Source: Sphingobacterium mizutaii
GTDB lineage: Bacteria > Bacteroidota > Bacteroidia > Sphingobacteriales > Sphingobacteriaceae
Length of the DNA stretch: 64,000 nt
Direction of reading: 5' to 3'
Assembly: GCF_900187125.1 (NCBI RefSeq)
Contig: NZ_LT906468.1
Location: forward strand, 434,001 to 498,000
Below are positions 1 to 64,000 of this stretch, one piece after another (position 1 is the stretch's first letter; every line of letters begins with the position of its first letter). Position numbers and translations under genes: made by a program. The notes below the pieces were generated by a model. That model was not told the DNA's origin. It was given only the letters and a program-made list of their open reading frames with translations, and ran no database searches.

Positions 1-1
1 A

Positions 2-163
2 GCTCTCAAAAAGGCACATTATTATGAATTTACGCAGGACATCAATATAGAAGGCAAATTAAGGAGCCATACCTACTTTGACTTGAAGAAGAACCAACTT
101 TTTGCTGATAGGTTTCTGTTGTATAGTGATGAGGAGAAGGATAATAAAGGGGCTGAGCATTAA
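2..163 (+). CDS. C-terminal end of an unknown protein (5' truncated)
   Basis: An open frame enters from the left window edge and gives 53 residues before a TAA stop at 161-163. The visible tail is hydrophilic and rich in Lys, Glu and Asp, and ends in EKDNKGAEH. It has no membrane segment and no motif I recognise. An intrinsic terminator follows 9 bases later, which supports a real gene end. Family and function cannot be told from this fragment. Confidence 0.55.
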   Translation, partial: ALKKAHYYEFTQDINIEGKLRSHTYFDLKKNQLFADRFLLYSDEEKDNKGAEH

Positions 164-172
164 GCGTTGAAG

Positions 173-210
173 GATACTTTGTAAGGCGTTAATCAAAGTA
201 TCATTTTTTT
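173..210 (+). terminator. Rho-independent terminator after the truncated gene
   Basis: A perfect 9-bp stem (gatactttg at 173-181 with caaagtatc at 194-202) encloses a 12-base loop and is followed by ATTTTTTT. The T tract lies on the + side, so it ends the truncated gene. The minus-strand gene that stops at 213 lies against it and has no T tract of its own here. Confidence 0.75.
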
Positions 211-212
211 AC

Positions 213-689
213 TTAATAGTTTGGGGACCATAGTTTCAGTACTTTCCGTTCAGAAGGCGCTTCTTTCCAAACTTCTATCCGATAATGATCATGCGGCTTT
301 TCTGGGTTGTTTTGGTTATAGGGCATGTCCAAGTTATATGAGTAAATCCTAACCCTGTAATCGTCATTGTCAAGTGGAACAGAAAGAATGGTTTCGCTTG
401 TCGGGCAATCTTGTATTTCCATGGCCCCAGTTGTAATTTTCAGGCTCCCTTCTACAATATGGTCGGCATGGGGATCCAATTCTTCATTTGGGGCATTTAA
501 AACTTCAAGCTCGCCCTTCACGATGGAGAAATCATTCTCTACTGATACACCCAGCACATCCATGTCCACCGCTAAGCGCTCCTCAAGAGCCTCGTCACTC
601 CAGAAATCGAGGCTGTCTGTTTCACTGACCTCTGTCTTGTTCACAAGGTAGAACTGACAATATTCCGTGAAAAAATCTAGTTTGTACAT
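213..689 (-). CDS. Hypothetical cytoplasmic protein, 158 aa
   Basis: I do not recognise the family. The 158-residue product is acidic in its first half and has no signal peptide, membrane segment or cysteine pattern. Its N-terminus (MYKLDFFTEYCQFYLVNK) resembles small single-domain proteins that sit beside toxin genes as immunity proteins, but that is only an impression of style and I do not claim it. The gene is convergent with the truncated gene to its left. About 500 bases without a gene lie upstream, so it is probably transcribed alone. The start is an ATG at 689 with no Shine-Dalgarno sequence. Confidence 0.6.
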   Translation of the reverse strand: MYKLDFFTEYCQFYLVNKTEVSETDSLDFWSDEALEERLAVDMDVLGVSVENDFSIVKGELEVLNAPNEELDPHADHIVEGSLKITTGAMEIQDCPTSETILSVPLDNDDYRVRIYSYNLDMPYNQNNPEKPHDHYRIEVWKEAPSERKVLKLWSPNY

Positions 690-1198
690 TTGAATGGTTT
701 TTTAGGTGTTTGCTGTACTATTATGTAAATATATTTAATTCAGTTATTAAATAATGAGAAAAATTGTAATTGTTTAAACACAAAAGATTAATATGCCTTA
801 AATTCGATAATCTTAAAAGACAATACAGTCTTTTTAAGAAAAAGTGTAACGGTTAAAATTTAATTCAAGATAATATTTGTGTGTATATGGAGGAGGGGAA
901 TTTTAATCGTAATCTGCAATTGGAAGTGAAATTTTTGTTCTTGTAGTTTGGCTTAGGTTTTCTTCAAAGAGAGCTAATAATAGATTATGGAAAGAGGGTA
1001 AAAATTGCCACTGTCATTTAGTAAGAAGTTAAATTTAGTTTGGCTAGAAGATAAAATTGGGTTAATTGAGGTGTGGGATAAAAGGCAATTACTGTTTCTC
1101 AATATAGAAGCATCGATATCCATCAATCCTAGGATAAATACCTGATTTATAAGAAAAATACCTGTGAGCTGCGAATTGTAATATTTAGCAAAATTGGA
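690..1198. other. Intergenic region, no gene seen
   Basis: These 509 AT-rich bases separate the 158-aa gene from the 3' end of the helicase gene. I find no convincing reading frame, tRNA or terminator. The motif TAGTTTGGCT occurs twice (about 944 and 1037), close to but not matching the TAnnTTTG promoter element. The promoter of the 158-aa gene should lie at the left end, but I cannot place it. Confidence 0.4.
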
Positions 1199-4078
1199 TT
1201 AGCTAAATAGTTCATTGATGTCCTCCTTGCTCAGTGATTTCACAAAGCTTTCTTCCGTGCTGATCAACGAACTTGCCAAGGACTTTTTCATACCTTGAAG
1301 AGCGAGGATTTTCTCTTCAATACTATCCTTCGCGATGAATTTATAGATGAATACATTTTTAGTCTGTCCGATTCGATGGCTACGGTCTATGGCCTGTTGC
1401 TCTACAGCTGGATTCCACCAAGGATCTAAAATGAAAACATATTCCGCTTCCGTTAGGTTCAAACCAACGCCACCAGCTTTGATTGAGATCAGGAAAACTT
1501 GGGTTTCTTCATTTTCCTTGAATTCTTTTACGGCATTGTTCCTATCTGTGGTAGATCCATCCAAATAAGCATATCGGATTTTATTCTTGTCGAAGTATTC
1601 CCTGAAAATCTGTAAATGCCTTACAAATTGGGAGAAAATCAGGACCTTGTTTCCTTCTTTCAGGATGGAATCCATGGTCTCTATAGCTGCATCAAATTTT
1701 CCGGAACCATCCTTGTATTGGCTGTCGATCATCAGAGGGTGGTTTGCCAATTGTCTGAGCTTGGTAAGACCCTGCAATAGGGCGATCTGAGTAGCTTTCC
1801 CTGTGAAAGCGCCGTCCAGCAGGGCATTCCTGTATTCCGATTTTACCTTCTCGTAATATTCAGACTGCTCTTCGGTCATGCTGCAGTAGAAGATCTGCTC
1901 CGATTTAGGTGGTAATTCCGTTGCAACCTGAGACTTGGTCCTTCGCAAGACAAAGGGTTTAATGATAGCCTGCAAACGTCTAGCCTTCTCCTCATCCTTC
2001 TTCTTTTCAATAGCTAGGACAAATTCCTTTTGGAAATAAGTATAACTGCCCAAAAGTCCAGGATTGACAAAAGACATCTGTGACCAGATATCGGCTACTG
2101 AATTCTCGATAGGGGTACCGCTCAAGGCTAATTTGTTCTTCCCCTTGATATGTTTGATCGCGGAGAAGGATTTTGACCTTGGGTTTTTGATGTTCTGGCT
2201 TTCATCCAGAATAATATAATTGAAGAAAAAACCAGATAATAATTCCTCATCAATACGTGCCACGCCGTAGGTCGTGATCACCAAATCAAAATGGCTGAAA
2301 GCAAAATTGTTCTTGCTGCGGTAAGTTCCAGTATGTAACAAGACCCGCAATTTCGGGGTAAACTTTTCTGCTTCCTTCTGCCAGTTAAAGATCAGGGAAG
2401 TCGGCACGATCAAAAGGGAGGTCTTAGGCTGGTCAGCGGGTAGATTCTCTTTTTGATGCTGCAATAATGCTAAGGTCTGAACAGTTTTACCCAAGCCCAT
2501 ATCATCTGCCAGAAGACCTCCAAAGCGGTATTCCTGCAAGAAATGGAACCAATTGTAACCAGCTTTCTGGTAAGGGCGTAAAGAGCCCTTAAACTCCACT
2601 GGGGCCTCGATGTCTGCAATTTCATCAAACTCGCCAAGCTTGTTCAGCTTCCGTTGCATACTGACTTGTGTATGTTCGGTGACATCGTGTAACAAGCCAA
2701 TATGTGTTCGATTTAATCGAATGCCTTCCTTTTGGGAAGAAAATTGGAAAAGATGCTCGTATTGTGAAAACCATTCTTGAGGAATGATCGCAATTTCACC
2801 ATTTGGTAATTCAAATTCCTGGATCCGGTTTAATATATGCTGACGGAGATTGATAAAAGGAATTTCATACTCGCCAAATCTTACGATCGCTGAAATATCA
2901 AACCAGTCATTCTTCTCCGTGACCTCAATGCTGATAGTAGTCTTGCCGATCAGGAATTTTTTATCATTATGGTTTTGGACGATGTGGAAACCGGCCTCAG
3001 TCAATTCCGAAAGGTGCTCATTGACCCATTCAATGCTGGAAATACGATAGCCATTGATCCCAGTAACAGGCAGGTATGATCCAAATAGGGCATCCGCTCG
3101 TTCCAAGCCATAATCTTCTAAGGTCTTGGCTTTCTTTTCCTCCCATTGCAGAGACCTTTTTATTCTGTAGAATTGATGGGAATCCTTTTCCTTGTCATAG
3201 ACATAGCGAACCGTTACGGGATGCTGTGCACCGGCAGGAAAACTATATTCCCCATATTCAAAATACAATTGCAATTGAGCCTCTTGGTCTGGACTATAGA
3301 CAATCCTTAGTTGAGGAATCGCCTGTTCCCTATAATTGATGATCTCGAGACCTTCGGCATAAACATGGTGCTTCTCGATCAATGAGGTCACAAAGGTTTC
3401 GAAGTATTTTTTCTCCGTATTCCTAGGGATTGAAATAAACCTCTTGTTCAAAAATGGAGTCAATTTCTTGCCCTCCAGTTCCTCATCAAAATGATAGAGA
3501 ACATTCTCCAAAAGCAACCAGGCCTGTTGATTGACGATCACATCTGCATTCTTGTACATGAATTCCATGCGGAGCCCATCATATTTGAGGGTTGGGAAAT
3601 AGCGTGTTTCCGTTTCATTCCTTCTGAAATGGAACAAGATGCTGGTTGGTTTATCCGCTATTTTGAGTTCCTGTTCCGCCGGATATCCATCCTTGCTCAT
3701 CAAGAACAGTGGCTTGTCGCCAATGTTGTTCAGGATGTGCAGCAATCGGCTTTCAATCTTTGGACGGATATGCTCATAGATATTTTGATCAAAGATCTTG
3801 GAGAAGTAATCGGCGGGTCGGATGGCTTTCTTATGGAATCTTTTGATCAATTGCGTTTGTTCAATCTCATCACAAAGACGGATCAGTTCGTAATCGATTT
3901 CATCCAAAGCATCCGAAAATTCGTCTACGGTATTGCTGAATACCCTTTTATAGGAGAGAGAATAAGATCCATTCTGGTTGAGCTGAACAATATGGGGTTC
4001 AATCAGGTAGCCCAAGTAGGGGTGCTTCCCTAATGAGTAAACCAAACGATATGAAGTTATTGTGTCGACCTGCTGCAT
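1199..4078 (-). CDS. SNF2/RapA-family DEAD/DEAH-box helicase
   Basis: This 959-residue protein is an ATP-driven translocase on double-stranded DNA of the SNF2 family, the group that includes RapA/HepA, and is expected to remodel DNA-protein or polymerase complexes in the cytoplasm. The motor is in the C-terminal half: motif I LADDMGLGKT near residue 530, motif II ILDESQ near 626 (DESQ in place of DEAH), motif III LALSGTPIENS, and motif VI SHRIGQ near 903. The first 500 residues are a long extension with no motif I recognise. There is no SWIM zinc motif. dapF lies upstream on the same strand with a 76-base gap, so the two may be co-transcribed. Confidence 0.9.
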   Translation of the reverse strand: MQQVDTITSYRLVYSLGKHPYLGYLIEPHIVQLNQNGSYSLSYKRVFSNTVDEFSDALDEIDYELIRLCDEIEQTQLIKRFHKKAIRPADYFSKIFDQNIYEHIRPKIESRLLHILNNIGDKPLFLMSKDGYPAEQELKIADKPTSILFHFRRNETETRYFPTLKYDGLRMEFMYKNADVIVNQQAWLLLENVLYHFDEELEGKKLTPFLNKRFISIPRNTEKKYFETFVTSLIEKHHVYAEGLEIINYREQAIPQLRIVYSPDQEAQLQLYFEYGEYSFPAGAQHPVTVRYVYDKEKDSHQFYRIKRSLQWEEKKAKTLEDYGLERADALFGSYLPVTGINGYRISSIEWVNEHLSELTEAGFHIVQNHNDKKFLIGKTTISIEVTEKNDWFDISAIVRFGEYEIPFINLRQHILNRIQEFELPNGEIAIIPQEWFSQYEHLFQFSSQKEGIRLNRTHIGLLHDVTEHTQVSMQRKLNKLGEFDEIADIEAPVEFKGSLRPYQKAGYNWFHFLQEYRFGGLLADDMGLGKTVQTLALLQHQKENLPADQPKTSLLIVPTSLIFNWQKEAEKFTPKLRVLLHTGTYRSKNNFAFSHFDLVITTYGVARIDEELLSGFFFNYIILDESQNIKNPRSKSFSAIKHIKGKNKLALSGTPIENSVADIWSQMSFVNPGLLGSYTYFQKEFVLAIEKKKDEEKARRLQAIIKPFVLRRTKSQVATELPPKSEQIFYCSMTEEQSEYYEKVKSEYRNALLDGAFTGKATQIALLQGLTKLRQLANHPLMIDSQYKDGSGKFDAAIETMDSILKEGNKVLIFSQFVRHLQIFREYFDKNKIRYAYLDGSTTDRNNAVKEFKENEETQVFLISIKAGGVGLNLTEAEYVFILDPWWNPAVEQQAIDRSHRIGQTKNVFIYKFIAKDSIEEKILALQGMKKSLASSLISTEESFVKSLSKEDINELFS

Positions 4079-4154
4079 CCTATAGACTCTGTAGAAAAAG
4101 CTACTAATATACGTGTATTAGGTCTTTTTCTCCAAAATTAAGGAGGTTAAATTA

Positions 4155-4943
4155 TTATGAAATATCGATTTTTCCTTGAAATACTTGGATTGCAGGTCCC
4201 GAAAGATACACTTTGCTAAATTGATGGCCCACTTTGTGGAAAGAAATGCTAAGCTGCCCACCCAATACCCGGATTGGAATTTGAAAATCACCGTCTTTGC
4301 CCGATTTCAAAGCAACACTCATGGCTGAAGCGACAGCGCCAGTGCCACAGGCATAGGTTTCATCCTCTACACCACGTTCAAAGGTCCTTACGAAATATCC
4401 GTTTTCTTCCGGTTCGATAAAGTTGACATTGATTCCTTTTTCGCCATAGGTGCTGTTGTTCCGAATGGCATAGCCATCTTGGAAGACATTCTTGTGTGCC
4501 AAATCTTCAACAAACTCGACATAATGTGGAGAACCTGTGTTTAGGACAAATGCTTCCCCATCCATGCTGTATTCATTCACGTCAATCATGCCAAGATTTA
4601 CAATATTTTGCTGAATTTGAGCATCATGCCTTCCGTCTACTGCCAAAAAGACAGTATCGCGTGAGATGATTCCCAAATCTCTGGCAAAGGCTACCAAACA
4701 GCGCCCTCCATTCCCACACATGGTGCCTTCCTTTCCATCTGCATTGAAGTAAAGCATTTGGAAATCATAATTATTTGTATCTTGAAGCAGCATTAATCCG
4801 TCCCCACCAATTCCAAATCTCCTGTCACAGATCTGCTGAATCAATTGTTGGTTATTGGCATCAAACGAGCCCTTTCTGTTGTCAATCAAGATAAAATCAT
4901 TACCTGCACCTTGGTATTTATAGAATTGGATTTCTTTTGACAT
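4155..4943 (-). CDS. dapF: Diaminopimelate epimerase
   Basis: DapF interconverts LL- and meso-diaminopimelate, supplying the meso form for peptidoglycan and lysine. The 262-residue length is normal. The N-terminal signature QGAGNDF is at residues 11-17. Both catalytic cysteines are in their expected contexts: Cys76 in MCGNGGRC and Cys199 in ACGTGAVAS. The protein is cofactor-independent and cytoplasmic. The gene is divergent from the HtrA protease gene across about 190 bases. No other lysine gene is adjacent. Confidence 0.95.
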   Translation of the reverse strand: MSKEIQFYKYQGAGNDFILIDNRKGSFDANNQQLIQQICDRRFGIGGDGLMLLQDTNNYDFQMLYFNADGKEGTMCGNGGRCLVAFARDLGIISRDTVFLAVDGRHDAQIQQNIVNLGMIDVNEYSMDGEAFVLNTGSPHYVEFVEDLAHKNVFQDGYAIRNNSTYGEKGINVNFIEPEENGYFVRTFERGVEDETYACGTGAVASAMSVALKSGKDGDFQIPIRVLGGQLSISFHKVGHQFSKVYLSGPAIQVFQGKIDIS

Positions 4944-5084
4944 TTTGTTGAGTTTCTGCCGTAAATTTAATATTCTTGTTACAATAAACCGAACTTTTGT
5001 TAAATCTTGTTAAATGCCTGACATAGTAGGCTCTCCTTAACATTATTTAACTGACAAAAGTCTTTAAGGCCTTTTGAATGGTAT

Positions 5085-5092
5085 TACATTTG
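5085..5092 (+). promoter_or_regulatory. Probable -7 promoter element of the HtrA-type gene
   Basis: TACATTTG matches the Bacteroidota -7 consensus TAnnTTTG. No clear TTG lies 19-21 bases upstream, so the match is partial. It predicts a transcript starting near 5096, with a leader of about 40 bases to the ATG at 5134. That would place a possible upstream in-frame TTG start (5074) outside the message. Confidence 0.4.
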
Positions 5093-5133
5093 AATTAGGA
5101 AACATAAATAAAAAAGTTAGATTAATTATAGAT

Positions 5134-6672
5134 ATGAAAAAGATAGGTGCAACTTTATTAGCAGCCATCATAGGAGGAGCCATAGCCGTGGGTGGGTTTA
5201 AGCTCTTTGAAAACAAACAGATGGACAACATGACGTTTGAAGAGCGTCAAAAAGTATATTATGCAAACAACCCTGGTGAAGAGATTCTTTCTTCTACAGG
5301 AAATCCGGATTTTACCCAAGCTGCAGCCGCAGTATCTCCGGGTGTAGTACACATTCAAGTAACAATGGCAAGCCGCGGTAACCGTGGTGGTGGCGGATCG
5401 CCTTTCGATATGTTTGAGGAATTTTTTGGAGTACCACAACAACGCGGTCAGGCTCGTCCTGCAACAGCGTCGGGTTCTGGTGTACTGATCTCTCCTGATG
5501 GCTATATCGTAACCAACAACCACGTAGTGGAAGAGGCAGACAAGATCGAAGTGGTCTTGACCGATAAACGTAAATACGAAGCGAAGGTGATCGGTAGAGA
5601 CCCGAACTTTGACTTGGCCTTGATTAAAGTAAATGCAACTGGCTTACCTATGGTGAAGTTAGGCAACTCAGATAACGTTCAGATTGGCGAGTGGGTTTTA
5701 GCAGTAGGTTATCCACTAGGATTACAATCTACCGTTACAGCCGGTATCATCAGTGCTAAAGGCCGTCGTATCGGTATCTTAGATGAACCGACTCAAGGTC
5801 GTGGTTATGGAGGTATGGGTCAGCAAGAGCAAATGATCAGCAATGCTGTTGAATCATTCTTGCAAACTGACGCCGTGATCAACAGAGGTAACAGTGGTGG
5901 TGCCTTGGTAAACGCTAGAGGTGAATTGATCGGTATCAATTCCGCTATCGCATCTCCAACCGGTACTTATGCTGGATATGGATTCGCTATCCCAATTAAC
6001 CTTGCTAAAAAGATTGTCGATGACTTCAAAGAATTCGGTAGTGTTAAACGTGGTTATGTGGGTGTAACATTTACTGAAATCAACGATCAGTTACGTGCCG
6101 AGAAAGGTATTGAAGATGTAAACGGTCTTTATGTACGTGATGTATTAAAAGGTGGAGCTGCAGAAGCTGCCGGAATTAAATCTGGTGATATCTTGACCAA
6201 GGTTGAAGGCCGCGTAATCTATGGAACTCCAGACCTACAAGAATATGTTGCTCGCTTACGTCCAGGTGATAAAGTGAAGATCACTTACAAACGTGACGGT
6301 AAAGAGAAAGACGTTTCATTGACCTTGAAAGGTGAGGAAAGCAAACCTAAAACAGAAGATTCAGAATCTAGTGCGTCAGCAACAGAGATCTTCAATAAAT
6401 TAGGTGCTAGTTTTGTGCCTGCAAGCAATGCTCGCAAACAAGAATTAGGCATCAAATCCGGTGTAGTTGTTTCACAGGTACACAGAGGTGGTGTATTTGA
6501 ATACTTCGGCGTTGAAAGAGGATTGGTAATTACTGAAGTAAATGGTAAACCAGTAAATAATGTTGATGATGTGGAGTCTGCTCTTGGTAGCACCCGTCGA
6601 GACATCGTCCGTATTACCGGTGTACCTGAAAAAGGAAGTACCGTACAATTCAATGTTCCATTGAAATACTAG
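5134..6672 (+). CDS. Do/HtrA-family periplasmic serine protease with two PDZ domains
   Basis: This is a 512-residue DegP/DegQ/MucD-type quality-control protease. An N-terminal hydrophobic segment (residues 4-22) exports or anchors it in the periplasm. The trypsin-fold triad is complete: His130 in NNHVVEE, Asp160 in NFDLALI and Ser254 in RGNSGGAL. A Gly-rich linker at about 75-95 precedes the protease domain. Two PDZ domains follow, at about 300-400 and 415-505, and should bind unfolded client C-termini. I start the gene at the ATG at 5134: the frame is open to a TTG at 5074, but that codon lies upstream of a likely promoter and would add 20 charged residues before the signal segment. The gene stands alone and ends in a strong terminator. 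Confidence 0.93.
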   Translation: MKKIGATLLAAIIGGAIAVGGFKLFENKQMDNMTFEERQKVYYANNPGEEILSSTGNPDFTQAAAAVSPGVVHIQVTMASRGNRGGGGSPFDMFEEFFGVPQQRGQARPATASGSGVLISPDGYIVTNNHVVEEADKIEVVLTDKRKYEAKVIGRDPNFDLALIKVNATGLPMVKLGNSDNVQIGEWVLAVGYPLGLQSTVTAGIISAKGRRIGILDEPTQGRGYGGMGQQEQMISNAVESFLQTDAVINRGNSGGALVNARGELIGINSAIASPTGTYAGYGFAIPINLAKKIVDDFKEFGSVKRGYVGVTFTEINDQLRAEKGIEDVNGLYVRDVLKGGAAEAAGIKSGDILTKVEGRVIYGTPDLQEYVARLRPGDKVKITYKRDGKEKDVSLTLKGEESKPKTEDSESSASATEIFNKLGASFVPASNARKQELGIKSGVVVSQVHRGGVFEYFGVERGLVITEVNGKPVNNVDDVESALGSTRRDIVRITGVPEKGSTVQFNVPLKY

Positions 6673-6682
6673 TAAAAATATT

Positions 6683-6727
6683 AAAAAGCAAAAGGGGCCC
6701 AAGAAATTGTGGCCCCTTTTGCTTTTT
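6683..6727 (+). terminator. Strong bidirectional-type terminator after the HtrA gene
   Basis: A perfect 17-bp stem (6683-6699 with 6711-6727) has A-rich and T-rich ends around a GGGGCC/GGCCCC core and an 11-base loop. The symmetric A and T tracts mean it could stop transcription from either side. Confidence 0.9.
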
Positions 6728-6763
6728 AGACTGATAGACATAAGACAATAGACACAAGACCGT
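6728..6763 (+). repeat. Degenerate heptamer tandem repeat (AGACANN)
   Basis: Starting directly after the terminator, the sequence reads agactgat, agacata, agacaat, agacaca, agaccgt: one 8-base unit and four 7-base units sharing AGAC. No coding frame covers it. Confidence 0.5.
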
Positions 6764-6908
6764 AGGAGCTAGCCTAGCGAGGGATTTTATTTGAGATTTC
6801 GCGGAATAATACAGTCTAAACCATTAATTTTTTAAATACATGAACTTGTAGTTCTTAAATCGGAGATTTAGAATGACTCGCTCAGTATCCCTCACTCTAC
6901 AGCATTTC

Positions 6909-6938
6909 TAATTCTGAACGAAAAGTGAAGAATCTGTA
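6909..6938 (+). repeat. Dispersed intergenic repeat, copy 1
   Basis: Core AATTCTGAACGAAAAGTG then AAGAATCTGTA. It differs from the reverse complement of the copy at 10016-10044 at only a few positions and shares the TTCTGA-CGAA-GAAGAATCTG skeleton with the copy at 7111. Confidence 0.6.
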
Positions 6939-7110
6939 TGCTTTTTTTCACGGAAATGCTGTCATCCTTTTGCGAAGCAAATAGGAACCGTTCGCCAAAG
7001 AAAGCCTCAGCTGGGAAAAGAGACTTTTAATAACCCAAGAATTGTTCCTACATCCGAGCAGTTCCTTAACCTTCGGTTAAGGATGACATCCAAAAAATAA
7101 TAAAAGGCTC

Positions 7111-7135
7111 CAGATTCTTCGCTTTCGCTCAGAAT
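7111..7135 (-). repeat. Dispersed intergenic repeat, copy 2
   Basis: CAGATTCTTCGCTTTCGCTC then AGAAT, an inverted and more GC-rich version of copy 1. The form with GCTTTCGCTCAGAAT resembles a short intergenic repeat I know from several bacterial genomes. That resemblance is from memory, not a search. Confidence 0.55.
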
Positions 7136-7196
7136 CGCCATATGAGAAAACCATTTCTCATCTCCCTCTATACTGGCCGCTAGAAATTTCTTTTGT

Positions 7197-7238
7197 CTCA
7201 TATCTCATATCTCACATCTCATATCTCACATCTCAATA
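7197..7238 (+). repeat. Heptamer tandem repeat, six units of CTCAYAT
   Basis: Units: ctcatat, ctcatat, ctcacat, ctcatat, ctcacat, ctcaata. The array ends 15 bases before the TATATTTG promoter element of the phosphatase gene and occupies the place where the -33 element would lie. Confidence 0.8.
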
Positions 7239-7253
7239 CTAACTAGATAATGT

Positions 7254-7261
7254 TATATTTG
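7254..7261 (+). promoter_or_regulatory. Probable -7 promoter element of the phosphatase operon
   Basis: TATATTTG is an exact match to TAnnTTTG. It lies only 5 bases before the ATG at 7267, so the predicted message would have almost no leader. No TTG is found at the -33 position, which is taken up by the heptamer repeat. Confidence 0.45.
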
Positions 7262-7266
7262 AAACC

Positions 7267-7707
7267 ATGAAAATACTAATGGTGTGTTTAGGGAATATTT
7301 GCAGGTCTCCGTTGGCTCATGGCATTATGGAGCACATGGTTGCAGAGAATGGATTGTCATGGGAAATAGATTCTGCAGGTACGGGTGATTGGCATGTTGG
7401 TCAAGCGCCGGATCGTCGTTCTATCCAAGTGGCGAAAGAAAGAGGTATTGATATTTCAAATCAAAGAGCCCAACATTTTAATCCTTCCCTTTTTTCTAAA
7501 TACGACCGTATATTGGTGATGGACAAACAAAACTATTCAGACGTAGTGGCAATGGCCGTTTCTGAAGAAGATAAGGATAAAGTTTCCCTGTTTCTGATCG
7601 ATGATATTGTTCCTGATCCATACTACGATTCAAACATGTTCGTTCCAGTCTTTGAACTGATTGAATCCAGATGTAAAGAACTCATTAAAGACTGGTCAGA
7701 AAATTAA
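7267..7707 (+). CDS. Low-molecular-weight protein-tyrosine phosphatase
   Basis: This 146-residue enzyme removes phosphate from phosphotyrosine (or arginine) residues in the cytoplasm. The P-loop CLGNICRS is at residues 7-14, giving nucleophile Cys7 and Arg13. The general-acid aspartate is Asp117 in DPYY. Length is typical. It is the first gene of a four-gene operon with gaps of 1 to 4 bases (unknown protein, cyclophilin, exonuclease III). No tyrosine kinase or polysaccharide export gene is next to it, so a capsule role is not indicated here. Confidence 0.93.
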   Translation: MKILMVCLGNICRSPLAHGIMEHMVAENGLSWEIDSAGTGDWHVGQAPDRRSIQVAKERGIDISNQRAQHFNPSLFSKYDRILVMDKQNYSDVVAMAVSEEDKDKVSLFLIDDIVPDPYYDSNMFVPVFELIESRCKELIKDWSEN

Positions 7708-7711
7708 ATCC

Positions 7712-8059
7712 ATGCAAGCAGCAGAAATAAATAAGAAGTGGGCGGAACTGCAAGGTGCAATCGCCAAAAACTTCGATATGGACATTCCTGACATCAAGGT
7801 CATGCTATTCTTGATCGGTGTTCAGGAGTTGGGAAAAGGACCTCAGGAGTTTTCAAAAAGAGAAAAAGAAGAATTGATGCACATCGCAACCTGTAGGCTT
7901 TTCAGTAGTTTAGGATTCTATGAACTTGAAGGGCAAGATGAACAAGGCTGGCCACATTGGAAGCTCATTAAGCCGATCCCTAATTACACCCTAATGGAGC
8001 AGGAAATGATTATCAAGTCCTTGATAATTGATTATTTTGAAGATGTAAATTTCATTTAA
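7712..8059 (+). CDS. Conserved-looking hypothetical protein, 115 aa
   Basis: A soluble 115-residue protein starting with the ATG at 7712, 4 bases after the phosphatase stop. The frame is open further upstream to a TTG at 7661, but that would overlap the phosphatase by 47 bases. The protein has no signal peptide, membrane segment or metal motif. A segment FLIGVQELGKGPQEFSKREK followed by a stretch beginning MHIATCRL looks helical. I do not recognise a named family. Tight spacing on both sides shows it is translated with its neighbours. Confidence 0.75.
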   Translation: MQAAEINKKWAELQGAIAKNFDMDIPDIKVMLFLIGVQELGKGPQEFSKREKEELMHIATCRLFSSLGFYELEGQDEQGWPHWKLIKPIPNYTLMEQEMIIKSLIIDYFEDVNFI

Positions 8060-8062
8060 TAT

Positions 8063-8824
8063 ATGAGAAGAATTGTATTGTTGTTTGCCTTTGTGATGGG
8101 CTTGAGCTTTGTGTATGCACAGACTCCTAAAAACTATTATGTTGAAGTAAAAACCGGTAAAGGCAACGGAATTATCAAACTCTATAACGAAACCCGAAAA
8201 CACCGGGATAATTTTGTCAAATTGGTCAATGAAGGCTATTTCGACTCCTTATTGTTTCACCGTGTGATCCATAATTTCATGATCCAAGGTGGTGACCCTG
8301 ACTCCCGCTATGCAGGTAGCAGGCAGCAACTGGGTAATGGTGGTCCTGATTATAAGGTTCCTGCCGAAATTCAAGCAGATATCATCCATAAGAAAGGGGC
8401 TTTAGGTGCTGCTCGGGATAATAATCCTGCCAAAGAATCCTCGGCATCTCAATTTTACCTGGTTCAAGGCCGCGTGTTTACTGAAGTCGCTCTAGATTCC
8501 TTGGAAAAATTCAGGCTGAAAGGCAAAAAATTGACTCCACTTCAAAGAGAAACCTATACCACAATTGGTGGAACCCCGCATCTGGATGGTGAATACACCG
8601 TATTTGGCGAATTAATCGAAGGAATCGGTGTTGTGGATAGCATTGCTGCCGTAAAAACCGATGACAACGACCGCCCATATAACGATGAGCGTTTTGCGAT
8701 GAAATTATTGGATAGAAGGCAGGCATTGGATCTTGAGCGCAAGCTTCAAGGACTTCCGCCTAAGAAAGGCTTCTTTACCAAGCTTTTTGATTCCATGAAA
8801 TCCAAAACTTACAAACTCCCTTAA
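8063..8824 (+). CDS. Exported cyclophilin-type peptidylprolyl isomerase
   Basis: A 253-residue prolyl isomerase that speeds protein folding outside the cytoplasm. Residues 1-19 (MRRIVLLFAFVMGLSFVYAQ region) are a signal peptide cleaved after Ala19. The cyclophilin core follows from about residue 25, with the signature FHRVIHNFMIQGGDP and a later SQFYLVQG segment. An insertion of about 30 residues (QGRVFTEVALDSLEK to QRETYTTIGG) replaces the usual short loop before HLDGEYTVFGE. The C-terminal 45 residues are a basic extension. Confidence 0.92.
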   Translation: MRRIVLLFAFVMGLSFVYAQTPKNYYVEVKTGKGNGIIKLYNETRKHRDNFVKLVNEGYFDSLLFHRVIHNFMIQGGDPDSRYAGSRQQLGNGGPDYKVPAEIQADIIHKKGALGAARDNNPAKESSASQFYLVQGRVFTEVALDSLEKFRLKGKKLTPLQRETYTTIGGTPHLDGEYTVFGELIEGIGVVDSIAAVKTDDNDRPYNDERFAMKLLDRRQALDLERKLQGLPPKKGFFTKLFDSMKSKTYKLP

Positions 8825-8825
8825 G

Positions 8826-9590
8826 ATGAAGATCATTACCTATAATGTGAACGGAATCCGTGCCGCTTTGAAAAAAGGCTGGTTGGATTGGTTCAAGGCT
8901 GAAAGCCCTGATGTAATTTGTATCCAAGAAATTAAAGCAAGCCCAGATCAGGTTCCTGAATTGGTATTGTTAGAGGAGATGGGCTATGAACACTATTGGT
9001 ACCCTGCCCAGAAAAAAGGCTATAGCGGTACTGCAATATTCACTAGGATTACCCCTAATCATATTGAATATGGTTGTGGCCATGAAGATTATGATTTTGA
9101 AGGTAGAGTTATCCGTGCGGACTTTGATAAAGCCTCGGTGATGAGCGTATATTTCCCTTCGGGAACAACTGGAGATGTAAGGCAGGATTTCAAGTACAAA
9201 TTCTTGGATGATTTTCAATTGTACAGCAATGACCTATTGAAAGAGAAGCCAAAATTGGTAGTCTGTGGCGATTTTAATATCTGTCACCGTGCCATTGATA
9301 TCCATAATCCTAAATCAAATGCCAATAGTTCTGGTTTCTTGCCAGCAGAGCGTGAATGGATGGAGAACTTTATCAATTCGGGTTATACCGATTCTTTTAG
9401 GCATCTCAACCCAGAACCACATAATTACACCTGGTGGTCTTATCGCGCAGGAGCAAGAGGAAGAAACTTAGGTTGGCGTATTGATTACAATATGGTGTCG
9501 AATGATCTGAAAGACAGTATCAAGTCTTCTCGAATCCTTTCTCAGGCAGTTCACTCCGATCATTGTCCGGTTGAATTGGTCCTAGACTAA
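8826..9590 (+). CDS. xth: Exodeoxyribonuclease III
   Basis: A 254-residue AP endonuclease and 3'-5' exonuclease of the ExoIII/APE1 family, acting in base-excision repair. It carries the N-terminal TYNVNGIRAALKKG, the metal-binding glutamate in CIQEIKA, the CGDFNICH asparagine/aspartate motif and the C-terminal SDHCPVEL with the catalytic His. Its ATG comes 1 base after the cyclophilin stop. A hairpin terminator closes the operon 28 bases downstream. Confidence 0.95.
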   Translation: MKIITYNVNGIRAALKKGWLDWFKAESPDVICIQEIKASPDQVPELVLLEEMGYEHYWYPAQKKGYSGTAIFTRITPNHIEYGCGHEDYDFEGRVIRADFDKASVMSVYFPSGTTGDVRQDFKYKFLDDFQLYSNDLLKEKPKLVVCGDFNICHRAIDIHNPKSNANSSGFLPAEREWMENFINSGYTDSFRHLNPEPHNYTWWSYRAGARGRNLGWRIDYNMVSNDLKDSIKSSRILSQAVHSDHCPVELVLD

Positions 9591-9617
9591 TAAGAGAAGA
9601 ATACAAGATTTATATTG

Positions 9618-9655
9618 GAAGTGGTTAGAGCAATACTCTGACCACTTCTTTTTTT
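9618..9655 (+). terminator. Terminator of the phosphatase-xth operon
   Basis: A 13-bp stem with one G-U pair (gaagtggttagag at 9618-9630 with ctctgaccacttc at 9636-9648) has a 5-base loop and is followed by seven T residues. Confidence 0.85.
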
Positions 9656-9845
9656 GTCAGAAGTTTGGGTGATCCTTAATTCGGTTTTGACCTTATTCGA
9701 GAGACATTCGGATTTTTTGCAATATGTTCTCAACCAATGCCCTTTTATCATTGGAGCTTTTTCGTAGAAAAGCCAAAGTTGTTCCGAATAATTCTCGAAT
9801 GATTCTCGAATATGCCTCGAATGAAACCCTGTTTTTTGGGATGAT
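9656..9845 (+). repeat. TTCGA-rich dispersed element, copy 1
   Basis: The segment begins GTCAGAA right after a terminator and runs through CTTATTCGAGA, a CATTCGG block and three closely spaced copies of a TTCTCGAAT-like unit (9790-9823). The same order of blocks recurs at 56351-56470, again immediately after a terminator hairpin. No reading frame fits. Confidence 0.55.
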
Positions 9846-10015
9846 TTTTTACCCTAACAATGGCAAGTTTGTTAACTCTGTGTTTCTAGGCTGAGGTTCA
9901 TCCGAAGCATCTCGGAGAAATGCGAACCTTCAAACTCAACGACGGCCTTTATTGAATTGACAAACAGTTCTACAATCTTCGATTGAAGATGAACAAACCT
10001 CTAGAAGGAGATCCG
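9846..10015. other. Intergenic stretch, nothing recognised
   Basis: About 170 bases between two repeat elements. I see no reading frame, hairpin with a T tract or RNA gene here. Confidence 0.35.
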
Positions 10016-10044
10016 TACAGATTCTTCACTAATCGTTCAGAATT
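10016..10044 (-). repeat. Dispersed intergenic repeat, copy 3
   Basis: TACAGATTCTTCACTAATCG then TTCAGAATT, the reverse complement of the copy at 6909-6938 with few differences. Confidence 0.6.
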
Positions 10045-10074
10045 GGAAATGAATTCAGTAGGGATTTTCAGAAA

Positions 10075-10148
10075 AATATTTCACCCCCGCTAGGGGTTCT
10101 CCGTTAAACAGTCCAATTTTTCTACAAATATTCCACCCCCACTGGGGT
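10075..10148 (+). repeat. Pair of direct repeats AATATT(T/C)CACCCCC-N-GGGGT
   Basis: Unit 1 is at 10075-10097 and unit 2 at 10127-10148, 52 bases apart start to start. Each pairs a CACCCCC run with AGGGGT or TGGGGT and so could form a small hairpin. A 6-bp hairpin, ttgcct/aggcaa, follows unit 2. Confidence 0.55.
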
Positions 10149-10256
10149 TGCCTATCCAGGCAAACAACCATCCTTCCGGAGGAAGTCCTTTAGCCTCCGG
10201 CTCATTTCCTTGGCGGAGAGATGGAGAGAATGCCGATGACCTGTGCGATGGGATTG

Positions 10257-10329
10257 GCCTTGGAATGCTTTCAAAAGATCATCCCATCAAAAGGGATGGT
10301 CTTTTGAAAGATATTCCCGACAACAAGGC
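10257..10329. other. Long imperfect palindrome (structured DNA or RNA)
   Basis: The centre is an 18-bp stem with one mismatch or G-U pair: 10268-10285 (ctttcaaaagatcatccc) with 10293-10310 (gggatggtcttttgaaag), loop atcaaaa. The pairing continues outward after small bulges with ggaat/attcc and gcctt/aaggc. No T tract follows, so it is not a simple terminator. An 89-codon frame (10148-10417) crosses it but looks incidental. Confidence 0.6.
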
Positions 10330-10434
10330 ATTCTATCCATGTGCGGATGATTGTGCGAAAAGCCACCTTAAATGGGCCGAAGCCGTTACGGATTCGAGTT
10401 GTTTTTGGTATCCGTGAGCTCCTTCGTCGGTTTG

Positions 10435-10459
10435 GTTACTTTTGGGCTTCAAAAGTAAC
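10435..10459. other. Perfect 10-bp hairpin in intergenic DNA
   Basis: gttacttttg (10435-10444) and caaaagtaac (10450-10459) flank the 5-base loop ggctt. It lies 48 bases past the 3' end of the minus-strand gene that stops at 10507, but no T tract follows on either strand. Confidence 0.6.
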
Positions 10460-10506
10460 GAAGAATCTAAATTTTTACTTCTCAGTTTGGGCTATTGTCA
10501 ATTAGG

Positions 10507-11013
10507 TTACTTGATCACTTCGATCTCGAATCGAACATTCCCATGGTTCTTTGGAACTATGACTGCAAACAAATAAGTGCCCATAGCTGTATAGTTGCCG
10601 TTCTTGATTTTTGCAGAATAGACTATCCCATGGTTAGCACAGTCTCTATTGACCTGCTGACTAATTAATGTAGCAGGAATGCCCTGTACAAGTTTCTTGC
10701 CTATCAATAAACTCTGGGTCTTGAAGTCTATTTCAGATAACTTTTTTGAAACTTCTTTGCAAGGTCCATTGGCGTCTGAATCGACAAAGGCAATTGCTTT
10801 TTCAAGTTCTGTCTTTGACTCAATGTGCAGAAACCTATCTTCTAGTTTATCATCGACTATACGGAAATTGCAAGTGGGATCAATGCTGATAGCTGTAAAG
10901 GCAACCTCTTCTTCAAGGCAGTCCGCAGGAATGGATTCTCCACATCGAACTTGGATCAATGCCATGAATCCAATGACCAGGAATAAGAATTTTGGGTATT
11001 TAGTTTTTTCCAT
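10507..11013 (-). CDS. Hypothetical secreted or lipoprotein, 168 aa
   Basis: An N-terminal hydrophobic stretch (residues 8-22) ends in IQVRCGES. Cys24 could be a lipidation site, though Arg at -1 is unusual, so cleavage by either signal peptidase is possible. The mature part has several cysteines (in PADCLEE, DPTCNFR, NGPCKEV and NRDCANH), which suggests disulphides and a life outside the cytoplasm. I do not recognise the family. The gene stands alone, in repeat-rich surroundings, and has no obvious terminator. Confidence 0.6.
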   Translation of the reverse strand: MEKTKYPKFLFLVIGFMALIQVRCGESIPADCLEEEVAFTAISIDPTCNFRIVDDKLEDRFLHIESKTELEKAIAFVDSDANGPCKEVSKKLSEIDFKTQSLLIGKKLVQGIPATLISQQVNRDCANHGIVYSAKIKNGNYTAMGTYLFAVIVPKNHGNVRFEIEVIK

Positions 11014-11321
11014 AATGATTTTAGATTAATAGTTTACGCCGAGGGAGCTTGATGAGACTAAATCTTATAAGATTTAACAGAAAGGAGTTGGCAAGTATTT
11101 GAGTAATAAAGCTAATTATTAAAAATTGTATTTTTTAAAATTTAATCCTAAAAATTCATCAAAAATAGAGAACCTTTCCATGATCCTCTTTCCTTCTTTT
11201 CCATTCGCTATATGAGATAATTCGGTTGAAAATCGCTTAATAATTCATATTTTTATATAAATTATTTGCAATTGTTGATTTTTCAACAAAAAATTGCTTA
11301 ATCCTTTGATTGTATCATAAA
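11014..11321. other. Intergenic region with direct repeat and hairpin upstream of proB
   Basis: This divergent intergenic region must hold the promoters of the 168-aa gene and proB. A 13-base direct repeat, aaaatYgcttaat, occurs at 11229-11241 and 11290-11302. Between the copies lies a perfect 7-bp hairpin, ttgttga/tcaacaa (11272-11289). No exact TAnnTTTG element is seen. Confidence 0.45.
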
Positions 11322-12353
11322 ATGAAGAAGCCTATACTGGTCATCAAGTTTGGGTCAGCGGCCATAACGACCGATGGAGAAATTGATGAAAGAATTGTCT
11401 TGGAAATCGCTCGTCAATGTGCTCAATTACAGCCGAAATATAATATTGTAATCGTTTCATCTGGTGCCGTTGCTGCCGGAAAGAAATTTATTCCCAAATA
11501 CACGGGTACCCTTGCTCAGAAAAAAGCTGCAGCAGCCATTGGAAACCCTTTGTTAGTGCGGACCTACGGGACCTATTTTAAGCCTTTTAAGATTGCATTG
11601 GCACAAAGTCTATGTGAGCGACATCACTTTGCGAATAGGAGTCAATTCTTGCAATTGAAGAGTACATACGAAACGCTCTGGAAGAATAATGTAATTCCTA
11701 TCGCCAACGAAAATGATGTGGTCAGCAATAAAGAGCTTAAGTTCTCTGATAATGATGAATTGGCGACCCTGATTGCGGTGGGATTTGGTGCTGAGCAGAT
11801 CTTGTTCAGTACATCGGTGCCGGGGGTCTTGGACGAGAATGGAAAGGTGATTCCGGAATTAAAGATCATTGATAAAGCTGCTTTGGCATTAGCAAAGGAG
11901 GAGAAATCTGCTGTAGGATTAGGTGGAATGATTTCTAAATTAAATTTTGCAAGGTTGGCAAATCAAATGGGCATCAAAGCGGTTATTTTCTCCATGAAAA
12001 CGGAAGATGGAATCTTGAAAGCGGTGGTTGGAGAAACCGGTACGGTATGTCAAGCTCAAGTGAAGAAGCTTTCTTCCCGGAATAAATGGTTGGCGAGTGG
12101 TAGTTTGATTACCGGTTTGGTGCAGGTGGACAAGGGTGCTTTGGCAGCTTTGAGCAAAAGGAAAAGCTTATTGGCGGTGGGTGTAAACAAGATCATCCAA
12201 GATTTTGAGGTTGGCGAGGTCTTCCAGATTGCGGATGAGGACCATGTTATCCATGCGGTTGCCAAATCGAAGATAGATTCGGTTTCACTGCGGAGTAAGG
12301 CTGAAAAGAAGAATATTGAAATTGCGCATGCTGATGATATTGTGCTATTATAA
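11322..12353 (+). CDS. proB: Glutamate 5-kinase
   Basis: ProB phosphorylates glutamate, the first step of proline synthesis. The amino-acid kinase domain opens with VIKFGSAAIT and includes IVSSGAVAAGK, ENDVVSN and GLGGMISKL. A C-terminal PUA domain (from about WLASGSLI) completes a 343-residue protein, the usual architecture. I start at the ATG at 11322. The frame extends 12 bases to a TTG at 11310, but homologues begin at the Met-Lys-Lys. proA follows after 11 bases, so the two pathway enzymes are co-transcribed. Confidence 0.93.
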   Translation: MKKPILVIKFGSAAITTDGEIDERIVLEIARQCAQLQPKYNIVIVSSGAVAAGKKFIPKYTGTLAQKKAAAAIGNPLLVRTYGTYFKPFKIALAQSLCERHHFANRSQFLQLKSTYETLWKNNVIPIANENDVVSNKELKFSDNDELATLIAVGFGAEQILFSTSVPGVLDENGKVIPELKIIDKAALALAKEEKSAVGLGGMISKLNFARLANQMGIKAVIFSMKTEDGILKAVVGETGTVCQAQVKKLSSRNKWLASGSLITGLVQVDKGALAALSKRKSLLAVGVNKIIQDFEVGEVFQIADEDHVIHAVAKSKIDSVSLRSKAEKKNIEIAHADDIVLL

Positions 12354-12364
12354 AGAATATTAAA

Positions 12365-13615
12365 ATGAAGAAAACGATCTTAACCGAACTTGAAAATAGC
12401 AGGAAAGCCAAGAGAGCCATTGCGCAATTGTCGATTGAAAAGAAAGCTAAAATACTGAATGCCATTGCAGCAGAAATATTGGTGAATTCCGAACAGATCA
12501 TAGAAGAGAACAAAAAGGATCTGGAAAGAATGGATCCTTCTGATTCCAAATATGATCGGTTGAAGTTGACCGAGGCTAGAATCCAGGACCTTGCTGCCAG
12601 TGTGCAAGCCGTTGCTAAATTGGATGACCCTACAGGAAAGTTATTGAGCAGCAAAACGCTTGATAATGGTCTTTTGGTGGAAAAGAGGTCGGTAGCATTG
12701 GGCGTAGTAGGGGTTATCTATGAATCCAGGCCTAATGTGACCATCGATGTTGCGGTCCTTTGTATTCAATCGGGTAATGTTTGTTTGCTGAGGGGCGGAT
12801 CTGATGCCTGGTACAGTAATTCCTATTTGGTAGGCTTGATACAAAATGTGCTGAAGGCTTTTGGACAGGATCCGAATATCGTTCAATTGTTGCCTACCGA
12901 TCGGGAACTTGTCGCCGAGCTATTGACGGCGGTCAAATATGTAGATATCATTATCCCGAGAGGCTCTCAAGGTTTGATCGACTTTGTTAGAGAAAATGCC
13001 AAGGTGCCTGTGATCGAAACTGGAGCTGGAGTTTGCCATACCTATGTGGATCAAACTGCAGATCTGGAATTGGCAGCTAAAATTGTGGCCAATGCTAAAA
13101 TTTCAAGGCCATCGGTATGCAATGCTTTGGATTGTGTATTGTTGGATGAGGGGATTGTAGATGGGTTTGTAAAGAATTTAGTTCCATTATTTGAGGACGC
13201 CCAGGTAAAGGTGCTGGCCGATGAAAAAAGCTATGCCAGCTTGAAGGAAAATGGCTATACGGAATTGGGAAGGGCGGAAGCAGATGATTTTGGTAGGGAG
13301 TTTTTGGACCTGATCTGTTCGATGAAAGTGGTTTCAGGTTTGGAAGAAGCCTTAGATCATATTTCAAATTATTCTTCTAAACATTCTGAGTGTATTGTTT
13401 CTTCTGATTCAGAAAATATTCTGAACTTTATGAATGCGGTAGATGCCGCAGCCGTATATTCCAATGCATCCACCCGATTTACAGATGGTGGTGAATTTGG
13501 TTTAGGTGCTGAGATCGGCATTTCTACGCAGAAATTACACGCCCGTGGGCCATTTGCTTTGGAGAAATTAGTGACCGAGAAGTGGTTCGTGACGGGTGAA
13601 GGACAAATTAGATAG
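12365..13615 (+). CDS. proA: Gamma-glutamyl phosphate reductase
   Basis: ProA reduces gamma-glutamyl phosphate with NADPH to glutamate semialdehyde, the second step of proline synthesis. The 416-residue length is normal. Characteristic segments are VIYESRPNVTIDVA (about 118-131), LLRGGSDA, IIPRGSQGLI (196-205), the catalytic-cysteine motif RPSVCNALD (Cys252) and DGGEFGLGAEIGIST near the C-terminus. It is between proB and a small unknown gene, with gaps of 11 and 2 bases. Confidence 0.96.
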   Translation: MKKTILTELENSRKAKRAIAQLSIEKKAKILNAIAAEILVNSEQIIEENKKDLERMDPSDSKYDRLKLTEARIQDLAASVQAVAKLDDPTGKLLSSKTLDNGLLVEKRSVALGVVGVIYESRPNVTIDVAVLCIQSGNVCLLRGGSDAWYSNSYLVGLIQNVLKAFGQDPNIVQLLPTDRELVAELLTAVKYVDIIIPRGSQGLIDFVRENAKVPVIETGAGVCHTYVDQTADLELAAKIVANAKISRPSVCNALDCVLLDEGIVDGFVKNLVPLFEDAQVKVLADEKSYASLKENGYTELGRAEADDFGREFLDLICSMKVVSGLEEALDHISNYSSKHSECIVSSDSENILNFMNAVDAAAVYSNASTRFTDGGEFGLGAEIGISTQKLHARGPFALEKLVTEKWFVTGEGQIR

Positions 13616-13617
13616 GT

Positions 13618-14001
13618 ATGGGAATTAGATTTGAAAAAGATACGATCCTGAATTGGATCAATGAGATGGGAAAGTACATGCGTTTGGTAGTAGATCGCTA
13701 CAGCGCATTTGATGAAACGCAAGAGCCGATGGACCTGGACGAAGGCTATACGGATTTTTTTAAGAAAGATAGGGCATTCTTTTTGGATACCGACCAAGTG
13801 GGCTTAGAAGAATTCGTTGGGAGTTTGGAACCAGAACAGGTTAGGCCATTGGCGCAGTTGCTGATGTACGACGGGTTTATGAGCTCTGATCAGGAATTAT
13901 TGCATAAAGCTAAGTTTCTCTTTGAATGGAATATGAAAAAGACGGGATCTTTCTCTTTTGAAGATTTTGATTATTTGTCAAAGATTGAAAGCAAATTATG
14001 A
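13618..14001 (+). CDS. Hypothetical acidic protein, third gene of the proBA operon
   Basis: A soluble, acidic 127-residue protein whose ATG comes 2 bases after the proA stop. No signal peptide, membrane segment or motif is visible. Sequence such as MGKYMRLVVDRYSAF and LAQLLMYDGFM suggests an all-helical fold. I do not recognise a family. A terminator overlaps its stop codon, so it is the last gene of the proline operon. Whether it acts in proline metabolism is unknown. Confidence 0.75.
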   Translation: MGIRFEKDTILNWINEMGKYMRLVVDRYSAFDETQEPMDLDEGYTDFFKKDRAFFLDTDQVGLEEFVGSLEPEQVRPLAQLLMYDGFMSSDQELLHKAKFLFEWNMKKTGSFSFEDFDYLSKIESKL

Positions 14002-14030
14002 AAAAAACCTCATTAATATGAGGTTTTTTT
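14001..14030 (+). terminator. Terminator of the proBA operon
   Basis: aaaaaaacctcat (14001-14013) pairs with atgaggttttttt (14018-14030) around a 4-base loop. The A and T tracts are symmetric. Confidence 0.85.
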
Positions 14031-14348
14031 GTTTTAATAATATTTTTAATTCCCAACAATTAAAAATATCATATAACCACCTCTTGTTTTGGTCCAAAAG
14101 CAAGAGAATTTGTCATCCTTTATCTCATTTGTTACAGATTGGTTTTATTTATTAAAAAAATAAGCAAATTATTCTTTGTTATTTGTTTGATTACATGTGA
14201 AATGAGGTTGATGGGTTAAAATAGTGATTAAAATTGTTGTTTCATGTTAAGTTTTTGTTATATACTTACCGCAATTATGAAATCAAAAGGGATGAAATAA
14301 CCGTCATCCTTAGTGGAAACAATTATTTAACAAATTCAAACAATTATT
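14031..14348. other. Intergenic region upstream of SusC 1
   Basis: These AT-rich bases must contain the promoter of the SusC/SusD pair. A perfect 12-bp AT-only palindrome (atatttttaatt/aattaaaaatat) lies at 14040-14069. The best promoter candidate is TTG-N21-TATACTTA in about 14235-14270, a weak match at the -7 element. No small gene is convincing. Confidence 0.35.
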
Positions 14349-17300
14349 ATGAAACAAAAATTACTCAGCTTTTTTGTGCTGTTTTCGCTTTCCATTGGAT
14401 TGCTGCACGCACAAAATCGTCAGGTGAGTGGTAGAGTTACAGATGCTACGACAGGTGCGCCGCTGTCTGGAGTGTCAGTAAAACTTGTTGGATTATCAAC
14501 TGCTACTCAAACAGATGATCAAGGGAATTATTCATTAACTGTGAATGAGAATGGAAGATTAACCTTTTCATTTATTGGTTACGAGAGTCAAACCCAATCC
14601 GTATCGGGGAAATCTATTTTAAATATTTCATTAACCTCCATTGCAGATGCTTTAGATGAAGTAGTTGTTGTCGCGTATGGTACAGTTAGTAAAAAATCGC
14701 ACGTAGGATCCTCGGCACAAGTATCTTCAAAGGAGATTGAAAACAGGCCTTTGACCAACGTTTCCAGCGCTTTAGTAGGTTCTGCTCCTGGTGTTCAGGG
14801 TACGCTTTCAGGTGGTGCTCCGGGTTCTGCTGCAAACATCCGTATCAGAGGTTTTGGTTCCATTAATGCTTCAAACAATCCTCTGTATGTGGTGGATGGG
14901 ATCCCTTATGATGGAGCAGTATCCAATGTAAACCCAGATGACGTAGAGTCTATCTCGGTTTTGAAGGATGCCGCAACTACAGCCTTGTACGGTTCTAGAG
15001 GAGCCAATGGGGTGATCATGATCACTACCAAAAAAGGTAAGTACAATTCAGGGAACTTTACTGCAAATGCATCGGCTGGTATCATTCGCCGTGGTTTGCC
15101 GGAGTATGATCGTATAGATGCCATGCAGTATTATCCTGTGATGTGGCAGGCTTTAAAAAACAGCTTGGTAACAAATGGTCTTCCTGATGATATTGCAAGA
15201 CAAATTGCTTCAGGGAAATTGACAAGTTATAACGGGAATAATTATACGGGAATTTTCTCGCAATTAGGTTACAACCCATTCAATGTTGATAATGATGCCA
15301 TCGTGGATGTCAATGGGGTGCTTAATCCAAGTGCTAAACTAAAATGGGCGGATGATTTGGATTGGGAAAATGAAATCTTATCAGGTGGTAGAAAACGTCA
15401 AGCCTATGGTATTACCTATGATGGTGGTTCTGAAAAATCAACTTATTTTGCAAACCTAGGCTATACCAACGATGAAGGTTACTTGTTAAAATCAAGTTTA
15501 AAAAGAATTAATGCTCGTGCAAACATCACTACACAAGCGACCAAATGGTTGAGAACTGGTTTAAACCTGAATGGTAACTACAATGTGAACCTGTTTGACA
15601 ATGCCGGTGATGGTGGTACATCTTTTATTAACCCATTCTTTTATTCCAGGAACGTAGGTCCAATCTATCCGGTGCATTTACATGATCCGGTTACTGGAGA
15701 ATTGATTCTTGATGAATTTGGTGAAAGGAAATTTGACTTTGGGGATAAAAGACCATTCTCGCCTGGACGACATGCGCTGTATGAAAATACATTGGATGAA
15801 CAAAGGAACGTTAGATCTACCTTGGGTGGAAGGACCTTCATGGAGATCCAGATCCTACCTCAGTTAAAGGCATCAACCAATATTGGTTTAGATGTTCAGG
15901 ATTCGCATGAAAGATATTACGATAACCCAATTTTAGGAGACGGTTCACCAGCGGGACGTGCATATCATTATTTGTATAGAACGACCAGTTATACCTGGAA
16001 CCAAATCTTGGAATATAACCAATCCTTCAATGATCACAATGTTGGATTAATGGTGGGTCATGAAAATTATTCTTACAAATACAACTACCTTTCAGGAAGC
16101 CGCTCGGAAATGATCGTTGATGGTATTACAGAACTTCCAAACTTTGCAACTGTATTAGGAACTTCATCTTATGAAGATAATAGAGCAATTGAAAGTTACT
16201 TCTCTAGATTATCATACGATTATAAAGGCAAATATATTTTCACAGGTACCTTAAGAAGAGATGGTAACTCTAGGTTCCATAAAGATTTCAGATGGGCAAA
16301 CTTCTGGTCGATTGGTGGAGCATATAATATTGGAGAGGAAGATTTTATCAATAAGGATAAAATCAACATGTTGAAAATTAGGTCATCTTATGGATCGGTA
16401 GGTAATGATGCTGGAATTAGCAACTATGCTTACCAAGCCTTGTATACTTTAGGTGTGAATAATGCATCAAATCCTGGATTTACTCAAAGCTCATTGCCAA
16501 ACGATAGTATTACTTGGGAAACCGCCAAAAACTTTGACGTTGGTGTTGATTTTGAATTATTCAATAGACGAGTTTCAGGATCGGTAGAATATTTCGATAG
16601 AAGAACTACGGGATTGATTTTCCCTGTGCCGATGGCCTTGATGAATGGTGGTGTTGTTAACTCTTCACCTTATTACCATACCATTGATATGAATATCGGT
16701 AACCTTTACAACCGCGGTGTTGAGATGTCCTTGACTGGTCATGTGGTTAGAAAAGAAGGCTTGAGTTATTCAACGACGTTGAACCTAACGCATCTGAAAA
16801 ACCAAATTACTTCCATGCCTCCAGGAACTCCGTTGATCACCAGTGGCACCAAGGCATATTCTGTTGGTCATTCGATCTATGATTACTATTTACGTGATTT
16901 CTATGGTGTAGATTCAGAAAATGGGGATGCGCTTTATAGAACCAATGAAATGACTGCTAACGCGAAGATTATTGGAGCAGATACGGTGACCAATGTGCTT
17001 AGTGAAGCGAACTTAAGATTTATTGGTAAGACAGCCATTCCAGATCTATATGGATCAATGTCTCACAATTTATCCTATAAAGGATTTGACCTGAATGTAT
17101 TGTTTACTTTCCAATTGGGCGGATATGTATATGACTCACAGTATGGATCGTTGATGTCATCAGGAAATTATGGTAACGCAAAACATGTTGATGTTTTGAA
17201 TGCATGGCAAAAACCAGGAGATCAAACGAATATTCCAAGAATGGATGGAGGGAATACTTCTAATCTTTCAGGAGGAAGTTCAAGGTATTTGACTAAAGCA

Positions 17301-17522
17301 TCATACCTAAACCTGAACAGCATCACATTAGGGTATAATTTACCTAAAAACATGTTGAATACAGTAGCGGTAAAAGAAGCATATATTTTCCTTTCGGGAG
17401 AAAACCTTGCATTTTTCAATAAGAGAAAAGGGATGAACAATTTGGGAGCCTTTAATGGAGTGGTAGATAATACTTACAATTTCAACAGATTGTTTACAGT
17501 TGGTGCACGAATTAAATTTTAA
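14349..17522 (+). CDS. SusC/RagA-family TonB-linked outer-membrane transporter (pair 1)
   Basis: A 1057-residue TonB-dependent receptor that should import a large solute across the outer membrane with its SusD lipoprotein. Residues 1-21 are a signal peptide ending LLHAQ. A carboxypeptidase-regulatory-like beta-sandwich domain follows (RQVSGRVTDATTGAPLSGVS), then the plug with VVVAYGTVSKK, IRIRGFGS and the SusC signature LKDAATTALYGSRGANGVI. The rest is the 22-strand barrel, ending in GARIKF. susD starts 3 bases after its stop. No glycosidase, sulfatase, sigma factor or sensor gene is adjacent, so the substrate cannot be guessed. Confidence 0.95.
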   Translation: MKQKLLSFFVLFSLSIGLLHAQNRQVSGRVTDATTGAPLSGVSVKLVGLSTATQTDDQGNYSLTVNENGRLTFSFIGYESQTQSVSGKSILNISLTSIADALDEVVVVAYGTVSKKSHVGSSAQVSSKEIENRPLTNVSSALVGSAPGVQGTLSGGAPGSAANIRIRGFGSINASNNPLYVVDGIPYDGAVSNVNPDDVESISVLKDAATTALYGSRGANGVIMITTKKGKYNSGNFTANASAGIIRRGLPEYDRIDAMQYYPVMWQALKNSLVTNGLPDDIARQIASGKLTSYNGNNYTGIFSQLGYNPFNVDNDAIVDVNGVLNPSAKLKWADDLDWENEILSGGRKRQAYGITYDGGSEKSTYFANLGYTNDEGYLLKSSLKRINARANITTQATKWLRTGLNLNGNYNVNLFDNAGDGGTSFINPFFYSRNVGPIYPVHLHDPVTGELILDEFGERKFDFGDKRPFSPGRHALYENTLDEQRNVRSTLGGRTFMEIQILPQLKASTNIGLDVQDSHERYYDNPILGDGSPAGRAYHYLYRTTSYTWNQILEYNQSFNDHNVGLMVGHENYSYKYNYLSGSRSEMIVDGITELPNFATVLGTSSYEDNRAIESYFSRLSYDYKGKYIFTGTLRRDGNSRFHKDFRWANFWSIGGAYNIGEEDFINKDKINMLKIRSSYGSVGNDAGISNYAYQALYTLGVNNASNPGFTQSSLPNDSITWETAKNFDVGVDFELFNRRVSGSVEYFDRRTTGLIFPVPMALMNGGVVNSSPYYHTIDMNIGNLYNRGVEMSLTGHVVRKEGLSYSTTLNLTHLKNQITSMPPGTPLITSGTKAYSVGHSIYDYYLRDFYGVDSENGDALYRTNEMTANAKIIGADTVTNVLSEANLRFIGKTAIPDLYGSMSHNLSYKGFDLNVLFTFQLGGYVYDSQYGSLMSSGNYGNAKHVDVLNAWQKPGDQTNIPRMDGGNTSNLSGGSSRYLTKASYLNLNSITLGYNLPKNMLNTVAVKEAYIFLSGENLAFFNKRKGMNNLGAFNGVVDNTYNFNRLFTVGARIKF

Positions 17523-17525
17523 GAC

Positions 17526-19010
17526 ATGAAAAAGACATTTATTATATTTTTAGGGTTGCTTTCCATGTTTCAATTTACTGGTTGTAAGTCAGATTATCTT
17601 GAAACCCAGCCCACTAACCAAGTAGCCACTGGTTCCGCATTCAAAACCGTCGATAACTCTTGGGCGGCATTGAACGGGATCCACAGGATATTATACCAAC
17701 AGATTTTTGGTTCCCAGCCACAAGGTGGACAAAGTGGAAACATGATGTTGATGGATTTAATGGGAGAAGATGTTGTTTTTTCAACCGGAGTAAGTTCGCA
17801 TATGCGTGCATCTTACCAATGGGTTGACCATAGGGATGCAACATCGACAAATGTTATGTACAATTATTTGTTCTACTATGTGATTATTGGTAATGCCAAT
17901 ATGATTATTGAGAACGTTGATGCAGCAGAAGGTTCTGAAGTTGATAAAGCCTATATCAAAGGACAAGCCTTGGCGTACAGAGGATGGAGTTATTTTCAAA
18001 TGGTCCAGTTGTTTGGTGAAAGGTTTGTAAAGGGACAAGCTAATTCAGGATTAGCGGTTTCCCTGGTTACGAAACCAAGTACGGCAGCTGTAGCAAGAAA
18101 TACGGTTCAAGAAGTATACACGCAAATTAATGGAGATTTGCAACAGGCGGCGACTTTGTTGAATGGTTACAATAGGGGTACTGACAAATCACAGATCAAT
18201 TTGGATGTGGTGAAAGGTTTTCAAGCTCGTGTTGCTTTAGCACAACAGAACTATGCTGATGCTGCAAAATTTGCAAAAGAAGCAAGAAAGAACGCGCCAT
18301 TGATGAACGAAGCTGAATATCTTTCAGGATTTAATAACTATGCAGTAGGTGAGTGGATGTGGTCTTCAAAAATTGTTGCCGACCAAACCAACTACTTCTA
18401 TTCCTTCTTTGCATACATGTCTATTAACTACAGTTCAAGTGTTATTAGAGGTACACCTAAATTGATTTTCTCTAAACTTTACGATCAGATTTCAGATACG
18501 GACGTAAGGAAGAAATTATGGGATCCGACGGGTACCAATGTGGAGGAGTTCAAACTTCCGTTGAGTACATTCAATCGTTTTAAATACCATAGCCGGAAAT
18601 TCAGGGTAGCGAATGAAGCGATGAGTATTGGGGATGTTCCATACATGCGTGGTGCCGAAATGTTCTTAATCGAAGCTGAAGCATTAGCTAGGGATGGGAA
18701 ATCTGCAGAAGCAGCGACAGCTTTGTTTGATTTTGCTTCAAAGAGGGATCCTCAATACGTGAAATCTACTAAAACAGGACAAGCTCTAATTGATGAAATC
18801 ATGTTGCAGAGAAGGTCTGAATTATGGGGAGAGGGCTTCAGGTTTTATGATTTGAAGAGAACGAACACTGCTTTAGACAGGACTGGTGGAAACCATAATG
18901 CTACTGTGGCGTTGAAAATGAATCAAGCTGCGGGTACAAAAGAATGGCAGCTTTTGATTCCACAATCTGAAATCCTGAACTCAGGAGGGGTTGTTACTCA
19001 GAATCCGTAA
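17526..19010 (+). CDS. RagB/SusD-family nutrient-binding lipoprotein (pair 1)
   Basis: A 494-residue surface lipoprotein that acts as the lid of the SusC channel and binds the substrate. The signal peptide ends FQFTGC, with Cys20 as lipidation site. The N-terminal YLETQPTNQV segment, TPR-like helical middle (KAYIKGQALAYRGWSYFQMV) and C-terminal ERR-like RRSELWGEGFRFYDLKR are typical of the family. It ends in GGVVTQNP. A terminator follows 27 bases after the stop, so the transcript is just susC-susD. Confidence 0.95.
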   Translation: MKKTFIIFLGLLSMFQFTGCKSDYLETQPTNQVATGSAFKTVDNSWAALNGIHRILYQQIFGSQPQGGQSGNMMLMDLMGEDVVFSTGVSSHMRASYQWVDHRDATSTNVMYNYLFYYVIIGNANMIIENVDAAEGSEVDKAYIKGQALAYRGWSYFQMVQLFGERFVKGQANSGLAVSLVTKPSTAAVARNTVQEVYTQINGDLQQAATLLNGYNRGTDKSQINLDVVKGFQARVALAQQNYADAAKFAKEARKNAPLMNEAEYLSGFNNYAVGEWMWSSKIVADQTNYFYSFFAYMSINYSSSVIRGTPKLIFSKLYDQISDTDVRKKLWDPTGTNVEEFKLPLSTFNRFKYHSRKFRVANEAMSIGDVPYMRGAEMFLIEAEALARDGKSAEAATALFDFASKRDPQYVKSTKTGQALIDEIMLQRRSELWGEGFRFYDLKRTNTALDRTGGNHNATVALKMNQAAGTKEWQLLIPQSEILNSGGVVTQNP

Positions 19011-19035
19011 GAGGTTTCAAACTATATATTATAAA

Positions 19036-19066
19036 AGAAGCCAGGCAATTTGCCTGGCTTTCTTTT
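19036..19066 (+). terminator. Terminator after SusD 1
   Basis: Perfect 10-bp stem aagccaggca (19038-19047)/tgcctggctt (19051-19060) with a 3-base loop, followed by TCTTTTCTT. It may also serve the convergent acyl-CoA dehydrogenase gene. Confidence 0.85.
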
Positions 19067-19106
19067 CTTAGTTACACTTTGATTTATTAATAATTATACC
19101 AGTTTC

Positions 19107-20243
19107 TTATCTCAAAACTTCTCTTGCGATTACCAAACGCTGGATTTCGGAAGTTCCTTCATAGATCTGCGTAATCTTGGCATCGCGCATCAGGCGCTCT
19201 ACATGGTACTCTTTGACGTATCCATAGCCACCATGGACCTGTACAGCTTCCACGGTATGCTTCATCGCCACTTCTGAGGTGTTCAACTTCGCCATGGCAG
19301 CAATCTTTCCGTAAGGTAAGCCTTGATCCTTGGTCCAGGCAGCTTTATAGGTCAGTAATCTAGCTGCTTCGATATCGACCTCCATATCGGCTAATTTGAA
19401 CTGTATAGCTTGATGGTCTGAAATAGGTTTGCCAAAGGTTTTTCTTTCCTTAGAATAGGCCAATGCAAGATCATAGGCTCCGGCTGCAATGCCTAATGCC
19501 TGTGCTGCAATACCGATCCTACCACCATCCAAGGTTTTCATGGCAAACTTGAATCCGAATCCATCTTCGCCGATGCGGTTCTCTTTCGGTACTTTGGCGT
19601 CGGAAAACATTAAGGAATGGGTGTCAGAACTGCGGATCCCTAATTTGTTTTCTTTCGGTCCAATGGTAAAACCAGGGGTTCCTTTTTCAACGATCAGTGC
19701 ATTGATGCCGCGATGTCCCAATTCTGGGTGGGTTTGCGCAATGACAATATAGATATCCGCATTACCACCATTGGTAATCCAGTTTTTTGTTCCATTCAAT
19801 AGATAATGATCACCTTTATCCTCCGCCATGGTATGTTGGGAAGAAGCATCAGAGCCTGCTTCAGGTTCAGAGAGGGCAAATGCGCCTAATTTTTCTCCGG
19901 AAGCCAAAGGTTTAAGGTATTTCTGTTTTTGTTCTTCGGTCCCGAACTCGTTCAGTCCAAACAGGACCAATGAGTTGTGGGCCGACATAATAACCGCTGC
20001 TGAGGCATCAATCTTAGCGATTTCTTCCAGGGCTAATACATAAGCGAGCGTATCCATTCCGGCGCCGCCATATTGTTCTGGCGTCATGATGCCCATAAAA
20101 CCCAGCTCGCCCATTTTTTTGACAAACTCAGTTGGGAATTTTGCTTGCTCGTCCCGTTCAATAACTCCAGGTTTAAGCTCCTGAGCAAATTCTCTGGCAG
20201 CTTCGCGGATCATTTTATGTTCTTCTGATAGTTCGAAATTCAT
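19107..20243 (-). CDS. Acyl-CoA dehydrogenase (short/branched-chain type)
   Basis: A 378-residue flavoprotein that introduces the alpha-beta double bond into acyl-CoA and passes electrons to ETF. The catalytic base is Glu362 in IYEGTSEIQ, the position used by short-chain (butyryl-CoA) dehydrogenases. Other signatures are [12 protein letters not shown], the WITNGG substrate/FAD segment and QVHGGYGY. Length is normal. The gene stands alone; no ETF or thiolase gene is adjacent. Its promoter region carries a 34-bp palindrome just upstream, so it is probably under a specific repressor. Confidence 0.95.
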
Positions 20244-20265
20244 CTCTTTGCTTATAAGGTTATCT

Positions 20266-20273
20266 CAAATATA
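20266..20273 (-). promoter_or_regulatory. Probable -7 element of the acyl-CoA dehydrogenase gene
   Basis: On the minus strand this reads TATATTTG, an exact TAnnTTTG match, about 23 bases before the ATG at 20243. A second identical element lies at 20327-20334. The palindrome at 20275-20308 covers the spacer and -33 region. Confidence 0.5.
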
Positions 20274-20274
20274 A

Positions 20275-20308
20275 TTATATTTTATTATGCAAGCATAATA
20301 AAATATAA
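20275..20308. promoter_or_regulatory. Perfect 34-bp palindrome, probable operator
   Basis: Two 16-bp arms, perfectly complementary, flank a central AA; the inner part reads TTATTATGC-AA-GCATAATAA. It begins 32 bases upstream of the acyl-CoA dehydrogenase start and sits directly on its promoter. The symmetry is what a dimeric TetR-, MarR- or GntR-type repressor would bind. There is no T tract placed for a terminator. Confidence 0.6.
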
Positions 20309-20503
20309 AATAATCCGGCGGAGAATCAAATATATTTTTTTGTGATAAACCTTTGTTGTGCCTTGAGTGTTATCTAGTTGCGATCCATAAAAGTAAAATG
20401 ATTGTAAGAAAAGGCTGAAATGAAAAGCCTGTATTGCGATTTTCAATAAAATCTACTATATTGATAGAGTAAACAATTTCGTTCATTATAAACATTTTTA
20501 GAT

Positions 20504-21139
20504 ATGAGTTTAAGATTAGGTGATGACGCACCAAACTTTCAAGCAAAAACCACCGAGGGTGATATAAATTTCTATGACTATATTGACGGCAAATGGGCTG
20601 TTCTATATTCTCACCCTTCAGACTATACCCCTGTATGTACCACAGAACTAGGTCGTACAGCAAAATTGAAATCCGAATTTGACAAGCGTAATGTTAAGGT
20701 TTTGGCCTTGAGCGTGGATTCAGTTGAGGACCATAATGGTTGGGTTAAGGATATCAATGAAACCCAGAATACTGAAGTGAATTTCCCTATTATTGCCGAT
20801 GAGGACAGGCATGTAGCTCAATTGTACGACATGATCCATCCGAATGCTTCTGCAACAGCAACAGTACGTTCGGTATTTGTTATTGGGCCAGACAAGAAAG
20901 TTAAACTAACTCTGACTTATCCAGCTTCAACCGGTAGAAATTTTGATGAAATTTTGCGTGTGATTGATTCTTTGCAGCTTACTGCGGACTATCAAGTGGC
21001 AACACCAGCTGATTGGAAAGATGGCGAGGATGTAATCGTTGTGCCTGCTATTAAGACTGAGGATATTCCAGCGAAGTTCCCGAAAGGTTATAAAGAGATC
21101 AAACCATATTTGAGAACAACTCCACAACCAAACAAGTAA
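20504..21139 (+). CDS. 1-Cys peroxiredoxin (Prx6 type)
   Basis: A 211-residue thiol peroxidase reducing H2O2 and organic peroxides in the cytoplasm. The peroxidatic cysteine is Cys45 in PSDYTPVCTTELG. The length, LALSVDSVEDHNGWVKDI and the C-terminal arm with FPKGYKEIKPYLRTT place it in the Prx6 subfamily, and no resolving cysteine is present in the C-terminal region. It is divergent from the acyl-CoA dehydrogenase gene across 260 bases and is monocistronic. Confidence 0.94.
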   Translation: MSLRLGDDAPNFQAKTTEGDINFYDYIDGKWAVLYSHPSDYTPVCTTELGRTAKLKSEFDKRNVKVLALSVDSVEDHNGWVKDINETQNTEVNFPIIADEDRHVAQLYDMIHPNASATATVRSVFVIGPDKKVKLTLTYPASTGRNFDEILRVIDSLQLTADYQVATPADWKDGEDVIVVPAIKTEDIPAKFPKGYKEIKPYLRTTPQPNK

Positions 21140-21175
21140 TCCCATCCAGATTATTTGGATAGGTAAAAGAATAGG

Positions 21176-21203
21176 GCCAACTGATACTAGTTGGCTTTTT
21201 CTT
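21176..21203 (+). terminator. Terminator after the peroxiredoxin gene
   Basis: gccaact (21176-21182) pairs with agttggc (21189-21195) around a 6-base loop, then TTTTTCTTT. It overlaps the stop codon of the convergent small membrane protein gene. Confidence 0.75.
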
Positions 21204-21393
21204 TAAATGGATTTTTCTTTTTTCTAGGTACGATATACGAAGTGATCAGAGCGATTAGGGTCACGAGGGCTAGTTGCTTTAAGATGGCCTCATAATCGAG
21301 TTCAAAAGCGCTGTGTGATGAAAAGAATTGAAAAACCTGTATAAAGATTGCCAATGCTAGAAAGATGAAAAAATAGGTCCAAAAGGTCCGCAT
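21187..21393 (-). CDS. Small two-helix membrane protein, 68 aa
   Basis: Two hydrophobic segments (about residues 5-22 and 42-58) are separated by a short loop and followed by the basic tail PRKKKNPFKEK, so both ends are probably cytoplasmic. I start it at the ATG at 21393; a GTG at 21399 would add two residues. The family is not recognised. The gene stands alone, convergent with the peroxiredoxin gene. Confidence 0.6.
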   Translation of the reverse strand: MRTFWTYFFIFLALAIFIQVFQFFSSHSAFELDYEAILKQLALVTLIALITSYIVPRKKKNPFKEKAN

Positions 21394-21473
21394 ATTCACT
21401 TTGTTTTTTTATTAAATATAATGAATAAGATATTTAAAATCAAAGGGATATAGTTTTGTGGGGATGTTGGGGT

Positions 21474-21513
21474 GTAAAAACAGACAAGGTGCTACATGAA
21501 TGTAACACCTTGT
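21474..21513 (-). terminator. Terminator of the sigma factor/protease operon
   Basis: Read on the minus strand, acaaggtg/caccttgt (21506-21513 with 21484-21491) plus an inner 5-bp tacat/atgta pair form a 13-bp interrupted stem with a 2-base loop, followed by CTGTTTTTAC. Confidence 0.75.
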
Positions 21514-21537
21514 TTAATACAAAAGTCCAATTTATTT

Positions 21538-22611
21538 TTAATAGACCTTGACCATGTAGATAAAGTCTTGCAACTTTTTGATCTGCTCGGTACGAGGTAA
21601 ATTTGATAGGCTATTTTTATTATTCAGAACGATATTTCCTTTTAAGGATTCTTCTGGAATGCGGTTCAATGTTTCGATGAGCGCTTTGGTTTTGATCGCG
21701 AAAGCGGCGCCATCTAGACCTTTTTGTTTACCGGAAATAATACCGATGATATTTCCGTTTTTATCAAGTACAGGACCTCCACTGTTACCAGGGTTTACTG
21801 GAATAGAGATTTGGTAGGCTGTGGTATCCCCACTGTAACCTGTTGAAGAACTCAAGTAACCTTCGCCATATACAGCTTCATCTCTTGGATAACCGATGGT
21901 GTAGATACCTTCACCAAGATCGGTGTTCTGTCTTCTGAATGTATAAGGAATATTTGCAGATTGTGCAATAAAGCTGGAATCTGAAATATGAAGGATCGCT
22001 AGGTCTTTCTCCGAATCAATATGGATAATGGTCGCTTTAAAAGAATCGCCCTTATTGTTTTGAAGATGGATGGAGTCGGCTCCACTCACTACGTGGAAGT
22101 TGGTCACGACGTAGCCATCCTTGGTCAGCATAAAGCCTGTTGCACCAAATTGAAGAGCATCTTGAGGGGCATTGGTTTCCTTGTTGATATTCCTAATGGC
22201 ATTGTGGTGCGCATTGACATTGCGTTTAACGCTATTTATCTCTCTTTTAAGGGCGCTATAATCAGAATTGGCCCTACGCAGTGTAGAAAAATATCCTGTG
22301 GAATATAGCGTCGCTAAAGAAGAAAGAACGGCTACAGCGGCTGCTGCCACGGCATTGATCTTAAGTTTCTTCCACAGTCGGACCACAATGGCCTCAGAAG
22401 GCTGCGCCTGAACGGTTTTTTCTAATTGATTTTTAAACTCAGCACGAGCTTCATGGCGCTTCATGGTTTGCACGAATTCAGCATGCGATAGGAATAGCGC
22501 ATTCAAATCTTGGTCTTGATCGCACAACTGTTCAAAGGAAGCCTTTTCTTGAGGATCCATTTGCCCGTTGATGTAGCGGTCTGCCAATTCTAAAAATTCT
22601 TGCTGTCTCAT
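21538..22611 (-). CDS. Membrane protein: anti-sigma-like domain fused to periplasmic trypsin-like protease
   Basis: A 357-residue fusion. Residues 1-55 (ADRYINGQMDPQEKASFEQL and what follows) resemble the cytoplasmic sigma-binding helices of Bacteroidota anti-sigma factors. A basic stretch and one membrane segment follow (about 85-105), then a coiled-coil linker (112-147). Residues 155-320 are an S1C/HtrA-type protease domain with a complete triad: His173 in TNFHVVSG, Asp203 in SEKDLAIL and Ser277 in NPGNSGGP. No PDZ domain is present, unlike the HtrA protein at 5134. It lies 11 bases downstream of an ECF sigma factor gene, which suggests it holds that sigma factor at the membrane and senses or cleaves something in the periplasm. 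The domain order is seen; the regulatory role is inferred. Confidence 0.85.
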   Translation of the reverse strand: MRQQEFLELADRYINGQMDPQEKASFEQLCDQDQDLNALFLSHAEFVQTMKRHEARAEFKNQLEKTVQAQPSEAIVVRLWKKLKINAVAAAAVAVLSSLATLYSTGYFSTLRRANSDYSALKREINSVKRNVNAHHNAIRNINKETNAPQDALQFGATGFMLTKDGYVVTNFHVVSGADSIHLQNNKGDSFKATIIHIDSEKDLAILHISDSSFIAQSANIPYTFRRQNTDLGEGIYTIGYPRDEAVYGEGYLSSSTGYSGDTTAYQISIPVNPGNSGGPVLDKNGNIIGIISGKQKGLDGAAFAIKTKALIETLNRIPEESLKGNIVLNNKNSLSNLPRTEQIKKLQDFIYMVKVY

Positions 22612-22622
22612 TTCAACTTTTA

Positions 22623-23207
22623 CTAATCAGATTTTTGATCAAAGAAAAGCTTCTTCAATCGTTGTAAACATTTATATTTCTGAGTTTTCGCGTTGTCCGT
22701 ATTGGTGTAACCAAACTTTTCGCAGATTTCATTCATCGATTTATTCCTGATGTAGAAATCCTTTAAGATCGTTTGGCAAGGTTCTCCTAGTTGACTCATT
22801 GCGCTGTCCATTTTTGAGAAGTCATTTTCTTTCTCGATATGGCTTTGTATGTCGCTTTCAACATCGGCTATCTCCAATCCCTCGGTGTCAGAAGTACCCA
22901 TGCTGTTGCTCCTTTTGTTCAATTGCTTTAACCACAATCGCCTACATACTGCATACAGGAACGTACTTAACTTACTGCTGAGCTCGAAATTCTCATGAGT
23001 AACTTTATCGTACAATACCATGACCGCTTCTTGAAATATATCCTTGGCTTCATTCTCAGTACCTTTGTTGCCAGTAATAAGATGGGATACGGAAGGATAG
23101 CAGATTTGATAGATGTCGGAAATTACTGTATTGTCCCCTTTTCGCAAACCTTCCAGTAGTTCCTTGTCCTCACGGGTCTTTGGTAATATTTGTCTTATTT
23201 TACTCAC
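22623..23207 (-). CDS. ECF-type RNA polymerase sigma factor
   Basis: A 194-residue sigma-70 family factor with region 2 at about 20-95 (NEAKDIFQEAVMVLYDK, then LSTFLYAVCRRLW) and region 4 at about 130-190 (LGEPCQTILKDFYIRNKSMN and the helix-turn-helix EICEKFGYTNTDNAKTQKYK). It should direct polymerase to envelope-related or stress genes. It is the first gene of a two-gene operon with the anti-sigma/protease fusion. Its own promoter is of the ordinary housekeeping type, so no autoregulation is evident. Confidence 0.93.
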   Translation of the reverse strand: MSKIRQILPKTREDKELLEGLRKGDNTVISDIYQICYPSVSHLITGNKGTENEAKDIFQEAVMVLYDKVTHENFELSSKLSTFLYAVCRRLWLKQLNKRSNSMGTSDTEGLEIADVESDIQSHIEKENDFSKMDSAMSQLGEPCQTILKDFYIRNKSMNEICEKFGYTNTDNAKTQKYKCLQRLKKLFFDQKSD

Positions 23208-23278
23208 TTATTAATACCCTAATTTTCAAATAGTAACCCAAGAATTGTTAAAATTTTTGTTATTTGTGATTTCGTTTC

Positions 23279-23309
23279 CAAACGTAAGAGAATTTTTATG
23301 GAATATCAA
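23279..23309 (-). promoter_or_regulatory. Promoter of the sigma factor/protease operon
   Basis: On the minus strand: TTG (23309-23307), 20 bases, then TACGTTTG (23286-23279). Both elements match the Bacteroidota consensus. The leader would be about 65-70 bases. Confidence 0.6.
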
Positions 23310-23362
23310 TCCTATTTATAATCTATTGACAATTTTTAAAAATTTGAACGAATGAAAATATA

Positions 23363-23390
23363 AAAGACACCTTCCAATTGGGGGTGTCTT
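23363..23390 (-). terminator. Terminator after the DUF4870 gene
   Basis: agacaccttcc (23365-23375) pairs with gggggtgtct (about 23380-23389) with G-U pairs. On the minus strand it is followed by TTTTATATTTTC. It separates the DUF4870 gene from the sigma factor promoter. Confidence 0.7.
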
Positions 23391-23412
23391 TCATTTATTT
23401 GGTTCATAGGGT

Positions 23413-23772
23413 TTAAATCCCCGCAAATAGATTGTTGTAATATTCACCCAACAAAGGTACCGGTTTCTTGTTGCCATTGGCTGCATTGATGATCCCGATG
23501 ATCCAAAGGATAATCATTAAAAAAAACGCAGCAACTGAAATAATCCATCCTATAAATGGAATATAGCTCAATATACCGGAAACGAATAGTGTCAAAAATA
23601 TGCCCAACGATTGACGGATATGGTATGTTGCAAAGTCATTCCGTTTTTCATTGTTCAATACAAAGGCAATTATAAGACCAATGATTGTTAAATAAGCAAT
23701 TATGGCAATGTTTTTACCATCATTGATGGTATTGTTTCCGCCACTTTCAATCGGAGTTTGTGGATTTTCCAT
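23413..23772 (-). CDS. DUF4870 (Tic20-like) small membrane protein
   Basis: A 119-residue protein with three to four hydrophobic segments: IAIIAYLTIIGLIIAFVL, then ILSYIPFIGWIISVAAFFLM and a following segment. The order and the DFATYHIRQSLGIF motif match the DUF4870 family, whose function is unknown. I start at the ATG at 23772. The frame is open 45 bases further to a TTG, but that adds an odd Asn-rich stretch. It is monocistronic. Confidence 0.8.
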   Translation of the reverse strand: MENPQTPIESGGNNTINDGKNIAIIAYLTIIGLIIAFVLNNEKRNDFATYHIRQSLGIFLTLFVSGILSYIPFIGWIISVAAFFLMIILWIIGIINAANGNKKPVPLLGEYYNNLFAGI

Positions 23773-23958
23773 AAGATTAAGGTTATAATTTAGATTAAAA
23801 ATAAACAAATATTTCAATAAGTTTCAATCCAATCGATCAACGCAAAGTTTTATCCTGTTTGCATCTGGGCGGATTTCTCGGACAAGGTCTTGGAGGAAGT
23901 TTTTCATAAACAAAAGGAATTACTGCTTGTTAATAGTTAAAATAGGAGAAAGGAGACC

Positions 23959-24186
23959 ATGGAAGAAAAGATTATTCGCTATAAACATCCAAATGGAGAG
24001 ATAACGGTGTTATGGCGGCCTAAGAAATGCATTCATTCGGCGGTATGTATAAACACATTGCCCCGGGTGTATGATCCAGGGGATCGTCCCTGGGTTAAGC
24101 CTGAACATGCAAGTACCCAAGAGTTGATCAAGCAGATCGATCGCTGTCCTTCGGGAGCTTTGCAGTATGAATTACATGGAGGTTAA
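23959..24186 (+). CDS. yjdI: YjdI-type (4Fe-4S)-binding protein
   Basis: A 75-residue protein of the YjdI family, thought to bind one iron-sulphur cluster. Three cysteines are conserved: Cys24 and Cys30 in CIHSAVC and Cys63 in CPSGAL. No fourth cysteine exists, so another residue, possibly His26, would have to complete a 4Fe site. The start has a strong Shine-Dalgarno sequence, aggagaaaggagacc, rare in this window. The gene is alone between the DUF4870 gene and the tRNA cluster and ends in a terminator. Confidence 0.88.
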   Translation: MEEKIIRYKHPNGEITVLWRPKKCIHSAVCINTLPRVYDPGDRPWVKPEHASTQELIKQIDRCPSGALQYELHGG

Positions 24187-24209
24187 ATGCAGGGATAGGC
24201 AGGAAATAA

Positions 24210-24248
24210 AAAAGGTATCATGGAGACATGATACCTTTTGATTTTTTT
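24210..24248 (+). terminator. Terminator after yjdI
   Basis: aaaaggtatcatg (24210-24222) pairs with catgatacctttt (24227-24239) around the loop gaga, followed by GATTTTTTT. It also stands just beyond the 3' end of the minus-strand tRNA cluster and could stop that transcript. Confidence 0.88.
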
Positions 24249-24250
24249 GG

Positions 24251-24324
24251 CGGTCTGGACGGGACTCGAACCCGCGACCCCATGCGTGACAGGCATGTAT
24301 TCTAACCAGCTGAACTACCAGACC
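24251..24324 (-). tRNA. tRNA-Asp (GTC), copy 3 in transcription order
   Basis: On the minus strand a 74-base cloverleaf: acceptor GGTCTGG/CCAGACC with discriminator G, D-arm with AGCTGGTTA, anticodon loop CTGTCAC giving anticodon GTC, and T-arm GCGGGTTCGAGTCCCGT. The genomic copy lacks CCA. It is identical to the two copies at 24379 and 24511. Confidence 0.97.
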
Positions 24325-24378
24325 AAAAAAATAAACTTAAAAAGAACAAATAGAAGACGAGCTTCATTTAAATTTTAG

Positions 24379-24452
24379 CGGTCTGGACGGGACTCGAACC
24401 CGCGACCCCATGCGTGACAGGCATGTATTCTAACCAGCTGAACTACCAGACC
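24379..24452 (-). tRNA. tRNA-Asp (GTC), copy 2 in transcription order
   Basis: Identical 74-base sequence to the flanking copies, with anticodon GTC and discriminator G. Spacers of 54 and 58 bases to its neighbours differ in sequence, so the duplications are not recent block copies. Confidence 0.97.
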
Positions 24453-24510
24453 TAAAATCTTTAAAATTAAAAAAAAGAACTTGTTGAAGCTTCGCTTCTC
24501 TTTTTGCTAG

Positions 24511-24584
24511 CGGTCTGGACGGGACTCGAACCCGCGACCCCATGCGTGACAGGCATGTATTCTAACCAGCTGAACTACCAGACC
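24511..24584 (-). tRNA. tRNA-Asp (GTC), copy 1 in transcription order
   Basis: First tRNA of the cluster, 74 bases, anticodon GTC. A small 6-bp hairpin (24590-24605) lies just upstream in the expected leader, after the TATATTTG element at 24610-24617. Confidence 0.97.
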
Positions 24585-24609
24585 TTTTTCCTTCTTTTCA
24601 GAAGGTGTG

Positions 24610-24617
24610 CAAATATA
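24610..24617 (-). promoter_or_regulatory. Probable -7 element of the tRNA-Asp cluster
   Basis: Reads TATATTTG on the minus strand, an exact TAnnTTTG match, 26 bases before the first tRNA. No TTG is seen at -33. Confidence 0.5.
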
Positions 24618-24657
24618 GTGTTTATTTCTATATCTGCTAATATATTTTTGAAAAATC

Positions 24658-25731
24658 TTACTCTACGGCGCCTTCTTTCATCTTTTCTGCATTCTCAGCA
24701 AACTGCAATGCATCTATAATGTCTTGAATATCACCATCCATAATTGCCGGAAGGTTGTACATCGTCAATCCGATGCGGTGCTCCGTTACACGACCTTGTG
24801 GATAGTTATAAGTACGGATTTTTGCCGAACGGTCACCAGTGGAAACCATGGTTTTACGTTTTGCAGCAATATCACCGTGTTTCTTCTGTACTTCTAGCTC
24901 ATAAAGTTTATTACGAAGCATCTCCATCGCCAATTCACGGTTTGCTAACTGCGAACGTTCTACCTGACAAACAACTACGATACCCGATGGTTTGTGGGTC
25001 AACTGAACTTTGGTTTCTACCTTGTTCACGTTCTGTCCACCAGCACCACCTGATCTAGAGGTCTGCATTTCGATATCACCTGGGTTCAACTCCACGTCAA
25101 CCTCTTCTGCCTCTGGTAATACGGCCACTGAAGCTGCAGAAGTGTGGACACGACCCTGAGTTTCTGTATCTGGAACACGCTGTACGCGGTGAACACCTGA
25201 TTCATATTTCAATTGTCCGTATACATCTTCGCCGATTACTTTCAAGATTACCTCTTTATAACCACCTGAAGTTCCTTCCGTTACGTCCATTACTTCGTTT
25301 CTCCAACCTTTGGTTTCAAAGAAACGAGTGTACATACGGTATAAATCGCCGGCAAATAATGCTGCTTCGTCACCGCCTGTACCTCCACGGATCTCGATGA
25401 TGGCGTTCTTAGCATCTTCCGGATCCTTAGGGATCAACATTAAGCGGATTTCCTCTTCTTTTTCCTCTTTTTCAGTATATAAGATATCCAGCTCCTCTTT
25501 TGCCATCTCTCTCAGTTCCTGATCTTTCTCGTTGGCTAGGATATCTTTGTTGGTGTCGATATTGCTGACCATATTTTTGTAAATATGGTATTGCTCAACA
25601 ATTTTGCCCAAGTCTTTGTATTCCTTGTTCAATTTTGCAAAGCGCTTCATGTCGCTGATCGTATCGGGATTGCTTAACTCTCTTTCAACTTCTTCCCAGC
25701 GCTCTTTTATGGCTTGTAGTTTCTCTAACAT
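24658..25731 (-). CDS. prfA: Peptide chain release factor 1
   Basis: RF1 ends translation at UAA and UAG codons on the ribosome. The 357-residue length is normal. The stop-codon recognition tripeptide is Pro187-Asp188-Thr189 in [10 protein letters not shown], the PxT motif that marks RF1 rather than RF2. The GGQ motif that triggers peptide release is at 231-233 in [14 protein letters not shown]. The gene lies upstream of the tRNA-Asp cluster on the same strand, but the cluster has its own promoter element. No hemK/prmC gene is next to it. Confidence 0.97.
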
Positions 25732-25822
25732 AAATTACATCTTGCTTTACCGCAGGGCTTTTGAATACCATACACGGTAATTAATCGACAAAAATAAAGA
25801 TTTTTATGCGCTTTTAAAGATA

Positions 25823-26152
25823 CTAATGCGAAGAAACTGCTTTTAGTCCAACAATTGACCCGATTAAAGTGATAATAAAGAAGATGCGCCAGAAATCTGT
25901 AGGCTCTTTAAAGAAGAAAATACCCATTAAAACAGTACCTACGGCACCGATTCCAGACCATACGGCATAGGCTGTTCCTAGAGAAAGGGTTTGGGTAGCT
26001 TTGATTAACAATCCCATACTGATGGTCACACTGATCAGGAAACCTAAGTACCAAAGGTACATTTCGGCTCCAGTTGCGTCTTTGGCGCGGCCAATACAAT
26101 AGGTGAAAGCGACTTCAAATAAACCACCAATTATTAATATTATCCAATTCAT
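25823..26152 (-). CDS. Small multidrug resistance (SMR) family exporter, SugE/Gdx-like
   Basis: A 109-residue inner-membrane proton-coupled exporter with four helices. The essential glutamate is Glu13 in GGLFEVAF. The fourth-helix and loop sequence GTAYAVWSGIGAVGTV is typical of the family. The SugE/Gdx branch, which exports guanidinium, seems more likely than the EmrE branch, but I cannot settle that by eye. The gene is on the same strand as the Crp/Fnr regulator 70 bases upstream. Confidence 0.88.
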   Translation of the reverse strand: MNWIILIIGGLFEVAFTYCIGRAKDATGAEMYLWYLGFLISVTISMGLLIKATQTLSLGTAYAVWSGIGAVGTVLMGIFFFKEPTDFWRIFFIITLIGSIVGLKAVSSH

Positions 26153-26222
26153 TGCTGTAAATTTTTAATGGCGCAAAGGTCTAGTTTAATTTAGCCAATT
26201 CTTTTTACAATTGTTAAAAATT

Positions 26223-26786
26223 TTACCTTTTTATGCCGCGTATACGGCTCAATGTAACTTGGGAAATACCTAGATAGGAGGCGATATAGCCTAGTTTGAT
26301 GCGGTTGGTGATGTTGGGTGCCTTTTTCAACAGCTCTTCATAACTCTCATAAGAGGATCTGAAAAGCCTTAGCATCAGTCTTTCTTCAATCTTTAAGGCT
26401 TCAAGCTCGGCTAAGCGGCGACCCCAATTGCTGATGGAGGTATGGCTTTGGTAAAGCTCTTGAAGTTTTTGTATAGAAAGACGATATAATTGAGATTTTT
26501 CCAAAGTTTGGATGGTCTCATAGCCAGGTTGCTGATGGATATAGCTGTTCAAGGACATCAAGACTTCACCGGGGAAGGTGAATCCAAGGATGATTTCCTT
26601 TTCAATTTTATGGTAATATATTCTGCAGATGCCATCTTTCTGGAAATAGAGAAAGGGACTGGTTTTGTCCGCATAGATGACTGTCGTGTTTTTGGGGACT
26701 TCAACCAGTTCGCAGATTTCTTCCAATAAGGAAAACTGCTCATCATTCATTGGGTAGATCGAGTTTGCTATTTCTCTGAATTCCAT
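26223..26786 (-). CDS. Crp/Fnr-family transcriptional regulator
   Basis: A 187-residue regulator with an N-terminal cyclic-nucleotide-type beta-barrel (about 20-115, with ICRIYYHKIEKEI and LGFTFPGEVLM) and a C-terminal helix-turn-helix. The chain ends at YLGISQVTLSRIRGIKR, right after the recognition helix, so the wing is missing, as in many Bacteroidota members. No cysteine cluster for an Fnr-type Fe-S centre is present. Its first 19 bases overlap the 3' end of the lpxH-like gene, and an SMR exporter gene follows. It may control the exporter. Confidence 0.88.
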   Translation of the reverse strand: MEFREIANSIYPMNDEQFSLLEEICELVEVPKNTTVIYADKTSPFLYFQKDGICRIYYHKIEKEIILGFTFPGEVLMSLNSYIHQQPGYETIQTLEKSQLYRLSIQKLQELYQSHTSISNWGRRLAELEALKIEERLMLRLFRSSYESYEELLKKAPNITNRIKLGYIASYLGISQVTLSRIRGIKR

Positions 26787-27523
26787 TTTTCAAGTTTAAT
26801 TTCTTGCCCGTCCCAAACAGCATAAGTGTGGTAATTGATCCACTCGCCGAGATTGATGATTCGGCTACTGTTCTTTAATTGAATGTCATAGGGTAGATGT
26901 CGATGTCCAAAGATGAAATAGTCGTAATGCTGTTGCTCAAGGATTTCCTTGGCATAAACGACCAGCCATTCATTCTCCTCACCAAGAAAGCGTTCTTCGG
27001 CATTATTTGAAATACGGCTGTGCTTGGACCAGCGTTGTGCAATCCCGATTCCCAGGTTGGGGTGCAATCTGGCAAATAGCCATTGGCAAAGAGGGCTTCG
27101 AAAAACCTTCTTAAGGAATTTGTATTTGGCGTCTCCGGGTCCCAATCCGTCGCCGTGATGGATATAGATTGATTTCCCATTGAGGTTAATGACTTTCTCA
27201 TTGGAGATAATCTCTGCATTCAGTTCCTCTTTCAGGTATCCGAACATCCACATATCGTGGTTACCCTTAAATAGGGTGATTTTAATGCCTAGATCGGCTA
27301 ATTCGGCCAGCTTGCCCAAGAAACGGATATAGCCTTTAGGGACTACGGTGCTGTATTCGAACCAAAAATCAAAGATATCACCGACCAGATAGAGCTCAGC
27401 AGCATCGCGCTTAATGAAGTCCAGCCAAGTAATAATATGCTGTTCCCTAACCTTGGATTGATCCATAGGATAGGAACCTAAGTGAAAATCTGATGCAAAA
27501 TATATTTTACTGCCTGGGCTCAT
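26768..27523 (-). CDS. lpxH: UDP-2,3-diacylglucosamine diphosphatase (LpxH-like)
   Basis: A 251-residue metallophosphoesterase that probably cleaves UDP-2,3-diacylglucosamine to lipid X in lipid A synthesis. Metal ligands are visible in order: Asp12 and His14 in SDFHLG, Asp49 in VGDIFDFW, Asn88-His89-Asp90 in GNHD, then IHHGDG and the C-terminal GHRH. The start at 27523 is fixed by the conserved KIYFASDFHLG just after it. A good promoter sits so close that the message would be almost leaderless. The gene overlaps the Crp/Fnr gene by 19 bases. Distinguishing LpxH from LpxH2-like relatives needs a search. Confidence 0.88.
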   Translation of the reverse strand: MSPGSKIYFASDFHLGSYPMDQSKVREQHIITWLDFIKRDAAELYLVGDIFDFWFEYSTVVPKGYIRFLGKLAELADLGIKITLFKGNHDMWMFGYLKEELNAEIISNEKVINLNGKSIYIHHGDGLGPGDAKYKFLKKVFRSPLCQWLFARLHPNLGIGIAQRWSKHSRISNNAEERFLGEENEWLVVYAKEILEQQHYDYFIFGHRHLPYDIQLKNSSRIINLGEWINYHTYAVWDGQEIKLEKWNSEK

Positions 27524-27529
27524 TCAGGT

Positions 27530-27560
27530 CAAAACTAGCATAATAATTACGGATTATCAA
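27530..27560 (-). promoter_or_regulatory. Promoter of the lpxH-crp-SMR gene group
   Basis: On the minus strand: TTG (27560-27558), 20 bases, TAGTTTTG (27537-27530). The -7 element ends 7 bases before the ATG, giving a leader of only a few bases. Confidence 0.55.
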
Positions 27561-27632
27561 GACAGGGTAATATTTGGTTTAGTGGAATTAAAACCAATAT
27601 AATGAAGAGAATAGGAAGGATGGAAAAGAAAT

Positions 27633-27680
27633 GAAAAAAGTTTGAACAACAAGTACTGCGATTTCCTTGCTGTCCAAACT
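27633..27680 (-). terminator. Terminator of the SusCD-fasciclin-DUF5007 operon
   Basis: On the minus strand a 15-bp stem with two G-U pairs (27680-27666 with 27653-27639) is followed by CTTTTTTC. It lies 12 bases after the DUF5007 stop. Confidence 0.88.
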
Positions 27681-27691
27681 GATATTATTAA

Positions 27692-28687
27692 CTATTTAAT
27701 CACTGAAACTCTCGTTACGCTAGGTAGTTTTACTTCCACGATGTAAGTACCTTCCATCAACACCCTAAAACCGAATACGGGGTTTACGTTGTTGTTTGGC
27801 AGGCCATCGATGGATGCAAACTTCATCGGGATACGGTAATAATTCAGGTAACTCCAATCGGTTCCATTCTTATCGATCAGCTTTGTCAATGGAAATGGTG
27901 CCACCTCAAAGTCACAGATCAATGCGGTATCCGTTGTGATCACCGGATTGAATTTCACGTGGGATTCAAACATTGGGCGGTCACCTCTTTTTACGATTTC
28001 ACCAGCTTTAGGATTGAATGGCTTTCCGGTTTTATCCACAATTTTTAAGATTACCCTAGCACCTTCGTTTGAAACCTTCTTACTGGTCACCTTAGGAGCA
28101 GTTATTGTGGTAAAAACTTCGGATGCACTGGATCCAGTCGCTGCTTGATAAGTTACCTCAAACATATCTTCAATAGAAGGGTCCACAATCTCAATGGTTG
28201 CCAAGTTTTCGAAAAGCTTGGTGCCGCGCTGATTGGTGAAGTTTACATCAAAGGCATATCGTCCTAATGGAAGGTTTGCCGATGCCCTATTAAAGATCAG
28301 TTGGCCACTGATCTCGTTGAATTCCATGGGAGGTTTTTTCACGTTCTCCCTTTTCTGGTTCAACAGCTCTACGGTAGTGTCGGTTTCCGCATTGAATACC
28401 ATTCCTTGCTTAAACACCAACATTTCGTAATCTGTGAAAAACTCTTTCGGAGCTGCAGCACCTGTTTCGGCATCCCGAAGGTTTAGCAGTTCGAATTTAT
28501 AGGGTGGGGTAGATCCGTCCGCGTTAATGCGGTCAGACATGGTCAGGGACATCCCACGTTTAGCCTGAATGATATTTGATTTATAACGGATATTATCACT
28601 CTGGAATCCATTCTCAATCTTCGAACAGGCTGCCAGTGCTGTTATAACCCCTAGACCAATGACGATCGAATTGATTTTCTTTTTCAT
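27692..28687 (-). CDS. DUF5007-type lipoprotein
   Basis: A 331-residue exported lipoprotein, last of four co-oriented genes. The signal peptide ends ITALAAC, with Cys21 as lipidation site. The sequence looks all-beta, with an N-terminal segment YKSNIIQAKRGMSL and a C-terminal strand-rich region. From its length, context and sequence style I assign it to DUF5007, a Bacteroidota family of unknown function found with SusC/SusD and fasciclin proteins; this is from memory and moderately sure. It probably forms part of the surface complex with the upstream gene products. Confidence 0.75.
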   Translation of the reverse strand: MKKKINSIVIGLGVITALAACSKIENGFQSDNIRYKSNIIQAKRGMSLTMSDRINADGSTPPYKFELLNLRDAETGAAAPKEFFTDYEMLVFKQGMVFNAETDTTVELLNQKRENVKKPPMEFNEISGQLIFNRASANLPLGRYAFDVNFTNQRGTKLFENLATIEIVDPSIEDMFEVTYQAATGSSASEVFTTITAPKVTSKKVSNEGARVILKIVDKTGKPFNPKAGEIVKRGDRPMFESHVKFNPVITTDTALICDFEVAPFPLTKLIDKNGTDWSYLNYYRIPMKFASIDGLPNNNVNPVFGFRVLMEGTYIVEVKLPSVTRVSVIK

Positions 28688-28705
28688 AATTTTTTCAATT
28701 TTAGG

Positions 28706-29386
28706 TTATTGAGCCATTTTACCACGGTTAAAGAATAGCCGGTGGTTGTTGTCTAACACATGAACGATCCCAGTTGTAGTGATTATGCCTGACGTTTGGC
28801 AGTCAAAGGACCTGTCCAATTCATTCTCAGGAATAGCATTACGGTCTGGTTCATCAGCATCTAATGATTTGATGACCTTTGTAAAGTTCAAATAATCAAC
28901 ATAATCCACATAATCGCTGTATTCCCTTGTTCTACGCAATTTGATGTTGAATCTAACGTTCGGAATAGGGCCAAATTTAGAAGTGAAATATTTGTTTTCG
29001 GTGGTCAGGTTTTCCCGATTGATCGCGCCGTCATACACATAGATCATCATGGAATCGCGAAGCTCATTCTTCGGAATGTCAGTAATGCTGAACTTGATGT
29101 TCTCATCACCCACTTCCACAATTTTCTCTTGTTTCTTGGCTGCCACATAATCGCGGATTCCATAGTCAGAAGTGACAAACAGCGTGACTTTTGAATTGAT
29201 GATATCCTTAATGCCGGCATGGTCGATGATCCGGACTAGCGAGTCAAAGCTTCCATGCTCCTTCAGGAAATCATAAGTGGTTTTGTTCACATGTGGATCA
29301 CTTACTCCGCCATCATTCCTGTAATCATCCTTAGAACAGGATGCAGTCAACAACAGGAGGAATAAGATATATAATACATTTTTCAT
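28706..29386 (-). CDS. Fasciclin (FAS1)-domain lipoprotein
   Basis: A 226-residue lipoprotein with signal peptide ending LLTASC (Cys17). A single FAS1 domain spans about 38-220: the N-terminal YDFLKEHGSFDSLVRII, the first conserved block KVTLFVTSDYGIRDYV and the closing GIVHVLDN before the C-terminus. FAS1 domains mediate adhesion or small-molecule binding. The gene lies between susD and the DUF5007 gene, 25 and 18 bases apart, so it is an added surface component of this uptake system. Confidence 0.85.
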   Translation of the reverse strand: MKNVLYILFLLLLTASCSKDDYRNDGGVSDPHVNKTTYDFLKEHGSFDSLVRIIDHAGIKDIINSKVTLFVTSDYGIRDYVAAKKQEKIVEVGDENIKFSITDIPKNELRDSMMIYVYDGAINRENLTTENKYFTSKFGPIPNVRFNIKLRRTREYSDYVDYVDYLNFTKVIKSLDADEPDRNAIPENELDRSFDCQTSGIITTTGIVHVLDNNHRLFFNRGKMAQ

Positions 29387-29411
29387 GATCTAAAATTCTA
29401 ATTGTTAAGTG

Positions 29412-31025
29412 TTATAATTTACCTCTCCAGTAACTTGTTTGCACAAGTTTGTTGTTGTTCTTAAATAGTGCAGGGTTAATTGGCCAGTAGAAACCTTCTT
29501 GTTTAAATCTTGACTCACTCAACCAGCCCACAAAGTTTTTGTATTGGCGAGTACGGATCAAGTCAAACATGATATGTCCTTCCAGGTACATTTCCTTCCC
29601 TCTTTCCAAGGCATATTCATAGAAGACCTCATCATTGGTCAAGGTATTCGCAAGCATAGCCGTTGGATCAGCGCCATTTCTTTTTCTAAATGAATTGATG
29701 ATATCGATAGCTGCACGGGTATTGCCTCTGTACAATGCTATTTCAGCTTTAAGCAACATCATATCGCTTAAACGGAATACAATAATGTTGTTGCTAATAA
29801 AGGCATCCTGTTTTTGTGCAGCATTTCTGTATTTCACATTATGGTATTTGATACAGGTAGGCCTTTCGGTATCAAGATCTGTGAAGTTCTTGCGATATCG
29901 AACATCACCATCATCGATCACTCGAACATCTCCCTCTCTCCATTCCCATTGACCAATGGTTGAGTTCCAATACCAATCCCATACTTTCCCCATCTTATAG
30001 AAATGGTTGCTAAGGTATTCTGAATTCACATAACATCTAGAGTTAGTGCCGTAATACGCGATTTGAGAGGTTCTTAGGAACATATTGGCGATATGCAAGT
30101 TACTGCCTTCCCGAAGATCATCATTGATGGCGATCTCAAAGATCCCTTCTCTAGATTTACCTACAAACGTATTGTAATAGTTAGCGGTATCCGTTAGGCT
30201 ATACATTCCGTTGGCAGTGATCGCATTGATAGCAGCTTCCGCTTTGTCAATATCAGCCATTATCGGTTGGTCCACAGTCACGTTGGTAGTTGTTGCTCTC
30301 CAAAGGTATAAGTGGGCCAGTAAAGCTTGAGCAGAACCCTTATTTGCGGTTACTTTCGCGTCGTTTTGCGAAGTATAATTCCAGTCTAGGAGCTCGATTG
30401 CTTTCAGGCAATCTGCCTCGATCTGTTTCATGACATCCGTTTTTGGGCTTCTAGGTAATTCCTCAGCTGAAATCGGATCTTCATATTCTTGAGTCACCAA
30501 TGGCACATCTCCCCATACCCTGACCATCATGAAATAAGCAAGAGCACGCAAGAAATGAGCTTCGCCCATAACCTTGTTTTTGAATTTATCCGGATTAGCT
30601 ACATCATCCAATAAGGCGTCATCAACTTTAGGCACCCTATTCAAAATAATATTGCTCATCGTGATGGACTTGAAAAACCTACGCCAGTCAGCAAAGGATT
30701 CCACATTATATTGAAAGGTATAATCCCCGTTTTGAATGCCTTCCAATCCATCTCCAGTGTATTGAATGGTGAAATACTGTTTTGCCACAGCATCCCCATA
30801 CATAAAATAGCTTGGACTTGGATTCCAGTTGCCGGTGTTCATCACATTACGCATCAGGGCATAATTGCCGGCCAAAGCGCTGCTCAAGTCCCTTGAACTT
30901 TTCCAAAAGGCCTCAGAATAGGTCGAGTTTACAGGCTCTTCAGTCAGAAAGTCCTTACAGGAAGAAACGAGTAGTATCGCAATAGCAACATTGCACAGTA
31001 CTATATTTTTTATTATTCTTTTCAT
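29412..31025 (-). CDS. RagB/SusD-family lipoprotein (pair 2)
   Basis: A 537-residue surface substrate-binding lipoprotein. The signal peptide ends LLVSSC (Cys23). Characteristic parts are FLTEEPVNSTYSEAFWKSS near the N-terminus, the helical GEAHFLRALAYFMMVRVWGDVP and YEYALERGKEMYLEGHIMFD near the C-terminus. It partners the SusC-type protein encoded 10 bases upstream and is longer than SusD 1 by about 40 residues. Confidence 0.95.
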   Translation of the reverse strand: MKRIIKNIVLCNVAIAILLVSSCKDFLTEEPVNSTYSEAFWKSSRDLSSALAGNYALMRNVMNTGNWNPSPSYFMYGDAVAKQYFTIQYTGDGLEGIQNGDYTFQYNVESFADWRRFFKSITMSNIILNRVPKVDDALLDDVANPDKFKNKVMGEAHFLRALAYFMMVRVWGDVPLVTQEYEDPISAEELPRSPKTDVMKQIEADCLKAIELLDWNYTSQNDAKVTANKGSAQALLAHLYLWRATTTNVTVDQPIMADIDKAEAAINAITANGMYSLTDTANYYNTFVGKSREGIFEIAINDDLREGSNLHIANMFLRTSQIAYYGTNSRCYVNSEYLSNHFYKMGKVWDWYWNSTIGQWEWREGDVRVIDDGDVRYRKNFTDLDTERPTCIKYHNVKYRNAAQKQDAFISNNIIVFRLSDMMLLKAEIALYRGNTRAAIDIINSFRKRNGADPTAMLANTLTNDEVFYEYALERGKEMYLEGHIMFDLIRTRQYKNFVGWLSESRFKQEGFYWPINPALFKNNNKLVQTSYWRGKL

Positions 31026-31035
31026 GTTGATTGCT

Positions 31036-34000
31036 TTATAAGGTTAGTTCTAGACCAATAGTGTATTTCCTAGGAATTGGATACCCAGCTCCATTGTACT
31101 CACCATAAGGATTCACCGCTTCTGCATCAGGCAGTTTCTTAGACTGTTGCCACATCAACACATTGTCCATGATACCAAATACGCGAAGGTTGGATAGCTT
31201 CCAGCTCTTCAAGAGATTCGATGGCAGGTTGTAGGAAACAATAAAGTTCTTCCAACGTACATACGATCCACTCTCTAAGAAGAAGGATTGTGCGGAGGTG
31301 TAATAGTAACGGTAGGTTCCTAGGTCATATTTAGCGTATTCTGCTTGGTCACCTGGATTTCTCCACATGTTCAAGTTCTTGAGGTTAGGAGTGGAGTAGA
31401 AAATAAAATTATTTAACGGATCGCCAGACGTTGAGTTTGAGAACTGATCCGATTCAAATAAATTTAATACATCTCTGTCAAATCCATAATTGAATTGGAA
31501 GGTCAAGGTGAAATCTTTATAAGAGAAGACATTGTTCCACCCGCCGACCCATTTGAAGTTCGGGTCACCCATCGGAATTTTATCTGGATTGATACCGCTA
31601 TTGAAGATATCAATAAAGTAATCGCCATCAAGGTCCTGAAAATAGAAATCTCCCGCATTAAATGTTCCGTTTGAGTTTCTATAGCGTTCTCCAGTATTAG
31701 GGTTGACAGGAATATCATCCATAGTACTGAATACCCCTAGGGTATTGTAGAGATAGAAAGCATTGATCGGACTTCCTACAGAAAGGATATGGGACTTGTC
31801 AAATCGATCTCCGCCCATAACTAAATCCCTGCCTGCATTCGGAAGGTTCATGATCCTGTTTTTTACGTAGGAGATATTGAAATTTGAACGCCATTTAACT
31901 GCTGATTCCCTAGATAATACATCGGCAGAGAATTGAACATCCACACCTGAATTTCGGATACCAACGGAGTTGGTCTTCGCGTAATCATATCCAGTTGTCA
32001 ATGGAAGTTCTACATCAAATAGACCTTCGTAGTTCTCCTTGTTGAAAACATCGATCATCATGGAAAAACGGCCACGCAATAACTCAATATCTAAACCCGC
32101 ATTCCATTGTCTGTTCTTTTGCCAGCTTAGGTTTTTCTGCGCAACACCACTTACAAAGTTAGGCATCACAACCACTTGGCCATTGTAGGAAGAGGAACCA
32201 TTACTACCGGCAAAGCCTCCAGCATTAACGTCGTATAAGTTGTATTGAAGGTAATTACTGGTTGGTAATGCACCTGTAAGTCCATAACTACCTCTTAGTT
32301 TTAACAAGGTCAATACTTCATGGTCTTTCAAGAAATCTTCCTCGGAGATAATCCATCCTACTGATGCAGATGGGAAATAACCCCATTTATTATTCGCTCC
32401 AAATCTGGAAGAACCATCAGCCCGGAATGCTCCTGAGAATAGATATTTGCTATCAAAATCATAGGACACACGAGTCAAATAGGATAGAAGTGAATAGCGC
32501 TGAAGATCAGAATAAGCTCCAATATTGTTCTGCAAGAATCCATTTACTACTTGGATCTGGTCAGATACCCCTTGGCTACCTGATGCTTGCACCATATCGA
32601 TCTTGTTCTTTTCAGCTTCTTGACCTAGAAGGATGCTTAGGCTGTGCTTGTTAAATTGTTTGTTGTAGCTTAATATGTTCGAAATCCTTAATTGGGAATC
32701 GCCGTAAGCTACTGAATAGGAATAGTTTCCTGCGCCACTGGTCAACATGCTAGGACGGTTATAATCCCGTTTCGATTCATTGACAATGTATGCCGATTGT
32801 GAAGTAAAGGTCAATCCAGGTAAGATGACCAAACTTAAATTTAAATTGGTGTTAAAATTGGTGTTTCTGTTAACATCCAGGTTGTCTTCATATTGCCCCA
32901 GCAGGAAATCCGCCCTCTTTTGGGAGAGATTCAATAATGAAGTCGGCATATTGCCGGCACCTAATGCTATTGGACTCACACTATTACCATTTCCTCGATT
33001 CCTAGCATTGTAAGAATAGGATACGATCGGGTTAATGGTCAACCTTTCTTGGATAGCTTTGGTGGCTAGGTTCAGGCGTCCAGAATAACGTTGGAAGCCA
33101 GTGGCCTTAACAATCCCCTCCTCATTGAAGTAGTCTCCACTGAAGCGATATGTCGTTGAGTTTCCACCACCTGATAAGGAAAGGTTAGCATTGTTTACTT
33201 TTCCAGATTGGTAAAACAGGTCTTGCCAATCGGTATGACCATTGAATGCTGGGTTCAAGGAGTCGGTCAATAACTTTGGCAGATTCTTTTGGTCGTTAAT
33301 AGACACTTGGCGTCTGATGATGTCCAATTTCTGTTCCCTTTCAATTCTTCCTAAGGTCACTTCACGCAATTCAGGTCTTTGGGTCATACCGCTATAACCT
33401 GTAATGATGACGCGAGGTTCGCCGCTTCGGCCTTTCTTGGTGGTGATCATCACAACGCCATTTGCTGCCCTTGATCCGTAGATCGCAGCTGCCGATGCAT
33501 CCCTCAATACGTCGATGGACTCAATGTCGTTCGGGTTTAATCCCGCTAGGTAGTTGGTTCCAGTTCCGGTGTTAGGGCTTACGAATTGCTCGGTAGGCTG
33601 TGGAACTCCGTCGATAACATACAATGGGCTACTGATTACATTGTAGTAATCATCCCCAGAATACTGGGTGCTAAGCGCGGATGTACCTCTGACCGACAGG
33701 GTAGGCGATGCTCCAGGGGCTCCTGAAAAGTTCTGGACGTTTACACCAGCTAAGCGACCTTGCAAGAGCATGTCAAAACTTGCTGCTGGTAAATTCTCCA
33801 ATTCCTTTCCAGAAATACTGGAAATAGCTGCTGTTGCCTTCTTTCGCGTTACTGTCTGATAACCGATTACAACAGCTTCTTCTAAAGTACTCGAGGTTTC
33901 TACTAAGATGATGGTCAAGTCATTCTGCGTTACGGTTACTTGCTTGCGCTCATAACCAATCGAAGAGGCCTCAAGCCTCTGTTGTAACTGACCTCCAATA

Positions 34001-34170
34001 ATAAACTCCCCGTCTTGGTTTGTTTGGGTAGCAATTGTGGTACTCAGGTTCCGGATTGATGCGCCTACGATGGGTTGATTGTCTTGATTAAGGACCTTTC
34101 CCCGAATCTGCTGAGCATGTACCTGAACGGATACCAGAATCGAAACCATTAGCATGATAAATGTCTTCAT
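31036..34170 (-). CDS. SusC/RagA-family TonB-linked outer-membrane transporter (pair 2)
   Basis: A 1044-residue TonB-dependent receptor. The signal peptide ends VQVHAQ (residue 20). A carboxypeptidase-like domain (QIRGKVLNQDNQPIVGASI) leads to the plug with VVIGYQTVTRKK, LSVRGTSALS and LRDASAAAIYGSRAANGVV. The barrel follows to KYTIGLELTL. First gene of a four-gene operon (susD, fasciclin, DUF5007). No enzyme, sigma/anti-sigma pair or hybrid sensor is linked, so a polysaccharide substrate is not shown. Confidence 0.95.
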   Translation of the reverse strand: MKTFIMLMVSILVSVQVHAQQIRGKVLNQDNQPIVGASIRNLSTTIATQTNQDGEFIIGGQLQQRLEASSIGYERKQVTVTQNDLTIILVETSSTLEEAVVIGYQTVTRKKATAAISSISGKELENLPAASFDMLLQGRLAGVNVQNFSGAPGASPTLSVRGTSALSTQYSGDDYYNVISSPLYVIDGVPQPTEQFVSPNTGTGTNYLAGLNPNDIESIDVLRDASAAAIYGSRAANGVVMITTKKGRSGEPRVIITGYSGMTQRPELREVTLGRIEREQKLDIIRRQVSINDQKNLPKLLTDSLNPAFNGHTDWQDLFYQSGKVNNANLSLSGGGNSTTYRFSGDYFNEEGIVKATGFQRYSGRLNLATKAIQERLTINPIVSYSYNARNRGNGNSVSPIALGAGNMPTSLLNLSQKRADFLLGQYEDNLDVNRNTNFNTNLNLSLVILPGLTFTSQSAYIVNESKRDYNRPSMLTSGAGNYSYSVAYGDSQLRISNILSYNKQFNKHSLSILLGQEAEKNKIDMVQASGSQGVSDQIQVVNGFLQNNIGAYSDLQRYSLLSYLTRVSYDFDSKYLFSGAFRADGSSRFGANNKWGYFPSASVGWIISEEDFLKDHEVLTLLKLRGSYGLTGALPTSNYLQYNLYDVNAGGFAGSNGSSSYNGQVVVMPNFVSGVAQKNLSWQKNRQWNAGLDIELLRGRFSMMIDVFNKENYEGLFDVELPLTTGYDYAKTNSVGIRNSGVDVQFSADVLSRESAVKWRSNFNISYVKNRIMNLPNAGRDLVMGGDRFDKSHILSVGSPINAFYLYNTLGVFSTMDDIPVNPNTGERYRNSNGTFNAGDFYFQDLDGDYFIDIFNSGINPDKIPMGDPNFKWVGGWNNVFSYKDFTLTFQFNYGFDRDVLNLFESDQFSNSTSGDPLNNFIFYSTPNLKNLNMWRNPGDQAEYAKYDLGTYRYYYTSAQSFFLESGSYVRWKNFIVSYNLPSNLLKSWKLSNLRVFGIMDNVLMWQQSKKLPDAEAVNPYGEYNGAGYPIPRKYTIGLELTL

Positions 34171-34234
34171 GGATGGTTAATTTAGGTGTTAATTAGTAAT
34201 TGAAATTAATTGGTGTTAAGTGGTTTTATTAATT

Positions 34235-34266
34235 CAAATTTAAACGAGTAGTTCTTACTTCTTCAA
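34235..34266 (-). promoter_or_regulatory. Promoter of the SusCD-fasciclin-DUF5007 operon
   Basis: On the minus strand: TTG (34266-34264), 21 bases, TAAATTTG (34242-34235). Both elements match the Bacteroidota consensus and the leader would be about 60 bases. Confidence 0.6.
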
Positions 34267-34425
34267 CCGTATTTTAACCAAGGGTTTGCGTAAATTACCC
34301 TTTCAGCTTCTTATGGGGATTTATTTTAAATCAATTAGAAAATTTCTAATAGTTAGGCATTATGTAATTAATATATAAATACGGAAAGCGGGTTTTCTGG
34401 GATTTCTTCATGCAAATTATTTCAT

Positions 34426-34433
34426 TAGTTTTG
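34426..34433 (+). promoter_or_regulatory. Probable -7 element of the prolyl oligopeptidase gene
   Basis: TAGTTTTG matches TAnnTTTG, 24 bases before the ATG. No clear -33 TTG is present. Confidence 0.4.
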
Positions 34434-34457
34434 TGCTGAACTAATTGTAAGATCAAT

Positions 34458-36605
34458 ATGATGAAATATTTAAGTATTGGCATCCTAGCTGTTGGATTGA
34501 CAGCTTGCCAACAAGAAAAAGTAATTGAATCTAAAGCAGACATTAGCGTGAAACCCTACCCCAAAACCCAAAAAATAGAACAAAAAGATAATTTCTTCGG
34601 AACCGAAGTCGAAGATCCATACCGTTGGTTGGAAGATGACCTTTCCCAAGAAACCAAAAACTGGGTTAAAGCAGAAAATGAGGTAACTGAAGATTACCTT
34701 AACCAAATCCCTTTCCGTGAGAATATCAGAAAACGTCTTGAACACCTTTGGGACTATGAAAAAGTATCATCCCCATTCACTTCTGGAGATTATATCTATT
34801 TTTTCAAAAATGATGGATTACAAAACCAAAGCGTTTTATACCGCAAAAAAGGCGATGAGGGTAAAGAAGAAGTATTCTTGGATCCGAATAAGCTATCATC
34901 GGATGGTACGACCTCTTTAGCAGGCTTATCCTTTAGCAAAGACGGATCTTTGATTTCTTATCAGATTTCTGAAGGAGGTTCTGATTGGACCAAGGTCATT
35001 ATCTTGAATGCTGAGGATAAATCCATTGTAGGAGATACCCTGATGAATGTGAAATTCAGCGGAATGGCATGGAAAGGTAATGAGGGAATCTACTATAGCT
35101 CTTATGATAAACCTAAAGAAGGGTCCGCATTATCTGCTATGACAGACCAGCATAAGCTATTCTTCCACAAATTAAATACGCCTCAAAACACAGATGAGCT
35201 TGTCTTTGGTGGCCCGGAAACCCCAAGAAGGTATATCGGTGCAGGCCTTACTGAAGATGAACGCTTCTTGGTCGTTACTGCCGCTAACTCCACTTCTGGA
35301 AACGAACTTTACATCAAAGATCTTTCTAAGCCAGGTTCCTCATTTGTTACCATGGTTAGCAATATGGAGAAAAACCATTATGTCTTAGATAATGATGGGG
35401 ACCGTCTCTTGATCTATACTGAACTAAATGCTCCAAATGGACGTATCGTGCAAACGGATATTGCTAAACCAACCCCTGACACTTGGAAAGACCTGATCGC
35501 AGAAACCGATCAAGTCTTAAGTCCATCTATTGGTGGTGGTAAAATCTTTGCTAGCTACCTAAAGGATGCAACATCCCAAGTGAAGCAATACGATAGAACC
35601 GGTAAGTTTGAACATGATATTGAATTACCAGGAGTAGGATCAGCCGGTGGCTTTAGTGCAAAGAAAGAAGAAAAAGACTTGTACTATTCTTTTACCAATT
35701 ATGTGAATCCAGGCACGATCTATAAATACGAGATTGCTTCAGGTAAATCAGAAATTTACAAAAAACCAGAAGTTCAATTTGACCCAACCAAATACGAATC
35801 CAAACAGGTATTCTACACGTCCAAAGATGGAACCAAAGTACCGATGATCATTACTTATAAAAAAGGAATTAAACTGGACGGAACCAACCCAACCATGTTA
35901 TATGGTTATGGAGGTTTCAATATTTCTTTAACACCTTCCTTCAGTGTCAGCAATGTAATCCTATTGGAACAAGGCGGAGTTTATGCGGTCGCTAACCTTC
36001 GCGGTGGTGGTGAATATGGCGAGAATTGGCACCTTGCAGGGACGAAGCTTAAAAAACAGAATGTATTTGATGATTTTATTGCGGCTGCAGAGTACTTGAT
36101 CAGCGAGAAATATACCTCCTCGGAAAAACTAGCTATTTCTGGTGGATCCAATGGAGGCCTTTTGGTTGGTGCCTGCATGACACAAAGACCAGAGCTTTAC
36201 AAGGTGGCATTTCCAGCGGTAGGCGTTTTGGATATGCTGCGTTATCATAAATTTACTGCTGGTGCAGGTTGGGCTTTTGATTATGGTACTGCAGACGATA
36301 ATGCAGAAATGTTCAATTACCTGTTGAAATATTCCCCTTATCATGCTTTGAAGGCAGGAACTGATTATCCAGCGACCATGGTTACCACAGCCGATCATGA
36401 TGACCGCGTAGTACCAGCGCATTCCTTCAAGTTTGCAGCTAGATTGCAAGAATACAACAAAGGGACTAATCCGGTGTTGATCAGGATCGATACAAAAGCA
36501 GGCCACGGCGCAGGCAAGTCTACTGCCATGGTAATTGCTGAACAGACCGATAAATGGGCCTTCATGTTCCAAAACATGAAGCAGGGCTATAAAGAAGTTA
36601 AATAA
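34458..36605 (+). CDS. Prolyl oligopeptidase family lipoprotein (S9A)
   Basis: A 715-residue serine peptidase that cuts short peptides after proline. An N-terminal signal ends VGLTAC (Cys17), so it is probably a periplasmic or surface lipoprotein. Residues about 30-430 form the seven-bladed propeller with the DPYRWLEDD segment. The alpha/beta-hydrolase domain has Ser564 in GGSNGGLL, the Asp in HDDRVVP and the His in KAGHGAGKS, so the triad is complete. The gene is monocistronic and ends in a strong terminator. Confidence 0.95.
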   Translation: MMKYLSIGILAVGLTACQQEKVIESKADISVKPYPKTQKIEQKDNFFGTEVEDPYRWLEDDLSQETKNWVKAENEVTEDYLNQIPFRENIRKRLEHLWDYEKVSSPFTSGDYIYFFKNDGLQNQSVLYRKKGDEGKEEVFLDPNKLSSDGTTSLAGLSFSKDGSLISYQISEGGSDWTKVIILNAEDKSIVGDTLMNVKFSGMAWKGNEGIYYSSYDKPKEGSALSAMTDQHKLFFHKLNTPQNTDELVFGGPETPRRYIGAGLTEDERFLVVTAANSTSGNELYIKDLSKPGSSFVTMVSNMEKNHYVLDNDGDRLLIYTELNAPNGRIVQTDIAKPTPDTWKDLIAETDQVLSPSIGGGKIFASYLKDATSQVKQYDRTGKFEHDIELPGVGSAGGFSAKKEEKDLYYSFTNYVNPGTIYKYEIASGKSEIYKKPEVQFDPTKYESKQVFYTSKDGTKVPMIITYKKGIKLDGTNPTMLYGYGGFNISLTPSFSVSNVILLEQGGVYAVANLRGGGEYGENWHLAGTKLKKQNVFDDFIAAAEYLISEKYTSSEKLAISGGSNGGLLVGACMTQRPELYKVAFPAVGVLDMLRYHKFTAGAGWAFDYGTADDNAEMFNYLLKYSPYHALKAGTDYPATMVTTADHDDRVVPAHSFKFAARLQEYNKGTNPVLIRIDTKAGHGAGKSTAMVIAEQTDKWAFMFQNMKQGYKEVK

Positions 36606-36610
36606 TTGAA

Positions 36611-36644
36611 AGAGGCTCGGAAACAATTCCGAGCCTCTTTTTTA
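36611..36644 (+). terminator. Terminator after the prolyl oligopeptidase gene
   Basis: agaggctcgga (36611-36621) pairs with tccgagcctct (36628-36638) around a 6-base loop, then TTTTTTATT. It may act on the convergent gene at 36660 too. Confidence 0.88.
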
Positions 36645-36659
36645 TTAGGTATTTGTTCC

Positions 36660-37301
36660 TTATTTTTTAATCAATTTATAATAATACTTCACGTTGGCAT
36701 AAGCTAGGGTGTCCGTGGTTTCGGTCATATCATCCTTACTCGGAAAATGATAGGTATTTCCCCAAAAGAAATCCTTGTCAGAAACAAGTCCCTCACTCTG
36801 GTTATCCAGATAGAAAGAAGCTTCTTTTCGTTTTTTAATCAAGCGGCTATAATTGCTTTCATAAATGATTTCTTCCTTAGTGCTTGGATAAGTACCATAG
36901 TATTGCCAAAAATCAGCATAAATATTCCATCGGAATAAGGAGTCCTTTTCACCTACTTTGAATCCAAAGACATTACTCTCATATTTATTCGGAAACTCTG
37001 TCAATGTATCTCTTTTCACCATCAGTGAATCATATTTGAAATAGGAAAGTTTGCTCTCTTTCCCAAAAGAGGTCGTAAAATAGCTGTTCGGATTGAAGCT
37101 TTCGGATTTATCTACCGCCCCGTCCTTGGAACCTACATACAATTTGGCATTGACAAGCTCAAATCGGTCAAACTTATAAACCATTGACTTATCGGGATCC
37201 TCCTTTTCTTCTGGATCAATGGGATCCTCCGTACAGGAATAAATAAATAATAAAGGGAAAACGTAAAATAGCGGATTCTTCAAGTTAAGTGTAAATTTCA
37301 T
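36660..37301 (-). CDS. Hypothetical lipoprotein, 213 aa
   Basis: The signal peptide ends LLFIYSC, with Cys23 as the lipidation site, followed by an acidic DPIDPEEKEDPDKS linker of the kind that sends Bacteroidota lipoproteins to the cell surface. The mature part is rich in Tyr, Lys and Ser and looks beta-rich (YKFDRFELVNAKLYVG, FRWNIYADFWQYYGTYP). No family is recognised. The gene is monocistronic. Confidence 0.7.
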   Translation of the reverse strand: MKFTLNLKNPLFYVFPLLFIYSCTEDPIDPEEKEDPDKSMVYKFDRFELVNAKLYVGSKDGAVDKSESFNPNSYFTTSFGKESKLSYFKYDSLMVKRDTLTEFPNKYESNVFGFKVGEKDSLFRWNIYADFWQYYGTYPSTKEEIIYESNYSRLIKKRKEASFYLDNQSEGLVSDKDFFWGNTYHFPSKDDMTETTDTLAYANVKYYYKLIKK

Positions 37302-37410
37302 AGCATCTTGGTCATAATAGGATATACAACAAAATTAGAAATAATGTTTATCAAAGAGAAAAATTAACTATCTAAATTTCGTTACAATTACCAAAACGTA
37401 TCCGTATCAA

Positions 37411-37442
37411 AAAAAAGAAGCTACCTATTTTAGATAGCTTCT
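37411..37442 (-). terminator. Terminator after the thioredoxin-fold gene
   Basis: gaagcta/tagcttc stem (37417-37442 region) with one mismatch and a further CT/AG pair; on the minus strand it is followed by a run of Ts (37411-37416 complement). Confidence 0.7.
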
Positions 37443-37515
37443 ATTCCTAAATTAAATTTTCTTCAACCTCATAATGAGGTGTATAGGTGGTCTAACTCTG
37501 GGTTTTTTGTTTAAA

Positions 37516-38751
37516 CTATTTCGTCCAAGTAGGTTCGCCTTTCTTCATTTTTTCCAAGGTAGCTTGGTATTCCGCTTTACTACCTTCATCAACAGCCGCA
37601 ATAGCTTTTTCTTGCCATTCGATGGCTTCCTTCGTTTTGCCAACTTTGTGCAATAAGTTTGCATAAGTATCCATTAAGGCAGGGTCATTTTCCGATTCAA
37701 GCGATTTCTTGCTCCATGCCAAGGCCGATTCAACACATGATGGATCATCACAGTTTTCAAATATGGCCCAAGCAAATGAGTTCAATTGGGCTGCATTTAC
37801 CTTTGCAGGATCTATGTTGATATAAGCTTGGACAGCGTCCCTAAATGCTGGCCAGTTTTGTTTCCTAGCATAGAAGTTTGGCTTAAAGCTCGCAATGCTG
37901 TTCGTCAAAGATACATTAGGATATTTCTTGCTCACTTCTGCTACTGTTTTATCGAAGATATCAGCTTCAGATTTCATGACCACAGGAGCGATCTCTGAAT
38001 TAATAATGGAAACCGATAAGATTTGATCTGTTTTTCCAGCGCCTAGCTTAGCATCCACTTTTTCTTTATTCTCAAGCAGGGTATTGAAAGCTTTTGATCC
38101 TGGTTTACCAACATTTTTGCTGATTAACTTCAATATATCGTCTTGCAATAATTCATCTGCTGAAGAATTGTTGATAACACTCTCGATAGCTTTAGCTGTC
38201 ATGTCACGATCATAAGCTTTTTCTGCTGCTGCAGCCATAGCGATAGCAATAGCCTTATCGTTAGGTTTTTCAGTGAACTTCTTCACTAAAGTCTCATATT
38301 GGGTGTTTGGATCTAAACCTTCTTTTGCCAAGGCTATAAACTGATCAGCTTCACCACCACCCACGATGCGGTGCACCAATTCGCCCTCCGGACTGAAAAT
38401 CAAGAAGGTTGGATAAGCCGCAACTTTATAGTCTTTCGCAAAGCGTTTTGCCTCTTCACGCCATGATTTCACATCTTCATTGTCCTCCGGAGTTTCATCC
38501 ATTTGGATTTTCAGGTTCACAAAATTCTCATTGAAGAATGTGCCCACTTTTTCTTGAGGGAAAATATTGGCCGCCATCCACTTACATGGTCCACACCATG
38601 TCGTAAAGGCATCTACAAATATATGTTTGTTCTCCGCTTTAGCTTTTTCCTTTACTTTGGCCCAAGTCGTGTTGTGCTCAAAGGAAATTCCTTTCTCTTG
38701 GCCAATAGCCATGAATGGAATAATGAATAACAATAAAAATAACTTTTTCAT
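37516..38751 (-). CDS. Exported thioredoxin-fold protein with helical C-terminal region
   Basis: A 411-residue periplasmic protein. Residues 1-18 are a signal peptide. A thioredoxin domain at about 25-150 has the active site Cys53-Gly-Pro-Cys56 in TTWCGPCKWM and the cis-proline in AAYPTFLIF. The C-terminal 250 residues are helical and end in TPR-like repeats (ALAWSKKSLESENDPALMDT and then AIEWQEKAIAAVDEG). It probably reduces or handles disulphides in exported proteins. The gene is between terminators and is monocistronic. Confidence 0.9.
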   Translation of the reverse strand: MKKLFLLLFIIPFMAIGQEKGISFEHNTTWAKVKEKAKAENKHIFVDAFTTWCGPCKWMAANIFPQEKVGTFFNENFVNLKIQMDETPEDNEDVKSWREEAKRFAKDYKVAAYPTFLIFSPEGELVHRIVGGGEADQFIALAKEGLDPNTQYETLVKKFTEKPNDKAIAIAMAAAAEKAYDRDMTAKAIESVINNSSADELLQDDILKLISKNVGKPGSKAFNTLLENKEKVDAKLGAGKTDQILSVSIINSEIAPVVMKSEADIFDKTVAEVSKKYPNVSLTNSIASFKPNFYARKQNWPAFRDAVQAYINIDPAKVNAAQLNSFAWAIFENCDDPSCVESALAWSKKSLESENDPALMDTYANLLHKVGKTKEAIEWQEKAIAAVDEGSKAEYQATLEKMKKGEPTWTK

Positions 38752-38805
38752 AATCAGTGTTTATTACATATTGTGGAATTGTAAAAACTAAGTTAATTAT
38801 TTAAA

Positions 38806-38837
38806 TGAAAAAGTCCCGATTTTTATCGGGACTTTTC
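38806..38837 (-). terminator. Terminator after the C1 peptidase gene
   Basis: Perfect 12-bp stem aaaagtcccgat (38809-38820)/atcgggactttt (38825-38836) with loop TTTT, placed 16 bases past the minus-strand peptidase stop. Confidence 0.85.
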
Positions 38838-38852
38838 AAATTTTATTTAATA

Positions 38853-40034
38853 TTAAATACCTAACTGTTTCTGCATGGTTTTATCCAATGCTTTCTTGTG
38901 AACCAATAAAGAAATTGTTTTGTAGCGAACAAATTCTTTCGTTGCGTACAGGTATCCTTGGTAATCATTGGAAACTCCCCATGAGTTCTTCACGATATAG
39001 TATTCTTTTCCGTTTTGGTCTTTTACCTTTCCTACGATGTGCATACCGTGGTCATCAGTAGTTTCGTAATTATCAAAAGCTTCTTGTCTTTGATCAGCTG
39101 TGATAGTTGGTTCTGCTTTAGGACCATTAAACAATTGGTCGACCTCTTCTTTGCTCATTTTCTCAATAGGTTTCTCTGGTACAAAAGCAACACCATTTTT
39201 CCAGCTGAAAGTTTTCTCAGAAACATCCGTAGCCCAAGCAACAGTGAATCCTTTTTCTAAAGCTTTGTCGATGATATCAGTCAGATCATTGATCTTCACA
39301 TTGTAGAAGCTTTCGAAAGACCAGTTGTCTGGAATCAATAGAACAAATGGTTTATAGTAGGCATGTTCCTCAAATGATGAGATTCCTACGTAATCATCAG
39401 GATTGATACCGATTACTTGGTCAGCAAATGTTCTTGGCGTATAGGTTTTTCCTTTGTATTGGAAGGACTCAGGAACTTCTCCTAAGTAAGAGTCCATTGC
39501 TCCAGTAAAAGCGCTCATCCAGTTTTTGGAAGGTTTCTTGCTTTTAGCAACCGTCTCAGTGATAGATTGCAAGATTGGACTCATCTCGCTGAAGTTGTTT
39601 CTTGATTGTCCTTCTGGTAAACCTGTATAAACATCATAAGGTACAGCACCATATTTCTTGAAGATCGTCAATACATCATGCAATTGACCACCATCGCCCT
39701 GTGCTTGTTCTCCATGTAAGCGAACAAAGTTCTTCGCTTTTTCCACATAAGTGTTACGAGCGGTGTATAATTGGGAAATCTCAACAGGATCTTTACCCAT
39801 ACGGATCATTTCTGACTCTAGGAATGAGTTTCCTGAATATGACCAACAGGTACCTGATGATCCTTGATCCTTGATAGAAGTTCTTCCTAAGTTGATAACT
39901 TCTGTAAACTTGAACCCTTCTTTGCTATTGTCGCTTGCATTTCCTTTCAGGGCATTTATTAGATTGTCTTGAGCTTGTACTTGTGTAGCAGCAAAGAACG
40001 CAGCTGCAATTAGAATAGATTTACTCCAATTCAT
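38853..40034 (-). CDS. Exported C1-family cysteine peptidase (PepC/bleomycin hydrolase-like)
   Basis: A 393-residue papain-fold peptidase. Residues 1-22 are a signal peptide ending VQAQ, so it works outside the cytoplasm, unlike typical PepC/bleomycin hydrolases. The active site is complete: oxyanion Gln57 and Cys63 in KDQGSSGTCWSYS, the His in DDHGMHIVG and the Asn in VKNSWGVS. It is about 50 residues shorter than classical PepC. The C-terminus ends KTMQKQLGI. The gene is monocistronic. Confidence 0.9.
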   Translation of the reverse strand: MNWSKSILIAAAFFAATQVQAQDNLINALKGNASDNSKEGFKFTEVINLGRTSIKDQGSSGTCWSYSGNSFLESEMIRMGKDPVEISQLYTARNTYVEKAKNFVRLHGEQAQGDGGQLHDVLTIFKKYGAVPYDVYTGLPEGQSRNNFSEMSPILQSITETVAKSKKPSKNWMSAFTGAMDSYLGEVPESFQYKGKTYTPRTFADQVIGINPDDYVGISSFEEHAYYKPFVLLIPDNWSFESFYNVKINDLTDIIDKALEKGFTVAWATDVSEKTFSWKNGVAFVPEKPIEKMSKEEVDQLFNGPKAEPTITADQRQEAFDNYETTDDHGMHIVGKVKDQNGKEYYIVKNSWGVSNDYQGYLYATKEFVRYKTISLLVHKKALDKTMQKQLGI

Positions 40035-40153
40035 ATGATTTGTGTGTTTTTTTTAATTGTGCACGAATTTATTAATTATTAGCCGCGAACAAGGGTAGAA
40101 TTTGTAAAAATATTAGCACAAATATTTCAATAGGATTAAGATTAGCCTATTGC

Positions 40154-40196
40154 AAAAAGAAACGGGCTGGTGATACCACCAGCCCGTTTCTTTAAT
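40154..40196 (-). terminator. Terminator after the TerC gene
   Basis: Perfect 17-bp stem (40156-40172 with 40177-40193) with loop ATAC and A/T-rich ends, 4 bases past the minus-strand stop at 40200. Works in either direction. Confidence 0.9.
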
Positions 40197-40199
40197 TCT

Positions 40200-41255
40200 T
40201 TATGCTTTATCGAAATCCTGCTTCTTTGGAAAAGCAAGGGACGCGATGATACTCAGTGCTAAAATTCCTATAATGACGATCAAGGAATGGGAAGTAGTAA
40301 AGCCCCATTCTTTCAAGTAACTGTGCAATAACATTTTCAGACCGATGAAAATCAATAGGAATGCTAATCCAACTTTCAGGTAATGGAACTTGTGGATAAT
40401 ATTGACCAATAAGAAGAACATAGACCTTAAGCCCAAAATCGCAAAGATATTGGAGAAGAACACAATATAAGGGTCTTTCGTTACCGAGAAGATCGCAGGA
40501 ATAGAGTCAACTGCAAAGATCAAATCGGTGAACTCAATAACCAATAAAACCAAGAACAATGGTGTCATATATTTTTCACCATTTTCAATATGGAAGAACC
40601 TTCCTTGATCTAGTTTATGGGTTACTTTAAAGTGTTTTGATGCAAATTTTACCACAGGGTGGTTCTCGGGATCAACCTCTTCTTCTTTATTGCGGTTGAT
40701 GTACATGTTAAATCCGGTATATACAAGGAATGCTCCGAATACATAAAGGATCCAGCCAAACTTCGTAATCAATGCTGCACCTACGAAAATAAAGATACAA
40801 CGCATGATAATCGCACCTAGGATTCCCCATACCAATACTTTATGGTAATACTTTTCAGGAATACCAAATGAGCTGAACAATAGAACCATAACAAAGATAT
40901 TGTCTACGGAAAGGGCATACTCCACCACATAACCGGTCAAGTATTCCAGGGTCAAGTTCTTATTGTAGATATGTATACTGGCCGCTAGGTCATTTTCATT
41001 AATGGTAATGTTATGGAAGTGGTTTGCAATGACTTCCTTGAGTCGAGCCATGTCATGAACATTATGGAGTTCATTCCCCCAATAGTAAAGGAGCAAGCCA
41101 AACAAGAGGGCAAAGGTTACCCAGATGGCACTCATGATTGCTGCAACTTTTAAAGATACTGGTTTGTCACTTTTGGAAAATAGACCTAAATCTATCGCTA
41201 GCATCAGAATTATAAATATTATAAATCCGATCATAAAAAGTGCTTCGTGGCTCAT
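40200..41255 (-). CDS. TerC/Alx-family integral membrane protein
   Basis: A 351-residue inner-membrane protein with about nine helices. The TerC signature is clear: GYVVEYALSVDNIFVM and LVLLVIEFTDLIFAVDSIPAI carry the acidic residues thought to bind a divalent metal. The Alx branch is linked to manganese efflux and alkaline pH, which is the likely role. The start is 3 bases after the stop of the polyprenyl synthase gene, so the two are co-transcribed although no shared pathway is obvious. Confidence 0.93.
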   Translation of the reverse strand: MSHEALFMIGFIIFIILMLAIDLGLFSKSDKPVSLKVAAIMSAIWVTFALLFGLLLYYWGNELHNVHDMARLKEVIANHFHNITINENDLAASIHIYNKNLTLEYLTGYVVEYALSVDNIFVMVLLFSSFGIPEKYYHKVLVWGILGAIIMRCIFIFVGAALITKFGWILYVFGAFLVYTGFNMYINRNKEEEVDPENHPVVKFASKHFKVTHKLDQGRFFHIENGEKYMTPLFLVLLVIEFTDLIFAVDSIPAIFSVTKDPYIVFFSNIFAILGLRSMFFLLVNIIHKFHYLKVGLAFLLIFIGLKMLLHSYLKEWGFTTSHSLIVIIGILALSIIASLAFPKKQDFDKA

Positions 41256-41258
41256 ATT

Positions 41259-42233
41259 CTATTTTTTTCTTTCTGTAGTGTAACGTACTAATTGTTCTAA
41301 TCCTAATTTATATTCTCCGCCATTCGGGATGGTATCTAAAATATCAAAAGCTTCTTGTTGATATTTCAACATTTGCTCCGTAGCATAATCTAATCCACCG
41401 TTGATCTTAACGAAATTGATGACCTCAGCCACTTTTTGCGAATCTTCATTATGGTTCTTCACCAAGTTGATGATCTTCCTTTTCTGCACTTTATCAACGA
41501 TAGATAAGGCGTGGATCAATGGTAGGGTCATTTTCTTTTCCTTGATGTCATTTCCAACTGGCTTTCCAACATCATCCAGACCAAAATCAAACAGGTCATC
41601 CTTGATTTGAAAAGCGATCCCAACCTTTTCTCCAAACAAACGAAGCTTCTCAATCGTTTCCGGATCAGCGCCAGCAGAAGAAGCACCAATAGCACAACAT
41701 GAAGCGATCAAAGAGGCCGTTTTCTTACGGATAATATCATAATAGATACCCTCTTCGATATCCAGATGCCTAGCTTTCTCAATCTGTAGCAATTCCCCTT
41801 CGCTCATTTGCTCAACAGCTTCCGATGCCAGACGCAACAGGTCATGTTCCTTATGCTTTACCGATAACAATAAACCCTTGGAAAGCAAAAAATCACCAAC
41901 CAATACAGCAACCTTGTTTTTCCATAAGGCATTGATCGAGAAAAAACCTCGTCTTTCATTGGAATTGTCCACTACATCGTCATGTACCAAGGAGGCTGTA
42001 TGAAGTAATTCAACCAACGAAGCTCCATGATAGGTAGATTCTGTGATACCTCCGGTCAATCCAGCTGAAAAGAAAACAAACATTGGTCGCATCTGTTTTC
42101 CCTTTTGCTTAATAATATAACGTGTAATACGATCTAATAACGGGGCGGAACTCTGCATAGAAGCCTTGAAGGTCTTTTCAAAGCGTTTGAGGTGTTCTTT
42201 TATAGGAAGTTGTATTTCGTCTAATGTTAACAT
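41259..42233 (-). CDS. Long-chain polyprenyl diphosphate synthase
   Basis: A 324-residue trans-prenyltransferase that elongates farnesyl diphosphate with isopentenyl units, probably to the side chain of menaquinone. Both aspartate-rich motifs are present: the first in LVHDDVVDNSNERRG and the second in QIKDDLFDFG. The KQMRPMFVFFSAGL segment binds isopentenyl diphosphate. Product length cannot be told by eye. It lies 53 bases downstream of the DUF3109 gene. Confidence 0.93.
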   Translation of the reverse strand: MLTLDEIQLPIKEHLKRFEKTFKASMQSSAPLLDRITRYIIKQKGKQMRPMFVFFSAGLTGGITESTYHGASLVELLHTASLVHDDVVDNSNERRGFFSINALWKNKVAVLVGDFLLSKGLLLSVKHKEHDLLRLASEAVEQMSEGELLQIEKARHLDIEEGIYYDIIRKKTASLIASCCAIGASSAGADPETIEKLRLFGEKVGIAFQIKDDLFDFGLDDVGKPVGNDIKEKKMTLPLIHALSIVDKVQKRKIINLVKNHNEDSQKVAEVINFVKINGGLDYATEQMLKYQQEAFDILDTIPNGGEYKLGLEQLVRYTTERKK

Positions 42234-42286
42234 GTAGTGGGTATAAGACCTTCAGATCAAACTGAATCGCAATAAAAATACTAAAA

Positions 42287-42853
42287 TTATGCTTTAGAAG
42301 CTAAGGTATTTTCAAGCTGTTGGTACCATTCTTCACCGTATTCACGGATCAAAGGGTCTTTTAAGAACTTATAAACTGGGATTTTCAGTTCTTGCCCAAA
42401 GCTACAGGCATCTTTACAGATATACCAACGGTCATAATGCAATACATCAAACTCAGGATAATGGGTAGCACGGATAGGGTAGAGGTGGCAAGAGATGGGT
42501 TTTTTCCATTGTACATCTCCCATTTCATAGGCTTTTTCAATACCGCATTTGGTAATTCCGTTCTCCCAGGTTACATAGGCACATTCTTTATTACCTTCCA
42601 CACAGGTAGTCGTAAGATCGCCATCTGCATCGACCACTGAGGTACCCTGCTCCTCAATGGCTTTTATCCCAGCCTCGGTGAGGTAGGGTTTTACTTTCGG
42701 ATAAATCTCCGCTAATATCTTGGTCTCAGCTTCCGTCAATGGAGCACCTGCATCGCCTTCAATGCAACATACCCCTTTACACTTACTGAGATTACACACA
42801 AAGTCATTGTTGATGATATCCTCATGAACAAGGACATTTCCTACTTCTATCAT
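42287..42853 (-). CDS. DUF3109 cysteine-rich protein
   Basis: A 188-residue soluble protein with a conserved cysteine set: [11 protein letters not shown] (residues 20-30), [24 protein letters not shown] and ICKDACSF. The spacing suggests a metal or Fe-S site, as in the related YkgJ group. Function is unknown. The start is 1 base from the stop of the DUF3108 gene, so the pair is translationally linked. Confidence 0.85.
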
Positions 42854-42854
42854 T

Positions 42855-43646
42855 TTATTTTGAATAACTTACCCTCTTGCCCAATGGATATTTTAGACCA
42901 TCAGCACTCACTAAATCCATAGTCACTGATCCAATCAAGATTTCCACTTGAGCCTTCACAGGTATACGATTGCCATCATTGGTAACCCAAAGATACAAAC
43001 GACTGCTCTTTTTAAAGATTCTTCCTGGAGATATTTCTGGACTAAGCTTAATACACTCCAGTTCACCCAGTACTGACTTTACCTTTTCAACCCCAATATA
43101 CTCCACACCAAGCTGTGCAACCTCATCATTCAAAAAGTATGTGATCTTGAATTTATCACCTGACTTTAAGCCAGAGAAATCAAGATTCCTGGAAAAATAA
43201 TAAGCGGATACCAAATCAAAAGTCTGTTGTGTCGGACTGGTGAAAGTTCCTTTTTTGCCTTTTACCTTCTTGGTCTTATGATCAAAAGTCGCATATTCCA
43301 CCCTGCGGTAATTGTTCTCCCTAATATTCTCGGTATAGAGAATTGGAAGGAAATTCGACTGATCTATATAGGAATCATATTGGTTCTTTACCGTGTAAAA
43401 CTTGGAAAAGGCTCCAGAGGTTTGCCCAAAGGCAGACAGATGGATCGCATCGTTTACCCCAAAGCTATATTTGGACTCCTGTACGGAAAGTGTTCCAGTA
43501 GCTGCCGAAATAAAACCATAGCGAAGCTTATATTTTAATATTTCGCCTGGTTTGAAAGTAGGATCTTTTAAATAAGGAAGGGTTTGTCCAATGACCGTGG
43601 TCATCAAAAAAACACTAAATACAAATAATGAAATAAATCTTTTCAT
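42855..43646 (-). CDS. DUF3108 exported protein
   Basis: A 263-residue protein with a signal peptide (residues 1-20, ending VIGQ). The start of the mature domain, [20 protein letters not shown], is the DUF3108 hallmark, and the chain is rich in beta strands. It is probably periplasmic or outer-membrane associated. Function is unknown. It leads the DUF3109, polyprenyl synthase and TerC genes. Confidence 0.85.
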
Positions 43647-43676
43647 ACGGGTTTGACAGCAATTATATTGGAAAGT

Positions 43677-44192
43677 TTAAGATTTTCGCTTGAATACAGG
43701 GACAGTCGAACAGGGCTCGCCATACATAACGCTCTTGGCAACCTTGCTTAATTGTGTTGTGAATGTAACAAAAGCAGACTCTGGAACCGGAATATCACCA
43801 CATCCTTTAACCACGATCCGTTGGTCTTGGTATTGGCTATAATCCAATGTAGATAGGGCATGGTCAAATAAGACCTTGCGTACATATTCCTCATCGCCAA
43901 AATGGATGGATAGGGCTTGGTCGGCCAGCTTTGTGGATAGCAACATATAGGCCCATGTAGGCACGATCGCATCTGCAGAACAGATGATGCCAATATGTTT
44001 GTCTTTATATTGGGACCAATCATGGCTCTTGATGAATTCCCTGAAGTCTTTTTCCTTTAGGATTAGACCATGAAATAAATTATCCTTGATATCATAAATC
44101 TCAATAGCTGCTTTTGGAGCATGCTCTGCCAAATCAATCGTAATCAACCCGCTCTGTGCGACCTTGTTTATTATGTTTTCTTGAATGTCCAT
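43677..44192 (-). CDS. DUF2480 family protein
   Basis: A 171-residue soluble protein beginning with the ATG at 44192 (MDIQENIINKVAQSGLITID), which matches the start of the DUF2480 family as I remember it. The frame is open to a TTG at 44240, but that codon lies inside the terminator of the upstream foldase gene. Three cysteines are spread through the chain (IICSADA, KGCGDI, EPCSTV). Function is unknown. Confidence 0.8.
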   Translation of the reverse strand: MDIQENIINKVAQSGLITIDLAEHAPKAAIEIYDIKDNLFHGLILKEKDFREFIKSHDWSQYKDKHIGIICSADAIVPTWAYMLLSTKLADQALSIHFGDEEYVRKVLFDHALSTLDYSQYQDQRIVVKGCGDIPVPESAFVTFTTQLSKVAKSVMYGEPCSTVPVFKRKS

Positions 44193-44203
44193 TTCTATAA
44201 AAA

Positions 44204-44236
44204 TAAAAAAAGCTGGATAACATTCGTCATCCAGCT
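44204..44236 (-). terminator. Terminator after the PpiD/SurA-like foldase gene
   Basis: agctggat (44211-44218) pairs with atccagct (44229-44236); on the minus strand it is followed by a run of Ts and TATTTTTA. It starts 22 bases after the stop at 44258. Confidence 0.82.
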
Positions 44237-44257
44237 GCAAATTTAAACAATTCTATG

Positions 44258-46357
44258 TTAATAGAATTTAATACGATTGTCAACAATCTTGGCGTTGTCT
44301 TGTAGGGCTTTCAAGATTGTTCCCCATGCACGCTGAGATTTTGCTTCTGTGATCTGCTTTTGTTGTGTAGTCAATTCCTCACCCGCTAATGCCTTAGGAT
44401 TTACAAAGCCTGCTACTTGAACAGCATAAACACCTTGTTTTCCTTCGATAGACTTCGATGGTTTGTTTGGCTGTAAACCGAATACTGTACCTACGACAGC
44501 GTTCTCAACAGCTACTCCTGGAATTACTGGGTTCGCTAAAACCACGTTGTCAACAGTTTGAACATTCTTGCCTAATTTCTGAGCCACCTGATCGATGTTC
44601 CCAGCTCCTGACAAAGCATTGTTCATTTTCTCTTTTAACATACGTGCTTTAACTAGATTCTTAACAACTGGCTCAATTAAGGTCTTAACTGATTCCAATG
44701 GTTGAATGCCTTTCGGCTGAATATTGGTTACTCTAGCAACGATAAAGTTATCTGTAGTTTCATAAACTTTGTCGCTGGTCTCACCGTTTTTAGCCTCAAA
44801 TGCCCAACGGATAAGCTCTCTAGGAACCTCAACGCCACCTAACATATTGTCCATAGCAACCGTACGGTCATTTTTCAAGATCTCAACATTCTGTTGTTTT
44901 GCGATATCGTTGAAGTTATCCTTGTTTGCTGCTGTGAAGAATTGATTTGCTTTTGAATAAGCAGCATCTGTTGTTTCTTTTCCTGAATTGATACTCTTGT
45001 CTACAATAGCAAGTTTAGCAATTTGAGAATTTCCAATTTGTCTGTTGATCTTAACGATATGCACACCATAATTGGTCGATACTACTTTCACATCTCCAGC
45101 TTTACCTTCGAATAACGTTTCATCTAGCTCAGGAAATGCTCCGCGAGTTAATGTACCGATCTCCCCAGCATTGTTCTTACTGTTAGGGTCTGCGCTAAAT
45201 TCAACCGCTAAAGCTGCAAAGTTAGCTCCACCTTGAATCAAGTTCTTGATGGAATCTGCTTTCGCCATCGCTTTATCAACACCACCTTCTGTCGCTGGAT
45301 TGATCAAAATATGACTTGCATTCACTGAATCCGGACTGTTTTTCACTGCGATTACTTTCGCAATCTCATAAACATTCTGAGTCAAGAATGGACCTACAAC
45401 AGTACCAGCTGCTGTTTTGAAAGCTACTGAATCCAATGCTGGACTCAATTGACCTTTTGTATAATATCTTACTGGGTATTTGTTCTCCGAGTTGATCGTT
45501 ACAAAGCTTGAATCATTGGTTGAAGCCTGTAATTCAGTTTTCAATTTTTGGATCTCGCCTAATACCAATGCTGAGTCAGCCGAATTAGGTTTTGCATCAA
45601 ACAAAACATACTCTAACGTGCGAATCTCCTCTGGATTTTTGAACGCATTTTTGTTTTTGTCATAATATTCCTTGTAGTCAGCATCTGTCAATTTGATCTC
45701 TGAATCTTTTACCGATGCATAGTCTAACATCACATACTTGAAGTTAGCAAGCTTATTACGTGAATTGTAATCATATTCAGCTTCTAAAGAAGTGGTGTAG
45801 ATGCTGTTGTTGATTAAGTTCGTGTATTTTTGGTTTAAACGTTCGTTTCTCACATTCTCTAATAAACCTTCCCATTGAGCGTTCATCTCTGGGTTAGTTT
45901 TCGCTTGTTCAATAACCGCTGAAAGGTAGTTCTTGTCAAACTGTCCAGTCTGAGGGTTAGTGAAGGCTTGAATGATCTGTGGAGAAGGATTATTGCCGAA
46001 CAATAAGCTGTTCAACTCTTCCTTACCTACTTGTAGACCGATTTTATCAATTTCTTGATTTAATAAGTTCTGTGTTAAAAATTGGTTCCAAACTTGTTGA
46101 ACCGCAAATCCGCGCATCTGTGGTGAGGCAGCCCCTCCCATCTGTTGTTGATACATTTGGCTTGCTTGGTCAACTTGTCCATTGAAGCTTTGATAATCAA
46201 TACCTTCTCCATTGATACTACCCACTTCATTTTGGCTTCTTTGCCAAAATGGGGTACCAACATTGATGGCATCACCCAATAAAAATGCAACAATTGCCAA
46301 ACCAATCACGAAAATGACTAAGCCCGCACGGTTTCGCAAAGAGGTCATTAATCCCAT
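44258..46357 (-). CDS. Membrane-anchored PpiD/SurA-like periplasmic foldase
   Basis: A 699-residue peptidylprolyl isomerase. One N-terminal membrane helix (residues 11-30, GLVIFVIGLAIVAFLLGDAI) anchors it with the bulk in the periplasm. A SurA_N-like chaperone region covers about 35-240. A parvulin domain is at about 345-445 (ASHILINPATEGG, FAALAVEFSADPNSKNNAGE, NYGVHIVKI). A second, degenerate parvulin-like domain may follow at about 490-600. This PpiD architecture helps newly exported proteins fold. The gene is followed by its own terminator. Confidence 0.93.
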   Translation of the reverse strand: MGLMTSLRNRAGLVIFVIGLAIVAFLLGDAINVGTPFWQRSQNEVGSINGEGIDYQSFNGQVDQASQMYQQQMGGAASPQMRGFAVQQVWNQFLTQNLLNQEIDKIGLQVGKEELNSLLFGNNPSPQIIQAFTNPQTGQFDKNYLSAVIEQAKTNPEMNAQWEGLLENVRNERLNQKYTNLINNSIYTTSLEAEYDYNSRNKLANFKYVMLDYASVKDSEIKLTDADYKEYYDKNKNAFKNPEEIRTLEYVLFDAKPNSADSALVLGEIQKLKTELQASTNDSSFVTINSENKYPVRYYTKGQLSPALDSVAFKTAAGTVVGPFLTQNVYEIAKVIAVKNSPDSVNASHILINPATEGGVDKAMAKADSIKNLIQGGANFAALAVEFSADPNSKNNAGEIGTLTRGAFPELDETLFEGKAGDVKVVSTNYGVHIVKINRQIGNSQIAKLAIVDKSINSGKETTDAAYSKANQFFTAANKDNFNDIAKQQNVEILKNDRTVAMDNMLGGVEVPRELIRWAFEAKNGETSDKVYETTDNFIVARVTNIQPKGIQPLESVKTLIEPVVKNLVKARMLKEKMNNALSGAGNIDQVAQKLGKNVQTVDNVVLANPVIPGVAVENAVVGTVFGLQPNKPSKSIEGKQGVYAVQVAGFVNPKALAGEELTTQQKQITEAKSQRAWGTILKALQDNAKIVDNRIKFY

Positions 46358-46505
46358 AACGATATTCTATAATTTTATGCTAATATTTTAATTAATTTGT
46401 TTTTCTTAAAAACAAGGCGCAAGATACAACTTTTATAAAAAAATAAGGTAAAAATTTATATTTAGCCTATTTCTATTTTCTATTCGTCAATTCCTTCAAT
46501 TTCTG

Positions 46506-47105
46506 CTAGTTCCCAAATGAAGGAAGTTGGGAGTCTGCCGATGGAATATGAATAGCAGTACCATTCATGAATCGAATGTCATTGAAATCTGCATCTGCTG
46601 TAAATGATGTGCCCTGCGCAGAGGTCCGGCCATCATTATATTCAGCGGTAATGGGTTGGCTACCATAGTATTTCTTGTTCTTTTCGTCGTAAATCAACTC
46701 TTCCGTCTTGATAATGGTACCATCAACCTTGGTGATCACCACATTTTTCCTGAATTCAGTCAATCCCTCAATCCTTTTCTGCAAAGCATACTCGGAGGTC
46801 ACCCTTTGCATCTCCTTGGCTTGATCATCAAAGAAAATAATCAAAACACCTTTCTTGAATTCATAATTTCCTGTACTGTCATGGTATACCCGCATTTCAG
46901 GTGCCTTTAATTCCGCCTTTACTTTCGCCGAATCACTGTATACCACCGTTACATCCTTGGATATATCCACAGCCTCTTCCTGCTTGATATTCGCCAAACG
47001 ATCGATGTCCTTGGTGTCATTTTCACAGGCAATTGACAAGATTGCCCCTAGCAAAACAATTGTTAGGGGCAATATTCTCGATATTTTCATTGCTGTAATT
47101 CGCAT
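46506..47105 (-). CDS. lptC: LPS export periplasmic protein LptC, lipoprotein-type
   Basis: A 199-residue protein of the LptC family, which bridges the inner-membrane LPS extractor to LptA. Here the N-terminus is a lipoprotein signal ending LSIAC (Cys27) rather than a plain membrane anchor. The beta-jellyroll is suggested by VVYSDSAKVKAELKAPEMRV, FEFKKGV-like strands and the repeats FRKNVVITKVDGTIIKTEEL. The start could also be the ATG at 47090, five codons in. The upstream porin-like gene stops 3 bases before the start, so the two are co-transcribed. Confidence 0.85.
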   Translation of the reverse strand: MRITAMKISRILPLTIVLLGAILSIACENDTKDIDRLANIKQEEAVDISKDVTVVYSDSAKVKAELKAPEMRVYHDSTGNYEFKKGVLIIFFDDQAKEMQRVTSEYALQKRIEGLTEFRKNVVITKVDGTIIKTEELIYDEKNKKYYGSQPITAEYNDGRTSAQGTSFTADADFNDIRFMNGTAIHIPSADSQLPSFGN

Positions 47106-47108
47106 TTG

Positions 47109-48452
47109 TTAATCGTAACTTCTTCTGATAAACCAAGCATCATTGATGGTGAAGCCTAAGTTGATATTGATATATCGCTCCCGCACCAAATTGCTCTTTA
47201 TTGTTCCTTGTTGACCAAACTCAGCCGAAATGTTAACATTCGAGAAGGTCCTACCAAAGCCTGTTTCTGGTAATGGTAAACCTAGTCCCACTGTCACCGC
47301 CATATCATTGATACGTTGCTGGTTGATGGTCATGTGTGTTTTGTTGTATCTGAAACCTAAACGGTAATCGATCACTTTTAAATAATTCAAAGAGGTTGGA
47401 TCTGGCTTGATCTGTCCACCCACTGCAAAACCAATGTTCTTGCCTAATGGATCTTCACCTTGGCGTACTTGGTACTTCGACCAATCTGCATATTTAAAGT
47501 CTGCACCAACCATCCAGTTGACACCTTTGCTGAAGGTAAAACCTACATTATGTCTTAAAGGTAAGTTGATTTTACGGTTTGATAAAATATCGGAATAAGA
47601 AGTATCAATAGGAACTTGCTCCGTAATGTTTCCAGTTCCGGTCATAGTACGGGTCACAATCGTTGAAACCTTGCTCTTTACCGAATTATCCAATGATCCT
47701 GAATAACCAATCGTCAAGTTCTTTCTGTTTCCCAATGGAATGAAATATTGTGCACCATAATCATAGACAATACCGGTAACTCTTCTGGTATCGGTCTTGG
47801 AGGTGTTGTAGAAATCGTAGTTGCTTGGGAACTCAATAATGGATTTGTCATAAAGGTTACCAAATAGGAAACCGATATTACCACCAATGCTGAAGTTCTT
47901 GAATGGAGATACCCCATAACCCACATAAGCTTTGTTCAAGCCACCTTCCCCAACCAATTTGGTCAAATAAGGGGTATTGCTGATATCTCTTTTAGATGAA
48001 ATGCTATAACCTACATCAGAATAGGGCATCAATCCGAAGGAGATACCGCCTAATTTTGGTCCATTGTTCTTGTTCAACGAGAATCCAAACGCAAAATGAC
48101 TGAATGCAAAGTCTGCAGTATGGTCAGTCAGGTTGTTTTTTTGCAATTGAGTCACGTTGCCATACAGTCCAGCATCTAAAATTGTCCTGTTGAATCCAGA
48201 ATAGGATGCAGGGTTTGAAATATTTAAAACCGGTAAGCCGCCTTGAAATCTAACCGCTGTAGAAATCCCTCCCATTCCTCGGGTCTGAGGAAGTAAATCT
48301 TCGCGCATCTGTCCCAATCCAAATTGAGAATATGGCGAATGTGAGGTTGAGGACTGTCCATAAGAGCGTGTACTCGAGAGTAAGATGGAACTTATTCCTA
48401 ATAAAATAAGTAAGGACGTATTAGAGTAAAATAGTTTCAACTGTTCTAACAT
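47109..48452 (-). CDS. FadL-like outer-membrane beta-barrel protein
   Basis: A 447-residue exported protein with a signal peptide ending RSYGQ (about residue 33). The mature part has alternating beta strands with glycine-rich turns. The SPYSQFGLGQMREDL and GMGGISTAV segments are typical of Bacteroidota relatives of FadL/OmpP1 and of PorV-like proteins. It ends in an aromatic strand region, NLGFTINDAWFIRR. It probably transports or binds a hydrophobic compound, but the substrate is unknown. It leads lptC in the same transcript. Confidence 0.82.
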   Translation of the reverse strand: MLEQLKLFYSNTSLLILLGISSILLSSTRSYGQSSTSHSPYSQFGLGQMREDLLPQTRGMGGISTAVRFQGGLPVLNISNPASYSGFNRTILDAGLYGNVTQLQKNNLTDHTADFAFSHFAFGFSLNKNNGPKLGGISFGLMPYSDVGYSISSKRDISNTPYLTKLVGEGGLNKAYVGYGVSPFKNFSIGGNIGFLFGNLYDKSIIEFPSNYDFYNTSKTDTRRVTGIVYDYGAQYFIPLGNRKNLTIGYSGSLDNSVKSKVSTIVTRTMTGTGNITEQVPIDTSYSDILSNRKINLPLRHNVGFTFSKGVNWMVGADFKYADWSKYQVRQGEDPLGKNIGFAVGGQIKPDPTSLNYLKVIDYRLGFRYNKTHMTINQQRINDMAVTVGLGLPLPETGFGRTFSNVNISAEFGQQGTIKSNLVRERYININLGFTINDAWFIRRSYD

Positions 48453-48553
48453 TTTAAGTGGATTTATCGCTGCATCATTCTTTCAAAATATCTTCTGTAC
48501 AAATCGATGTGCTTAAATCTTATATGATGGCTGTATTATCCGAATTTTTGCTA

Positions 48554-48582
48554 CAAAACTATCTATTTTTTAAATATCACAA
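48554..48582 (-). promoter_or_regulatory. Possible promoter of the FadL-like/lptC operon
   Basis: On the minus strand: TTG (48582-48580), 18 bases, TAGTTTTG (48561-48554). The -7 match is exact but the spacer is one base shorter than usual, and the leader would be about 100 bases. Confidence 0.4.
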
Positions 48583-48627
48583 GCTTTTTGTTTGTTAAAA
48601 AAGGTTAAACACCTATTGGTCAGTTGT

Positions 48628-49611
48628 TTAGAAAAACTGAAAATAGATAATTGTGGATAATATGACTAAATATAGCGTTTCGTAAAACCATTTGACCTTG
48701 GCATGCGTGAAAAAATAGGCCAGATAAATGGATAGAGGGGGTACACAGAGCAAAAAGTGATTGATCGATCTTTCCTCATTCAGGTAAAATGAACCAAAGA
48801 TCAATAACAGCATGATAAACAATAACTGAAAGCTTTTTCTAATTTGCACCACACTCTTGAAAAAGTTGTCCTTAAGGATAAATAAGAAGCCTCCCAAAGA
48901 AATAACGATAGGGATCAGCACAAAATAATCGTGCACATCCATGTTCAGTTTCGTTGGAAAAGCATAGGTAAAGGGTAAGAATATCTGATAGAACTCATCC
49001 ATTCTTTCCAACCAGAAATAAGCGACCGCCAATAGGAAATAAACCGTTATTACGCCTAATAATGGAGTAATCCATTCCCGCCAATAAAAAGGCCTGAAAA
49101 TAACCAAGCTCGACCAGATCAATAACAACATCACGATGAATGGGAAATAGATCAAACTTCCCAATGCTACCAACAGGCCAAGATCAAACATGATCCCTTT
49201 AATATCCACATGCTTGTAGATATTGAACAGCTTTTGGAGCATCCAAATAGTGATGAAATTACAGATTAAGGTAGGCGATAGAACCAAAAAGGGAATGAAC
49301 AGACTCACCAAGGTCATAAACATCAATGCCGTCAGGAAACTAGGTTTGCCCAATAGGTTGAAATGGTTTACTACCCGATTCAAGGAAAAGGCTTGTAGCA
49401 AAGTCAGGACCAAGGTGATCAAGACATTTCCCGTTGGTGAAAAGTTAGATCCTAAGCGGATGCCAGCCAATCGGTCCAGTCCAGGTTCAAATAAAACTGG
49501 CGTTAGTTTTTCAGGAAGATGGTAGAAGACCCCCAAGCATAATACCGTACCAACAAAAATAACGAGGAATACATTCAGTCCCGAAAGAGTTCGATGTTGG
49601 TTGATCAGCAT
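48628..49611 (-). CDS. DUF6427 polytopic membrane protein
   Basis: A 327-residue protein with about ten hydrophobic helices (for example VFLVIFVGTVLCLGVFY, FMTLVSLFIPFLVLSP, FIVMLLLIWSSLVIF and FVLIPIVISLGGFLFIL). The length and pattern fit the Bacteroidota family DUF6427, whose function is unknown. An FRPFYWREWITPLLG loop between helices is a likely conserved feature. It lies 14 bases downstream of ccmD, so it is in the cytochrome c maturation transcript. Confidence 0.75.
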   Translation of the reverse strand: MLINQHRTLSGLNVFLVIFVGTVLCLGVFYHLPEKLTPVLFEPGLDRLAGIRLGSNFSPTGNVLITLVLTLLQAFSLNRVVNHFNLLGKPSFLTALMFMTLVSLFIPFLVLSPTLICNFITIWMLQKLFNIYKHVDIKGIMFDLGLLVALGSLIYFPFIVMLLLIWSSLVIFRPFYWREWITPLLGVITVYFLLAVAYFWLERMDEFYQIFLPFTYAFPTKLNMDVHDYFVLIPIVISLGGFLFILKDNFFKSVVQIRKSFQLLFIMLLLIFGSFYLNEERSINHFLLCVPPLSIYLAYFFTHAKVKWFYETLYLVILSTIIYFQFF

Positions 49612-49625
49612 AGAGGTGTACTCCC

Positions 49626-49829
49626 TTATTTATCTTTTTCTAGTTTTTTGACTCTTTTGTCTATGCTAAATAAGTAGATGGCAACCGATAAAAAGATTAC
49701 CAGCATCACCGCTACTACTACATAGATTTTTCCTTCAGCACGAAGACCATCAGCCATCTGTACCTTTTCTTGGGCATTCAACGAAAAGCTGATCATTAAA
49801 GCCACTAGGGACAATAGGAAATTTCTCAT
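49626..49829 (-). CDS. ccmD: CcmD-family small membrane protein
   Basis: A 67-residue protein with a signal-like N-terminus (MRNFLLSLVALMISFSLNAQ) and a second hydrophobic helix (IYVVVAVMLVIFLSVAIYLF) followed by a basic tail. Position directly after ccmC (1 base from its stop) identifies it as CcmD, which helps release heme-bound CcmE. I start at the ATG at 49829. A TTG 27 bases upstream would overlap ccmC. Confidence 0.8.
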   Translation of the reverse strand: MRNFLLSLVALMISFSLNAQEKVQMADGLRAEGKIYVVVAVMLVIFLSVAIYLFSIDKRVKKLEKDK

Positions 49830-49830
49830 A

Positions 49831-50493
49831 TTAAAAACTATTTCTTTTATCTTCAATTATACGAACACGGTAGCGTAAGCTCGCTATCCAACAACCAATC
49901 AGGATCCAGCCAATAACAGCCGTGTAAAACACGGGGCGCATGTAATTATCCATATCCAAATCCCCAAAAGTAGAGTTGCCTCCGCTTCCTGGATGCAATG
50001 AATCATTCATCTTGGGTAAGATATAGATCAATACGATCATGATCGGGAAAGCAAAAATATTGTAGATCGCTGAGATCTTTGCACGTTTCTGCTCTTCTTC
50101 CATTGCATTTCGAAGTACTAAATAAGCTAAGTACATCAAGGTGGCAATAGCTGCACCATTCAATTGTGGGTCATTGGTCCAAGGAGCACCCCAAGTTATG
50201 TTTGCCCACAGCATACCCGTCATCAATCCACATGCACAGAATAAAATACCTGTATTCACAGCCTCAACAGCCATAAAATCGTACTCACGCTTGCCAGTAT
50301 TCAGATACTTAATGCTATAGATCAGGGAAATCAAATACAAAACCATCATCGTAAACCACATTGGAACGTGGAAATATACATTACGAATGGTTTCATTTAA
50401 AATAGATAATACGGGAACGGGGCCAAGGAGTCCTGCAATTATGGTACTAGCGACCATGACAACCCCTAAAATTTTCCACCAACTTTTTTTCAT
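49831..50493 (-). CDS. ccmC: Heme handling protein CcmC
   Basis: A 220-residue inner-membrane protein that presents heme to CcmE for cytochrome c maturation. Six helices are visible. The tryptophan-rich heme-binding loop reads WGAPWTNDPQL (residues 101-111), and the flanking axial histidine is His42 in YFHVPMW, with another in DSLHPGSGG. I start at the ATG at 50493; a TTG 24 bases upstream would overlap ccmB. It lies between ccmB and ccmD. Confidence 0.92.
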   Translation of the reverse strand: MKKSWWKILGVVMVASTIIAGLLGPVPVLSILNETIRNVYFHVPMWFTMMVLYLISLIYSIKYLNTGKREYDFMAVEAVNTGILFCACGLMTGMLWANITWGAPWTNDPQLNGAAIATLMYLAYLVLRNAMEEEQKRAKISAIYNIFAFPIMIVLIYILPKMNDSLHPGSGGNSTFGDLDMDNYMRPVFYTAVIGWILIGCWIASLRYRVRIIEDKRNSF

Positions 50494-50504
50494 AAGAACA
50501 AAAA

Positions 50505-51164
50505 TCAATCTCGCCAAAGGTAAGGAAATAACAGCAAAGAAATAGCAATTGTAACGACATTAATTGCCAATAAAACAGCAATATCAGCCCAGCTGCCCGA
50601 TAAAAAGCCGCCCATTAATGCAGATCGGGAAAGTTTGATCAAGATGATCAATAAAGGAATGATCACTGGGAAACTCAATATCGCCATGATCGTACTGTTG
50701 TTGCCTGCCTTTGCACTGATTCCCGCAATCATCGTAAAAACTGTGGCAAAGGAAATGCTGCCCAAGAATATACTTAACAGATAGACCGGCAGGTTTCCAA
50801 TTTCGGTTTTGAAGATCAGGTTATAGACGATAAAGGCAATGGCGGTCATCAAGATCATCACCAATGAATTGTAAATGATTTTGGCTAAGATGATTGCTTT
50901 AGGTCCAACGATCGCATAATAATAGAGGTGACGATTTCCGGTTTCTTGGATGAAACTACGGCTCATGGCGTTGATTGCCGCAAATAGGAGGATGATCCAG
51001 AACAAAGTGTTCCAAACTATAGTATCCACAGATTTGAATGATTGATAACATACAAATACTGTGGATACCACATAAAGTAAGATGCTGTTGATGGCATATT
51101 TAGATCGCCATTCTAAAATAACATCTTTATATATTAATGTTTTTACTTGTTCGAGCAGATTCAT
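50505..51164 (-). CDS. ccmB: Cytochrome c maturation ABC permease CcmB
   Basis: A 219-residue inner-membrane subunit with six hydrophobic helices, the permease of the CcmAB transporter that drives heme release from CcmE. The N-terminal LIYKDVILEWRSK and the ISFATVFTMIAGISAKAGNN segment are typical. I start at the ATG at 51164; a TTG at 51173 adds three residues. It is the first ccm gene here, and the ATPase gene ccmA is not in this window. Confidence 0.9.
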   Translation of the reverse strand: MNLLEQVKTLIYKDVILEWRSKYAINSILLYVVSTVFVCYQSFKSVDTIVWNTLFWIILLFAAINAMSRSFIQETGNRHLYYYAIVGPKAIILAKIIYNSLVMILMTAIAFIVYNLIFKTEIGNLPVYLLSIFLGSISFATVFTMIAGISAKAGNNSTIMAILSFPVIIPLLIILIKLSRSALMGGFLSGSWADIAVLLAINVVTIAISLLLFPYLWRD

Positions 51165-51217
51165 GTATCGCAAAGATACAAATCAATCTGCTGAGCAATG
51201 TATGATTGCGCTAGAAA

Positions 51218-51595
51218 TTAAGCGTTTTTAATTTCTGATTTCGCTTTGTCTGCTGCGTCTTCAGCTCTGTTGGCTAAATTATGCGCCGCATCTGATGCTT
51301 TACCTGCCCATTCGTTTGCTTTTGATGAAGCTTTGTCTAAAGCATCACGGCCAGCATTCTTAGCACGGTCTTTTAGGTTTTCTAAATCATCTTTCGCTGA
51401 TTTAGCAAGTTTTTGTGCTCTTTTTGCTTCTTTTTTAGAAAGATCCTTGATTGATTTAGTTAAGCTCTTAATGCCATCATTCGCACGATCTAGTTGTTTC
51501 TTTCCGTCTTCTGTTCCTAATAAGTAGTATGCTGCAGTACCAACTGCTAAACCTAGTAAGGCAAATGCCACTAATCCGTTTCTATTTTTTTCCAT
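51218..51595 (-). CDS. YtxH-like protein with amphipathic helical repeats
   Basis: A 125-residue protein: an N-terminal hydrophobic segment (about 8-25, VAFALLGLAVGTAAYYLLG) followed by GTEDGKKQLD, the YtxH-type start, and a long Ala/Lys/Asp-rich helix (DAAHNLANRAEDAADKAKSE at the end). The repeats resemble late-embryogenesis and apolipoprotein helices. Such proteins are often stress-related, but a function for this one is not known. It lies upstream of ccmB by 53 bases. Confidence 0.8.
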   Translation of the reverse strand: MEKNRNGLVAFALLGLAVGTAAYYLLGTEDGKKQLDRANDGIKSLTKSIKDLSKKEAKRAQKLAKSAKDDLENLKDRAKNAGRDALDKASSKANEWAGKASDAAHNLANRAEDAADKAKSEIKNA

Positions 51596-51691
51596 GATTC
51601 TATTATTTTATCCTATTTAGTCTAATATGTTCTGTTAATGATAAACAAGGTATAAGCCAAAATGTTTTTTGCTTCCCTAAATTAACAAAAA

Positions 51692-53527
51692 TTAACTTTC
51701 AACCACGTGAAGGGACTGTAAGGTATAGAGATGATGGTATAATCCGCTGCCTTTTTCCATTAATTCTTGGTGATTTCCCATATCTGAAATAATGCCATCT
51801 TCCACTACGATGATCTTATCAGCGTCTCGAATAGTGGACAGTCGGTGTGCGATAATAATAGACGTTCTGTTCTTCATCAGCTCGATCAAAGCTTGTTGAA
51901 CCATTCTTTCAGATTCTGAATCCAAAGAAGAGGTTGCCTCATCCAAGATCAAGATAGCTGGGTCCTTTAATAGGGCACGAGCAATCGCAATCCTTTGTCT
52001 TTGTCCGCCTGATAATTTGACCCCGCGCTCACCCACGACCGTATCATAGCCTTCTGGGAAGTCCATGATAAACTGATGCGCGTTCGCACGTTTTGCTGCA
52101 GTAATGATGTCCTCCGCATCGGCAGTCAGATTGCCATAACTGATGTTCTCACGGATGGTCCCGCCAAACAAGAGTACATCCTGGGGAACAATGGCTACTT
52201 GGTTCCGGATATCGGTCAGTGCCAACTGGTCTGCAGGAATGCCATCATACTTGATCTGTCCACTGCTTGGTTGGTAAAATTTTAATATCAAGGAAGCAAT
52301 GGTCGATTTCCCAGTACCACTAGGACCAACGATTGCCAACTTTTTGCCCGCAGCAACATGAAAGGAAATGTCTTTTAATATGGTTAGGTCAGGTCTAGTT
52401 GGATAGGCGAAGCTGACATGGTCAAATTGGATGTCACCATGCAATTCAACCTTGATCTCTTTATCCTCATCACTAACCTGGATATCCTCCTTGGGCTCGT
52501 TCAATATTTCTAAGACACGTTCACTTGCTCCAAGAGAGCGCTGCAAGGTCGCATAGAGCTCCGGGAAACTACCCATTGAGCCTGCAACAAACATGGAATA
52601 AAGGATATAAGTAGTTAGATCTCCAACTGAAATTTCATGGATGGATACCAAGGATGCTCCGTACCAAATTACGATAATGACCGCTCCGAAGATGGCAAAT
52701 ATGATAAAGGAGGCAAAAATACCACGGTAAGTTGCGCCTTTTACCGCTAGTGCCACCGATTGGTTCAGCTTTTCTGCATAACGCTTTGATTCAAAAAATT
52801 CGTTCACAAAGGCCTTTACATTGCTGATGCCCAATAAAGTTTCTTGAACGACAGAATTGGATTCTGCTAATTTATCCTGTGCTTCCCTAGATAGGTTTCG
52901 GATGAATCTCCCGAAAACAATCGCCACGATAATGATCAAGGGCAGGATGCACAAGTTCATCAAAGCCAACTTTGGCGATACCCAAATCAATAAGGCTACG
53001 CCAAAACCTAGACTAATGGTTTGCCTCAGCATTTCTGCCAAAGTGGTTGTCATCGTGTCCTGGATCTGTGAAAGGTCTGATGATAGACGGCTGTTCAATT
53101 CCCCAACCCGACGGTTAGCGAAGAAATCAATAGGCAAGGTAATCAAGCGATGGTAGGTGTCTTTGCGGATATTGGCCAATGCTTTTTCGGCAATCTCCAC
53201 AAACAATCGGATCCGAAAAAAAGAAATCACCGATTGAAAGGAAAGAATAACCAATGATAATCCGCCAATGTACATGACACTGGCCGGTAGCCATTCGTAT
53301 TTTACCCTTCCTTGTGCTGCATCAATCATAGCACCCAAAAGCGCAGGAAAGGTCAACATCGTCAAACTGGAAAGGATAAGGAAAACCATCCCAATTATAA
53401 ATTTCCATTTAAAAGGCTTGATGTAGGAAAATATCCGTAATGCTTTCTGGAAAATTTCTTTGTTCAGCTTCGGTTTGGGTAAATCCCCCGAATGGGTGTC
53501 TCCACTGTTCAATCTCGGTCTGGCCAT
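51692..53527 (-). CDS. ABC exporter with fused permease and ATPase, MsbA-like
   Basis: A 611-residue half-transporter that should dimerise. Residues about 30-330 form the six-helix membrane domain. The nucleotide-binding domain has Walker A GPSGTGKST at about 402, the signature LSGGQRQRIA at about 505, Walker B AILILDEATSSLD and the H-loop IIAHRLST. The closest characterised groups are MsbA (lipid A flippase) and drug or lipid exporters; I cannot decide which. The unknown coiled-coil gene lies 58 bases upstream on the same strand. Confidence 0.93.
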   Translation of the reverse strand: MARPRLNSGDTHSGDLPKPKLNKEIFQKALRIFSYIKPFKWKFIIGMVFLILSSLTMLTFPALLGAMIDAAQGRVKYEWLPASVMYIGGLSLVILSFQSVISFFRIRLFVEIAEKALANIRKDTYHRLITLPIDFFANRRVGELNSRLSSDLSQIQDTMTTTLAEMLRQTISLGFGVALLIWVSPKLALMNLCILPLIIIVAIVFGRFIRNLSREAQDKLAESNSVVQETLLGISNVKAFVNEFFESKRYAEKLNQSVALAVKGATYRGIFASFIIFAIFGAVIIVIWYGASLVSIHEISVGDLTTYILYSMFVAGSMGSFPELYATLQRSLGASERVLEILNEPKEDIQVSDEDKEIKVELHGDIQFDHVSFAYPTRPDLTILKDISFHVAAGKKLAIVGPSGTGKSTIASLILKFYQPSSGQIKYDGIPADQLALTDIRNQVAIVPQDVLLFGGTIRENISYGNLTADAEDIITAAKRANAHQFIMDFPEGYDTVVGERGVKLSGGQRQRIAIARALLKDPAILILDEATSSLDSESERMVQQALIELMKNRTSIIIAHRLSTIRDADKIIVVEDGIISDMGNHQELMEKGSGLYHHLYTLQSLHVVES

Positions 53528-53585
53528 GTACTAATTTCTTTCTCTTTTTGAGCAAAAGTACCAATATAAATAGGTCTTCTTATCA

Positions 53586-54137
53586 CTATTCCGTCAATTT
53601 TTTGGGTTTATGCCTATTGTACTGATAAATCAGAAGGATTATTAATGCTATGATGACGATAACAGCCAAATAAATCAACACGCCATTCCCTGTATCCGTG
53701 CTTTCCATAGATTTCAACTCCTCCCGTAGTTTGTCATTTTCATTCTGAAGTTTGGTAATGGTTTTCATATACGCAGAAACCTGCATGTCGTATTCATTCG
53801 CCAAACGCTGATATCGTTCACTTTGGGCATCCTTCAGATCTAGTAATTTTCTTGTTTCCAAAAAGATATTGTTGTCGTTCAGTACAACCTGCCTCAGGAT
53901 ATCAATGGATTTCTGCATGTCCTTCTTGGTCTTGAACAGTCCGAAGACCCCAGTTTTTTTCTCCAAGGATTGATCATATTCCCCAAATCGGCGGCTCCGT
54001 TCATTCAACAAATGATTCACGCGCTCGCGCTGTGCCTCGAAAGTTAAGGAGTCTGCCTTGACCGCCGTGCTATCTTGAGCGTGTAGCAGCTGAACAAAAA
54101 AGAGTGCAATTATAATGAAGAGACTATGTTTTTTCAT
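53586..54137 (-). CDS. Hypothetical coiled-coil membrane protein, 183 aa
   Basis: The protein has a signal peptide (1-20, ending LHAQ), a long coiled-coil region (about 30-145, with KQ/E-rich heptads such as LQNENDKLREELKSME) and a C-terminal membrane helix (about 151-172, GVLIYLAVIVIIALIILLIY) with a basic tail NRHKPKKL. This gives a periplasmic coiled coil tethered to the inner membrane at its C-terminus. The family is not recognised. Position suggests it is co-transcribed with the ABC exporter downstream. Confidence 0.75.
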   Translation of the reverse strand: MKKHSLFIIIALFFVQLLHAQDSTAVKADSLTFEAQRERVNHLLNERSRRFGEYDQSLEKKTGVFGLFKTKKDMQKSIDILRQVVLNDNNIFLETRKLLDLKDAQSERYQRLANEYDMQVSAYMKTITKLQNENDKLREELKSMESTDTGNGVLIYLAVIVIIALIILLIYQYNRHKPKKLTE

Positions 54138-54346
54138 ATTCGTATGGATGATGCTTGCTTTATTGTTTTTTTAATATGGGTTCATTACCCGCAATTTTGC
54201 TGCCTATTTTTGTAATGATGACGTTTTTTGGTCAGTTTATCCGGATTTGATCAACGAAATCTCATCCATGTGAAAAAATACAAGCAGCTGTAGCACTTGG
54301 ACTTTGATTAACGTATATCATTTTATATACTCCAATTCTTAAACTT

Positions 54347-55648
54347 ATGAAATCCACAACACTAACTGTGAAAAGATGCTTATTGCTGATTTTGCCAGTC
54401 CTGCTATTTTCTCTTTTTTGGGGCTGTGACAAAATTGACTCCGAGGGAAGCTATATCGCCAAGATTCCCATCTACAAAACCTTACGTGAAGTCAGGGCAA
54501 GCAATATTAGCATGGCTCAGCCTCAAACGATGGCAGCAACCGGTAAAATTTATCTGTATAAAGATTACCTATTGATCAATGAACCTAATAAAGGTATTCA
54601 TATTTATGATAATAGCAATCCTGCCACGCCCAAGGCCCTAGGCTTTCTGCCGATCGTTGGGAATTTTGATCTCGGGGTTCAAAATGATCTGCTCTATGTT
54701 GATAACATCGTCGATCTGTTGACCTTTGACATTTCCAATATCAACAAGCCTGTTTTGGTTAATCGGCAAAAGGATGTGTTCGCAGTCAAATATATTGTTG
54801 ACAACAAACCGGTTAATGTTTTAAGAGATGATGATCCTGTACCGGTGGCTTACCGGGACTCTTTGGTGAGCTTTGCCGATGGTCGAGAATATAAGCCTGA
54901 TGGACAACGTTATTTGGTTTATGAAAATCTAGGAAATGATTATACCACTTCAAATGGAGGGGGTAGCGGTGGAAACAGCGTTGGACAGGCTGGTTCATTG
55001 GCAAGGTTTGCCATTTCAGAAAACTTCCTTTTTGCCATTTTCCAGGATAAAGTGAAAAACTTCGACCTGCAAAATGCCCGTTCTCCAAAATTGATCAATG
55101 AAGTGAGTTTAGGTTTTGGGATCGAAACCTTGTTCCCATTCAAAAAATCTCTGTTTGTCGGTGCCAATAATGGCATGCATATCTTAGATATCAGCAACCC
55201 AACGAGCCCAAAAGAGCTTGCTAACTATAGTCATGCCTTTGCATGTGATCCTGTTGTTGTCAATGATCATTATGCCTTTGTGACCTTGCGGACCGGTAAT
55301 ATTTGTAATGGCAACCAAAATGTCCTGGAGGTTGTCGATATCCGTGATCTGACCGCACCACAGTTATTGAAGAGCTATACGCTTAAAAACCCACATGGAT
55401 TGGCGTTGACGGGTGATCACCTCTATGTTTGTGAAGGGCAATTCGGTTTGAAGAGCTTCAAGGTGTCGGATGTCAATGCCATTGATAAGAACATCATGCA
55501 GAATTTGGAAAACCTGAAGAGCTTTGATGTCATTGCCGGACCGAAATCATTGATTGTATTCGGCCCTGAAGGTATTTGCCAATTTGATTATGCTAACAAA
55601 GCCAATTTGAAACAATTGAGCTGTATTTCCATTAACCAGAAAAAATAA
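54347..55648 (+). CDS. LVIVD-repeat lipoprotein (beta-propeller-like)
   Basis: A 433-residue lipoprotein with signal peptide ending SLFWGC (Cys27). The mature part contains repeats of the LVIVD type: GIHIYDNSNPATPKALGFLP, DLLTFDISNINKPVLVNRQ, FDLQNARSPKLINEVSL, MHILDISNPTSPKELAN and VVDIRDLTAPQLLKSY, about one per 50 residues, consistent with a beta-propeller. A Gly/Ser-rich insert is at about 205-217. The small barrel gene follows after 6 bases. Function is unknown; surface exposure is likely. Confidence 0.85.
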   Translation: MKSTTLTVKRCLLLILPVLLFSLFWGCDKIDSEGSYIAKIPIYKTLREVRASNISMAQPQTMAATGKIYLYKDYLLINEPNKGIHIYDNSNPATPKALGFLPIVGNFDLGVQNDLLYVDNIVDLLTFDISNINKPVLVNRQKDVFAVKYIVDNKPVNVLRDDDPVPVAYRDSLVSFADGREYKPDGQRYLVYENLGNDYTTSNGGGSGGNSVGQAGSLARFAISENFLFAIFQDKVKNFDLQNARSPKLINEVSLGFGIETLFPFKKSLFVGANNGMHILDISNPTSPKELANYSHAFACDPVVVNDHYAFVTLRTGNICNGNQNVLEVVDIRDLTAPQLLKSYTLKNPHGLALTGDHLYVCEGQFGLKSFKVSDVNAIDKNIMQNLENLKSFDVIAGPKSLIVFGPEGICQFDYANKANLKQLSCISINQKK

Positions 55649-55654
55649 CTCTTT

Positions 55655-56269
55655 ATGAAGCAATGTTTCAAATTGTTTTTAGTCCTCCTGTTAGGTCTGA
55701 ACAGTGTCCAAGTATTAATAGCACAAGAGAGAAGATATATGAACCATACCGAATTTGGGGTCATGGCCTATGATATGACTTTTAGGGAAGCCGGCATTAC
55801 AGCCCAAACCTTTAATGGATACCTGTTGAATCCGGACCTTGCCATTGGCGGAACTGCAGGATTCGAAAAATATGCTGTTGATGGCATCCATACCTTTTCA
55901 TCGGTCCCGATTTCCCTTGCTGCACGCTATACCTTTTTGGAGCCCGGTAAAGCCCGGTTAATTTCTGGATTAGATGCAGGTTACGGTATTATTTGGGAAG
56001 ATGAACCTCGACGAAAGGCGGATATAGCTGGAGGAATACGGATTGCACCGGAATTGGGTGTTAAATTGAAATTATCCGAAGGGACTGGATTTATATCCTT
56101 CACTCTAGGTTATCAATACCAAGCAATTAAGGCTAAATATACCCAACAAAAGCCACCTATTTTTGAGCCCTACATGGACTACATCCAGGTTTATCCCATT
56201 GAGGGTTATGAGGAGACCAAGAAAATGGATGTGCATAGGTTCTCCATAAAAGTTGGATTCGGTTTCTAA
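55655..56269 (+). CDS. Small outer-membrane beta-barrel protein, 204 aa
   Basis: The signal peptide ends VLIAQ (about residue 23). The mature part has eight or so predicted beta strands and ends in HRFSIKVGFGF, an aromatic C-terminal strand typical of outer-membrane barrels. Strands such as PISLAARYTFLEPGKARL, GLDAGYGIIWED and FISFTLGYQYQAIKAKY alternate hydrophobic residues. Substrate and family are not recognised. It is paired with the LVIVD lipoprotein, and a terminator follows. Confidence 0.75.
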   Translation: MKQCFKLFLVLLLGLNSVQVLIAQERRYMNHTEFGVMAYDMTFREAGITAQTFNGYLLNPDLAIGGTAGFEKYAVDGIHTFSSVPISLAARYTFLEPGKARLISGLDAGYGIIWEDEPRRKADIAGGIRIAPELGVKLKLSEGTGFISFTLGYQYQAIKAKYTQQKPPIFEPYMDYIQVYPIEGYEETKKMDVHRFSIKVGFGF

Positions 56270-56311
56270 GCGATTTTCACGTAAAAATAATCCTAATTAC
56301 CATAATTTGGG

Positions 56312-56346
56312 AGGCTGGCAAAGTGATTTGCTGGCCTTTGTTTTTT
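56312..56346 (+). terminator. Terminator after the barrel protein gene
   Basis: aggctggcaaa (56312-56322) pairs with tttgctggcct (56327-56337) including two G-U pairs, loop GTGA, followed by TTGTTTTTT. Confidence 0.75.
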
Positions 56347-56350
56347 AAGG

Positions 56351-56470
56351 TCAGAAAAGGGGTTCTTTATTCGGGTTTTCTTTTGGTCTTATTCGAGACA
56401 TGTTCGGGGAAATCCGATTCGCGTTCGGAAATTTCGGAATGATTCTCGAATGAGATTGGGATAAATTCTA
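56351..56470 (+). repeat. TTCGA-rich dispersed element, copy 2
   Basis: Begins GTCAGAA, then GGTTCTTTATTCGGG, CTTATTCGAGACATGTTCGG and GAATGATTCTCGAATGAGA. Its blocks follow the same order as the element at 9656-9845 and it too starts right after a terminator. Little else is found in the remaining bases up to 56574; a perfect 9-bp hairpin (56565-56586) overlaps the stop codon of the next gene. Confidence 0.55.
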
Positions 56471-56574
56471 GCGGGGTTTACCTGTAAAATTCACACTTAA
56501 CAATTTATCGTTTAGTGGATTGCAGGCAGGAAAAAAACGTGGAACATTTTATCGTTCAGACGGAGACAAGAAAC

Positions 56575-57363
56575 TTATTTCTTGTCCAAGAACTCCACAA
56601 GAATGGTTTCATCTTGATAAAGTCCTAGTAGTTGGCTTGCATGGCCTTTGTTGATCGCTATCTCCAAGAAATTACTGATTCCGAAAAGGCATAGCTTCTC
56701 GCCTTCGGCAACTTCATTATAGTGCCAAGACAGGTTGCTGATCGTTTCGTTTCGTTTGAAGCGTAGGATAAAATCTCGACCTTGTTGGACTTGGTTGAAC
56801 AGGTCCTTGCTGATATTACTGATGACATTACCAAAGGAGTCAATAAAGGTGACATGACCTTTGATGCTGTTCTGGTTGTAGATGGGTTGAAAAGTAACTT
56901 TCTGTACCGCATTGTCGATTGGGAGGCCAATATCTTGGAGTTTACCGCCATCCGCGATATGACAAGCAGCTTTGGTCAGGATATCAGCAAGCGGGAAATG
57001 CAGGTACCGCAGATCCTGCATGATATTGATCTCGACCATTTCAGTGGGTTTGTCTTCTCCGATGATGATACTGAAGATCCCATTATCAGCACCGACAAAG
57101 AACTGACCTTTGTAGGCCATAGCGAGGTAACGGGAGTCTTCTTGGAAGACGGTGTCGATACCGATTAAGTGTACGGTGTTCTTCGGGAAGTACGGATAAG
57201 CGTTGTTGATGACGAAAGCCGCATGTTGTATACTGAAAGAAGGGATATCATGTGATATGTCAACAAGCCTAACATTCGGCAACTGCGAAATGATACTGCC
57301 TTTGAGTGCAGCTTGATAAAAATCGCGATGACCTAAATCGGTGGTTAACGTAATTACTCCCAT
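56575..57363 (-). CDS. SAM hydrolase (DUF62/SAM hydroxide adenosyltransferase family)
   Basis: A 262-residue enzyme that splits S-adenosylmethionine into adenosine and methionine using water. The N-terminal ITLTTDLGHRDFY holds the conserved Asp/Gly/Arg-type signature, followed by VDISHDIPSFSIQHAAFVI, FVGADNGIFSII and the C-terminal domain with TFIDSFGNVISNIS. The hydrolase group rather than the fluorinase group is likely because the halide-binding loop is not seen. I start at the ATG at 57363; a TTG lies 12 bases upstream. The gene is monocistronic. Confidence 0.9.
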   Translation of the reverse strand: MGVITLTTDLGHRDFYQAALKGSIISQLPNVRLVDISHDIPSFSIQHAAFVINNAYPYFPKNTVHLIGIDTVFQEDSRYLAMAYKGQFFVGADNGIFSIIIGEDKPTEMVEINIMQDLRYLHFPLADILTKAACHIADGGKLQDIGLPIDNAVQKVTFQPIYNQNSIKGHVTFIDSFGNVISNISKDLFNQVQQGRDFILRFKRNETISNLSWHYNEVAEGEKLCLFGISNFLEIAINKGHASQLLGLYQDETILVEFLDKK

Positions 57364-57619
57364 AGTGTTCAGCAAGCCTGAAGCTAAAAAAATTATATTG
57401 TTATTTTGTTAAGCGAATTACAAAAATAGAAAAAGTAAATCGATTGCTAAATCTATTATGAATTAATACTTGCAATTGCTTTTAATTCTGCTCAATTAGT
57501 TTGTATTTTTGATTCAAGAAAGAGTGAAAAGGACATAATATTTTCGTTTTTTTGATATCTTTATTTGCACGCCAATCGGACAGGACGTGAAATATTCAGG
57601 AAATTAATTAGGAAACAAT
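57364..57619. other. Divergent intergenic region between SAM hydrolase and PhoH genes
   Basis: About 255 AT-rich bases hold the promoters of both genes. TATCTTTA and TTTATTTG at about 57555-57570 each differ by one base from TAnnTTTG and could serve PhoH. No gene is seen. Confidence 0.35.
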
Positions 57620-58591
57620 TTGAGCGAATTAGAAATCAATTTAGATGTTGTCAATTTGGTGACATTGTGGGGAGCTCAGAATGAAAATTTTGAGTTTATA
57701 AAGAAAGCTTTTCCGAAGTTACGTCTAGTAGCGCGAGGGAGTACCTTGAAGGTTTTAGGTGAAGAAGGGGAGCGGACAAGGTTTCAACAGGTATTTGATG
57801 ATATTCTAGCTCATATCAACCAATTTCAGACGCTTTCCTTGTTGGAATTGGAAAGTTTGTTAGGATCTGTATCGAGTGTAAAACCCGTAATTGCAGAAAA
57901 GGAAGAAGGCGAACAGAAGGCTGCGGCTTTTAAAGGTGAACCAATCGTTTATGGTCCAAATGGTATCGTGGTCCGTGCTAGAACCCCAAATCAGCGACGG
58001 ATGGTGGACAGTATCAATAAGAATGACATTCTCTTTGCGATCGGCCCAGCTGGTACCGGAAAAACCTATACGGCAGTTGCCCTAGCGGTAAGGGCGTTAA
58101 GGAATAAAGAAATCAAACGTATTATCCTGACCCGACCCGCGGTAGAGGCCGGAGAGAACTTAGGTTTCTTGCCGGGAGACCTAAAAGAAAAGGTTGATCC
58201 CTATTTACGTCCATTATATGATGCCTTGGATGATATGATTCCAGCAGAAAAACTGAAGGGATATCTTGAAAACAGAACAATTGAAGTGGCACCATTGGCA
58301 TTTATGCGTGGTAGGACCTTGGACAATTGCTTCGTTATTCTCGATGAAGCACAAAATGCTACCGATATGCAGTTGAAGATGTTTTTAACGCGTATGGGAC
58401 CAACAGCAAAGTTTATCGTGACTGGTGATATGACCCAGGTGGATTTACCTAAAAAGACCCAATCTGGTTTGGTAAATGCCGTGAAAATTTTGGATGGGAT
58501 CGAAGGGATAGACATGATTTACCTGAGCGGTTCGGATGTCGTTCGCCATAAATTGGTGAAACGGATCTTGGAAGCTTACGGTGACATTTAA
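57620..58591 (+). CDS. PhoH-family ATPase
   Basis: A 323-residue protein with an N-terminal KH-like region (about 1-85) and a P-loop ATPase domain: Walker A GPAGTGKTYT (142-151) and Walker B VILDEAQNAT. PhoH/YbeZ proteins are linked to ribosome biogenesis and RNA metabolism. The start is a TTG at 57620, with a Shine-Dalgarno-like AGGAAA 6-8 bases before it; no ATG exists before the conserved LWGAQNENFEFIKKAFPK. purC follows 32 bases downstream. Confidence 0.93.
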   Translation: MSELEINLDVVNLVTLWGAQNENFEFIKKAFPKLRLVARGSTLKVLGEEGERTRFQQVFDDILAHINQFQTLSLLELESLLGSVSSVKPVIAEKEEGEQKAAAFKGEPIVYGPNGIVVRARTPNQRRMVDSINKNDILFAIGPAGTGKTYTAVALAVRALRNKEIKRIILTRPAVEAGENLGFLPGDLKEKVDPYLRPLYDALDDMIPAEKLKGYLENRTIEVAPLAFMRGRTLDNCFVILDEAQNATDMQLKMFLTRMGPTAKFIVTGDMTQVDLPKKTQSGLVNAVKILDGIEGIDMIYLSGSDVVRHKLVKRILEAYGDI

Positions 58592-58623
58592 GATTAAATT
58601 AACGCGTTTCAGACGCACACACA

Positions 58624-59571
58624 ATGAATACAATAAAAGAAACAAATTTTAATTTCAAGGGACAGACAGCATTTTATAGAGGAAAAGTAAGGGATGTATA
58701 CAGCATCGGCGAGGACTACCTAGTTATGGTAGCATCTGATCGCATCTCTGCTTTTGATGTAGTTTTGCCAAAGCCAATTCCTTATAAAGGACAGGTATTG
58801 AACCAAATTGCGTCCAAATTTCTGTCTGCCACTTCTGATATCCTTCCAAACTGGGTCGCTTCCGTTCCAGATCCTAATGTTACAATCGGAAAAAAATGTG
58901 AACCCTTCAAGGTAGAAATGGTAATCCGTGGTTATGTTTCCGGACATCTTTGGAGAACCTACCGTGATGGAGGAAGAGTGCTTTGTGGAGTGGAACTTCC
59001 TGAGGGATTAAAAGAGAATGATAAGTTGCCAACGCCAATCATTACCCCATCAACTAAAGCTGATGTGGGCCATGACGAGGATATTTCCAGAGCCGATATT
59101 ATTGCTAGGGGAATTGTTTCCGAGGAAGATTATACGCAACTGGAAAAGTATGCCCATGCTTTATACCAAAGGGGAACTGAGATTGCTGCTGAACGAGGCT
59201 TGATCTTGGTGGATACCAAATATGAGTTTGGAAAGAAAGACGGTCAGATCTATTTGATTGATGAAATCCATACACCAGATTCTTCACGTTATTTCTATGC
59301 AGAGGGCTATGAGGAACGCCAAGCAAAGGCAGAACCTCAGAAACAGCTGTCCAAAGAATTTGTGAGGCAATGGTTGATTGAAAATGGATTCCAAGGAAAA
59401 GATGGACAAAAAGTACCTGAAATGACCGAGGAAATTGTTAAATCCATTTCTGAGCGCTATATTGAGCTTTACGAACACATTACTGGAGAGAAATTTCTGA
59501 TTCCAGAAGAAGCTGATGTGCTTGTGAGGGTGGAAAAGAATGTGGAGAAGGCTTTGGAAAAACTGATTTAA
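58624..59571 (+). CDS. purC: SAICAR synthase
   Basis: PurC joins aspartate to CAIR in de novo purine synthesis, using ATP. The 315-residue length and signatures fit: [60 protein letters not shown] and [12 protein letters not shown]. It is the longer (eukaryotic-like) class, about 315 residues against 237 in E. coli. It is likely co-transcribed with phoH upstream and the STAS gene downstream (31 bases). No other pur gene is present. Confidence 0.95.
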
Positions 59572-59602
59572 GCATTAACACAACTATTAATTTATTGAAA
59601 AG

Positions 59603-59980
59603 ATGAAATTTACGGTAGACAAATACGATCGATATGTTGTAATAGAGCCTCTACAAGAGAGGTTGGACGGAGAAACTGCCGCAAGTTTGAAAGGCGAGTT
59701 TATGTTGCGCAATACTGGTGGGCAACGCAATATAGTATTGGACATGAACAACGTGAAGTCTACGGATGAAACGGGGATTCGCACTGGTCTTTTGGCTCGT
59801 CGTCTATGTAAATCATTAGGGGGCTTATTTATCTTGACCAATCTGAATGAGGAGATATTGACGTATATCAAATCATTGGGTTTGGATAAATATTTGATCA
59901 TTACAAAGAACATTGAGAAAGCCAAAGACTTGATCTTTGGAAACGAGATCCGTTTAGATTTAAAAGAAGAGCAAGAGTAA
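59603..59980 (+). CDS. STAS-domain protein (anti-sigma antagonist type)
   Basis: A 125-residue stand-alone STAS domain of the SpoIIAA/RsbV group. IVLDMNNVKSTDETGIRTGL aligns well with SpoIIAA IVLNLEDLSFMDSSGLGVIL. The Asp55-Glu56-Thr57-Gly58 sequence stands where SpoIIAA has Asp57-Ser58-Ser59-Gly60, so the phosphorylated serine is replaced by glutamate. No anti-sigma kinase or sigma factor gene is adjacent. The stop is 1 base before the start of RNase Z. Confidence 0.88.
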   Translation: MKFTVDKYDRYVVIEPLQERLDGETAASLKGEFMLRNTGGQRNIVLDMNNVKSTDETGIRTGLLARRLCKSLGGLFILTNLNEEILTYIKSLGLDKYLIITKNIEKAKDLIFGNEIRLDLKEEQE

Positions 59981-59981
59981 T

Positions 59982-60896
59982 ATGTTACGATTTGAGGTAT
60001 TAATTTTAGGGAACAGTTCGGCGACACCTATGTTCGAGCGTCATCCTACATCTCAAGTGGTAAATTATAACGAGCAATTGTTTCTGATCGATTGTGGCGA
60101 GGGCACGCAGATGCAACTGTCAAAATATGGGATCAAGAGCAATCGCATAGATCATATCTTTATTAGCCATCTGCATGGAGATCATTATCTGGGCCTAGTA
60201 GGCTTGGTATCATCCATGCATTTGGTTGGAAGAAAGGCTGATCTTCATATCTATGGGCCTGCACCTTTGCAGGAAATATTGGAACTACATTTTAAATATT
60301 CCGAAACGGTTATCCGTTATAATATCATCTTCCACCAAACGAATCCAGATCAGGAAGAGGTAATATTTGAATCGAGAATGTTAACTGTCAGGACCTTTCC
60401 TTTGATCCATCGAATTTCCTGTACAGGATTTCGATTTGATGAAGGAAAGCGAGCTGCGGCTCTGCGAGCGGATAAAGTCGAGGAATTACAAATACCAAAA
60501 GTATACTTTGCAGCCTTGAAAAAAGGGATTGACTATGTGGATCCCCAAGGAAAGGTCTATGCAGCCAGTGATTTGACCTTGCCTGCACCGGCATCAAGAA
60601 GTTATGCCTATTGTTCGGATACCGTAAGGCATCCGATTTATCTGAATTCAATAGAGGGAGCTGATCTACTGTACCACGAGAGTACCTTTCTACATGAAAT
60701 GGTGGACCGAGCCAAGGAAACTTTCCATACCACCTCTTTAGAGGCAGCAGAAATAGCAAAGGAAGCCCATGTAAAGAAGCTTTTACTTGGCCATTATTCA
60801 GCAAGATACAGGACTTTACAGCCACTATTGGAGGAAGCGCAGCAGGTTTTTCCCAACACCGAACTTTCAGTAGAAGGGAAATGGTTTTTAGTTTAG
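59982..60896 (+). CDS. rnz: Ribonuclease Z
   Basis: A 304-residue metallo-beta-lactamase-fold endonuclease that trims tRNA 3' ends. The zinc motif is ISHLHGDHYLGL, with the aspartate in VLILGNSSATPMFERHPTSQ region nearby, later FPLIHRISCTGFRF, YCSDTVRH, LYHESTF and LLGHYSARY supplying the remaining ligands. The length is normal. Its start is 1 base after the STAS gene, so the two are translationally linked. It precedes hisC by 55 bases. Confidence 0.95.
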   Translation: MLRFEVLILGNSSATPMFERHPTSQVVNYNEQLFLIDCGEGTQMQLSKYGIKSNRIDHIFISHLHGDHYLGLVGLVSSMHLVGRKADLHIYGPAPLQEILELHFKYSETVIRYNIIFHQTNPDQEEVIFESRMLTVRTFPLIHRISCTGFRFDEGKRAAALRADKVEELQIPKVYFAALKKGIDYVDPQGKVYAASDLTLPAPASRSYAYCSDTVRHPIYLNSIEGADLLYHESTFLHEMVDRAKETFHTTSLEAAEIAKEAHVKKLLLGHYSARYRTLQPLLEEAQQVFPNTELSVEGKWFLV

Positions 60897-60906
60897 TGAT
60901 TTTGTT

Positions 60907-60914
60907 TATTTTTG
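60907..60914 (+). promoter_or_regulatory. Probable -7 element of the his genes
   Basis: TATTTTTG matches TAnnTTTG, 38 bases before the hisC ATG and just after the rnz stop. No clear -33 TTG. It suggests that the his genes have their own promoter. Confidence 0.45.
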
Positions 60915-60951
60915 GCCATATTTACAGCTCGAAAAATTTTAGACTACTACA

Positions 60952-62004
60952 ATGTCATTCAACTTAACCGCACTTCTTCGAGATAACATCAAGAACCTTG
61001 TGCCCTATTCTTCGGCACGAGATGAATTTAAGGGAGAAGCATCTGTCTTTTTAGATGCTAATGAGAACTCTTTTGGCTCTCCACTTCCACATGATTACAA
61101 CCGTTATCCGGATCCCCTACAACATCAACTTAAGAATAAACTTTCCAAGATCAAGGGCGTGCCTGCGGAAAATATTTTCTTGGGGAACGGTTCTGATGAA
61201 GCCATTGATATTCTATACCGAGCATTCTGTACTCCGAAATTAGATAATGTGATTTTGGTACCTCCAACCTACGGGATGTACGAGGTTTCCGCCAATATCA
61301 ACGATGTTGAAACGAGGAAAGTCAATCTGACCAAAGATTTTCAACTGGACTTGGACGGAATTGCAGAAGCTATTGATATGCATACTAAAATAATCTTTGT
61401 ATGCTCGCCAAATAATCCAACAGGGAATAGTATCGATCCATTAGATATAGAAACACTTTTGGTGAATTTCTCCGGCTTAGTGGTAGTAGACGAGGCGTAT
61501 ATCAATTATTCGAAACAGAAATCATTTACCCATTCTTTACCGGAGTTTCCAAATTTGGTCATTTTACAGACCCTCTCAAAGGCTTGGGGCTTGGCTGCAT
61601 TGCGCTTAGGCTTGGCTTTTGCGAGTAAGGAAATCATCGAGGTCTTCAATAAGATCAAACCTCCTTATAACATCAATCAAGCTACACAGGATTTAGTTCT
61701 GGAAGCTTTGGAAAATGTAGAGGTGGTCAATGAGTGGATTAAAACAACTGTTGCTGAAAGGGAAGAGCTGGCCAAGAAGCTGGAGGCCTTTCCACAGGTT
61801 GAACATATCACACCTTCAGATGCCAACTTTATCTTGGTCAAACTGGAGCAACCTAAAGAATTATATGCACACTTGGTGGGTAGAGGTATTATTGTTCGCG
61901 ACCGCTCCAAAGTGGCCTTATGTGAGGGTTGTCTAAGGATTACGATCGGTACTAAGGTTGAAAACGAAAAATTATTAGAAGAGATCCAACAATTTTATAA
62001 ATAA
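60952..62004 (+). CDS. hisC: Histidinol-phosphate aminotransferase
   Basis: HisC transfers an amino group from glutamate to imidazole acetol phosphate in histidine synthesis. A 350-residue class-I/II aminotransferase. The PLP-binding lysine is Lys210 in LQTLSKAWGLAALRLG. Other signatures: LDANENSFGSP, FLGNGSDEAID, CSPNNPTGN and VVVDEAYIN. It begins the his gene run in this window; hisG and hisD are absent upstream. Confidence 0.95.
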   Translation: MSFNLTALLRDNIKNLVPYSSARDEFKGEASVFLDANENSFGSPLPHDYNRYPDPLQHQLKNKLSKIKGVPAENIFLGNGSDEAIDILYRAFCTPKLDNVILVPPTYGMYEVSANINDVETRKVNLTKDFQLDLDGIAEAIDMHTKIIFVCSPNNPTGNSIDPLDIETLLVNFSGLVVVDEAYINYSKQKSFTHSLPEFPNLVILQTLSKAWGLAALRLGLAFASKEIIEVFNKIKPPYNINQATQDLVLEALENVEVVNEWIKTTVAEREELAKKLEAFPQVEHITPSDANFILVKLEQPKELYAHLVGRGIIVRDRSKVALCEGCLRITIGTKVENEKLLEEIQQFYK

Positions 62005-62010
62005 GTAAGC

Positions 62011-63150
62011 ATGGCTGATCAATTAAAAAGAATATTGTTTATCGACAGAGATGGAACTTTGATATTAGAGCCGGAGGATGAGCAGATCGATTCCTTTGCT
62101 AAGTTGAAGTTTTATCCGGGAGCTTTGCAGTACTTGCCTAAAATTGCAAAAGAACTAGATTTTGAATTGGTATTGGTAAGTAATCAAGATGGTTTGGGGA
62201 CTTCCTCACATCCAGAAGAAAACTTCTGGCCAGTACACCAATTTGTATTGGATACCTTTTCAGGTGAGGGGGTGACCTTTGTCAAAGAACATATAGACAA
62301 GACATTTCCGCATGAGAATGCGGAGACCCGTAAGCCAGGAATTGGAATGTTAAAAGAATATTTCGATGAAAGCAAGTTTGACTTGGCGAATTCCTTTGTC
62401 ATCGGAGACCGTGTCAATGATGTGAAGTTGGCCCAGAACCTTGGTGCGAAAGCCATTTGGTTAAGGAATAACGATGAATTGGGTAAACTCGAAAATGTAG
62501 CGATTTCGGAAGATTGCATTGGATTGGAAACCAGTGATTGGAAATCCATCTATGAGTTCTTGAAGTTGGGTAGCCGTACTGGTGAGCACCATCGTAAGAC
62601 CAATGAAACGGATATCTATATTAAATTGAACTTAGACGGAAGTGGAAAATCTGATATAGAGACCGGACTTCCATTTTTCGACCATATGTTGGATCAATTA
62701 GCCCGCCACGGTGCTTTGGATCTAACGATTAAAGCCAAAGGTGATCTGCATATCGATGAGCACCATACCATCGAAGATACAGGGATTGCATTGGGTGAAA
62801 TCTTCTTGAATGTGCTGGGAAATAAGCGTGGAATTGAACGTTATGCCTATACCTTACCGATGGATGATTGTTTAGCGCAAGTTGCCATTGATTTTGGAGG
62901 TAGGAATTGGATCGTCTGGGATGCTGAATTCAAGCGTGAGAAAATAGGAGACATGCCAACAGAAATGTTCTTCCATTTCTTTAAATCCTTTTCAGATGCT
63001 TCAAAATCTAATTTGAACATACAGGCAACTGGAGATAACGAACACCATAAAATAGAGGCGATCTTCAAGGCTTTCGCGAAAACCATCAAAAAAGCAGTAC
63101 GCAGAGATGTTGACAATATGCAACTTCCAAGTACAAAAGGACTTCTATAA
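62011..63150 (+). CDS. hisB: Bifunctional histidinol-phosphatase/imidazoleglycerol-phosphate dehydratase
   Basis: A 379-residue fusion. The N-terminal HAD phosphatase (about 1-165) starts [12 protein letters not shown] with nucleophile Asp12 and Asp14, followed by [11 protein letters not shown]. The zinc loop of E. coli HisB (CPHLPADECDC) is replaced by [15 protein letters not shown], with no cysteine. The C-terminal dehydratase (about 190-379) has the metal ligands in [15 protein letters not shown] and [11 protein letters not shown]. It lies 6 bases after hisC. Confidence 0.95.
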
Positions 63151-63189
63151 AAACGAAATGGGATTTGATGGGTTATATATAAAGGAATT

Positions 63190-63780
63190 ATGATTGGGAT
63201 AGTAAACTATGGAGCTGGAAATATATTTTCCATAACTGCAGCCTTAAAGCGCCTAAACATTTCTTATGGGATGATCAATGTCCCAGCGGATTTTGAGCAG
63301 TATGAGAGGATTATTATTCCAGGGGTCGGACATGCAGGGGCTGCCATGCAAAAATTGCTGGATTCTGGCCTTTCCGAAACGATCAGAACCTTAAAAAAGC
63401 CTGTGTTGGGGATCTGTGTGGGGATGCAACTGATGACAGATTATTCGGAGGAAGGAAATGCGGACCTGTTGGGGATTATTCCATTAAAGACGTTACATTT
63501 TGAAGATAGGGTAAAAGAGAAGGTGCCTCATATGGGTTGGAACAGTATTAATTTTGACGAGAACTGTCCACTTTTTAAGGAAATTCCTAATAATTCCTAT
63601 TTTTATTTCGTTCATTCTTATTACATTGAACATGAATTAACCTACGGCATAGCAACTTGTGAGTACGGATTGCCATTCTCGGCAGCAATAGCAAAGGATA
63701 ATTTCTGGGCGGTACAATTTCATCCTGAGAAATCAGGGAAATTTGGGGAGCAATTGTTGCTGAATTTTAATGAATTATAA
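63190..63780 (+). CDS. hisH: Imidazole glycerol phosphate synthase, glutaminase subunit
   Basis: HisH releases ammonia from glutamine and passes it to HisF. The 196-residue type-I glutamine amidotransferase has its nucleophile Cys76 in LGICVGMQLM, and the His/Glu pair in VQFHPEKSG. The N-terminal IVNYGAGNIFSITAALKRL is typical. A Shine-Dalgarno-like AAAGGAA precedes the start. hisA follows after 15 bases; a 3-codon open frame lies in that gap and is ignored. Confidence 0.95.
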   Translation: MIGIVNYGAGNIFSITAALKRLNISYGMINVPADFEQYERIIIPGVGHAGAAMQKLLDSGLSETIRTLKKPVLGICVGMQLMTDYSEEGNADLLGIIPLKTLHFEDRVKEKVPHMGWNSINFDENCPLFKEIPNNSYFYFVHSYYIEHELTYGIATCEYGLPFSAAIAKDNFWAVQFHPEKSGKFGEQLLLNFNEL

Positions 63781-63795
63781 ATGAATTTTTAGACT

Positions 63796-64000
63796 ATGTA
63801 TATTATACCTGCAATTGATGTATTGGACAAACAGGTTGTCCGTTTGAGAGAGGGTAACTATGAAGATGTTACAACTTACTCCATTACTTTGGAAGAACAA
63901 ATTGAGAAATACCATGCAAATGGTACTGAAATCGTCCATATCATTGATTTAAATGGTGCAAAAGGAGATTTCAGTAATCAAGAGTACTTGTTTGACATCA
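63796..64000 (+). CDS. hisA: ProFAR isomerase HisA (5' part, cut by window edge)
   Basis: The first 68 codons of HisA, which isomerises ProFAR to PRFAR in histidine synthesis. The visible N-terminus IIPAIDVLDKQVVRLREGNY has the catalytic aspartate (in PAIDV) and phosphate-binding turns of this TIM-barrel family, and HIIDLNGAKGD is the next strand. The rest lies beyond the window; hisF and hisI probably follow. Confidence 0.93.
   Translation, partial: MYIIPAIDVLDKQVVRLREGNYEDVTTYSITLEEQIEKYHANGTEIVHIIDLNGAKGDFSNQEYLFDI

Follow-up and report, generated by a model that had tools for sequence, protein, structure and literature searches.

The E. coli sigma-E pathway (RpoE, RseA, DegS, RseP and ClpXP) couples an ECF sigma factor to a membrane anti-sigma factor and an HtrA-type periplasmic protease. 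HtrA proteases form trimers whose state changes when a ligand binds, as has been established for DegS. The RsgI anti-sigma factors of Clostridium thermocellum are single-span proteins with large extracytoplasmic domains, for which self-cleavage comes first (PMC12203970); XAA motifs in the membrane helix of RsgI proteins provide the ends that ClpXP recognises after RseP has cut (PMC12203970). In E. coli FecR, RseP cleaves in the membrane region (PMC8144685). Among Bacteroidota, a recognised class I anti-sigma neighbour is found for 6% of ECF sigma factors, against 32% over all phyla (PMC7406223), and with so few such neighbours the control of these sigma factors is largely open.

In Sphingobacterium mizutaii, an ECF sigma factor gene is followed by a gene encoding a predicted anti-sigma domain fused, through a membrane helix and a coiled coil, to a trypsin-like protease of the HtrA type. 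We consider it reasonably probable that the two genes form a membrane-linked sigma system in which the anti-sigma factor bears its own periplasmic protease. The system is a variation on the known theme of sigma factor, anti-sigma factor and regulated proteolysis. It is conserved in a large group of soil bacteria and apparently undescribed: the open-access literature searched yielded no description of an anti-sigma/trypsin-like fusion, and an ECF classification outside that scope may list it. The predicted regulon, which is new here and goes beyond an earlier sequence-only reading of this DNA, is the most informative part of the analysis.

The sigma factor and fusion genes

Both genes lie on the minus strand of the window (the whole stretch of DNA that was analysed, 64,000 nucleotides in length). 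The sigma factor gene (22623–23207; 194 aa, GTG start) is upstream, and the fusion gene (21538–22611; 357 aa), defined by its ORF, domain matches, an AlphaFold2 model and fold matches, follows after a gap of 11 bases; both ORFs, and the short spacing claimed for them in the sequence-only reading, were found at these coordinates. The terminator which that reading assigned to the pair was also located, as an intrinsic terminator on the minus strand (21484–21513), directly 3′ of the second gene. The sigma protein passes the curated cut-off of the NCBIfam sigma70-ECF model (1.8e-18), and its region-4 signature, GYTNADNAKNQKYKCLQRLKKLFF, is nearly invariant.

The fusion is present as a single copy in its 4.65-Mb genome, with nearest named homologues that are 86–87% identical. 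It is a near-universal single-copy gene in Sphingobacteriaceae, where 137 of 151 genomes have one homologue each (three of them as fragments only). In a sample of 395 Bacteroidota genomes, it occurs in 29, from four families of one class, and a separate search with a sigma-factor profile returned exactly the same 29 genomes (scores of at least 231 bits, followed by a gap down to 155). In every one of the 64 full-length loci that allowed a search for it, the sigma gene lies directly upstream of the fusion; this set includes near-duplicates. The link between sigma factor and protease on which the sequence-only reading was built is thus seen both in the survey of the domain pair across Bacteroidota and at every searchable full-length locus. 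Its conservation in Sphingobacteriaceae, Chitinophagaceae and two other families shows that the pair is real and not a chance association.

Some of the sigma factor's more distant relatives in other Bacteroidota (L268, L272, L274 and L276) have no adjoining anti-sigma-like gene. Their genes precede those of small secreted proteins, several of which contain Cys-x-x-Cys.

The fusion protein

Domain matches, AlphaFold2 and the sequence itself bear out the layout of membrane helix, coiled coil and trypsin-like protease, all parts of which are encoded on the minus strand. The N-terminal cytoplasmic, anti-sigma-like domain (residues 1–75; 22387–22611) was defined by a profile match and by helices that AlphaFold2 places at residues 3–14, 20–32 and 34–69 with pLDDT 89–98. 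It is followed by a single transmembrane helix at about residues 83–105 (22297–22365), recognised from the sequence and modelled at 75–104, the cytoplasmic end of which carries an XAA-type motif identified by alignment, V88-A-A-A-A92 (22336–22350). The coiled-coil segment (residues 117–142; 22186–22263) has a clean heptad, L121-I125-V128-V132-H135-I139-I142, and coincides with a low-confidence AlphaFold2 helix at 118–140. The trypsin/HtrA-type protease domain (residues 155–318, or 155–316 in the model; 21658–22149) matches Trypsin_2 at residues 157–291 (4.8e-23), and its best fold matches among solved structures are HtrA1, PDZ-deleted DegS and MucD (E ~1e-12). The catalytic triad is intact, as described earlier: H173 (codon 22093–22095), D203 (22003–22005) and S277 (21781–21783) are exact in the fusion and invariant in 56 of 56 aligned homologues. 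The reported absence of a PDZ domain also held, with no domain match in the fusion and no PDZ-sized C-terminal domain in the AlphaFold2 model. No match to the FecR domain (PF04773) was found in the fusion.

Where a PDZ domain would be, the protein ends in a conserved tail, QIKKLQDFIYMVKVY (21541–21600), modelled as a helix and a strand at residues 340–356. Proteins of the same protease subfamily with other N termini (L011–L016) are secreted, have no sigma neighbour and carry the same tail. The tail is probably structural, because it is present in these sigma-less relatives too, and a role as a signalling peptide was rejected on the same ground. An ordinary HtrA/DegP-type protease, with PDZ-like C-terminal repeats by sequence, is encoded about 15 kb away in the window (5074–6672).

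Profile comparisons indicate that the N-terminal domain is very probably an anti-sigma domain of a zinc-less kind. The comparison set consisted of the downstream partners of the next-nearest sigma relatives, which come from other families of Bacteroidota. Several of these partners are anti-sigma-like, with the same layout and other periplasmic parts; partners from more distant families carry zinc-finger cysteines, and one of them passes the zf-HC2 gathering score. Against the anti-sigma-like partners, hhalign gave 97.5% (E 8.3e-12) for the N-terminal domain alone and 97.3% (E 2.2e-11) for the domain with the membrane helix, compared with 0.1% for a negative control against the sigma family. 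The profile of domain plus membrane helix also matched the genome's own FecR-type anti-sigma proteins (91.8%, E 7.4e-7), a value that fell to only 37.7% when the helix was left out. The HxxxCxxC zinc motif (class I, zf-HC2) is in none of the homologues. Curated anti-sigma models matched weakly, in 24 of the 56 homologues (best 1.7e-6) and in 8 of 38 when the N-terminal 75 residues were taken alone, in every case below the cut-offs, and a search of PDB sequences with a profile of the N-terminal domain matched no anti-sigma chain. Nuclear-receptor helices returned by that search were judged chance helical matches. The anti-sigma resemblance claimed in the sequence-only reading is thus upheld by homology to the partners of related sigma factors, but not by assignment to a curated anti-sigma family or by a match to a solved anti-sigma structure.

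We also modelled the S. humi sigma factor and fusion with AlphaFold2 as a read-through, in which the genes are separated by a 21-base in-frame gap and the stop was read as Gly; the model has good local confidence, and a fold search with it returned protease matches only. In two genomes of one family (L072 and L075), the fusion is without the first two helices of the putative anti-sigma domain, but helix three, the Ala-Ala in the membrane helix and the protease are retained, as is the upstream sigma gene.

This Ala-Ala, formed by A90 and A91, is invariant in 56 of 56 homologues within the context V/I-A-A-S/A/T, and most of the genome's FecR-type proteins have a similar Ala-Ala where their membrane helix begins. 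A single M50 protease of the RseP type, with PDZ domains, is encoded in the genome. By analogy with RsgI, the invariant Ala-Ala suggests processing by RseP and ClpXP. Because it points to these later steps, release of the sigma factor probably does not occur in one step.

Predicted promoter and regulon

A scan for sigma-70-type promoters gave 11 matches against 9.8 in shuffles, which is chance level, and a comparative motif was therefore used instead. This motif, GGGTTAC-N15/16-GTATTAA, is found upstream of the sigma gene in nearly all species, across genera. In the window, the predicted operon promoter (23211–23239, minus strand) consists of a −35 element GGGTTAC (23233–23239), a 15-base spacer and a −10 element GTATTAA (23211–23217). 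A putative promoter is present, as had been claimed, but it is an ECF-type element and not one of the sigma-70 type. The −10 element ends 3 bases before the GTG start of the sigma gene, so the operon mRNA may be leaderless.

The only other perfect 13-base match in the genome lies 45 bases before the gene for a 72-aa lipoprotein (1016649–1016867 of contig C1), about 560 kb from the sigma operon. A search of one genome allowing two mismatches gave 116 matches, against 237 for a reversed control; as this is noise, we relied on exact matches and cross-species evidence. Genomes of the same genus mostly show both kinds of site, the sigma promoter and the lipoprotein promoter. In Chitinophagaceae and several genera of Sphingobacteriaceae, a lipoprotein of 58–93 aa adjoins the sigma gene in divergent orientation, often with the same promoter as the sigma gene.

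The lipoprotein-type promoter pattern has such a lipoprotein just downstream in 53 of the 57 loci inspected. An automatic count also gave 53; from it, L187 (a CBM48-like protein) was taken out and L192 (whose true start lies further in) was added. It is present in 17 of the 29 sigma-bearing genomes and in 0 of 366 other Bacteroidota genomes (Fisher p 2e-22, shared ancestry ignored). Within Sphingobacteriaceae, the corresponding counts are 103 of 137 and 0 of 14 (Fisher p 2e-8, shared ancestry again ignored). A reversed control of the pattern gave almost no matches. About a quarter of the sigma-bearing Sphingobacteriaceae genomes have no match to the exact pattern, presumably owing to sequence drift. 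In all likelihood, the regulon predicted from these sites comprises the system's own operon and a small lipoprotein, or a few of them, with many copies of an O-glycosylation motif, and the sigma/anti-sigma system is probably self-regulating.

The motif in question, D-S/T-A/I/L/M/T/V, is that of Bacteroidota O-glycosylation, the role of which is still unclear (PMC12871550). In 73 predicted lipoproteins, the mature part of which averages 47 residues, there are 5.1 copies per mature part against 0.9 in shuffles, although many copies lie in repeats and are thus not independent counts. The lipoproteins are predicted to be O-glycosylated.

Several further features of these promoters were noted. At L173 and L187 (genomes G295 and G272), the lipoprotein-type promoter lies 22–30 bases before the gene for a 96-aa CBM48/AMPK-glycogen-binding-like protein, which may be a second target of the sigma factor. 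In several genomes, lipoprotein genes are arranged in short tandem arrays (L053, L061–L064, L184/L195/L197 and L279), with a promoter copy each. Finally, a near-perfect 26-base palindrome, GGTTACTTTTGGGCTCCAAAAGTAAC, at 10434–10459 of the window is a REP-like element with more than 10 near-identical copies in the genome, and resembles half of the promoter motif.

Proposed mechanism and comparison with known systems

In the mechanism that we propose, the N-terminal domain would tether the ECF sigma factor to the inner membrane, as homology and gene linkage suggest, with the coiled coil and the HtrA-type domain in the periplasm, probably as a trimer by analogy. An envelope signal would switch the protease on. 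Its most likely target (site 1) would be the stretch that joins the membrane helix to the protease domain, either in its own chain or in that of an adjacent subunit. RseP would then cleave the membrane helix near the invariant Ala-Ala and ClpXP would degrade the N-terminal fragment, freeing the sigma factor; these steps are proposed by analogy with those for RseA, FecR and RsgI. On the evidence of sequence and co-occurrence, the freed sigma factor is predicted to activate GGGTTAC-N15/16-GTATTAA promoters, namely those of its own operon and of the lipoprotein gene or genes. Self-cleavage is a plausible trigger, and we regard the identity of the fusion's own protease with the site-1 protease as an evenly balanced proposition. 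The complete signal chain in one polypeptide, in which a trimeric, periplasmic HtrA-like sensor of envelope state cuts its own anti-sigma stalk and RseP and ClpXP free a sigma factor that serves almost exclusively a small lipoprotein with dense O-glycosylation, is put forward tentatively, as a serious candidate that falls somewhat short of probable.

The point at issue is what the protease cuts. Sigma-less secreted relatives of the same subfamily and with the same tail (L011–L016) exist, which implies that the ancestral job of the protease was not anti-sigma cleavage, and at least one further HtrA-type protease, that encoded at 5074–6672 of the window, could act at site 1. The fusion might therefore be an anti-sigma factor that is cut by a different site-1 protease, while its own protease serves other periplasmic substrates as an output enzyme, in quality control or lipoprotein processing, with a state merely coupled to that of the sigma factor. 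However, the protease stands where the periplasmic sensor region is found in other anti-sigma factors, and the locus is linked to no separate gene for a dedicated site-1 protease, so that we consider this account rather unlikely.

Cleavage of the anti-sigma factor might also be dispensable. HtrA trimers such as DegS change state with ligand, and the coiled coil joins the protease domain to the membrane helix; a domain that senses unfolded or mislocalised proteins could, upon binding them, alter the trimer and release the sigma factor with the anti-sigma factor uncut. Such a pure sensor would have no need of the full triad, which is invariant in the 56 homologues, and the invariant membrane Ala-Ala suggests intramembrane cleavage, making this possibility improbable. 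Highly improbable is the case in which the N-terminal domain is something other than an anti-sigma domain and the protease is the membrane-anchored product of a target gene co-transcribed with the sigma gene: the below-cut-off matches to curated models and the PDB search without an anti-sigma match would agree with it, but profile comparison ties the domain to the anti-sigma-like proteins that accompany related sigma factors (E 8.3e-12), those proteins have the same gene order and membrane-helix signature, and the sigma factor and fusion co-occur strictly one to one.

Because the promoter is defined and the predicted regulon very small, the signal, the proteolytic trigger and the output of the system are each testable with one reporter. 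The system also connects what is probably a circuit for envelope responses with lipoproteins in which the O-glycosylation motif abounds.

Among described proteases, the fusion's protease domain resembles those of the MarP family (1.2e-24) and of HtrA/DegP (2.4e-25), but with scores far below the family cut-offs, and the fusion has no PDZ domain, another anchor and another N terminus. The anti-sigma-like partners in other Bacteroidota (L265–L267, L269–L271, L273 and L275) share its gene order, a homologous N-terminal domain and the membrane signature; they differ in their periplasmic parts and, in the more distant ones, in having zinc-finger cysteines. The FecR-type anti-sigma factors of Bacteroidota are alike in the profile of domain plus membrane helix and in the Ala-Ala at the helix start, whereas FecR proteins have a periplasmic FecR domain where the fusion has its protease, and work with TonB-dependent transporters. 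RsgI of C. thermocellum shares the XAA motif in the membrane helix (PMC12203970), but its self-cleavage is an autocleavage within the periplasmic domain in which no trypsin-like serine protease takes part; it pairs with sigma-I and senses carbohydrate, whereas the fusion pairs with an ECF sigma factor. With the E. coli sigma-E pathway, the locus has in common the three kinds of component named at the outset, the availability of RseP and a protease domain with PDZ-deleted DegS among its best fold matches. It differs in that anti-sigma factor and protease are one polypeptide, without a PDZ domain and with a tiny predicted regulon, and, if the proposed mechanism is true, it would give Bacteroidota an envelope response that departs from the sigma-E design of proteobacteria.
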